Assembly: GCA_013696965.1 (NCBI GenBank)
Contig: JACCXN010000007.1
Location: 1 to 37,044 of the forward strand
DNA from: Bacteroidota bacterium
GTDB lineage: Bacteria; Bacteroidota; Bacteroidia; JACCXN01
Length of the DNA: 37,044 nt
Direction of reading: 5' to 3'
Below the pieces are notes generated by a model. It was not told the origin of the DNA, searched no databases, and was given only the letters and a program-made list of their open reading frames with translations. A program made the position numbers and the translations under genes. Shown piece by piece: positions 1 to 37,044 of the stretch. Position 1 is the stretch's first letter; each line of letters begins with the position of its first letter.

Positions 1-1079
1 CCACAACAGCAACTTCCAATTCTATTACCATGTCTGTAACTTCAACAGTTACCCCTTCTGTATCCATTGCTTTAACATCGGGAACAAATCCAACCTGCTC
101 GGGAAGTGCTGTAACTTTTACAGCTACCCCAACTAACGGTGGAACAACTCCTGCGTATCAGTGGAAAAAAGGGGGGACAAATATAACAGGAGCCACTACC
201 AGCACCTATTCTTATACTCCGGCAAATGGTGATGCAATTACTTGTGTTCTTACATCTAATGCTACTTGTGCAAGCCCAACAACAGCTACATCCAATTCTA
301 TTGCCATGTCTGTAACTTCAACAGTTACACCTACTGTATCCATTGCTTTAACAACAGGAACAAATCCGACCTGCTCAGGAAGTGCTGTAACTTTTACCGC
401 TACACAAACTAACGGAGGAGCTTCTCCAACGTATCAATGGAAAAAAGGAGGGATAAACATTGCAGGAGCCACTGCCAGCACCTATTCTTATACTCCGGCA
501 AATGGCGATGCAATTACTTGTGATCTTACATCTGATTTATCCTGTGCAAGTCCTACCAATGCCACATCAAACATTATTAACATGACGGTTAATCCTTTAC
601 CCTTAACAGCCGAAATCACTCAAACTGCTGTGGATGTATTAACAGCATCTGTTTCAGGAACAAGTTATCAGTGGTATTTAAATGGTGCTTTAATAAGTGG
701 AAACACCCAAAGTATTACAGTTACTCAAGAAGGAACCTATACTGTCATTGTAATTGATAATAATGATTGTCAATCAATTACTTCTGAAGGTTTTGAATAT
801 ACAACAACTGGAATCTTCGTAATTACAGAGGACAATCTTATTATTTATCCAAATCCTTCAATGGATTTCTTTACTATTAAATATGTTAGTTCATTAAGTG
901 GTGATTTAAAAATTTCCATCATAAATACTCTTGGTGAGACTATTTATTATAAGGAACTAATGGAAAGCAATAATAGCTTCACTGAAAAAATAAATCTTTC
1001 GAATTATGCCGGAGGAGTTTATTATATTACAATATCAGATGGAGATAAAACTATTCAGAGGAAACTTATAAAATTGTAA
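1..1079 (+). CDS. Secreted Ig-like repeat protein with T9SS type A sorting domain (5' end missing)
   Basis: The reading frame is open from the left edge, so the ATG at 30 is not the true start: it is an internal Met recurring at 306 and 582, at the same place in each repeat. Two 92-residue Ig/PKD-like repeats are visible, each with a conserved Cys pair, a YQWKKGG motif and a TYSYTPANGDAITC motif. A shorter Ig-like segment (SYQWYLNG) follows. The last ~80 residues form a T9SS type A C-terminal sorting domain: YPNPS, then alternating strands (ISIINTLGETIYY, GGVYYITISDG) and a basic end (RKLIKL). Proteins of this type are exported by Sec, cross the outer membrane through T9SS and are surface-attached or released; many are adhesins. 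The real protein could be several times longer than what is seen here. The specific ligand is unknown. Confidence 0.85.
   Translation, partial: TTATSNSITMSVTSTVTPSVSIALTSGTNPTCSGSAVTFTATPTNGGTTPAYQWKKGGTNITGATTSTYSYTPANGDAITCVLTSNATCASPTTATSNSIAMSVTSTVTPTVSIALTTGTNPTCSGSAVTFTATQTNGGASPTYQWKKGGINIAGATASTYSYTPANGDAITCDLTSDLSCASPTNATSNIINMTVNPLPLTAEITQTAVDVLTASVSGTSYQWYLNGALISGNTQSITVTQEGTYTVIVIDNNDCQSITSEGFEYTTTGIFVITEDNLIIYPNPSMDFFTIKYVSSLSGDLKISIINTLGETIYYKELMESNNSFTEKINLSNYAGGVYYITISDGDKTIQRKLIKL
30..581 (+). repeat. Two adjacent 276-bp in-frame repeats
   Basis: Unit 1 covers 30-305 and unit 2 covers 306-581. Both are exactly 276 bp (92 codons) and both begin atgtctgtaacttcaacagt. The 29 bases before unit 1 match the end of a further unit, so the array continues to the left of the window. 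Units differ mainly at scattered third positions plus a few replacements, as expected of a recently duplicated or homogenised adhesin domain. Confidence 0.9.
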
Positions 1080-1098
1080 ACTAAAATTAATATAAATA

Positions 1099-1135
1099 AA
1101 AAGAGGCTTACCCAAAAGGTGAGCCTCTTTTTTTT
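1099..1135. terminator. Bidirectional intrinsic terminator
   Basis: The arms aagaggctTacc and ggtGagcctctt form a ~12-bp stem (one G-U pair) around a short A-rich loop. It is followed by a T run on the plus strand and by TTTTATTT on the minus strand. It lies 20 bp after the stop of the plus-strand adhesin gene and in the 3' region of the convergent minus-strand phosphatase gene, so it can serve both. Confidence 0.85.
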
Positions 1136-1229
1136 GTATCCACCTTATCTGTAATCAACAAAGGCTAAGGAATTTTCGGCTGCATTTACTATTTGCTTTA
1201 AGCATTTTACCGTATAACAGAAAGTTTTT

Positions 1230-4200
1230 TTAAGCCCTGAACCCAATCACAAGTACATCATCAATTTGTTCATTCTCACCTTTCCATATTTCAAAAAATT
1301 CTGATAATTCTTCTGATTGCTCTTTCAATGATTTGTGCTGTATGGTGAAAAGAAATTTTCTGAAATTCTTGGTCATTAGTTTTTTAGAGCTATCACCACC
1401 GAATTGATCAGCAAAGCCATCCGAAAAAAGATATACACCATCCCCTTTTTTAAGTTCTATACTTTGGGTAACAAACTTTTGGCTGTTGTCCGTATATCCA
1501 CCTATTGCAACTTTATCTGCCTTGTATTCAATAAATTCAAATTCTTCATCAGTACCCTGCAATTTGTTTTCATTTTTACGTATTACCCATAATGGTCGAT
1601 TTGCTCCTGAATAAAACAATTCTCTTTTCTTTACATTTAAAGAACAAATGGCAATATCCATTCCATCGCTTGCAGAAACTTGGTTTCCTGATTTTTGCAA
1701 GGAAGATTTAATTGAAACATTTAATTTCTCTAAAATCCTTCCTGGATCTGTAACTTCCTTAACAACCTCATTTAACTTATTTATTCCTATCATGCTCATA
1801 AAGGCCCCAGGGACACCATGTCCAGTACAATCTGCTGCTGCAAGCAAAATTGTTCTATCACTTTCTTCAGCCTCATTTTCTATGCATGAAAACCAATAAA
1901 AATCTCCACTCACAATATCCTTGGGCTTAAATAAAACAAATGATTCAGGAATATAATTTTTTATCATCCCCTCGTTTACCAACATTGCTTGCTGGATACG
2001 CTTTGCATAAGCAATACTAGAGGTAATATCACTGTTTTTTATTTCAATTATTTTTTTCTGCTTTGTTATTTCACTTGTTCTTTCCTCAACTTTATCTTCT
2101 AATAGTCGCTTTTCTTGCACTAACTTTCTTTCCCTGTATTGTATAAAAGTCATTACTGCTGAAATAATAGCAATAATTAGGGCTGAAATAAACCACCAGG
2201 TTTTCCAAAAAGGAGGAAGAATTGTAAAACTATAATTTAACTCATCGCTCCATATATAATTTTCAGAAGTAGCCTGCACCTTAAAAGTGTATTTCCCAGG
2301 AGGCAAGTTTGGATAAGATGCATGTGGGGTTTCGGTTTCAAATGACCAATCATTCTCAAATCCCTCTAATTTATATCGATACTTTATTTTTTCCGGACTG
2401 CTGAACCACAATCCCTGAAAGGTAAAAATCAGGTTGTTGTTATTGTGGTCCAATTCCGTGTTTTGTTTTATTAAATGCTCTTTAAGATTAACTTTTATAT
2501 TAATTAGATGAATGCGAGGTGCCAATAAATCAACTTGGGTAGTTACTGAACGGAATTTAACTATTCCGGAATTTGTGCCTATCCATATGTTTCCTTCCTT
2601 ATCCGTATAAAACGAATTAATATTGGGTTCAAATTCTATATCCTGTTCATTTTCAAATAAATTATAATAAGATACTTCTGTTTTATCCAATACATCAATA
2701 CCTGAGTTATGAACTGTTACTATATTCCCTCTCAGATTACACGTTAAAATAACAGGAGTCTTCTCTCTTAAGCCATTATTAATATCAAATAATTCCAGTT
2801 TGCTTTTGTCATATTTATATACCCCATCATCGGTACTAAACCAAATATTCTTTTCTTTATCCTCTGTAACGGAATAGACTGTAGCATTTTTCAATTCTTT
2901 AAACAAAAGGCTTTCTATTTTTTGGCCTGTTTTCTTAAAGCACAATCCCCCACCATCGCTTGCAATCCAAATCTGATTGGAGGCATCAATAAAAAGCTGA
3001 TAGATATAATTACTGTTTAGACCATTTTCAGTGTTATAAGTAGTAAAAACCAACTTTGTATCAACCTGTTTTATTTCTGAAATTCCTCCTCCCAGTGTCC
3101 CGGCCCAAAGAGTTCCGGCATTGTCTTTAACAAGAGAAATTACATTATCATTTGCCAAGCCCTCTTTAACAGTATAAAAATCAGATGTTCCATTTAGAAC
3201 ATTTAGCCTGATTATCCCTTTTCCATAGGTTCCAAGCCATAAAATATTTTCATTTTCTTCAACAATAGAAACTATTTGAATTTTCCCTGCATCCGAAAAA
3301 TATTTTTTTTTCTGTAATTTTCCTGTTTTATCGTAGTGATACATAGAAAATCCTGAATCAGAACCAACCCAATGCCTTCCTTTTTTATCCTGGTAAATGG
3401 CAAACACATTTTCTTTAATTTCATCCGTGGCAATAAATTCAAACCTGCTTTTTTTGTAGTGGATCAAATAACTTTCGGTTCCTATCCAAAAGTTTTTTTC
3501 AGCATCCTCAAAAAGACAAAGAATATTTTTGGGAAAAAGCCCCTGCATGGGAAGAATGGATTTTATTATTTCATGTTGAAAATCACTGCCTGAAAAACAC
3601 AATAAATTCCCGGTTTGAGTACCAATCCATAGATTTTCTTTGTAATCGATTTTTAAAGAAGTAACTGGTCCAAAATTCCAATTTAATGAAGTTGAACTGC
3701 GAACGAATTTTTGATCAATTAAAGAGTATTTACAAAAACCTGAATCTTGCATTCCTATCCACAATTGATCCTTAAAGTATACCATTTCTCTAACAATATT
3801 ATCCGGAAGGCCAGTTCGCATGGATAAATAATTAAAGCTAGGGGCATCCGCTTTATTTTCATCATAGATGGTTATACCCGCATCACAACCAAAAAAAACA
3901 CGTGAGGAATTATCGGATGCAACAGAATAAACATAATTATCTCCAAGGCCTTCATCCTCATTAAGTAAGTTCAGTGTATTGTTATTTAAAATAAAGACGC
4001 CAGATCCATAAGTAGTAATATATGTTTTGGCATTTTTATGCAAGATTGCTGTTATGGGATTATCCGAGAGTTTTGCATTGTGTTCAAATGCTTTAATTCC
4101 TGATGAATCTAAAATGGAAATTTTTCCGTTGTTATGTCCAATCCATATTGTTCCATCAGCCCCCTGTGACAAAGCACTTATTTCTTCTGATACTAAGCCG

Positions 4201-4430
4201 TTTTCAGTTGTGAAAGAAGTGGTACCTGTTGAATAATGCTGGATTAAACCCTTGGAGGTTCCAGTCCATAAATATCCCTGCTTATCCTGAAAAAAACAGT
4301 TTGCTTTTACATTTTTCATACCCTTAATCAATACTTGTTTTCTTAGTATTTGGCTAAAAGAAAAAACATGAAAAATCAATACAAAAACAAGTATTGCCAA
4401 AAATCTTAAACTGCCTTTAATTAAGTTCAT
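1230..4430 (-). CDS. Transmembrane sensor phosphatase: Reg_prop beta-propeller, Y_Y_Y, SpoIIE/PP2C domain
   Basis: The first ~27 residues form a signal peptide. Residues ~35-640 are made of two-component-regulator propeller repeats with the recurring pattern D-x-x-G-x-[LI]-W-[IV]-G-T (for example QGYLWTGTSKGL, EGNIWIGTNSGI). A Y_Y_Y domain follows at ~660-740 (YRYKLEGFENDW, LPPGKYTFKVQA), then one membrane span at ~745-767, a coiled coil with YAKRIQQAM, and a SpoIIE-type phosphatase at ~830-1066. The metal-binding acidic motifs of the PP2C fold are present: VSGDFYW, ADCTGHGVPGAF, LFSDGFADQFGG and IDDVLVIGF. The architecture predicts a periplasmic sensor controlling a cytoplasmic Ser/Thr phosphatase that would reverse an anti-sigma or anti-anti-sigma phosphorylation, in place of the histidine kinase that usually follows this sensor. 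The signal and target are unknown. It begins 1 nt after the upstream YceI-like gene, so the two are presumably co-transcribed. Confidence 0.9.
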   Translation of the reverse strand: MNLIKGSLRFLAILVFVLIFHVFSFSQILRKQVLIKGMKNVKANCFFQDKQGYLWTGTSKGLIQHYSTGTTSFTTENGLVSEEISALSQGADGTIWIGHNNGKISILDSSGIKAFEHNAKLSDNPITAILHKNAKTYITTYGSGVFILNNNTLNLLNEDEGLGDNYVYSVASDNSSRVFFGCDAGITIYDENKADAPSFNYLSMRTGLPDNIVREMVYFKDQLWIGMQDSGFCKYSLIDQKFVRSSTSLNWNFGPVTSLKIDYKENLWIGTQTGNLLCFSGSDFQHEIIKSILPMQGLFPKNILCLFEDAEKNFWIGTESYLIHYKKSRFEFIATDEIKENVFAIYQDKKGRHWVGSDSGFSMYHYDKTGKLQKKKYFSDAGKIQIVSIVEENENILWLGTYGKGIIRLNVLNGTSDFYTVKEGLANDNVISLVKDNAGTLWAGTLGGGISEIKQVDTKLVFTTYNTENGLNSNYIYQLFIDASNQIWIASDGGGLCFKKTGQKIESLLFKELKNATVYSVTEDKEKNIWFSTDDGVYKYDKSKLELFDINNGLREKTPVILTCNLRGNIVTVHNSGIDVLDKTEVSYYNLFENEQDIEFEPNINSFYTDKEGNIWIGTNSGIVKFRSVTTQVDLLAPRIHLINIKVNLKEHLIKQNTELDHNNNNLIFTFQGLWFSSPEKIKYRYKLEGFENDWSFETETPHASYPNLPPGKYTFKVQATSENYIWSDELNYSFTILPPFWKTWWFISALIIAIISAVMTFIQYRERKLVQEKRLLEDKVEERTSEITKQKKIIEIKNSDITSSIAYAKRIQQAMLVNEGMIKNYIPESFVLFKPKDIVSGDFYWFSCIENEAEESDRTILLAAADCTGHGVPGAFMSMIGINKLNEVVKEVTDPGRILEKLNVSIKSSLQKSGNQVSASDGMDIAICSLNVKKRELFYSGANRPLWVIRKNENKLQGTDEEFEFIEYKADKVAIGGYTDNSQKFVTQSIELKKGDGVYLFSDGFADQFGGDSSKKLMTKNFRKFLFTIQHKSLKEQSEELSEFFEIWKGENEQIDDVLVIGFRA

Positions 4431-4431
4431 G

Positions 4432-4977
4432 CTATTTTGATAAAAGATGGGTATTTACTTCTATTGAAATAATTTCAGCAATTTTTTGGTTTACCACCTT
4501 TGGTATTCTAATGTTATGATCCACTAAAAGCACATCAAATTGAGACTGCAATTCAATCTGATCATTTTTTATACTGATTTTTGAATTTATTATTTTTTCC
4601 TTTTCGATCCCATGAATGCTTATGATGCCTTTAGCTCGTAAATTATGAGTTCCCGAAACTGAAAAATCAATTTCTTCGATAATTTTTCCTTTAAATGTGA
4701 TTATTGGAAACTTATCGCTTTCCATATAGTTTTCATTAAAATGCTCCTTTTGCAAAGGACTATTAAAACCCAGGAATGATTTAACCGGTATTGTAAAAGC
4801 AAAAGTTCTTTTTTGGGCATCAATAACTGAAACAAGTTTATTTGATTCTGCCTTAATGATTTCAAGAGGTGCATTTGATACAAATTTAACACTTCCCTCT
4901 TTAGAAGAATAGATAGGATTTGTATTATTTGTTATGAAAAGAAAAGAAAAAACAAATGCTAAAATGAGCTTAATCAT
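4432..4977 (-). CDS. YceI-like periplasmic lipid-binding family protein
   Basis: A 181-residue protein with an N-terminal signal peptide (~residues 1-17). The body fits the YceI fold, a lipocalin-like barrel that binds isoprenoid or other amphipathic molecules: an early SVKFVSNAP strand, FTIPVKSF, HFNENYMESDKFPIITFKG in the position of the family's 'nyldaekyPtitF.s' signature, then SGTHNLRAKGIISIHGIEK matching the 'G.LtihGvtk' segment. Family members vary widely in role (isoprenoid transport, stress), so the ligand is not predicted. Its stop and the start of the downstream sensor phosphatase are separated by one base, which suggests the two act in one process, for instance an envelope-stress or lipid-linked signal. 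That link is inference. Confidence 0.75.
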   Translation of the reverse strand: MIKLILAFVFSFLFITNNTNPIYSSKEGSVKFVSNAPLEIIKAESNKLVSVIDAQKRTFAFTIPVKSFLGFNSPLQKEHFNENYMESDKFPIITFKGKIIEEIDFSVSGTHNLRAKGIISIHGIEKEKIINSKISIKNDQIELQSQFDVLLVDHNIRIPKVVNQKIAEIISIEVNTHLLSK

Positions 4978-5032
4978 AGTTTATTAGATTAAAATGATTT
5001 ACTAAGGTAAAAAAATCAACAATAAACACGAA

Positions 5033-5064
5033 CAAATATATATTATTTAGTATTTTCTACTCAA
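5033..5064 (-). promoter_or_regulatory. Candidate Bacteroidota promoter for the YceI-sensor pair
   Basis: On the minus strand TATATTTG (5033-5040) matches the TAnnTTTG -7 element. A TTG at 5062-5064 lies 21 nt upstream, a weak -33 element. Transcription would begin near 5026, about 50 nt before the YceI start codon. Confidence 0.4.
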
Positions 5065-5152
5065 GCCAAAGTAAAAACTTTTTATACAGATTGAACCTTG
5101 AACACAATAAAAATGGAACCCGAAGGATTAGGAAAATTGTGGATTATCTTGC

Positions 5153-5683
5153 TTACAATTTAAAATACAAGGATGTTTCTCCAGTAAGAGTGAATCTGCT
5201 GAAATTGTTATAAGCTGCATAACCGGCCAAAATATTCCAGGAAATTCTGCTTCCTATGTTGAAATCAAAGCCAAAGCCTATGCCATTATTCATTCGATTG
5301 TTAGTAATCCATTTTAATTCTGGTTCTGGAAAAGGTTCTACAAAAGGGCCCTCAAAATAAATATACTCCAAAGAATGCCTGTATAAATAATGGTTTCCCT
5401 GATAGAGAAAAAAATTGACATTTTGATCCTGAAAAATATAATACATAAAAGTTAACCCGCTGCTTAATTGGGTAAGACGTTCATCAGTATAGGGCCCGAA
5501 AGTTAATTGAACACCAAATTTTGTGGGAATATACCTGTATGATAAACCGTAACCTGTGGTAAAACCTGCTGCTGCGCCAATGGAATGTTTATACTTTGGC
5601 TTTTCTGTAACTGTTTCTTGTGCCTTAAGATCAAACTGAAATTGAAAAGCACAAATTGTGAAAAATAAAATCAGGTTTTTCAT
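5153..5683 (-). CDS. Predicted outer-membrane beta-barrel protein, function unknown
   Basis: A 176-residue protein with a clear Sec signal peptide ending near FDLKAQ (residue ~22). The mature part is a run of alternating amphipathic strands rich in Gly, Tyr and Phe (GAAAGFTTGYGLSYRYI, FGVQLTFGPYTDERL, NGIGFGFDFNI, SWNILAGYAAY), and the last strand ends TSLYFKL with a C-terminal hydrophobic residue. This is the usual signature of a small 8-stranded outer-membrane barrel. The segment FEGPFVEPFPEPELKW is proline- and acid-rich and could be a surface loop. I do not recognise a specific family. It lies alone, between the YceI-sensor pair and the ABC genes. Confidence 0.65.
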   Translation of the reverse strand: MKNLILFFTICAFQFQFDLKAQETVTEKPKYKHSIGAAAGFTTGYGLSYRYIPTKFGVQLTFGPYTDERLTQLSSGLTFMYYIFQDQNVNFFLYQGNHYLYRHSLEYIYFEGPFVEPFPEPELKWITNNRMNNGIGFGFDFNIGSRISWNILAGYAAYNNFSRFTLTGETSLYFKL

Positions 5684-5901
5684 ATGTATATAATTTGATT
5701 TTAAAGCTCATGTGGTATAGCTATGCTATATTTATAAAACACTAAAAATCATACCATACAATATCTGTTTAACTTTCCTCTGAATGCTTAAGAATACAAG
5801 ACTTTATCCTGGTTTGGTTTATTGGCTAAGAATGCTTTGGGGATTTTGCTTTTTTTTAATCTCATTAACAAGTAGAAAAGCAGAAAAGCTGTATTTAAAG
5901 G

Positions 5902-6588
5902 TTAAATAGCATTTTTTAAAATTTCGGTTGCTTTTAGTTTTAGCTTTTCAAACAACTCCTTTTCAATGCCTCCAAACTGTTGTTTATCAAACGTTTTAAG
6001 GATAATGCCATTAGACAAATAATGAATTTGCTCACAAATGTTCAGCAAGGGTTCTAAAATATGAGAAGAAATAAAAACTGTTTTGCCCTTATTGCTTAAT
6101 GCCTTTATCATGATCATCAATATTTTATTGGTTTCCATATCAAGGCCATTAAAGGGTTCATCAAAAATATAAATTTGCTTATCCTGCTTTACCATGGCTA
6201 ATAATGCAAGCTTCTTTTTCATTCCGGTGGAATAGGTTTCAATTAAATTTTGCAAAGGCAAATGCATTAATTCCTGGAAGCTTTCAAGATTAAACTCCTT
6301 GTTTGTAAGTGGAAAAATATTTAAGTATTCCTTTCCGGTGATATTGGAATAAAAGTAATTGCTTGTTTCAATATATCCGATTTCTTTACTGCTTATTGTT
6401 TTACCATTCCATAAAAAGGATCCCATATCTGGCTTAATCACTCCTGCCATACAATTAAAAAAGGTGGTTTTTCCAGAACCATTAAGGCCAATAATGCCAT
6501 GAATATTACTCCCGGAAAAACTAGAATTCAGGTTTTTCAATATTGGAATTCCATCAAATTTTATGGTCAGGTCTTTTGCTTCAAGCAT
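5902..6588 (-). CDS. ABC transporter ATP-binding protein
   Basis: A 228-residue nucleotide-binding subunit with all catalytic elements: Walker A GLNGSGKT (34-41), a divergent signature YSTGMKK (119-125), Walker B YIFDEP (140-145), D-loop NGLD and the switch His in SSH (174-176). The 'YSTGM+KKL' form of the signature is typical of ABC-2-type and CcmA/NatA-like ATPases, many of which are exporters. Its start overlaps the end of the upstream membrane-protein gene by 8 bp, so the two are translationally coupled and almost certainly form one complex. The substrate cannot be read from sequence. Confidence 0.9.
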   Translation of the reverse strand: MLEAKDLTIKFDGIPILKNLNSSFSGSNIHGIIGLNGSGKTTFFNCMAGVIKPDMGSFLWNGKTISSKEIGYIETSNYFYSNITGKEYLNIFPLTNKEFNLESFQELMHLPLQNLIETYSTGMKKKLALLAMVKQDKQIYIFDEPFNGLDMETNKILMIMIKALSNKGKTVFISSHILEPLLNICEQIHYLSNGIILKTFDKQQFGGIEKELFEKLKLKATEILKNAI

Positions 6589-7522
6589 GAATGTATGTCT
6601 TTAAATTTTTAATTGCTTTTGAATAATTTCTTAAGCACATAACCAAGGGAATGGGCAATAAAAATGGTATTAAACCACTTATTGAAACAAAGGAAACAAT
6701 TATAGCGCTTTCAGAGAAGTTCTTGTTTGGTTCATAAACATTGTATTTGTAAAGTATCGCAAAAAAAAGAATAAGCAATTGCAGGAAAAGGAAAACAATA
6801 TTTACGAACCAGTATTCACTGTTAAAGAACATGTTAATAATTAATACAGGGGAATAAAGCAAAACAAGGAATTTTGCCTGACTGAAGATTTTGTTTTTTA
6901 AAAATTCTGCTGCTGTATCACTACTAACTTTCAGCACATTTAATGATTCGCATTCCTGGTAAAAAGAAATAATTAACGTTGTTAGTATCCATAGGAAAAA
7001 TAAAGGTAAAAAACTCAGCCAGCAAAAAGCAATTGCCAAAAGATAAATAAAAATAAACCCCAGGTAATACTTACGAATTCCACTGATTAATTCAAAATTA
7101 TCCGCTTTAATGAAGCGCGAAGGATTTATGTTTGGTTTTTTTATTTTAAATTTATAATTAAGATTGGATATCAGAAAAATAATAAAAATAACCAGCGGAA
7201 AGTAGAAATATTGGCTGGTGAATAATGAAGGCAGGGTAAAGGGCAAACTAAACACAAGGTATTCAGTAAATATTGACCAGGAAGGATTTTTAACATGCAG
7301 AAAAACAAACTGCTTGTCTTTGCGGGAATTGTGTAAATAAAACAAAACTGAAACAATTGCTAAACCAGGTATATATGCTTTATCTGGCATCATAAAAAAT
7401 TTATATGAAACCAATATCAGTAAAATAAACAAAGCAAAATAAAACAAGCCATAGAACACACCAAGATCATCTAATTCTCTTGAGAGTTGGTTAAACCTGA
7501 TTTTAAGAAGTGGTGATTTCAT
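6581..7522 (-). CDS. Multi-spanning membrane partner of the ABC ATPase
   Basis: A 313-residue very hydrophobic protein with about eight predicted membrane segments, including FYGLFYFALFILLILVSYKF near 25-45, FPLVIFIIFLISNL, YYLGFIFIYLLAIAFCWL, and two near the C-terminus ending in a basic tail. The N-terminal KIRFNQLSREL before the first span resembles ABC-2 type permeases that start with a short cytoplasmic helix. I cannot assign it to a named family. Its function as permease is inferred from the 8-bp overlap with the ATPase gene. Confidence 0.7.
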   Translation of the reverse strand: MKSPLLKIRFNQLSRELDDLGVFYGLFYFALFILLILVSYKFFMMPDKAYIPGLAIVSVLFYLHNSRKDKQFVFLHVKNPSWSIFTEYLVFSLPFTLPSLFTSQYFYFPLVIFIIFLISNLNYKFKIKKPNINPSRFIKADNFELISGIRKYYLGFIFIYLLAIAFCWLSFLPLFFLWILTTLIISFYQECESLNVLKVSSDTAAEFLKNKIFSQAKFLVLLYSPVLIINMFFNSEYWFVNIVFLFLQLLILFFAILYKYNVYEPNKNFSESAIIVSFVSISGLIPFLLPIPLVMCLRNYSKAIKNLKTYIHA

Positions 7523-7558
7523 GAAAGACTGAGTATGCCAGGAATGAAAGATGAGTTT

Positions 7559-8293
7559 TTAGTTAACAATCATTTTTCCTCTTGAAGAAACATTGTTTTT
7601 GGAAAGGAGCTCCCAATAATAAATTCCCGGTTTTAAACCACCTTCATTAATACTTTCAGTGCCCGTGGAATTAAAAACAGTTCTGTTGTACACTGTCCTG
7701 CCTGTTAGATCTATTATTTGTATGATTATTCTTTCAGAAGAAAAAGAATGTTCCAAGGTAAACACTCCCAGGTTTGGATTGGGAAACAAATTACATGCAT
7801 TGCTTTGTTTTTCTTCAATACCAACTAAAGTAAAAGCAAAAGTAGGCTGAGAACATTCAAACCATGGTCCAACAGCCATAGTACAACTAACATTAAGATT
7901 GCCTGTAATTATACCATACATGGAAATAATGACTTTGCCGGGAGCAAGAAAGCTAGCACTGCCACCGGGAATTGATAAAACATCCATTTCTAAAATTCCA
8001 TATTTAAGAATTGAGGCCCCGGTATTAACAATAATACTGTGATGACCACATAGGCCACCCTCATTTTCGATTTTCAAAAACGCACCGGAATTTAGGATAA
8101 TATTACTGTCAAAAACAACAGGGTGTGCGATAATCAAGGTATCAGAATTGGAATAAGCAGGCACAACACCTGTTTCCCATATAGCCGAATTATTCCAATA
8201 ACCACTGGAAATTGTAGTCCAGTTTATAGGTTTTGCCGAATTAATAAACATCGCTAATAAAACCAGTGTGAATAGAACTTTTTTCTTTTCCAT
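7559..8293 (-). CDS. Small secreted protein with T9SS type A sorting domain
   Basis: The frame is open from 8329, but the ATG at 8293 is preferred. It gives a proper signal peptide (MEKKKVLFTLVLLAMFINSA), and the candidate promoter at 8344-8351 would leave almost no leader for the upstream ATG. The mature part begins with a beta-rich segment (WTTISSGYWNNSAIWETGVVP) like those found before right-handed beta-helix or G8-like regions, with repeated 'I..Ga.l.I.n.g' strands. The last ~75 residues are a T9SS sorting domain: LFPNPNLGVFTLE, IIDLTGRTVYNR, LKPGIYYWELLS. It is therefore a small surface or released protein of unknown role. Only 36 bp separate it from the ABC membrane gene downstream, so read-through is possible. 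Confidence 0.75.
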   Translation of the reverse strand: MEKKKVLFTLVLLAMFINSAKPINWTTISSGYWNNSAIWETGVVPAYSNSDTLIIAHPVVFDSNIILNSGAFLKIENEGGLCGHHSIIVNTGASILKYGILEMDVLSIPGGSASFLAPGKVIISMYGIITGNLNVSCTMAVGPWFECSQPTFAFTLVGIEEKQSNACNLFPNPNLGVFTLEHSFSSERIIIQIIDLTGRTVYNRTVFNSTGTESINEGGLKPGIYYWELLSKNNVSSRGKMIVN

Positions 8294-8343
8294 AAAAATT
8301 GCTGTTGATTTTAGTATTAATAAGAACAAAGCCCTATTCTATT

Positions 8344-8351
8344 CAAAGATA
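8344..8351 (-). promoter_or_regulatory. -7 promoter element upstream of the small T9SS cargo gene
   Basis: On the minus strand TATCTTTG matches TAnnTTTG exactly. No good TTTG is present 19-21 nt upstream. A start of transcription near 8338 favours translation from the ATG at 8293. Confidence 0.4.
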
Positions 8352-8474
8352 ATATAAAAATGAATTTATTTGGGCATTAACTGTTTCAGGCATAAACAGG
8401 TATAAACAAGACATCTTTAATATTTCAAATGAATGGGGTTAAGATATAATTTATGCATAGCCTTTGATTTCTAT

Positions 8475-8482
8475 TAACTTTG
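8475..8482 (+). promoter_or_regulatory. -7 promoter element TAACTTTG
   Basis: An exact TAnnTTTG match. The -33 position (8452-8455) reads TATG, a one-base departure from TTTG. Transcription would start near 8487-8489, on top of the first ATG of the next frame, which argues for the second ATG at 8544 as the real start. Confidence 0.45.
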
Positions 8483-8543
8483 CTACATGCGGTTTTGGCT
8501 TATTTCTATAATCCGCTCCCATATTTACACCAATCCCTATAGC

Positions 8544-10025
8544 ATGAGGCATTTATTAGCTCCTTGTTTAATACTTCTTTTTCTGAGCACATTTTCTCAT
8601 GCTCAAAAAAATGAAATCCTGTTAATAGGACGGGTTTTGGATCAAAAACAAACAACCTTGCCAGGAGCAAATATTATTTCCGCACATAGCAAAAGAGGTA
8701 CAACAACAGACAAAACAGGTTTTTTCAAAATAAAGGTTTCAAGCCCAGACACCTTGCGCATATCATATATAGGTTTTAAAACTCAAGTAATTCATATTCC
8801 TTATTTTGATCCTTCAACAGCCACAGATACTGTAATATCCCTTAGCATAACCCTGGAAAAAAGTGAATATGGGTTAAGGGAGGCCGTGATAAGGGCAAAA
8901 AAGACACCGGAGATCGTATACGGGTTTGATGGAAAAATCAGCAAATGGATTTATGATTATGAATTGCAAGACGATAAAATATGGATGTTAATCGCAAAGG
9001 GATCCAAGCGCAATATTGCCATTGTAAATTCCATGGGCGATACCTTAATGGACAGAACGATAAATTTCACTCCCCTGAGTTCCTTTAAGGATTCTTATGG
9101 CACAATTTTCCTACTTACAGACAGGAGTGCCAAACTTGTATCCTATGAAAAAACAGTGTTCAAAATTTACCGGGAAATCACCCTCGCTCAATTCCAAAAA
9201 AATGTAAAGCCAATGATTGCAGCAAATAAATTACACCTGTTCTTCAGGTATGACAAGCCTTATGAAGGAATTATTGATTTTATTCAGACCTCTTTAAATG
9301 ATACTGCAAAAAACAGTGTTTTCTATTCATACTCTGCTACTGCCCAAATGGATTTTTATTTGGAAGAAAACAGAAAGATAAGCCTCAATGCACAAATAGC
9401 GGCTCAAGAAAGACAAAGCATTGCTGGAACAAATGCTAAGCAAGCGCAACAATTAAACACATCTATTCTTTCTGAACGAAATACAGGATCAGAATGGCGT
9501 GATCCTCAGCAAATTCTTTTGGAAACAGATTTTAAAACGCGAAGAGAACTCCGGGAATTAAATGCAATTTACACTGATGTTCCTCGTCCATTCCCTTTGC
9601 CTTCCGACTTTAATCCTGAGGTTAACGGTTGGTTCACCAAACTTTTGCTGGAACCAAAATTTTGTCCCTTTATGATTAAAAACGATACTGTTTTTATTTT
9701 CAATCACATTATTGATTCTCTTCATGTTTTTGCCTTAAATGGCCAAAGACTACATTCCTCCTATATCACCTACGGCAGTAAAAAAGCAAAAGAACAATCC
9801 ATCCTGCTGGATGAATTTAGCGGTAAGTTTTATTATAAATTTTTATCTAACGGCATAGCTCATTTAAGAGAAATAGACGTCTATACCGGTAGTGCTGTAA
9901 GAGACTATGTTATTGAAGCATTTACCTTTCCTGAAAAGATTCTGGCAAATAATAATACTGTTTATTTTCTTCACAAAAGCAAACACGAAAAAGGGAAAAG
10001 ACTTTATAAGATGGCGCTTGATTAA
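8544..10025 (+). CDS. Secreted protein with N-terminal CarboxypepD_reg-like domain
   Basis: The frame opens at 8487, but ATG 8544 is chosen: from it the protein starts directly with a signal peptide (MRHLLAPCLILLFLSTFSHAQ), and the promoter at 8475-8482 would place the earlier ATG at the transcript's 5' end. After the signal come ~85 residues of a carboxypeptidase-regulatory-like domain (LIGRVLDQKQTTLPGANIIS, GTTTDKTGFFKIKV, LRISYIGFKTQ), the Ig-like fold that precedes many TonB-dependent receptors. No plug or barrel follows. The remaining ~370 residues contain strand-forming segments reminiscent of a beta-propeller (IVNSMGDTLMDRTINF, LHVFALNGQRLHSSYITY, REIDVYTGSAVRDYVIEAF), including internal '6-bladed propeller'-like features seen in Bacteroidota proteins. 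The role is unknown; periplasmic or outer-membrane-associated is likely. Confidence 0.75.
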   Translation: MRHLLAPCLILLFLSTFSHAQKNEILLIGRVLDQKQTTLPGANIISAHSKRGTTTDKTGFFKIKVSSPDTLRISYIGFKTQVIHIPYFDPSTATDTVISLSITLEKSEYGLREAVIRAKKTPEIVYGFDGKISKWIYDYELQDDKIWMLIAKGSKRNIAIVNSMGDTLMDRTINFTPLSSFKDSYGTIFLLTDRSAKLVSYEKTVFKIYREITLAQFQKNVKPMIAANKLHLFFRYDKPYEGIIDFIQTSLNDTAKNSVFYSYSATAQMDFYLEENRKISLNAQIAAQERQSIAGTNAKQAQQLNTSILSERNTGSEWRDPQQILLETDFKTRRELRELNAIYTDVPRPFPLPSDFNPEVNGWFTKLLLEPKFCPFMIKNDTVFIFNHIIDSLHVFALNGQRLHSSYITYGSKKAKEQSILLDEFSGKFYYKFLSNGIAHLREIDVYTGSAVRDYVIEAFTFPEKILANNNTVYFLHKSKHEKGKRLYKMALD

Positions 10026-10045
10026 GCTATACTGGTAATAAAAGT

Positions 10046-10384
10046 TTATTCTATTTCCAGTTCAGGATCCCAAAAAAACGCATTGAAATTCAAAACCTGA
10101 TCCTCTTTTACCGCAATTCCCTCCTTTTCTAAAAGTTCCTGCATAAGGGAGGGAGGATTGAAATGTGCTTTTCCTGTTAACATTCCATTCCGGTTCACCA
10201 CCCGGTGAGCAGGAACAGGTTCAAGTTGACCATGGGCATTATTCATAGCCCAACCAACCATTCTTGAAGAACGGGCTGTTCCCAAAAATTTGGCTATTGC
10301 TCCATAATTCGTTACACGCCCCTCAGGAATAAGCCGTACAACCTGAAAAACCATTTCGAAAAAATCTTTATTCCCCTTTTGCAT
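10046..10384 (-). CDS. Alkyltransferase-like (ATL) protein, MGMT family without the acceptor cysteine
   Basis: A 112-residue protein matching only the C-terminal DNA-binding domain of O6-alkylguanine-DNA alkyltransferase. The winged-helix features are conserved: IPEGRVTNYGAIAKFLG (Tyr27 in the nucleotide-flipping position), the arginine finger in SSRMVG (Arg41), and the active-site loop. That loop reads PAHRVVNRNG (58-67), where true transferases have PCHRV, so Ala59 replaces the alkyl-accepting Cys. Known ATL proteins with this change bind O6-alkylguanine lesions without repairing them and hand them to nucleotide excision repair. The length fits ATLs and not full Ada/Ogt. It lies 135 bp downstream of trmB on the same strand; a shared transcript is possible but no functional link is apparent. 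Confidence 0.88.
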   Translation of the reverse strand: MQKGNKDFFEMVFQVVRLIPEGRVTNYGAIAKFLGTARSSRMVGWAMNNAHGQLEPVPAHRVVNRNGMLTGKAHFNPPSLMQELLEKEGIAVKEDQVLNFNAFFWDPELEIE

Positions 10385-10519
10385 AATAAATTTGCTTTGT
10401 TTTTTTGTTTTAAAACTTCAAAAAATCATGTTCCTTTTGAGAATTATTATGGGGTGCTTTTCAAAAAAAATCATAAGCATAAAATAAGTGAAAACACAAT
10501 CTCAAGAATTGATTTCAAA

Positions 10520-11197
10520 TTAAATTCTGAATTTTAGATAACAAATATTAAAGCCTTTAGCAGTAAACATGGATTCATAAAAAGTCTTTATTTCCAATAA
10601 TCCTTCAGGCAGGTCCAGTTTTTCTTTTTCATTGTATAGATTATCCGTGGCGATTAAAAGTTCGTATTTTTCCTGCTTTATTACTTCTAAAGTATATTCA
10701 TAAAAAGGTTTATTATCCGTTTTCAGATGAATAATTCCTCCTTCCTTTAGTGTGTTTTTATATTTATTTATAAACTGAGGACAAGTAAGTCTTTTTCTTT
10801 CCTTTGGCTTTTGAGGCTGAGGATCAGGAAAGGTTATCCATATTTCGTCCACCTCATTTTTCCCAAAAAGTTTTTCAATCCTGTCAACTGTTGTGCGAAT
10901 AAATGCAACATTGGTTAAGTTTTTTTCAAGAGCAGTTTTACTCCCTTTCCAAATCCTGGCTCCTTTAATGTCTAACCCAAGAAAATTTTTATCTATGAAT
11001 CGCTGTGCTAGTCCTAATGTATATTCACCCTTACCACAGCCAAGTTCCAATACAATTGGCAAATCGTTTTTAAAATATTCTTCATTCCACTTTCCTTTTA
11101 AGAAATGGTCATCAATATCAGCAGATACCTGTACATGCTGTATAACATTGGGGGCTGCGTCTACTTCTGCAAAACGCTCCATTTTTCTTTTGGCCAT
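10520..11197 (-). CDS. trmB: tRNA (guanine-N7-)-methyltransferase
   Basis: A 225-residue class I SAM methyltransferase that makes m7G46 in the tRNA variable loop. The SAM-binding motif ELGCGKGEY (51-59) and acidic motif II FLGLDIKGARIW (72-83) are present. The TrmB-specific motif FPDPQPQKPKERKRL (123-137) corresponds to the family's 'FPDPWPKkrHhKRRl', and the TDN at 160-162 is the family's 'TDw/TDN' element. Length agrees with the family. The 167 bp upstream are AT-rich with only a poor promoter match (TATCCTTTG, extra spacer base, around 11285-11293). The gene is a housekeeping one and unremarkable. Confidence 0.95.
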   Translation of the reverse strand: MAKRKMERFAEVDAAPNVIQHVQVSADIDDHFLKGKWNEEYFKNDLPIVLELGCGKGEYTLGLAQRFIDKNFLGLDIKGARIWKGSKTALEKNLTNVAFIRTTVDRIEKLFGKNEVDEIWITFPDPQPQKPKERKRLTCPQFINKYKNTLKEGGIIHLKTDNKPFYEYTLEVIKQEKYELLIATDNLYNEKEKLDLPEGLLEIKTFYESMFTAKGFNICYLKFRI

Positions 11198-11363
11198 TGA
11201 CTTAATTGAATTTATATAATTATGTAATCGTATTTTATTGATTTTTATTGGTTTTAGATTAATGGTTTTAATCTATTCTCCACAAAGGATAAAAAATATT
11301 GTTTCTAATCATTCTATAAAAAAATGTATTGCTGAAGCTTGTAAGATGCTACTTTTTTCATTT

Positions 11364-12065
11364 TTAATATTTTCTATCCAATGGCCTGATAATAATTTCC
11401 TCTGTTAAGGCGAAAGCTGAAGTTTTATAGGCGGCAACGATTGCAGAAGAAACATCCTCTGGCTCTACAAAACTTTCAACCGGGGCATTTAGCCCTTTCC
11501 AAGAAGAAGTGTTCACAGAACCAGGCAAAACAGCCGTTACCTTAACATTATACTCCCTCATCTCCTCACATAACACTTTGTTAAACCCATATAAGGCGAC
11601 TTTTGATATGGAATAAGAAGCAGCTCCCGCTTTTGGTTCTTTACTAACTACTGAACAAATGTTAAAAATATGGCCCTTGCCTTTTAATTTTAATGCAGGC
11701 AAAAAGGGTCTGGTAAAATACCACGCGCTAGAGAAATTAACCGCCATGTTTTTTTCAAAAGCCTCATCCGTTTCTTCTGATAAGCTTCCCATGGAATATA
11801 TACCAACATTGTTGATTATCACTGTTGATTCTTTCCATTTTTCTATAACTGCTGATGTAAATTTTTTTATCTCTTCTTTATTAGAAAAATCAGCCTTTTG
11901 AACCATTACTTCTATGGAAGGGTGTTTTAGTCTGAGTGCTATAGATAAAGCATTAAGTTCGGATTCAGAACGAGCTGTTAGTGCCAGACTAAAGCCTTCT
12001 GCTGCAAAAGCAAAACTTAATGCTCTTCCAATTCCTCTAGTTGCACCGGATATTACTGCTATCAT
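11364..12065 (-). CDS. Short-chain dehydrogenase/reductase (SDR) family oxidoreductase
   Basis: A 233-residue classical SDR. The nucleotide-binding loop SGATRGIG starts at residue 6, followed by the basic ARSESEL segment that favours NADP. NNVG is at 85-88, structural Asn110 in AVNF, catalytic Ser138, and the YSISK motif gives Tyr151 and Lys155. The post-active-site PG motif (LPGSVNT) is present. The best general match is a 3-oxoacyl-reductase-like or YueD-like enzyme, but the substrate cannot be read from sequence. Its start codon lies only 18 bp from the probable start of the divergent glycosyltransferase gene, so their 5' ends overlap. Confidence 0.88.
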   Translation of the reverse strand: MIAVISGATRGIGRALSFAFAAEGFSLALTARSESELNALSIALRLKHPSIEVMVQKADFSNKEEIKKFTSAVIEKWKESTVIINNVGIYSMGSLSEETDEAFEKNMAVNFSSAWYFTRPFLPALKLKGKGHIFNICSVVSKEPKAGAASYSISKVALYGFNKVLCEEMREYNVKVTAVLPGSVNTSSWKGLNAPVESFVEPEDVSSAIVAAYKTSAFALTEEIIIRPLDRKY

Positions 12066-12075
12066 ATTTTTTTGA

Positions 12076-12083
12076 CAAAATTA
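12076..12083 (-). promoter_or_regulatory. -7 promoter element for the SDR gene inside the divergent start region
   Basis: On the minus strand TAATTTTG matches TAnnTTTG. Transcription would start within a few bases of the SDR ATG, giving a near-leaderless message. There is no clear -33 TTTG. The element abuts the ATG (12084) of the divergent glycosyltransferase. Confidence 0.35.
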
Positions 12084-13217
12084 ATGCTTCTATTTTTAAA
12101 ATCAGGTTATAATCGTAATTTTCCAAATAAATTGGAAACTTTACCTAAAACTGCAGCCCGTATTTTAATCTGTCCATTGGATTGGGGACTTGGTCATGCA
12201 ACAAGGTGTGTGCCTATTATAAGAGAATTGCTTAATCAAGGTGCAGAGGTTATTATTGCTTCAGAAAGGCGTCCGCTGCACTTTTTAAAACAAGAATTCC
12301 CTCAACTTCAATTCATTTCTTTTGAAGGTTATAACATTAGATATCCTTCAAAAACAGGAATGATATTAAAAATGGCTATTAAAACGCCACAAATTCTTTG
12401 GCGTATTTACAAAGAGCACCAGGAATTAAAAAAAATAATAGCTTCCCATGCTATTTCAGCTGTAATATCGGATAACCGTTTCGGGCTTTGGTCAAAAAAG
12501 ATTCCTTGTGTTTTCATTACACATCAAATAAAAATCAAATCACCGGTATTTGAAAAATTGCTGTATAAAATAAACTGTTTTTTTATTCGCAAATATAGTG
12601 AATGCTGGATTCCTGACTTACCCGGTTCAGAAAATTTATCAGGCGATCTTTCTCATAATGCTATTTTACCTTCAAATGCTTTTTTTATTGGGCCGCTATC
12701 AAGATTTTCCCCGGGAAAAGAAAACACTTATGAGAAAAAGTATGATTTAATGGTAATAATCTCAGGACCTGAACCACAGAGAACAAATTTTGAAAACATC
12801 GTACTCGGACAACTTAAAGATAAGGCTATAAAGGCGGCTGTAGTAAGAGGAGTAACAGAATCAAAAGAGATTTATCAGTTAACTGATAACATTACTGTTT
12901 ATGCCCATTTGAATACTGAGGCATTAAAAGAAATAATTTTAGCTTCGCAACTCGTATTATGTAGGCCAGGCTATTCAACAATAATGGATTTGGCAGTATT
13001 GAATAAAAAAGCTGCTTTTATACCTACGCCAGGGCAAACCGAACAGGAATACCTGGCTAAACATCTTACAGAAAAAGGGAAGGGAGTTTATTTCAATCAA
13101 AACAAATTCAGCCTTGAAGCCTTGTATTTAAATCCCCTTAAAAACCTCCCATTAAAAGCATCACAAAGCAATTTGTTAAAAGAAAAGATTGTCTCTTTTT
13201 TAATTTCTCTTCGTTGA
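12084..13217 (+). CDS. MurG-like (GT-B fold) glycosyltransferase
   Basis: A TTG at 12072 would add four residues; ATG 12084 is chosen, though translation could also begin nearer the first strand of the fold, since the domain only starts ~25 residues later. The N-terminal domain opens with ILICPLDWGLGHATRC, the Gly-rich 'GHxTR' acceptor-side loop of family 28-like enzymes. The C-terminal domain has VIISGPEPQR and the nucleotide-sugar-binding region LVLCRPGYSTIMDLAVLNKKA followed by PTPGQTEQEYLA, equivalent to the MurG 'R(A/P)G..t..E....g.p.i.vP....dqq..nA' signature. No signal peptide is present, so it acts on the cytoplasmic side. The acceptor is unknown; genes of envelope polysaccharide synthesis are not adjacent. 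Confidence 0.85.
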   Translation: MLLFLKSGYNRNFPNKLETLPKTAARILICPLDWGLGHATRCVPIIRELLNQGAEVIIASERRPLHFLKQEFPQLQFISFEGYNIRYPSKTGMILKMAIKTPQILWRIYKEHQELKKIIASHAISAVISDNRFGLWSKKIPCVFITHQIKIKSPVFEKLLYKINCFFIRKYSECWIPDLPGSENLSGDLSHNAILPSNAFFIGPLSRFSPGKENTYEKKYDLMVIISGPEPQRTNFENIVLGQLKDKAIKAAVVRGVTESKEIYQLTDNITVYAHLNTEALKEIILASQLVLCRPGYSTIMDLAVLNKKAAFIPTPGQTEQEYLAKHLTEKGKGVYFNQNKFSLEALYLNPLKNLPLKASQSNLLKEKIVSFLISLR

Positions 13218-13565
13218 AATTTCATCCTTAAATCTAGAAATCTATTGTATTAAAGCCTGTAAGTGTAGGTTCAAGTGTAGCATTCAGTTACACGGCAAAT
13301 TGGACGTAGTTGAAAACTACGCCAGCACTAGAGCTAACTTTGCCGCTGGCAGAAAAGCAAAATTCGCTTTTTTTTAAATTTTTAAAAAAATCAGTTTTTA
13401 GCACAAGAAGTAATTTTCAACTAGGACCGAAAATTCAGGTAGATCTCAGCAAAAGTGAAATGCATAATCAGAGGATTAATGCATTTCAATTAAAGCAATC
13501 ACTATAACCTATCTTTAATTTAAACCAAAGTAATAAATTCAAAATTAAATTTACGGGTTAACCTT
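13218..13565. other. Intergenic region between convergent genes containing a structured element
   Basis: The 348 bp between the glycosyltransferase and the barrel gene hold no convincing gene. A 65-codon frame begins at a TTG (13310) inside a hairpin and has no recognisable product. The centre (13293-13375) is unusually GC-rich for the area and densely self-complementary (see next entry). The rest is AT-rich filler. Confidence 0.6.
13293..13375 (+). ncRNA. Structured element: nested hairpins ending in an intrinsic-terminator-like stem
   Basis: Five relations can be read directly. CGTAGTT (13305-13311) and AACTACG (13315-13321) form a 7-bp stem with a GAA loop. CGGCAAA (13293-13299) and TTTGCCG (13339-13345) enclose it. 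GCCAGC (13321-13326) pairs with GCTGGC (13345-13350) as an alternative. AAAAGC (13353-13358) pairs with GCTTTT (13366-13371), and five further T residues follow. It could be the terminator region of the upstream gene, a REP-like interspersed repeat, or a small RNA. No second copy exists in this window. Confidence 0.4.
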
Positions 13566-14201
13566 TTATAATTTAAAAGTTAAGCCCAATGAGCTAAAAG
13601 CCAAAGGACCTCTTCCTATTTCGGCCATAAATCCTAATCTTTCGTTTACCATATATCGCGCTCCTATAACTGGAGCAAGGTTTAAACGGGTATTCGATGT
13701 TGTAATTTTTGTATTAGGGCCACCATTTCGTCTGGATGGAATATCGTCAGTTGTAAGTGTATTGACTTGAAAACCTAAGTGCAGCGTTGCATAAAAATCC
13801 CATCGGGTTGCATCAACCTCGGTATCCAACACCTCGTTTAACATTTCCAAAAAATGCCAGCTTCCCCTTGCTCCAAAAGCAAATGAATTTGTATGGCGAA
13901 AGAGGTCAACATTTGCTATGCTATAATTGTACCCATAACCATAATAAGCCATATAAGGACCTGCACTAAATGAAGGGTGAAAAACGTATTCTGCATTTAG
14001 GAAAAAAGGGACAAATGTGCCTCTGCTTTCGGTGGAAATACGTCTAAAGGAACGATCAACCCCGAATGCTCCGAGTGAAACACCTGCACTCAATAATATA
14101 TCCCCTTTATCATATGCTGATCTTTGTTGTTCCTGCTGAGCTTTTGCTGAATAAACAGTAAATAGCAAAATAAGCAATAGTAAATTGAAAACAGTTTTCA
14201 T
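13566..14201 (-). CDS. Predicted outer-membrane beta-barrel protein
   Basis: ATG 14201 is chosen over 14222 because the signal peptide (MKTVFNLLLLILLFTVYSAKAQ) starts there. The mature ~190 residues alternate amphipathic strands: GDILLSAGVSLGAFG, FVPFFLNAEYVFHP, SAGPYMAYYGYGYNY, FAFGARGSWHFLE, FYATLHLGFQV, NLAPVIGARYMVNERLGFMAEIG, ending LGLTFKL with a terminal hydrophobic strand. This is the pattern of Bacteroidota 'outer membrane protein beta-barrel' families of ~200 residues. No specific function is recognisable. A short inverted repeat, GACCT-N4-AGGTC (14228-14241), lies 27 bp upstream of the start and could be an operator or part of the leader. Confidence 0.65.
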   Translation of the reverse strand: MKTVFNLLLLILLFTVYSAKAQQEQQRSAYDKGDILLSAGVSLGAFGVDRSFRRISTESRGTFVPFFLNAEYVFHPSFSAGPYMAYYGYGYNYSIANVDLFRHTNSFAFGARGSWHFLEMLNEVLDTEVDATRWDFYATLHLGFQVNTLTTDDIPSRRNGGPNTKITTSNTRLNLAPVIGARYMVNERLGFMAEIGRGPLAFSSLGLTFKL

Positions 14202-14370
14202 GATTAAATGATTTTGATTCATTTAAAGACCTATAAAGGTCCTGCCAAAATCAAAACACTCCCATTTAATGCATGTACACAAATAGTTTAGTTGATGTAT
14301 TGCTTTTAATTGGCACAAATTATCCCATTATTGGATTTGAATTTGATTTAAAAGTTATTAGATAAATATG

Positions 14371-14404
14371 AAAAAAAAAGAGCTGATCTTTCGAACAACT
14401 CTTT
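14371..14404 (-). terminator. Intrinsic terminator of the act-cta operon
   Basis: Read on the minus strand, AAAGAGTTG (14396-14404) pairs with CAGCTCTTT (14377-14385) in a 9-bp stem with one G-U pair, and a run of T residues follows (14371-14376). It lies 20 bp after the ctaD stop, where the respiratory operon should end. Confidence 0.8.
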
Positions 14405-14423
14405 AAAAAATTTTTTCTTTTTA

Positions 14424-16226
14424 TCAATGACCTTCCGTCTCTCCTTCTTTTAAAGGCACATTCTGAGGAATGAAATCTTCTACCGCATCTGGTTTGGAAT
14501 AATCATATGGCCATCTGTGAACCACAGGTATAGCACCTGGCCAGTTACCATGAATATGCTCAACTGGGGTTGTCCATTCCAGTGTGTTTGATCTCCAAGG
14601 ATTTTGAGGAGCTCTTTGGCCTCTAAACATACTATAAAAGAAATTATATAAAAATATACCCTGTGCAATTGCACCAATTATGGCAAAAACACTAACCAGT
14701 TCATTTATTCCAATAAGTTGATCAAACATAGGGAAGGCAGAATTGGTATAATATCTACGAGGAACTCCGGCAAGTCCTAAGAAGTGCATAGGGAAAAATA
14801 CACCATATGCAGAAACGAATGTAAGCCAGAAGTGAGCAAAACCAAGTTTTTTGTTAAGCATTTTTCCAAACATCTTCGGAAACCAGTGGTAAACACCAGC
14901 AAACATACCAAATATAGCAGAAAGACCCATTACAATATGAAAATGAGCAACCACAAAATAAGTGTCATGAACATTAATATCCAAAGCAGAATCCGCAAGA
15001 ATTAATCCTGTTAATCCACCAGAGATAAAAGAGGAAACAAGACCAATTGAAAAGAGCATGGCAGGAGTGAAAACAATGTTTCCTTTCCAAAGTGTGGTAA
15101 TGTAATTAAACACTTTTACGGCAGATGGAATTGCAATCAACAATGTTGTAAAAACGAATATTGATCCAAGAAAAGGACTCATCCCTGTAACAAACATATG
15201 ATGTCCCCATACAATAAAGGATAAAAATCCAATTGCAAGCAATGAACCAATCATAGCCCTGTAACCGAAAATTGGTTTACGCGAATTGGTTGAAATAATT
15301 TCAGAAGTAAGTCCTAAAGCAGGAAGAAGTACTATATATACTTCAGGATGGCCAAGGAACCAGAAGAGATGCTCATAAAGGATTGGACTACCACCAGTGT
15401 TTTCCAAGGCCTGTCCTGCAATGTAAATATCAGAAAGGTAAAAGCTGGTTCCAAAACTTCTGTCGAAAATCAAAAGCAAAGCAGCAGAAAACAATACCGG
15501 GAAAGAAAGTACACCTAAAATTGCAGTAACTAAAAAGGCCCAAATGGTAAGAGGCAATTTAGTCATTGACATGCCCTTGGTACGAAGATTTACAATAGTA
15601 ACGATGTAATTTAGTCCACCTAAAAGAGAGGACACAATAAACAAAGACATACTTGCAAGCCACAAAGTCATTCCTAATCCAGATCCTGGCATTGCTTGGG
15701 GAAGCGCGCTTAAGGGAGGATATACCGTCCATCCACCTGATGCTGGGCCTGTTTCAATAAACAAAGAAGATATCATCACAATGGATGATATAAAGAAAAA
15801 CCAGTAAGAAAGCATGTTCAGGAAACCAGAAGCCATATCGCGTGCTCCAATTTGAAGAGGAATAAGTAAATTACTGAAAGTTCCGCTTAATCCTCCTGTT
15901 AGTACAAAGAAAACCATGATAGTTCCATGTATGGTAACCAAAGCAAGATACATGTCAGGGGCAAGAATACCGTCTTTAGCCCATTTTTCTCCTAAAAAGA
16001 ATTCCAAAATCATGAATTTTTCACCAGGCCAACCTAACTGGAGCCTGAAAAAAACTGACATCATCATTGCAATAACCCCCATAACAACGGCAGTTACCAG
16101 GAATTGCTTGGAGATCATTTTATGATCCTGACTGAAGACATACTTGCTAAAAAATGTTTCTTCATGATGATCGTGATCATCGTGCTCATGTGCACTGTGA
16201 TGAATACTTTCGTGAGTCATTGACAT
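14424..16226 (-). CDS. ctaD: Cytochrome c oxidase subunit I (aa3 type, family A1)
   Basis: A 600-residue, 12-span heme-copper oxidase core subunit that reduces O2 at a heme a3-CuB site and pumps protons. Heme a ligands are His100 (VTIHGTIMVFF) and His430. The CuB ligands are His293 in GHPEVY, whose Tyr297 can form the His-Tyr crosslink, and His342/His343 (WGHHMF). Heme a3 is bound by His428. Glu295 of GHPEVY marks family A1. The D-channel entry Asp130 (GARDMASGFLN) and the K-channel Lys371 (AIPSAVKVF) are present, and His420-Asp421 supply the subunit-I side of the Mg site. The N-terminus is very His/Asp-rich (residues 5-22). It is the last gene of the operon, 58 bp after ctaC. Confidence 0.97.
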   Translation of the reverse strand: MSMTHESIHHSAHEHDDHDHHEETFFSKYVFSQDHKMISKQFLVTAVVMGVIAMMMSVFFRLQLGWPGEKFMILEFFLGEKWAKDGILAPDMYLALVTIHGTIMVFFVLTGGLSGTFSNLLIPLQIGARDMASGFLNMLSYWFFFISSIVMISSLFIETGPASGGWTVYPPLSALPQAMPGSGLGMTLWLASMSLFIVSSLLGGLNYIVTIVNLRTKGMSMTKLPLTIWAFLVTAILGVLSFPVLFSAALLLIFDRSFGTSFYLSDIYIAGQALENTGGSPILYEHLFWFLGHPEVYIVLLPALGLTSEIISTNSRKPIFGYRAMIGSLLAIGFLSFIVWGHHMFVTGMSPFLGSIFVFTTLLIAIPSAVKVFNYITTLWKGNIVFTPAMLFSIGLVSSFISGGLTGLILADSALDINVHDTYFVVAHFHIVMGLSAIFGMFAGVYHWFPKMFGKMLNKKLGFAHFWLTFVSAYGVFFPMHFLGLAGVPRRYYTNSAFPMFDQLIGINELVSVFAIIGAIAQGIFLYNFFYSMFRGQRAPQNPWRSNTLEWTTPVEHIHGNWPGAIPVVHRWPYDYSKPDAVEDFIPQNVPLKEGETEGH

Positions 16227-16284
16227 ACTTTAAAGGATAATTATAAAATTTAACTGTTTTTCTATCTACTTTTCTTATTAATCT

Positions 16285-17283
16285 TTACTCTGCTATTTGA
16301 GCAGTTGGTTCACTTTGTGGCATAAAAACAGTTTGTGAGGCCAACCATTTTTGATAATCTTCCTCTGTGTCCACAATCAAAGTCATCTGCATGTTATAAT
16401 GAGCAGCTCCACAAATTTTCGCACACAATAGAATGTAATCAAACTCCGGATTTTTTGTTTGCTCTTTCATTTGAGCAGTTGTAATTGTTGGAATAAAATG
16501 AAATTGTGTAGACATTCCTGGTACTGCATTCATTTGAACTCTGAAATGTGGCAAATAAACACTATGGATAACATCCCTGGAGCGGATTACCATATTTACA
16601 GCACGATTAACGGGAATGTGAAATTCATTTTTAACAAGCTTATCATCCCATGCATTTTCATCCTTAACATCAAGTCCTAAATCATTAGTGCCTTCAATTA
16701 ACCTGTAATTAGACTTTCCTAAAGCACCATCATCTCCCGGATAACGAACCGTCCAGTCGAATTGCTTGCCATACACTTCTATTGTAAGAGCATCCTCAGG
16801 AGCCGGGCCTGTAATTTTATTCCAGGTCATTAAACCATAAATGATAATTACAGCAAGAACAATAGCAGGAATAATTGTCCAGATAAATTCAAGTTTATTA
16901 CTATGGGTAAAATAAAAGGCTTTCTTTTCTTTTCTGAAATAATATTTAAATGCGAATACGAACAAAAGAATATGAGTTCCTATAAATACAATACTTAAAA
17001 GAATCATATTAAAATCCCACAATTGATCAACATCAACACCATGTTCTGATGCAGAAATTGGTAACATCAGATCTTTATAGGCATAAATCTGATAAAAAAA
17101 GCCACCAATAAACACAAAGAGAAACAAGAGCATAAGATTGGCGTTAAGCTTATTGTCGCTTCTGCTGATTTCATCGTCTTTTGCACCGCCACGCAATACG
17201 GTCACAAGCTCGTAAATTCTCACAAGCTGCACAAGTAATATTATTCCAAACAAGACTACAAGGAATATCAGAAAGTTGATCAT
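16285..17283 (-). CDS. ctaC: Cytochrome c oxidase subunit II (CuA protein)
   Basis: A 332-residue protein. Four hydrophobic segments (about 3-22, 49-68, 91-115, 132-152) precede the cupredoxin domain, two more than the textbook subunit II hairpin. CuA ligands are His240 (DVIHSVYLPHF), Cys287, Cys291, His295 and Met298 in LCAKICGAAHYNM. The position between the cysteines that is Glu in the usual CSEICG motif is Lys289 here. Glu contributes to CuA only through its backbone, but its side chain normally binds the interface Mg ion, so that site must differ. The aromatic electron-entry region is IEVYGKQFDWTVRYP. There is no fused cytochrome c domain, so electrons must arrive from ActE/ActA or a separate carrier. 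Confidence 0.96.
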   Translation of the reverse strand: MINFLIFLVVLFGIILLVQLVRIYELVTVLRGGAKDDEISRSDNKLNANLMLLFLFVFIGGFFYQIYAYKDLMLPISASEHGVDVDQLWDFNMILLSIVFIGTHILLFVFAFKYYFRKEKKAFYFTHSNKLEFIWTIIPAIVLAVIIIYGLMTWNKITGPAPEDALTIEVYGKQFDWTVRYPGDDGALGKSNYRLIEGTNDLGLDVKDENAWDDKLVKNEFHIPVNRAVNMVIRSRDVIHSVYLPHFRVQMNAVPGMSTQFHFIPTITTAQMKEQTKNPEFDYILLCAKICGAAHYNMQMTLIVDTEEDYQKWLASQTVFMPQSEPTAQIAE

Positions 17284-17332
17284 ATCTTAAAAAATTAAAT
17301 TGCTTTTCGTTATGCTTTTATTTTTGTTAATC

Positions 17333-18538
17333 TTAGGTATGGTGGTTAATCGTTTCAGAAAGGTATGGATGTTGTTTAACCATTAAAGGGGCTTTTGTAA
17401 GTGCATTTTGAACTACAAATAAAAACAAACCAATAAATCCAGCAAGTATTCCAAATTCATACAATGCAAATCCATTCCAACCATGCCCTTCTGTTGCACC
17501 CGGCATTATCATAACATAAGTATCCATCCAATGCCCTACAAAAATAATTAAGGCAACAACAAAAAGGAATTTGTAATTTCTTTTAGCATCTCTAGACATA
17601 AGAAGAAGCATAGGAAAAACAAAATTGATAAGGAACATACCAAAGAAGGCAAAACGATAATTTGCGATTCTGCTCATATAGTAGGTTACCTCCTCAGGAA
17701 TATTTGAATACCAAATAAGCATGAATTGAGAAAACCATAAGTAACTCCAAAGAAAACTCACTGCAAACAACCATTTTCCCATATCATGAATATGGCTTTC
17801 TGTAACCTGCTCAAGATGACCTTTACTCTTTAGGTAAAGTGTGAACATCATAATTGCGATAGTACCGCTTATCCAAAATCCGGAAAAAGTATACCAGCCA
17901 AATAAAGTACTAAACCAATGTGGATCAATTGACATAACCCAATCCCAAGAAGATGTAGTGGAGGTAATAGCAAAAAAGACAAGGAACCATGCAGCAATCT
18001 TGATGTTCTTAAAATGTATTTGTGTTCCACCTATTTCATCTTCTTGTAAAGATCTTTTTCTGAAAACAAGCATAAATGCAGTCCATACGCCAAGATAAAT
18101 CAAAGTTCTTATCCAGAAAAAAGGTTGGTTTAAATAACCTGTTTTACCTGCAATAATTTTATCGTAATTCTCATGTCCTTCAATGGCTATGCCTTCGGCC
18201 ATCCAATGGTAAATATGGTGCCAGTGCATTGTTCCGGCAAAAAGAACTATGATAAGGGCCAGGGCTCCAAAAGGAAGAAATGCAGCAACAGCTTCAAATA
18301 CTCTTTTCAAAGCAACTCCCCAAGCGGCCTCTGCTGCATAATTAAGTGCTATGTAAAATGTTGCACAAACACCCATACCAAGAAAGAAAATACTATTGGT
18401 AAGCAAATTAGCCCAAACCCTAGTTCCATGAGTTTCATGATCAGTCATAAACCCAACTGCAATAGCTATTACTCCGATTGCCATTAGGATGAATGTCAGA
18501 ATTCTGTTCTTGTTTGAAAAAGTATAATTGAGATTCAT
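17333..18538 (-). CDS. actF: Alternative complex III subunit ActF (NrfD-like membrane protein)
   Basis: A 401-residue integral membrane protein with about ten spans, of the quinol:cytochrome c oxidoreductase NrfD/PsrC-like family, shorter than ActC and paralogous to it. It starts with a basic TFSNKNR segment and a first span at ~13-31. The His-rich segment GTMHWHHIYHWM (near residue 105) lies just after the third span and could help proton or quinol handling. Family identity rests mainly on size, topology and its position directly between actE and ctaC, the order known for ACIII operons. In the solved ACIII structures ActF is a membrane scaffold that probably participates in proton conduction; that role here is by homology. 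Confidence 0.9.
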   Translation of the reverse strand: MNLNYTFSNKNRILTFILMAIGVIAIAVGFMTDHETHGTRVWANLLTNSIFFLGMGVCATFYIALNYAAEAAWGVALKRVFEAVAAFLPFGALALIIVLFAGTMHWHHIYHWMAEGIAIEGHENYDKIIAGKTGYLNQPFFWIRTLIYLGVWTAFMLVFRKRSLQEDEIGGTQIHFKNIKIAAWFLVFFAITSTTSSWDWVMSIDPHWFSTLFGWYTFSGFWISGTIAIMMFTLYLKSKGHLEQVTESHIHDMGKWLFAVSFLWSYLWFSQFMLIWYSNIPEEVTYYMSRIANYRFAFFGMFLINFVFPMLLLMSRDAKRNYKFLFVVALIIFVGHWMDTYVMIMPGATEGHGWNGFALYEFGILAGFIGLFLFVVQNALTKAPLMVKQHPYLSETINHHT

Positions 18539-18631
18539 CTGAAAATAATTTAGTTTTTAGTTGCAAATAAAACAAGCAAGAGACGCAATGCTGGCTTTAC
18601 TCTATTTAATGTTTTTTACTCCTTATCTTTT

Positions 18632-19228
18632 TTATTTCTCCACCTGTTGCAGCTTCTGCACATAATGGATAATTTTCCATCTTTGTATTTTGGTGAGCTG
18701 AGAGGCGTGTGAGCCCATTAATCCTTTACCAAAAGTAACTGTGTGAAACATTTTACCTTCAGGTAAATTAATAATTTGGTCAGAAATATAAGATGGGGGA
18801 GGAGGAAATTTTTCTCTTTGAACAAGAATTCCGTCTCCTTTTCCATTCTCACCATGACACATCATGCAATAGTTCGTGTACAATCTTTTTCCTTCTGCAA
18901 GTGTGGCTTCATTTAATTCCAAAGGGTTTTTAAGATTTGCACCAGCTGCTTCATAACCTTCAGCAGTATTTGGAAAAGGATAAGGCATGTTATTAAATCT
19001 TTCTTGAACAGAGTTGGAATAAGGTATTGTTCCTGCAACAGGTTGCCTAACTGTTATACTATCTGGATAATCATAATTTACATATGCTTTTCTTGCCTCT
19101 GAACGATACATATCCGGCATATACTCAAGCCCAGGGCTTTGAGAATCCTTGCAAGAACTTACAGCAAACAATACAAACAATAATATAGCTGCTGGAAAAA
19201 TCTTATTTATTTTACTACTTCCACTCAT
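18632..19228 (-). CDS. actE: Alternative complex III subunit ActE, monoheme cytochrome c lipoprotein
   Basis: A 198-residue protein with a lipoprotein signal ending in the lipobox AVSSC (Cys26), so it is anchored at the periplasmic face. A single CxxCH (Cys121, Cys124, His125 in YCMMCHGENGKGDG) binds one c-type heme; the likely distal ligand is Met171 in GKGLMGSHASQL, after the proline-rich loop FPPPPSY. The domain is the Cytochrome_CBB3/C-type fold. In ACIII it passes electrons between the ActA hemes and the oxidase or a soluble carrier. Position between actD and actF is canonical; 17 bp separate it from actD. Confidence 0.93.
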   Translation of the reverse strand: MSGSSKINKIFPAAILLFVLFAVSSCKDSQSPGLEYMPDMYRSEARKAYVNYDYPDSITVRQPVAGTIPYSNSVQERFNNMPYPFPNTAEGYEAAGANLKNPLELNEATLAEGKRLYTNYCMMCHGENGKGDGILVQREKFPPPPSYISDQIINLPEGKMFHTVTFGKGLMGSHASQLTKIQRWKIIHYVQKLQQVEK

Positions 19229-19245
19229 TGAAAAAGTTATTAAAA

Positions 19246-19785
19246 TTAAATGTCTTTTACTGTTAATTCAGAAACTGCGGACTCATTGATCATACCGATA
19301 ATTTCTTCGGCTGAATTTCTTCTGTTTTGAGTCGTTAGAATTTCCATTAAAAATTTGTCATCAGTTGTTCTAGGATCTGGGTTACGAGCACTTAAACCAG
19401 GCAAAGTGCGGTTTCTAATCAGGTATGTTAATGCCATTCCATGCGCTGCACAAAAAACTGTGAATTCAAAAGTTACCGGAATAAAACTGGGAATATTTTC
19501 AATAAAAGTAAAACTAGGTTTACCCCCAATATTCATTGGCCAGTCACCAATCATAAAATAGCAGATGCCCAATAAGGCTAGGCTTAATCCGGTAATTCCA
19601 AACAAAAAAGCCACTATAGCCATTCTTGTTCTTTTAATTCCAATAACAGGATCAAGCCCATGTATTGGAAATGGAGAATAAACATCATTAACTCTCACTC
19701 CTTTGGCAACAAGCTTTTTAGCTGCTTCCATAAGGTCATGATCATCATCGTAAAGTGCGTAAATAATTTTGTTTCCGTTGCTCAT
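19246..19785 (-). CDS. actD: Alternative complex III subunit ActD (DUF3341)
   Basis: A 179-residue protein with a cytoplasmic N-terminal ferredoxin-like domain (IIYALYDDDHDLMEAAKKLVAKG, VNDVYSPFPIHGLD, the region typical of DUF3341), two membrane spans (about 52-77 and 100-123) and a cytoplasmic tail containing NPDPRTTDDKF. ActD carries no cofactor and is a structural subunit linking ActC/ActF. It lies 16 bp downstream of actC and 17 bp upstream of actE, fully consistent with the operon. Confidence 0.93.
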   Translation of the reverse strand: MSNGNKIIYALYDDDHDLMEAAKKLVAKGVRVNDVYSPFPIHGLDPVIGIKRTRMAIVAFLFGITGLSLALLGICYFMIGDWPMNIGGKPSFTFIENIPSFIPVTFEFTVFCAAHGMALTYLIRNRTLPGLSARNPDPRTTDDKFLMEILTTQNRRNSAEEIIGMINESAVSELTVKDI

Positions 19786-19801
19786 TGTATTATCTTATCT
19801 A

Positions 19802-21178
19802 TTAATGATGCGCTTTGTTTTTATATTTTTCACCCGTTGATTTAAGGATCGTTTTTAACTCATTGAATGCAAGTACAGGGAAAAACCTGGCAAACAACAG
19901 GAACAGGGTAAAGAATATACCTATAGTTCCAATAAAAATTCCAATATCTACAAATGTTGGTGAAAACATCAACCAACTTGATGGCAAATAATCTCTGTGT
20001 AAAGAAGTAACAATAATTACAAATCTTTCGAACCACATTCCTATGTTTACAAAAATTGAAATGATAAAAGTTGCAATAAAACTTGTTCTGATTTTTTTGA
20101 ACCAGAATAATTGAGGCGTAACAACATTACATGTCATCATACTCCAATAAGCCCACCAATATGGCCCAGTAGCGCGATTTATAAAAGCATACTGCTCATA
20201 TTCAACTCCTGAATACCAGGAAATAAACAATTCAGAAAGGTAAGCAACACCTACAATTGAACCGGTAATAATGATTACAATGTTCATGTATTCAATATGT
20301 TTAATTGTAATGTAATTTTCAAGATTCAGCAATTTTCTCATCATGATAAGAAGCGTGAGTACCATGGCAAAACCTGAAAATATAGCTCCAGCAACGAAAT
20401 AAGGAGGGAAAATAGTTGTATGCCATCCTGGTATTACTGATGTTGCAAAGTCCATACTTACAATTGAGTGAACCGAGAATACAAGGGGAGTTGCAACCCC
20501 TGCAAGTACAAGAGAAACTTCTTCAAATCTTGTCCATGCCTTTGCATTACCGGTCCAACCGAAACTTAAAATACCGTATATTTTTTTTCCAAGTGGGTTT
20601 ACCAGCTTATCACGGATAGAACCAAAATCGGGAATTAAACCAATGTACCAGAAAACGAGGGAAACTGTAAAGTAAGTACTGATTGCAAAAACGTCCCATA
20701 GAAGTGGTGAATTGAAATTCACCCACAATGAACCGAATTGATTTGGAAGTGGAAGTACCCAATAAGCCAGCCAAATTCTTCCCATGTGAATACCTGGGAA
20801 CAAAGCAGCCATCATAACTGCAAAAATTGTCATTGCTTCTGCAGATCTGTTAATTGCCATTCTCCATCTCTGGCGGAACAATAAAAGCACAGCAGAAATA
20901 AGTGTACCGGCATGGCCAATACCAACCCACCAAACGAAATTGGTAATATCCCAGGCCCATCCAACAGTTTTGTTCAATCCCCAGGTTCCAATACCCTCAC
21001 CTATAGTATACATTATACATCCTACCCCCCAAAGGGCGATAATAACGGAAATAGTAAATGCGACATACCACGATTTATTGGCTTTTCCAATAATGGGCCT
21101 CATAACATCAGCGGTAATATCTCCGTATGATTTATCACCAAGTATTAGGGGTTCTCTTATATGTGAATCAACTTGCAT
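19802..21178 (-). CDS. actC: Alternative complex III subunit ActC (NrfD-type quinol-binding protein)
   Basis: A 458-residue integral membrane protein of the NrfD/PsrC family with about ten spans. Recognisable conserved segments are WAWDITNFVWWVGIGHAGTL (near residue 73), RSAEAMTIFAVMMAALFPGIHMGR and LPLPNQFGSLWVNFNSPLLWDVFAISTYF, which surround the menaquinol site on the periplasmic side in ACIII structures. The tail TGEKYKNKAHH is basic. It is paired with the FeS subunit ActB immediately upstream (48 bp), the same functional pairing as NrfD with NrfC or PsrC with PsrB. Electrons go from quinol in ActC to the clusters of ActB. Confidence 0.95.
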   Translation of the reverse strand: MQVDSHIREPLILGDKSYGDITADVMRPIIGKANKSWYVAFTISVIIALWGVGCIMYTIGEGIGTWGLNKTVGWAWDITNFVWWVGIGHAGTLISAVLLLFRQRWRMAINRSAEAMTIFAVMMAALFPGIHMGRIWLAYWVLPLPNQFGSLWVNFNSPLLWDVFAISTYFTVSLVFWYIGLIPDFGSIRDKLVNPLGKKIYGILSFGWTGNAKAWTRFEEVSLVLAGVATPLVFSVHSIVSMDFATSVIPGWHTTIFPPYFVAGAIFSGFAMVLTLLIMMRKLLNLENYITIKHIEYMNIVIIITGSIVGVAYLSELFISWYSGVEYEQYAFINRATGPYWWAYWSMMTCNVVTPQLFWFKKIRTSFIATFIISIFVNIGMWFERFVIIVTSLHRDYLPSSWLMFSPTFVDIGIFIGTIGIFFTLFLLFARFFPVLAFNELKTILKSTGEKYKNKAHH

Positions 21179-21226
21179 TTTTTATGTATTGAATTAGATT
21201 ATTACCTGATCCTGTTTAATATTTAT

Positions 21227-24200
21227 TTAAGCTTGTTCCTGAGATTTATTCCGAACCTTAGTCATATACCAAATGTTAGGCTTTGTTCCTACTTCCTCTA
21301 TCACATGATAAGCTCTTGGATTGGCAGAGTTGATTTTAACTTCGCTTCCTTTGCCATCATTGCTTGCCATATCATTGTAATCTCCAAAAACAATTGCGTT
21401 AGTAGGACAAGCAGAGGCGCAAGCAGTAACAACATCTCCGTCAGCAATTTTTCTCTTCTCTTTTTTAGCAACAAGTTTTCCAGCCTGTATTTTTTGTACA
21501 CAGAAGGAGCATTTTTCCATTACCCCTCTTCCTCTTACAATAACATCAGGGTTAAGTACCATTTTGGAAAGTTGATCCATTGCTGGATTCACATCTGCAA
21601 ATTTTTCATTTCCAGGATAGCTGAACCAGTTAAATCTTCGTACTTTATATGGACAGTTGTTAGCGCAGTATCTGGTACCTATGCAACGGTTATAGGTCAT
21701 TTGGTTTAGTCCTTCATTGCTATGAGTTGTTGCGGCAACAGGGCAAACTGTTTCGCAAGGAGCGTGGTTGCAATGTTGGCAAAGCATAGGCTGAAAAGAA
21801 ACTTCAGGATTTTCAGCTTCCGGAACTTCCATTTCAAGATACATGTCTATTGCACCAACATTCTCATCAGCAGCTTTTTTCTTTGTCATTGCAGAACTGA
21901 AATACCTGTCAATTCTAAGCCAATGCATATCTCTTCCTCTTCTAACTTCATCTTTACCTACAACTGGTACATTGTTTTCAGAATGGCATGCAGTAACGCA
22001 AGCTCCACAACCAAAGCAAGTGTTTAAATCAATTGTCATAGCCCATCTATGGCCTATTGTATCCACCGGATGTTCTCTCCAAAGATCAACTTTACTAACC
22101 AATTGTGGACCTTTAAAAGTGGCAAGCATTATATCAGGATTACCCGATTTTGGATCCGCCAGATAATCCGTCAAAATAGTTTCTTTAACAATCTCACGAC
22201 CCATTAAAGTATGATGCTGCTGAACAGAAGCAATTTGATGTTTTTCACCAGTTTTGCTGATTGAAACACTTGAAATAGTATAATTATAGGTCCCATTTGC
22301 AAAAGTTGCCAGAGGAAAAGCGTTTTTACCTACTTCATTACCAGCTTTCCCCGCTTTAGTCCTTCCGTAACCTAAGGCAATTCCAATGGTTCCGTAAGCT
22401 TGACCTGGTTGTGGAACAACCGGAAGTTTAATGGAAATGCCATTTACAACAACCTCGGCAACATCAGCCTCATCCTCTCCTCTTGCAAGCAAACCAAATT
22501 TCCAATTGATTTCCTGCATTTGCTGAGGAGCCATGGTAATATAGTTATCCCAGGTAATTCTGGTAACCGGATCAGGAAGTTCTTGCAACCAAGGATTATT
22601 TGCCTGATTTCCATCTCCCATACTGATTTTTTGATACAAAGCAAGTTCTAATTCCCCTGGTTTAACAGTGGTAATTTTTGATGCAGAACCACTCAGGTCA
22701 GCGCCAAAAGAAACAGGTTCGGCTTGTTGAACCGGAATTTCAAAAACACCATCATGCAAGGTATTGTTCCAGAAGGAATCAAAAAGGGTATTGGTTGTTT
22801 GTAATGGGAAGATCCTATCATTCCAGGTATTTCTAATAAAAGAATAATAGCTTAAATCACTTCCAGACCACTTTAATAAACTATCCTGCACCTGACGCGT
22901 ATTAAACAAAGGCGAAATTGTAGGCTGTGCTAATGAATATTTGCTCGTTCTTGGTTGAAGATCATTCCATGACTCAAGGTAATGATGATCAGGGCACACA
23001 TAATTTACAAGAGAAGCTGTTTCATCCTCTTTATCAGAAAAAGAAACAGAAAGTTTAACTTTACTTAATCCTTGTGCAAAGGCATCACCATTTGGCAATG
23101 AATATACAGGATTAACTCCATAAATGAATAATGCTGCAACAGCACCTGAATTCATATCTTTTACAAGTTGATCTACATTTGCATCATCCCCTTGCTTTGT
23201 TAAATCTGCATTATTTAAATCAATTGTTTTGCCATAGTTCCCCAAAAGAGAATTAATAGCATTCACTATTGTTTGTACTGCAATATCATTAGATCCAGCT
23301 ACAACCAGAGAACTTCCTCTATTTGCCCAAAGTTCTTCAGCTGCTTTACTTATTGTATTTTTAAAAGGCACCTCAACATTAGAAAGTGTTTGTGCACCAG
23401 ATTTTTTTGCGATTTCATTATACAATGCCAATGCAGCCAGTCCTTGTTCAGATGGTTTAACAGGAACCCGAACATCAGCATTACTTCCGGTTAGGGAAAG
23501 GTTTGATTCAAAAGCATACATGCGTGACATCCAACCATTTTCAGGTCTTCTTGTTTTAGCAAATTGTGTTAAGTATTCAATTGAAGAACCCCATCCGCCC
23601 ATAAAATCAGCAGCAATAGTTACTACAACTTTTGCATTAGAGAAATTTAAGGATGGAAATGCAGCTTTTCCAAAACTTGCCTGGTTAGCCTTGATAATTC
23701 CAGAATAGGAAATAGTATCGTAATTTACATGTACTACATTTGGATATTTTGCAGAAAAATCTGCAATCACCTGTTTTGTAGAAGGACTAATAATTGAATG
23801 AGAAAGAATTCGTATGTTTCCACCTTGTGCCGCAATTTGTTCCATTTGCTTTGTGATTTCTCCGTCTACGCTATTCCATGTTGTTGGACTACCAGCAGCA
23901 AGAGGACCATTTAACCTTGTAGAATCATACAGAGATAAAACAGATGAATTAACCCTTGCGTTTACACCAGCTCCTGTAATGGAAGAATTTTTATTCCCGG
24001 TAATATGTATTGGTCTTCCTTCCCTTGTTTTTACTAGAATACTTGCATAATCATTTCCATCAAAATAGGAACTAGCATACCAATTGGCAACTCCTGGAGT
24101 AACTTCTTCAGGTTTATTCAAATAGGGCACGGCCTTAATAACAGGGGTTTCGCATGCAGCAAGCGAGGCAGCGGTAACACTAAATCCCAAAACTTTAAGA

Positions 24201-24358
24201 AAATCTCTTCTGTTGGTTGATGATTCAGCTAAATTATCATCACCTAAGAAAGATTCCAAAGGCATTTCCTCTGCAAATTCTTTTTTAGAAGAATTTACAA
24301 ATTCCGGATCTTCATTTAATTGTGCTAAACTTTTCCAGTATTTTTTTGTAGTACCCAT
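21227..24358 (-). CDS. actB: Alternative complex III subunit ActB (molybdopterin-like domain fused to FeS domain)
   Basis: A 1043-residue fusion. Residues 1-50 resemble the extended Tat-translocation region (YWKSLAQLNEDPEF) found on MoCo/4Fe-4S proteins, followed by the twin-arginine motif NRRDFLK (Arg50-Arg51) and a lipobox LAAC (Cys69), so the protein is exported folded and probably lipidated. Residues ~75-740 form the molybdopterin-oxidoreductase-like B1 domain, which in ACIII holds no cofactor. Residues ~770-1000 form the ferredoxin-like B2 domain with four Cys groups: CFGCGACVTAC, CQHCNHAPCETVC, CIGTRYCANNC and CSFC...CASAC, for the 4Fe-4S and 3Fe-4S clusters known in this subunit. It is the electron conduit from ActC to ActA. 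Length and fusion match Rhodothermus and Flavobacterium ActB. Confidence 0.95.
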   Translation of the reverse strand: MGTTKKYWKSLAQLNEDPEFVNSSKKEFAEEMPLESFLGDDNLAESSTNRRDFLKVLGFSVTAASLAACETPVIKAVPYLNKPEEVTPGVANWYASSYFDGNDYASILVKTREGRPIHITGNKNSSITGAGVNARVNSSVLSLYDSTRLNGPLAAGSPTTWNSVDGEITKQMEQIAAQGGNIRILSHSIISPSTKQVIADFSAKYPNVVHVNYDTISYSGIIKANQASFGKAAFPSLNFSNAKVVVTIAADFMGGWGSSIEYLTQFAKTRRPENGWMSRMYAFESNLSLTGSNADVRVPVKPSEQGLAALALYNEIAKKSGAQTLSNVEVPFKNTISKAAEELWANRGSSLVVAGSNDIAVQTIVNAINSLLGNYGKTIDLNNADLTKQGDDANVDQLVKDMNSGAVAALFIYGVNPVYSLPNGDAFAQGLSKVKLSVSFSDKEDETASLVNYVCPDHHYLESWNDLQPRTSKYSLAQPTISPLFNTRQVQDSLLKWSGSDLSYYSFIRNTWNDRIFPLQTTNTLFDSFWNNTLHDGVFEIPVQQAEPVSFGADLSGSASKITTVKPGELELALYQKISMGDGNQANNPWLQELPDPVTRITWDNYITMAPQQMQEINWKFGLLARGEDEADVAEVVVNGISIKLPVVPQPGQAYGTIGIALGYGRTKAGKAGNEVGKNAFPLATFANGTYNYTISSVSISKTGEKHQIASVQQHHTLMGREIVKETILTDYLADPKSGNPDIMLATFKGPQLVSKVDLWREHPVDTIGHRWAMTIDLNTCFGCGACVTACHSENNVPVVGKDEVRRGRDMHWLRIDRYFSSAMTKKKAADENVGAIDMYLEMEVPEAENPEVSFQPMLCQHCNHAPCETVCPVAATTHSNEGLNQMTYNRCIGTRYCANNCPYKVRRFNWFSYPGNEKFADVNPAMDQLSKMVLNPDVIVRGRGVMEKCSFCVQKIQAGKLVAKKEKRKIADGDVVTACASACPTNAIVFGDYNDMASNDGKGSEVKINSANPRAYHVIEEVGTKPNIWYMTKVRNKSQEQA

Positions 24359-24409
24359 GTTTTTTTCAATATATAATATTTGTACCCATAAGGGGCAGCA
24401 ATAATTTTT

Positions 24410-25693
24410 TTAGTAATGACACTTGGCACACTCAATGCCACCAATTTTATCTACTGTTAGTTTTGTATGATCTGATTTAACTGATCCGGGATTGGCTTTA
24501 TAAGCATGTCCGGATTCAACAAGACGTTTATGGAATTCTTCATAATACCCGTTGCCTGCAGTTTTAACTTCTGTTTCGCGATGGCAATCAATACACCATC
24601 CCATAGTAAGATCAGTATGCTGGGCTACAACCTCCATTTTTTCAACAGGCCCATGGCAAGTTTGACATTCAACACCTGCAACATTTACGTGTTGCGAGTG
24701 ATTGAAATAGGCAAGATCAGGCAAGTTATGCACCCTAACCCAGCTTATTGGTTTTGTATTTGTTCCATAAGTTCCCGTTGCAGGATCATAATCAAGGGCT
24801 TCATATATTTTAGCAATTTCTGTTGAACCAGTTTCAGTACCTTCCTGAATGCCTTTATGACAATTCATGCATACATTTGCTGAAGGAATTCCCGCATGTC
24901 TGCTCTCATCTGCCGCGGAGTGGCAATAAATACAGGCGATCGCATTGTCACCAGCATGTATTCTGTGAGAGAAATTAATTGGTTGTTCAGGAGCGTATCC
25001 TTTATAAACGCCTATTCCCATTAATGAATCCCAACCATCCTTCATCCCTCCAATAACAAGCAAAATAATTATTAAGGCAGTAAGCTTATTGTTCCTGTAA
25101 ATCCATGCCCTTACTGATTCTAAAAATGAAAGTTCAGGACCCTCAGGAATACTTAATTTTTCATTTACTACTTTTTTAAGTGATTTTTTAACTCCTATTA
25201 ATATCAATAAAAGAATTATTAAAACAACAGCAATAGAAAACAAAGTAAGAATTGTAGATGTTGGAGAAGTTACTTTTTCAGCACCTGGTAAACCCTTTGG
25301 AACATCACCCACTTTAACCGGAGGATTTGCAACATAACTTAAGATGGCTTCAATTTCTTCATCCTTTAAATGAGGAAAAGGAGTCATTATAGACTTGTTG
25401 TACTGCTCAAACAATTGATTAGCGTATGGATCGCCAGTTTTCAAGAATTCAGGAGCATTTCTAATCCAAGAATACAGGTTTTCTTTATTCTGCCATCTGT
25501 CTTGAACACCTTTTAAACCAGGGCCAATTAGCTTAGCATCGGTTATGGTATGACATGATGAACAATTGTTCCTGAATAGTTTTTGCCCATCAGGTTGTGC
25601 AAAAGCAGTTTTAACACTAAAAAAAGTGAAAAAAACCATACATATTGTGAGAACCCATATTGCCCGTAAAGGCTTATTGGATGTAGTATTCAT
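24410..25693 (-). CDS. actA: Alternative complex III subunit ActA, multiheme cytochrome c with six CxxCH motifs
   Basis: A 427-residue protein starting with a signal peptide (~1-32). Residues ~34-124 form a monoheme cytochrome c domain (CSSCH, Cys44/His48, likely distal Met103 in SIMTPFPHL). A membrane span follows (147-168), then a basic linker, then a second span (203-217). The pentaheme domain has CIYCH (254), CMNCH (275), CQTCH (343), CIDCH (367) and CAKCH (422, at the very C-terminus), with further His residues (FSHRIHAGD, FNHSQHVNV) available as distal ligands. The classical ActA is described as pentaheme; the N-terminal cytochrome domain makes six here. It is the first gene of the operon and provides the heme wire from ActB towards ActE and the oxidase. 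Confidence 0.93.
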   Translation of the reverse strand: MNTTSNKPLRAIWVLTICMVFFTFFSVKTAFAQPDGQKLFRNNCSSCHTITDAKLIGPGLKGVQDRWQNKENLYSWIRNAPEFLKTGDPYANQLFEQYNKSIMTPFPHLKDEEIEAILSYVANPPVKVGDVPKGLPGAEKVTSPTSTILTLFSIAVVLIILLLILIGVKKSLKKVVNEKLSIPEGPELSFLESVRAWIYRNNKLTALIIILLVIGGMKDGWDSLMGIGVYKGYAPEQPINFSHRIHAGDNAIACIYCHSAADESRHAGIPSANVCMNCHKGIQEGTETGSTEIAKIYEALDYDPATGTYGTNTKPISWVRVHNLPDLAYFNHSQHVNVAGVECQTCHGPVEKMEVVAQHTDLTMGWCIDCHRETEVKTAGNGYYEEFHKRLVESGHAYKANPGSVKSDHTKLTVDKIGGIECAKCHY

Positions 25694-25753
25694 ACTGAAT
25701 TTTTTAGATGATCTGTATCAAAAATTAGAACTAATCAGATTTTTTATCGGAGG

Positions 25754-25761
25754 CAAATTTA
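25754..25761 (-). promoter_or_regulatory. -7 promoter element for the act-cta operon
   Basis: On the minus strand TAAATTTG matches TAnnTTTG. No TTTG occurs at the expected -33 distance, so the promoter may need an activator. Transcription would begin near 25748, giving a ~55-nt leader for actA. Confidence 0.4.
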
Positions 25762-25884
25762 GGATATTCGGAACTTTATGAAACATAATATACATAAAAA
25801 ATTCATTTTATGCAACAATTTATATTGATTCTAAATAAGGCGCAACTTCAATGCAATAAAGGCATCCAAAGTTTCGTATTTCTC

Positions 25885-25896
25885 AATGAGCTCATT
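25885..25896. promoter_or_regulatory. Perfect 12-bp palindrome, possible operator
   Basis: AATGAGCTCATT is fully self-complementary. It lies ~125 bp upstream of the act operon -7 element and ~65 bp upstream of the SPOR gene's -33 element. The protein that might bind it is unknown. Confidence 0.3.
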
Positions 25897-25961
25897 AGCC
25901 TGATATTAAAAACATTAATTTAATATAACATGGCAATAATTGAGGAGGCAGGATCAAGTTA

Positions 25962-25993
25962 TTTGTCCAGTACTCGAATTTGTAATACATTTG
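25962..25993 (+). promoter_or_regulatory. Near-perfect Bacteroidota promoter of the SPOR gene
   Basis: TTTG (25962-25965), a 20-nt spacer, then TACATTTG (25986-25993) match the TTTG/TAnnTTTG consensus in both boxes. Transcription would start near 26000, about 10 nt before the ATG at 26010, giving a very short leader. Confidence 0.65.
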
Positions 25994-26009
25994 TAAATAT
26001 TTTGAACCC

Positions 26010-26504
26010 ATGAAAATCAAGCTTTTTTTATCCTTCTTTTGTTTTTTGATTGCATTTCAGTTCTGTTTTGCTCAAGAGTTTGATTTAACAGAAGAAAAAA
26101 GTTCTCTAAATTCTAGAAAATTAATTGTTTCAAACAATAGGGATTCCTTAATGATAAAAACAAGTCCTGGAAGAATTCATATTATCCAGGATCAGCGGAT
26201 TGATTCGCTTCTTAAAAAGCATCTTGAAATAAATGAAAGTAAGCAAACATTAGATGGTTTCAGAGTTCAAATTTCCACAGAATCAGGAGCCAATTCAAGA
26301 AAGGCTTCAAATGATGCCAAGGCCGTTTTTTTATCTAAATATCCAAATGTAGATGCTTATGTGGTTCATCATGCACCTAACTTTAAGGTGCGCGTAGGGG
26401 ATTTCAGAACAAAACTAGATGCATCAAAATTTCTGGAACAGGTAAAAAAAGACTTTAGGGGAGCCTTTATTGTTAAGGACGAGATAAATTTACCGAAACT
26501 ATAA
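26010..26504 (+). CDS. SPOR-domain secreted protein
   Basis: A 164-residue protein: signal peptide 1-22 (ends FCFAQ), a poorly conserved linker (23-80), and a SPOR domain at ~83-156. The domain shows its typical repeats: GFRVQISTESGANSRKASNDAKAVF, then VHHAPNFKVRVGDFRTKLDASKFLEQVKKDFRGAFIV. SPOR domains bind denuded glycan strands of peptidoglycan, often at the division site, so the protein is probably periplasmic and septum- or wall-associated. Small SPOR proteins of this layout are common in Bacteroidota. It is transcribed alone from the promoter just upstream, divergently from the respiratory operon. Confidence 0.88.
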   Translation: MKIKLFLSFFCFLIAFQFCFAQEFDLTEEKSSLNSRKLIVSNNRDSLMIKTSPGRIHIIQDQRIDSLLKKHLEINESKQTLDGFRVQISTESGANSRKASNDAKAVFLSKYPNVDAYVVHHAPNFKVRVGDFRTKLDASKFLEQVKKDFRGAFIVKDEINLPKL

Positions 26505-26648
26505 TTTAACAGTAGCCTTGTTTTTACTCAGTTTTTCAAACCTTAGTAAAGCTTTCAAGGTATTCAAAACCTGTTTTTTCAAAAAGGATCCTAATTTAAC
26601 TCTTGTTGGGAAAAAGAAGCTATTTTATTGGTTTTGTTTGTACTGTCT

Positions 26649-27374
26649 CTATTTATGAGCAATAAAATAATATTCTTTATTTGTTTTAAAACAAAATTCG
26701 AAATCTTCAGGAGTTAAAGAATCCTTGCCCTTTATAAATGATTTAAGGGTGGATATTTTTAGCCCAATTTCCTGAGTAATGAATTCATACAATTCAAGAG
26801 GCTTTGTGCCATAATAATCACTTGCACCCATACCACATTCAAAAATAACGATGGGTTGAGAGGATTTCAGTATCTCCTTTGCACCTTTAAGTACCCCAAA
26901 TTCCCCTCCTTCAACATCAATTTTAATAAAATCAATTTTTGTTTGAGAAGGAATAATCTGGTCAAGTGTTTTTAATTCTACTTTTATTTCTTCGATATCA
27001 GGTCTCTGAATATCGTATTTTCTTTTATTTATTCCGCTATATGCAGGTGCATTCTTCACAAGTTGAAAAGATGACTCACCGGCTTTATCAGAAAGTGCAC
27101 AAGAAAAAAGTGAAATATTTTGACTATTGAACTCTTTTTCTAATTGCTTAAACAAATAAGGAATTGGTTCAAAAGCATAATGTTTTCCGTTTGGAGCGTT
27201 TTTTAAAATGTATTTCAAAATTTCTCCTTTATGGCATCCAACATCTATGCAATTTGAATCAGGATTAATGGTACGCTGCATTATTAATTTAGTTAACCTG
27301 TCGTATTCAAGATTCTTGGTTAAATCAAAATGAATAAAGTTTAGTATTAGTCTTAAAACAACTTTAATGTTCAT
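26649..27374 (-). CDS. FkbM-family SAM-dependent methyltransferase
   Basis: A 241-residue class I methyltransferase. The SAM loop is IDVGCHKGE (43-51), the acidic position is FEP (68-70), and the FkbM signature IDFIKIDVEGGEFGVLKGA is at ~144-162, followed by FECGMG. The ~35 N-terminal residues before the SAM loop are helical. FkbM-type enzymes methylate hydroxyl groups of sugars or polyketides, but in Bacteroidota many sit in surface-polysaccharide regions. No such cluster is adjacent here, so the substrate is unknown. It lies downstream of infB on the same strand but beyond a good terminator, so it is likely transcribed separately. I found no consensus promoter in the 180 bp upstream. Confidence 0.85.
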   Translation of the reverse strand: MNIKVVLRLILNFIHFDLTKNLEYDRLTKLIMQRTINPDSNCIDVGCHKGEILKYILKNAPNGKHYAFEPIPYLFKQLEKEFNSQNISLFSCALSDKAGESSFQLVKNAPAYSGINKRKYDIQRPDIEEIKVELKTLDQIIPSQTKIDFIKIDVEGGEFGVLKGAKEILKSSQPIVIFECGMGASDYYGTKPLELYEFITQEIGLKISTLKSFIKGKDSLTPEDFEFCFKTNKEYYFIAHK

Positions 27375-27480
27375 AATAAAAGATTTCGAGCCTACTCTTT
27401 AAATAAATTATTTCAATTGTTAATTACTAAGAGGGAATTAATGTAAGTGCCGGAAATAAAAACTGTTAACCCTATAACTT

Positions 27481-27533
27481 AAAAAACCAATTCGCCAATT
27501 TATCAGTTCATAATGAATTGAAAATTGACGAAT
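27481..27533 (-). terminator. Intrinsic terminator after infB
   Basis: Read on the minus strand, ATTCGTCAATTT (27522-27533) pairs with AAATTGGCGAAT (27490-27501) in a 12-bp stem containing one G-U pair, with a nested TTCA/TGAA mini-stem in the loop. TGG and six T residues follow (27481-27486). It closes the rimP-nusA-infB operon, 24 bp after the infB stop. Confidence 0.8.
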
Positions 27534-27556
27534 AGTATGAATTAAAAACTAATATA

Positions 27557-30496
27557 TTATAGCTTTTTCTTTATTTCAATCATTTCATATCCTTCAATAA
27601 TATCCTTTTCTTTTATATCGTTGAAGTTCTGAATATTCAAACCACACTCATATCCTGTAGTTACCTCTTTTACGTCATCTTTAAATCTCTTTAATGATCC
27701 AAGTTCACCGGAATATACTACAATACCATCACGAATAACCCTTACTTTAGTATTCCTTGTTACTTTACCATCTAAAACCATACATCCTGCAACGGTACCT
27801 ACTTTGGATATCCTAAACACATCACGTATTTCAATGTTGCAAATGATCTTCTCTTCAAATTGTGGAGCAAGCATACCTTCCATTGCAGCTTTAATTTCAT
27901 TGATTGCATCATAAATGATGGAGTACAATCTGATATCTATTTGCTCATTTTCAGCAAGTTTACGTGCACTAGGACTTGGTCTTACCTGAAATCCAATAAT
28001 TATAGCATTTGAAGCCGAGGCAAGCAAAACATCTGATTCTGTAATTTGTCCTACTGATTTATGAATAATATTAACCTGTACTTTGTCGGTAGAAAGTTTT
28101 AACAATGAATCGGAAAGTGCTTCAATAGAACCGTCTACGTCACCCTTAACAATGATATTCAACTCTTGGAAATCACCTATTGCGAGTCTTCTTCCAATTT
28201 CATCAAGAGTAATATGCTTTTGAGTACGAATACCTTGTTCTCGTTGAAGCTGCATTCTTTTTGAAGCAATATCCTTTGCTTCACGTTCATCATTCATTAC
28301 ATTAAAAGTATCTCCGGCCTGAGGTGCACCATTCAAACCTAAAAGCTGAGCAGGCATTGATGGTCCAGCTTCTGTAATTGGCATTCCTCTTTCATTAAAT
28401 AAAGCTTTAACTCTTCCTGAAAAACATCCAGCAAGAACCACATCCCCAACTTTTAAAGATCCTTTTTGGACAAGAACTGTAGATACATAACCACGGCCTT
28501 TGTCAAGTTGAGATTCAATTACAGTACCGTGTGCATTGCGCTTAGGGTTTGCTTTTAAATCTAAAAGCTCTGCTTCAAGCAATACTTTATCAAGCAATAC
28601 TTGCATGTTTGTACCTGATTTTGCTGATATTTCTTGGCTTTGGAATTTTCCACCCCAGTCTTCAACCAGGATATTCATATTAGCAAGCTGCTCCTTAATT
28701 TTTTCTGGGTTTGCACCTGGTTTGTCAATCTTATTGATGGCAAAAACAAGGGGAACACCAGCAGCCTGTGCATGGTTGATAGCTTCAATGGTTTGAGGCA
28801 TAACACTATCATCAGCAGAAACTACAATAATAGCAACGTCAGTAACTTTTGCACCCCTTGCACGCATGGCTGTAAAAGCCTCATGGCCAGGAGTATCTAA
28901 AAATGTCATTCTCTTTCCGTTATCCAAAACAACATTGTATGCTCCTATGTGCTGAGTAATACCTCCAGCTTCACCTGCAATTACATTTGCTTTTCTGATA
29001 TAATCCAAAAGGGATGTTTTACCATGATCTACGTGACCCATAACAGTAACAATAGGAGGACGCTCAAGTAAATCCTCAGGATTATCTTCTTCCTGGGCAA
29101 TGGTATCCAATGATTGAACGGTTACGAATTCAACAGTATATCCAAATTCTTCAGCCACAATAGATATTGTTTCCGCATCCAACCTTTGGTTGATTGAAAC
29201 GAACAAACCAAGGCTCATGCAGGTAGAAATAATTTCTGTTACTGGAACATCCATCATTTTGGCAAGCTGATTTGCAGAAACAAATTCAGTTACTTTAAGC
29301 ACTTTTTTATCCTCTTCCAGTTTCTCCATATCAGCTTGTAATTGCTGAGAAACTGTTTCCCTTTTCAATTTCCTGTACTTAGCAGCTTTTGATTTCCCTG
29401 AACCACTAAGTCTTGCAAGGGTTTCCTTGATCTGATTTTGTATTTGAACATCCGTTAATTCAGCCCTAACAACAGGGGCTTTTTTAACACCTTTCTTGAA
29501 TCTATCACCAGCAGGAGTAGAACTACCGGGTGTGGAAACGGTTGTTCCTGGAGTTGCAGTACCGGGAGTTCCTGTTCGAGGTTGATCCGGTCTTTTAATT
29601 CTTTTTCTTTTCTTTTTATTTTTTTCTTTGTCGTATGAGGCAGAGGATGCAACAGGCTTTTTCTTTTCTTCTTTTACCGGTAAAATTATTTTTCCTAAGA
29701 TCGTTGGACCTTCGAGTTTGGTAAATTTGGTTTTATAAATATCTTCCGTTGCAGGCTTAACTGTATCCTCTGGCTTAGTTACTTCTGCTGCTTTTTCCTG
29801 AGGTGCATTTTCCTTGGCAGCATCAGCAATTACCTGAGTTTCATTTTGCTCTTTCTCATTAGCAATATCTTCTTTTTCTACTTTAGGTGTTTCTTCTTTT
29901 GGAGTACTTGTTTTAGTATCCTTTGAAGTTTCTTTTTCTTTTACAGATTCCTTTTCCTTTGTTGATTTAGGTTTGGCCTCCACTATGGATTCTTTTTCCA
30001 CTGAAGCTTCTGGCTCTTGTTTCTTTTTCTTCTTACCGGCTTCAAGATCAATTTTTCCAATAATCTTTACTTGCTTCCCCTCAATTCTAGGTTTAATGAC
30101 TTCCTCTGATATTTTTTCTTCAGGCTTTATTGCTTCTGCCTTTATTTGCTCTGGCTTTTTTTCCTCTGGTTTTTCTACCTGTTGTACATTTTTGATGCTA
30201 ACTTCATCCTGTTCTGCTTTCTTTTTTTCATTCGCTTTAGAATTATCTTCATCATCAATGCTAATTGTTTCCCTATTAAAATTACTTAATTTAACTTTTT
30301 GGGATTTTTCTTTATCGGATTTTTCAGACTGAAAGGCAGAGCATAGCACATCGTAGAGTTTATCATCGATTTTTGTATTGGGATTAGTGTCAACGGCATG
30401 TCCTTTTTCAGACAAGAAATCAACAATGGTGGAAATACCAATATTCAATTCTTTAGCTACCTTACTTAATCTTCTTGTTTGAACGCTTTCAGTCAT
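27557..30496 (-). CDS. infB: Translation initiation factor IF-2
   Basis: Translation probably starts at ATG 30496 ([17 protein letters not shown]); an ATG at 30511 would add five residues. The protein has an N-terminal IF2_N helix domain, a ~330-residue low-complexity linker of Lys, Glu, Pro and Ala with a Thr/Pro/Gly stretch ([10 protein letters not shown]), then a second IF2_N domain ([17 protein letters not shown]). The G domain follows with G1 GHVDHGKTS (about residue 490 counted from 30511), G3 [16 protein letters not shown] and G4 NKID. Domains II, III and IV ([28 protein letters not shown]) complete it. IF-2 is the GTPase that places fMet-tRNA on the 30S subunit and joins the 50S. The long linker is usual for Bacteroidota. 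It is the third gene of the operon, ~90 bp after nusA. Confidence 0.97.
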
Positions 30497-30587
30497 ATTT
30501 ATAATCTCCAATTTTCTGCAATGTATACAGAAATAAATTTTTGTTGTATAAAGTTATCTAATGTTTTTAAATAACGAAATAATTTTT

Positions 30588-31838
30588 TTATTCGAATTCA
30601 GCCTGTAAAATATTTTTTACATCTTTAATTGTTTCTTCTTCAAGATCTGTTCTTTTTACAAGATCCTCCACGCTTAATTCAAGCACACTTCGGGCCGTAT
30701 CGCATCCAACTGCTTTAAGTTCATCAATTATCCAGCTTTCAATTTCATCCGCAAATTCATCAAGATCCACATCCTCAGCATCCACATCTGTATCTCTGTA
30801 AACATCTATATCAAAACCAGTTAATTTACTGGCAAGTTTAATGTTATGACCACCTTTACCAATAGCAAGGGAAACTTGATCAGGTTTAAGATAAACTTCT
30901 GCCCTTTTTGTTTCATCATCAATTTTAACAGATGTAACCTTAGCAGGACTAAGCGCTCTTGTAATATACAACGAATTATTGCTTGTGAAATTGATAACAT
31001 CAATGTTTTCATTTTTCAATTCTCTAACAATACCATGAATTCTAGAACCTTTCATTCCAACGCAAGCTCCAACTGGGTCAATACGATCATCATAGGATTC
31101 AACAGCAACTTTAGCTCTTTCTCCTGCCTCTCTAACGATATTTTTTATAATAATTAATCCGTCAAAAATTTCAGGAACTTCCAGTTCAAATAGTTTTTCA
31201 AGAAATTTAGGTGCTGTTCTGGATAAAACAATTACCGGGTTGTTGTTTTTCATTTCAACTCTCAGAACAACAGCTCTTACAGTTTCCCCTTTCTTAAAAT
31301 AATCAGAAGGAATTTGTTCAACTTTTGGCAAAATAAGTTCGTTTCCTTCATCATCCAAAACCAGAAGTTCTTTTTTCCAAATCTGATAAACTTCTCCTGT
31401 AATTATTTCACCAACTTTTTCCTTGTATTTTTTATAAATAGAATCTTTTTCAAGTTCCATTAATCTTGACATAAGGTTTTGACGAATGGCAAGAACAGAT
31501 CTTCTTCCAAAGTCAGATAATTTAACTTCTTCTGAAACATCTTCACCAATTTCAAAATCAGGATCGATTTTAATGGCTTCTGCTAAGCTAATGTGCTTGT
31601 TTTCGTCATAATCAAAGCTATCCTCTGCAAATTCATCGTCTACAATTTCCCTGTTTCTCCAAATCTCAAGATCGCCTTTTTCAGGATTAACAATTATGTC
31701 AAAATTATCATCCGTACCATATTTTTTTACAAGCATACTGCGAAAAACGTCTTCCAATATGCCCATCATTGTTACGCGGTCAATATTTTTTATTTCTTTA
31801 AATTCCGCAAATGATTCTATTAATTCAAGGTTATTCAT
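30588..31838 (-). CDS. nusA: Transcription termination/antitermination factor NusA
   Basis: A 416-residue protein: RNA-polymerase-binding N-terminal domain (~1-130, acidic in DDEFAEDSFDYDENKH), an S1 domain (~137-200, GEIITGEVYQIWKKELLVL), and two KH domains with their loops GMKGSRI (about residue 262) and AIGKGGHNI (about 325). A short acidic C-terminus (DVDAEDVDLDEFADEIESWI) ends in one helix-hairpin-helix-like unit (LELSVEDLVKRTDLEE). It is shorter than E. coli NusA (495 residues), lacking the full pair of acidic repeats, which is normal outside Proteobacteria. It regulates pausing and hairpin-dependent termination. The start is 12 bp after rimP. The leader hairpin upstream of rimP may be one of its own targets. 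Confidence 0.97.
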   Translation of the reverse strand: MNNLELIESFAEFKEIKNIDRVTMMGILEDVFRSMLVKKYGTDDNFDIIVNPEKGDLEIWRNREIVDDEFAEDSFDYDENKHISLAEAIKIDPDFEIGEDVSEEVKLSDFGRRSVLAIRQNLMSRLMELEKDSIYKKYKEKVGEIITGEVYQIWKKELLVLDDEGNELILPKVEQIPSDYFKKGETVRAVVLRVEMKNNNPVIVLSRTAPKFLEKLFELEVPEIFDGLIIIKNIVREAGERAKVAVESYDDRIDPVGACVGMKGSRIHGIVRELKNENIDVINFTSNNSLYITRALSPAKVTSVKIDDETKRAEVYLKPDQVSLAIGKGGHNIKLASKLTGFDIDVYRDTDVDAEDVDLDEFADEIESWIIDELKAVGCDTARSVLELSVEDLVKRTDLEEETIKDVKNILQAEFE

Positions 31839-31850
31839 TCTTATAATTTA

Positions 31851-32318
31851 TTATTTAAAAGATATAACTACTTTGGTTTCTTTTATATTATTGTAATTTA
31901 GGCTAATAATCTTATTTACAGTTTTTCTCTTTTTGGTTATTTCGTCCTTAAGTTTTACTTCTGTTTCAAGTTTAATTTCCAATTCATCTGCTGCAACAAG
32001 TTTTCCTGTTATTTTTTCACCCTCAAGGGTAACTACTTCTACTTTTCTTCCAACATTTTTAAAGTATTGTCTCTTAATTTTAAACGGCTGACTTAATCCG
32101 GGAGAAGAAACCTGCAATTCAAAATCTTCATCTTCTCTGTCGAGATTTTGTTCAACATAACGGCTTACATTAATACAATCTTCAATAAATAAGCCATTAT
32201 CATTATCTATTTCAATGATGATTTTATTGTCCGTATTAACCTTAATATCAACTATATAATTATCAGATCCTTTTAATTTTTCCTCTACCAGAGGAGCTAT
32301 TTTTTCTTTTGTTATCAT
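31851..32318 (-). CDS. rimP: Ribosome maturation factor RimP
   Basis: A 155-residue protein with the RimP layout: an N-terminal alpha/beta domain (IVDIKVNTDNKIIIEIDND, IEDCINVSRYVEQNLD, the family's 'D.gv.iedC..vSr.is..Ld'), then FELQVSSPGLSQPFKIKRQYFKNVGRKVEV, matching the strongly conserved 'lEVSSPGldRpL....dF....G', and a C-terminal SH3-like domain ending KETKVVISFK. RimP assists 30S subunit maturation. It is the first gene of the rimP-nusA-infB operon and is preceded by a 5' leader of ~65 nt made up largely of a single hairpin. Confidence 0.95.
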   Translation of the reverse strand: MITKEKIAPLVEEKLKGSDNYIVDIKVNTDNKIIIEIDNDNGLFIEDCINVSRYVEQNLDREDEDFELQVSSPGLSQPFKIKRQYFKNVGRKVEVVTLEGEKITGKLVAADELEIKLETEVKLKDEITKKRKTVNKIISLNYNNIKETKVVISFK

Positions 32319-32336
32319 TTTATTCCAGCTTTTTTT

Positions 32337-32373
32337 AAAAGAAAGAGGGGACTTTCTGTCCCCTCTTTCTTTT
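32337..32373 (-). promoter_or_regulatory. 16-bp perfect hairpin in the rimP-nusA-infB leader (attenuator or stability element)
   Basis: The arms AAAAGAAAGAGGGGAC (32337-32352) and GTCCCCTCTTTCTTTT (32358-32373) are perfectly complementary around a 5-nt loop. On the minus-strand transcript the hairpin starts ~11 nt after the predicted start site and ends ~18 nt before the rimP ATG. Its GC core is followed by UUUCUUUU, which is terminator-like. As the only good promoter lies upstream of it, it must be transcribed as leader RNA of the operon. Confidence 0.7.
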
Positions 32374-32389
32374 ATTAGCTAATTATTTG

Positions 32390-32420
32390 CAAATGTAATA
32401 ATAAAACCAAAACCAGCAAA
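32390..32420 (-). promoter_or_regulatory. Consensus promoter of rimP-nusA-infB
   Basis: On the minus strand TTTG (32417-32420), a 19-nt spacer, then TACATTTG (32390-32397) match both boxes of the Bacteroidota sigma-A promoter. The predicted transcription start is near 32384. Confidence 0.7.
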
Positions 32421-32549
32421 CATTATTGCAATAAAGCAACTTTTTTATCCTCCCTTCGTTTATACTGTAAATTACCAAATCGATGAAAACTTTATATCTA
32501 TCATAAAAAAACCATATCTTTAGCCATGAAAAATATAAAATCTATACAT

Positions 32550-32804
32550 ATGAAAAACTTAAGGATGTTTATTTTATTCTTGCTTTTTCTTCCAATTCAA
32601 ATTGAATCTGTCTTTGCTGAAAAAGGTCAAGCCAACGAAACAATGAAAACTGTTTTTAAGGAAGTAAAAAAGGATGTGTCTGGCAACACAAACATAACTT
32701 CAATTTTAATGATTGTAGGTGTTGTAGCTGTTGTTGGCTTGGCAATTTATTTGAGCTTTAGCGGAAGTGAAGAGAAAAAATTTATAAGAAAAGCAAAAAA
32801 GTAA
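32550..32804 (+). CDS. Small membrane protein, unknown function
   Basis: ATG 32550 is favoured over 32526: it gives a clean N-terminal hydrophobic signal (MKNLRMFILFLLFLPIQIESVFA), and a weak -7-like TATCTTTA (32515-32522, with TTTA 20 nt upstream) would start transcription near 32528. The 84-residue product has a short polar, mostly Lys/Glu/Asn segment (EKGQANETMKTVFKEVKKDVSGN), then a single strong membrane span (ITSILMIVGVVAVVGLAIYLSF) and a very basic tail (SEEKKFIRKAKK). The topology after signal cleavage would be N-out, C-in. No family is recognised. It converges with the MORN-repeat gene, their stops being 11 bp apart within a shared terminator. Confidence 0.6.
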   Translation: MKNLRMFILFLLFLPIQIESVFAEKGQANETMKTVFKEVKKDVSGNTNITSILMIVGVVAVVGLAIYLSFSGSEEKKFIRKAKK

Positions 32805-32825
32805 TTTAAAAAAAATTACTTTTTT
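32795..32825. terminator. Shared bidirectional terminator overlapping two stop codons
   Basis: AAAAAAGTAATTT (32795-32807) and AAATTACTTTTTT (32813-32825) form a perfect 13-bp stem with a 5-nt A loop. The TAA of the plus-strand small membrane gene (32802-32804) and the TAA of the minus-strand MORN gene (32816-32818) both lie within the stem. The stem is A/T-only apart from one G-C pair, so its efficiency is uncertain. Confidence 0.6.
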
Positions 32826-34447
32826 ATTCCGTTTATATATTCTACTTTATTAATTACAACTCCTTTTTTATCATAAAAAATCCAGACTCCGTCTGATTTT
32901 CCATTCTTGTAATTGGACTTGCTTCTTATTACCTCCCCCGGAACTCTATGGTAACTAATTCCTTTCCCATGTAATTCACCCTTTTGAAAACTCTGTTGCT
33001 GGAATTTTTGGCCGGTTTCAAAATAATAGTTCCAAAGCCCATCGGGTTTTCCTTTTGAGTAACTTCCTTGGCTTTCCATTATTCCAGTATCGTAATTTGA
33101 TATCCAAAAGCCTTCCTTAAATCCTTTTACATAATTCCCCTTTTCTGTCATTTTACCTTGAGCATTATAAAATACCCAGTTGCCATCTTTAACATCCTCT
33201 TTACAAGAGCCCTCGTAATTCGGTTTTCCATTGTTAAACCAGCCTTTCCAGGAACCATGCATTTTCCCATTTTCATAAAAGCCTTCGTCCTTTTTCTGAC
33301 CGTTTTCGTACCAGGATAACCAAAGACCTGTTTCTTTATCTTTTACAAAATCACCTTGTTGAACTTTTTGGCCATTTTCAAACCAATAAATCCAATTCCC
33401 GTTTTTAAGGTCGTTTTTGTAGCCGCCCTGTTTCCAGATTTTTTGATCGGTATAATAATATGTCCATTCACCCTCTTTTACCCCTGAAACAAATTCGCCC
33501 TCATATTCTTTTCCTCCTTTATAAAACCAAAAAACCCATTTTCCATTTTGCAAGTCATCTTTAAATACACCCTCCATGTCCTTACTACCATCTTTATAAT
33601 ACCAGATCCAGGAGCCGTCTTTTAAACCATTTTTATACTTTCCGGAAAAATTTAATTGAGAATTATCAAACCATTGAGATGAAAGTCCATTGAATTGGTC
33701 GTTAAGGTAATTGCTTTCTTTCCATTTGCCCCCATTTTCAAACCATTCACTAAAGCTTCCCTCTTTTTTTCCATTCACATAATTTGAAATTTCCTTTTGT
33801 TGTCCATTGCTATACCATTCCTGCCATTGCCCATCCTTTAACTCTTTAATGAATACGCCTTCTGATTTCTTTTGTCCATTATTATAATACTGCAGGTTTT
33901 TACCCTCTTTATACCCATTCTTATACTCTGAACTTTCCTTTATTTTGTCGTTTTTATACCAAGTAATCAAGGTTCCATTTCCATTTAAAATTGTCTGCTT
34001 TCCCTTCTCATTCCAAAAATCGAGTAAAAGAATAGTATCAGCACTAAATTTCTCAACTTTTATTTTTGTATTATTTTCCTGCCAGTTAATCCAGATGCTG
34101 TCTTTATATCCAGCCTTATAAAAGCCTTCTTCCTTTTTATTGCCACTTTCATACCAGCTTGTTTTCAGGCTATCGGCTTTTCCATTATTAAAATAACCAA
34201 CATCCTTAGTCTTTCCGTTCTTATAATAATAGGCCACCTTGCCGTGTGGTTTCCCATTGGAGTAATTCATTTCTTCTTCTAATTCACCCGACTCATAATA
34301 ATAAAGCCATTTTCCCTGCTCAACTCCAAGGATATTATACTTGCCCTCGGACCTCTTATTTCCACTTGGCCAATTTTCTACAGTTTGTTGAGTATATGCA
34401 AAGAGGCAATTCATCAAGACAATCCAGGTAGTTAGGAATCTTTTCAT
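32816..34447 (-). CDS. Secreted MORN-type (YwqK-like) repeat protein
   Basis: A 543-residue protein with a signal peptide (~1-19, ends FAYTQ), the rest being about 20 tandem repeats of ~24 residues. The consensus is G-x-W-x-x-W-[YF]-x-N-G-[QK]-K-x-x-E-G-x-[YF]-x-N-G-x-K-[DE] (for example GQWQEWYSNGQQKEISNYVNG, GLWLSWYENGQKKDEGFYENG). These are MORN_2 repeats, which form elongated beta-hairpin solenoids. One or two repeats near residue 130 are degenerate (DSIWINWQENNTKIKVEKF). Database names often call such proteins 'YwqK family antitoxin', but a signal peptide and the absence of any toxin gene nearby argue against a toxin-antitoxin role. More likely it is a periplasmic or surface scaffold. 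It converges with the small membrane protein gene. Confidence 0.9.
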   Translation of the reverse strand: MKRFLTTWIVLMNCLFAYTQQTVENWPSGNKRSEGKYNILGVEQGKWLYYYESGELEEEMNYSNGKPHGKVAYYYKNGKTKDVGYFNNGKADSLKTSWYESGNKKEEGFYKAGYKDSIWINWQENNTKIKVEKFSADTILLLDFWNEKGKQTILNGNGTLITWYKNDKIKESSEYKNGYKEGKNLQYYNNGQKKSEGVFIKELKDGQWQEWYSNGQQKEISNYVNGKKEGSFSEWFENGGKWKESNYLNDQFNGLSSQWFDNSQLNFSGKYKNGLKDGSWIWYYKDGSKDMEGVFKDDLQNGKWVFWFYKGGKEYEGEFVSGVKEGEWTYYYTDQKIWKQGGYKNDLKNGNWIYWFENGQKVQQGDFVKDKETGLWLSWYENGQKKDEGFYENGKMHGSWKGWFNNGKPNYEGSCKEDVKDGNWVFYNAQGKMTEKGNYVKGFKEGFWISNYDTGIMESQGSYSKGKPDGLWNYYFETGQKFQQQSFQKGELHGKGISYHRVPGEVIRSKSNYKNGKSDGVWIFYDKKGVVINKVEYINGIKK

Positions 34448-34873
34448 TTAAAAAGTTATTGTTTTACGGTTTTTATAATTGCGATAAAGATAAAGTTTTT
34501 TAGTGTTTTATTAGATCACAACTTTATTCACTAAAATATGTTGCTTGCAATTAGTTAAAAAAATGAACAAAAATCTAAACTGTTTGTGTTTTTTCCTTTT
34601 TTAAAGATGTTTTTTCGAAAATTTTTCATTACTTAGCAAGTATAAAATGAATAAATTCTCCTCGAAACACCTTAAAAAAGAAAAATTTAAATTCTTTGTG
34701 AAAAGTTAAAGTTTATTGATGGCGTATGTTAACGACTAAAATTAAATAAAAACAAAAATGAAATTAAAGGGTTTAATGCTATTTCCAAAATGAATAAGGC
34801 AACCATTAAAAAACGGTTTCGTTTAATCTGTGATGAAAATCATTAAATTCTATACTTTATTAACTATTTCAAT
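34448..34873. other. AT-rich intergenic region with no recognised feature
   Basis: These 426 bp separate the MORN gene (minus) and the small secreted protein gene (plus), which are divergent, so promoters for both must lie here. The only candidate I see is TATCTTTA on the minus strand (34485-34492), one base from TAnnTTTG and without a -33 box. An 11-codon frame (34758-34793) is too short to interpret. No RNA gene or strong hairpin is evident. Confidence 0.5.
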
Positions 34874-35254
34874 ATGATTATGAAGAGCTGTTTTTTGACT
34901 ATCCTTTTAATTTCATCGGTTTGCATTAATTTGTATTCACAAAATGGCAATCCATCCAGCGATCTTGAACTAAGGCTTAATAAATTGTCAGTTGAAGAAA
35001 AGATGGATCAACTCCAAAAGGTACACAAGGAAATTTTTCAATTACCTCATGATTTTGATTATATAAAATCAACTATAATGGGAGAATTTAATGCATATCG
35101 GGCAATACATGCTCCTAATTTTCCAGTTCGCGAGAATTTAGGAAATGATCAGAAAAAAATTGATCTTGCTTTTAAACATTGGATAAGTTCCTATCCTATG
35201 GAATATAAATTATGTATAATTAAAGGATTTGAAATTATCCGTAAATATAAGTGA
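34874..35254 (+). CDS. Small secreted protein of unknown function
   Basis: A 126-residue protein (an alternative ATG at 34880 would remove two residues). The N-terminal ~22 residues are a signal peptide (CFLTILLISSVCINLYSQ). The mature part is mostly helical and charged (LELRLNKLSVEEKMDQLQKVHKEIF, KKIDLAFKHWISSYPMEYKLCIIKGFEIIRKYK) with a single Cys near the C-terminus. No family is recognised. Its TGA is followed after one base by the ATG of the giant adhesin gene, so the two are almost certainly translated from one message. A role as a periplasmic partner, chaperone or secreted cofactor of the large protein is a guess from that spacing alone. Confidence 0.65.
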   Translation: MIMKSCFLTILLISSVCINLYSQNGNPSSDLELRLNKLSVEEKMDQLQKVHKEIFQLPHDFDYIKSTIMGEFNAYRAIHAPNFPVRENLGNDQKKIDLAFKHWISSYPMEYKLCIIKGFEIIRKYK

Positions 35255-35255
35255 T

Positions 35256-37044
35256 ATGAGATATTTATACCTGTTTTTTATTGTTGCTTGTTTATCCCTA
35301 ATTAATCCCCAAGATACTATTGCTCAATCCTGTGTTGGCAATTGTGGAGGTTCTGCTGGTGGATGCTGGTGTGATGATGCCTGTTGGTTATTGGGTGATT
35401 GTTGTTCTGATATGTGTGCCTCCTGCCCAGGCCAAGGTTCTAATACAACAGCTAATTGTGGCAATCCTCCTCCACCTCCTCCACCTCCTCCACCTCCCCC
35501 TCCTGGCTCAGGCTGTCATATAAACAACTCCATATGTACTCCTGGTGTAGCAGGGCCATTTTCTTTTAGTAATCAAGCACAAGGCCCACCAACTGACTAC
35601 GCTAATCCCGTAGGATGTAGTACAGGTTTGTATGGAAACACAACAGGCTTTGGCTTTGTTTTATTAAGCATTACCCAAGGCGGCCCCTTAAATCTTTTGG
35701 TAAATGGCAATGCTAATAGTGGGTATATTGATGTTATTATTTATAATATTCCCACAGGTGTTGGTGCCTGTACAGCAGTAATGAACCAAAGCAATGAAAT
35801 TGGTTGTAATTATGCTCCTGCTTCTGCCGGTTGTACCCAATGGGGAAATGATTTTCCTTGCTCCTCAAGTATTGCTGCTCCTATGGTTACTGCTGGACAA
35901 ACAATTATGATTATCGTTCATGATTATTCAACCCAAAGTTCAAGTTTTACTTTGTCTTTAGGTCCAAATGGGGCACAAACAGGCCCATACAATACAACAA
36001 TCACTCCTGCCGGACCATTTTGCTCCAATTCTCCAGCCGTAAATTTGACTTCCGTTACTGGAGGTGGAACATGGACTGGTACAGGAATAACAAATGGTTC
36101 CGCTGGTACCTTTAATCCTGGAGTTGCAGGAGTAGGTACACATACAATCACATATACAATTCCAGGTGTTTGCGGTGGTTCAAGTACAGAAACAATTGTG
36201 GTTAATCAAGCCCCAATAACCCCAACCGCTCCTAATGGGCCACTAACTGTTTGTCAGGGTACTGCAACTTCTAATTATACAACTACAGGAAATACCGTTA
36301 CCTATGGTTGGACAATTACTGGTGCAGGAAATACTATCACTGGTAGTGGCACGAGTGCAAATGTAACGTGGAATCCAACATTTAATGGAAATGTACAGAT
36401 TTGTGCTGATGCAACAAATAATTGTGGTACTGCACCGCCAAGCTGTATAACTGTTAATGTTACTCCATCGGCTGTTATTACTGTAAACCCAGCAACAGCC
36501 TCCATCTGCGAAGGTGATTCTGTTTCTTTATCCGCATCAGGGTCTGGAACCTATATTTGGTCTCCTTCCATAGGTTTAAGTGCCACAACTGGAGCTACGG
36601 TATATGCCTTCCCTACTTCTACAACTACATATACAGTTAATGAATCCAATCAAAATGGTTGTGGTAGTTCTGGTAGTGTTACTGTAACCGTAAATTCAAA
36701 ACCTACAGTGACATTAAATGATACAGCTATCTGTATTGGAGAAAATGTTACAATTACTGCTATACCAACAATAAACGGAGGATCCTTTTTATGGAGTCCG
36801 GGAGGTGAGCAAACAGCATCAATTACAGTATCACCAAATACTACAACAAGGTATTATCTAGAATATTCACTCAACGGTTGTTCGGATACTACCAGTGCTT
36901 TGGTAACAGTATCACCAATTCCTGTTATTGATGCAGGGGCTGATCAAATATTTTGCGTTGGAACATTAACTCAGCTTACTGCCAATGGTGCTGACAACTA
37001 CCAATGGATGCCAGGAGGTGAACTCACACAAACAATCAGTGTTG
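35256..37044 (+). CDS. Start of a giant secreted Ig/PKD-repeat protein with an N-terminal Somatomedin-B-like module (3' end missing)
   Basis: The frame runs from ATG 35256 to the window edge (596 codons) without a stop. Residues 1-24 are a signal peptide ending TIAQ. Residues 26-57 have the cysteine spacing C-x3-C-x6-C-x-C-x3-C-x5-CC-x3-C-x2-C with the core CWCDDACWLLGDCCSD, closely like the animal Somatomedin-B fold. Residues 71-83 are 13 consecutive prolines. A ~150-residue region with paired cysteines follows, then at least four Ig/PKD-like repeats of ~80-90 residues (PFCSNSPAVNL, TVCQGTATSNY, ASICEGDSVSLSASGSGTYIWSPS, AICIGENVTITA, IFCVGTLTQLTA), each with a Cys near its first strand and a YxWxP-like motif. 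Such proteins in Bacteroidota normally end in a T9SS or gliding-associated C-terminal domain, which would lie outside the window. The probable role is surface adhesion. Confidence 0.88.
   Translation, partial: MRYLYLFFIVACLSLINPQDTIAQSCVGNCGGSAGGCWCDDACWLLGDCCSDMCASCPGQGSNTTANCGNPPPPPPPPPPPPPGSGCHINNSICTPGVAGPFSFSNQAQGPPTDYANPVGCSTGLYGNTTGFGFVLLSITQGGPLNLLVNGNANSGYIDVIIYNIPTGVGACTAVMNQSNEIGCNYAPASAGCTQWGNDFPCSSSIAAPMVTAGQTIMIIVHDYSTQSSSFTLSLGPNGAQTGPYNTTITPAGPFCSNSPAVNLTSVTGGGTWTGTGITNGSAGTFNPGVAGVGTHTITYTIPGVCGGSSTETIVVNQAPITPTAPNGPLTVCQGTATSNYTTTGNTVTYGWTITGAGNTITGSGTSANVTWNPTFNGNVQICADATNNCGTAPPSCITVNVTPSAVITVNPATASICEGDSVSLSASGSGTYIWSPSIGLSATTGATVYAFPTSTTTYTVNESNQNGCGSSGSVTVTVNSKPTVTLNDTAICIGENVTITAIPTINGGSFLWSPGGEQTASITVSPNTTTRYYLEYSLNGCSDTTSALVTVSPIPVIDAGADQIFCVGTLTQLTANGADNYQWMPGGELTQTISV
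35466..35504 (+). repeat. In-frame proline-codon tandem repeat
   Basis: The 9-bp unit cctcctcca is repeated three times, followed by cct ccc cct cct, encoding 13 prolines. Because the unit is a multiple of three, slippage would change spacer length without shifting the frame. It separates the cysteine-rich head from the rest of the protein. Confidence 0.85.

Follow-up and report, generated by a model that had tools for sequence, protein, structure and literature searches.

The closest described relatives of the domain reported here are the Somatomedin-B (SMB) domains (PF01033) of vitronectin, ENPP1-3 and EndoU. It was reported that the SMB domain of vitronectin binds uPAR and PAI-1 via Asp22, which is flanked by Phe13 and Tyr28 (PMC8417595). 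In the open literature searched, SMB was treated in animals only, and no paper on prokaryotic SMB domains was found. Here, we describe an SMB domain in a surface protein encoded at the end of a 37,044-nucleotide stretch of DNA from a Bacteroidota bacterium, the whole of which is called the window. The eight-cysteine frame, the CxCD and CCxD motifs, the predicted fold and the N-terminal extracellular position are common to this domain and its animal counterparts. Unlike them, it has an extra cysteine pair (Cys54 and Cys68) and sits on a type IX-type bacterial surface protein. The gene and its parts were mapped as follows.

35256..37044, forward strand: surface-protein ORF (ATG at 35256; 596 amino acids present, cut by the contig end)
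35256..35327, forward strand: probable signal peptide, residues 1-24 (hydrophobic N-terminus MRYLYLFFIVACLSLI, read by eye)
35328..35426, forward strand: SMB domain, residues 25-57 (profile, PDB and fold matches; eight canonical cysteines plus Cys54)
35415..35459, forward strand: extra cysteine pair of the ten-cysteine variant (Cys54 at 35415-35417, Cys68 at 35457-35459; co-occurrence across the family)
35466..35504, forward strand: polyproline linker, residues 71-83, 13 prolines (from the translation; missing from the Fluviicola homologue)
35508..36032, forward strand: second domain (D2), residues 85-259, a cysteine-containing beta-sandwich, weakly PPC-like or collagen-binding-domain-like
36480..36704, forward strand: Ig_7 (CHU_C-associated Ig-like) domain, best stretch residues 409-483 (PF19081, E=1.8e-11)

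A second Ig_7 stretch in the same ORF likewise passed in the PF19081 profile search. Residues 26-57 (CVGNCGGSAGGCWCDDACWLLGDCCSDMCASC) lie at 35331-35426, exactly to the base where the sequence-only reading had placed the module, and the canonical SMB cysteines are residues 26, 30, 37, 39, 43, 49, 50 and 57. The spacing given there, C-x3-C-x6-C-x-C-D-x2-C-x5-CC-x-D-x-C-x2-C with an extra cysteine at position 54, also holds; the tenth cysteine (Cys68) falls outside that interval. The polyproline rod does separate SMB from the downstream protein as described, but D2, rather than the Ig repeats, follows it directly. The protein had been called giant; its size is not readable from the window, as the ORF is cut off by the end of the contig at 37044. 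The last 145 bases of the contig matched nothing elsewhere in the genome when a continuation was sought, contig-edge tails on two other contigs (C100 and C105) were not linkable to the cut gene, and a plasmid search gave 0 matches. Upstream, an ORF of 126 aa (34874-35254), which probably encodes a signal peptide, ends one base 5' of the SMB-gene ATG, and neither a Pfam match nor a relative among 59 other genomes searched was found for it. A 543-aa protein consisting mostly of MORN_2 repeats (32816-34447, reverse strand) adjoins the SMB gene in the opposite orientation.

The eight-cysteine frame C-x3-C-x(n)-C-x-C-D-x2-C-x5-CC-x6-C is present, with a loop length within the family range. The second loop, of six residues, is indeed shorter than the nine of vitronectin, but this is not unusual, as bacterial SMBs span 6-12 residues and 20 of 132 have six. 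The PF01033 search that had been proposed as a check scored the isolated domain at 21.5 bits and the whole ORF at 15.5 bits, both under the curated Pfam cut-off of 23.1 bits, which is a detection threshold and not a structural feature. Since this score was borderline, independent tests were made. A cross-phylum profile, built from 121 SMBs of other phyla and none from Bacteroidota, scored the window domain at 39.7 bits, while none of 5,000 cysteine-fixed shuffles reached this score (best, 23.3 bits), indicating that the likeness exceeds cysteine spacing. In an alignment of the window SMB with bacterial SMBs (60 members), 57 matched PF01033 at E<=0.01. The bacterial SMB profile matched 43 distinct PDB sequences, every one SMB-bearing, including EndoU (2.8e-13), ENPP1 (1.7e-11) and vitronectin (6e-8). 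The AlphaFold2 model of the domain, built with the SMB alignment, had a pLDDT of 89.7, and its best PDB match in Foldseek was the vitronectin SMB 1oc0_B (prob 0.97; rmsd 1.7 A over 36 columns; TM 0.74 by target). The predicted structure thus showed the expected fold at a weak Foldseek E-value (0.15), which is explained by the tiny size of the domain. Judged from the profiles and the predicted fold, the window domain is a true SMB homologue and not a product of convergence.

A complete homologue of the same layout was identified in Fluviicola sp. NORP2 (L188, 1,955 aa). It is composed of a signal peptide, an SMB of the same variant at the corresponding position, the D2 beta-sandwich, Ig repeats and, as its type IX tail, a CHU_C domain (E 6e-19); the 13-proline linker of the window protein is absent from it. 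The N-terminal placement and surface location proposed earlier are supported. D2 is predicted, with middling confidence (69.7), to fold as a beta-sandwich, and it weakly resembles PPC and collagen-binding domains. It was found at high score in 5 of 395 Bacteroidia genomes and at low score in 12 more. Other Bacteroidia surface proteins with D2, Ig_7 and CHU_C have the same chassis and a different N-terminal module or none: SMB is replaced by two FCC-WD-C modules in L164 and by a PPC-like domain in L165, and L166 and L189 have nothing there. The N-terminal module is therefore swapped on the same chassis among relatives. The cysteine-rich FCC..WD..C module, which stands twice at the N-terminus of L164 (537-2807, forward strand) and matched no Pfam family, resembles a module following the SMBs of another Bacteroidia protein, L159. 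A C-terminal sorting domain (CHU_C or Por_Secre_tail) is present in L188, L164 and L166, and the window's genome encodes 34 copies of the TIGR04131 type IX tail. These tails and the relatives also suggest that the window's organism belongs to Bacteroidia. By analogy with these proteins, we infer that the window protein is a type IX-exported surface protein whose own C-terminus lies beyond the contig end.

The two extra cysteines of the window domain are not independent of each other in the family. Among 132 framed bacterial domains, all 21 with both a Cys54-like and a Cys57-like residue had one more cysteine no farther than eight residues away; of 100 domains without the Cys54-like residue, 32 had one (Fisher p 1.9e-9, indicative only, because the domain rows are related). 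This co-occurrence suggests a fifth disulfide, predicted between Cys54 and Cys68. The usual SMB pairing would join residues 26-39, 30-57, 37-50 and 43-49, to which 54-68 would be added. The ten-cysteine variant also occurs in Fluviicola and others, and the C-x2-C-x10-C spacing of the extra cysteines is common to the window and the repeats of G499, another Bacteroidia genome. The window SMB is an uncommon family member with one extra predicted disulfide.

Of the vitronectin contacts, Asp22 is kept in the window as Asp40, which is invariant in the SMB family. The contact set as a whole is not present, and uPAR and PAI-1 are not expected as ligands, because Tyr28 corresponds to Leu46 and Phe13 falls in the shortened loop. 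The helix face W44-L45-L46 is hydrophobic at all three positions, as in only 4 of 123 bacterial domains, and its Trp is shared with the Fluviicola and G499 forms. This hydrophobic face makes a protein-binding head the leading interpretation, and the domain probably serves an exported surface protein as an exchangeable, disulfide-stabilised putative binding head. In such a protein, the type IX tail would anchor the molecule at the cell surface or release it, the Ig repeats would keep the SMB head at a distance from the cell, and the knot would present the W44-L45-L46 face beside Asp40; through these, it would bind a partner protein outside the cell, much as the SMB of vitronectin uses Asp22 and Tyr28.

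The main rival to a binding head is a cap with a mainly structural role, in which the rigid disulfide knot would shield the exported N-terminus from proteolysis and have no specific partner. The strong sequence variation outside Cys, Asp and Gly fits such a cap, as do the relatives that get by with other cysteine-rich modules, a different domain or nothing. That several relatives have lost the module, however, also implies that a cap is hardly needed, the helix face of three Bacteroidia variants has the unusual pattern W-[LT]-[LWF] in common, and the six SMB copies in some proteins go beyond the needs of a cap. A cap is considered unlikely, though still worth weighing. A ten-cysteine bacterial SMB at the mature N-terminus of a type IX-exported surface protein, serving as a binding head, is on the whole the probable explanation.

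The sequence-only reading regarded SMB domains as chiefly animal, which is contradicted by their distribution. When 84,980 prokaryote genomes were scanned by motif, at least 113 stretches matched, and the full SMB frame was present at at least 86 prokaryotic loci, mostly in Myxococcota; the matches listed include 57 loci in Myxococcota, 10 labelled Pseudomonadota, five in Planctomycetota, two in Bacteroidota and a few in archaea. Two viral pattern matches were rejected, being without the full frame. Archaeal metagenome-assembled genomes with SMB-like domains belong to Woesearchaeota and Ca. ainarchaeum (L036, L104, L056). The SMBs of Myxococcota and Planctomycetota are the same module, often secreted and repeated, and include a ten-cysteine subset with CC-x-D-x-C-x2-C; the SMB-rich genomes counted in these phyla contain 14-34 copies, whereas the window's genome contains one. 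In Bacteroidota, the suggested search recovered the same architecture in Fluviicola, but SMB proved rare, with a clear match in 2 of 395 Bacteroidia genomes (the window's genome and G499); Fluviicola and one Cryomorphaceae genome were added by motif. A PF01033 search across 395 genomes from the phylum gave five marginal matches, some in stop-containing frames, which are probably mostly chance except that of the window. Two Bacteroidia SMB proteins, L096 and L159, exceed the Pfam cut-off (28.3 and 25.2 bits), and both have a Por_Secre_tail. In L096 (2647-5181, forward strand; Cryomorphaceae), SMB is part of a fusion protein with a Porphyromonas-type peptidyl-arginine deiminase and fn3 domains that also bears a type IX tail, and L159 (2406-5477, reverse strand; G499) has six near-identical tandem ten-cysteine SMBs in a 156-base repeat.

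Given this wide prokaryotic family, the window SMB is not a one-off loan from animals. Vitronectin and ENPP1 are the best matches among solved structures, and an AU test did not reject a tree that groups the window domain with animal SMBs (p 0.54); yet prokaryotic homologues are abundant and closer, and by pairwise score against the window the five animal SMBs that were tested came 68th to 122nd among 128, below most bacterial SMBs. The tree of 132 SMBs has 36 columns and no resolution, rejects no placement and does not settle ancestry; by path in it, the nearest to the window are Planctomycetota, Hydrogenedentota and Fluviicola ten-cysteine forms. Direct borrowing from a eukaryote, one of two origins proposed earlier, thus found no support, and a recent acquisition from an animal is highly improbable. 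Convergence, the other, by which an unrelated cysteine-rich peptide would have acquired SMB-like spacing, is the least probable of all and is ruled out by profile homology, since, although small disulfide-rich domains do converge and the Pfam cut-off was narrowly missed, cysteine-keeping shuffles fell far below the window domain and only true SMB structures were recovered by the bacterial profile. The origin of the window SMB is more simply explained by spread among bacteria. More tentatively, SMB might be an ancient prokaryotic extracellular module that was taken over by animals, and the ten-cysteine form might be a separate branch with five disulfides that serves exported bacterial surface proteins as an exchangeable recognition head; this is possible but doubtful. 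With at least 86 prokaryotic loci, archaeal ones included, the origin of the vitronectin/ENPP module becomes a testable question, and so does the role of SMB in bacterial surface recognition.
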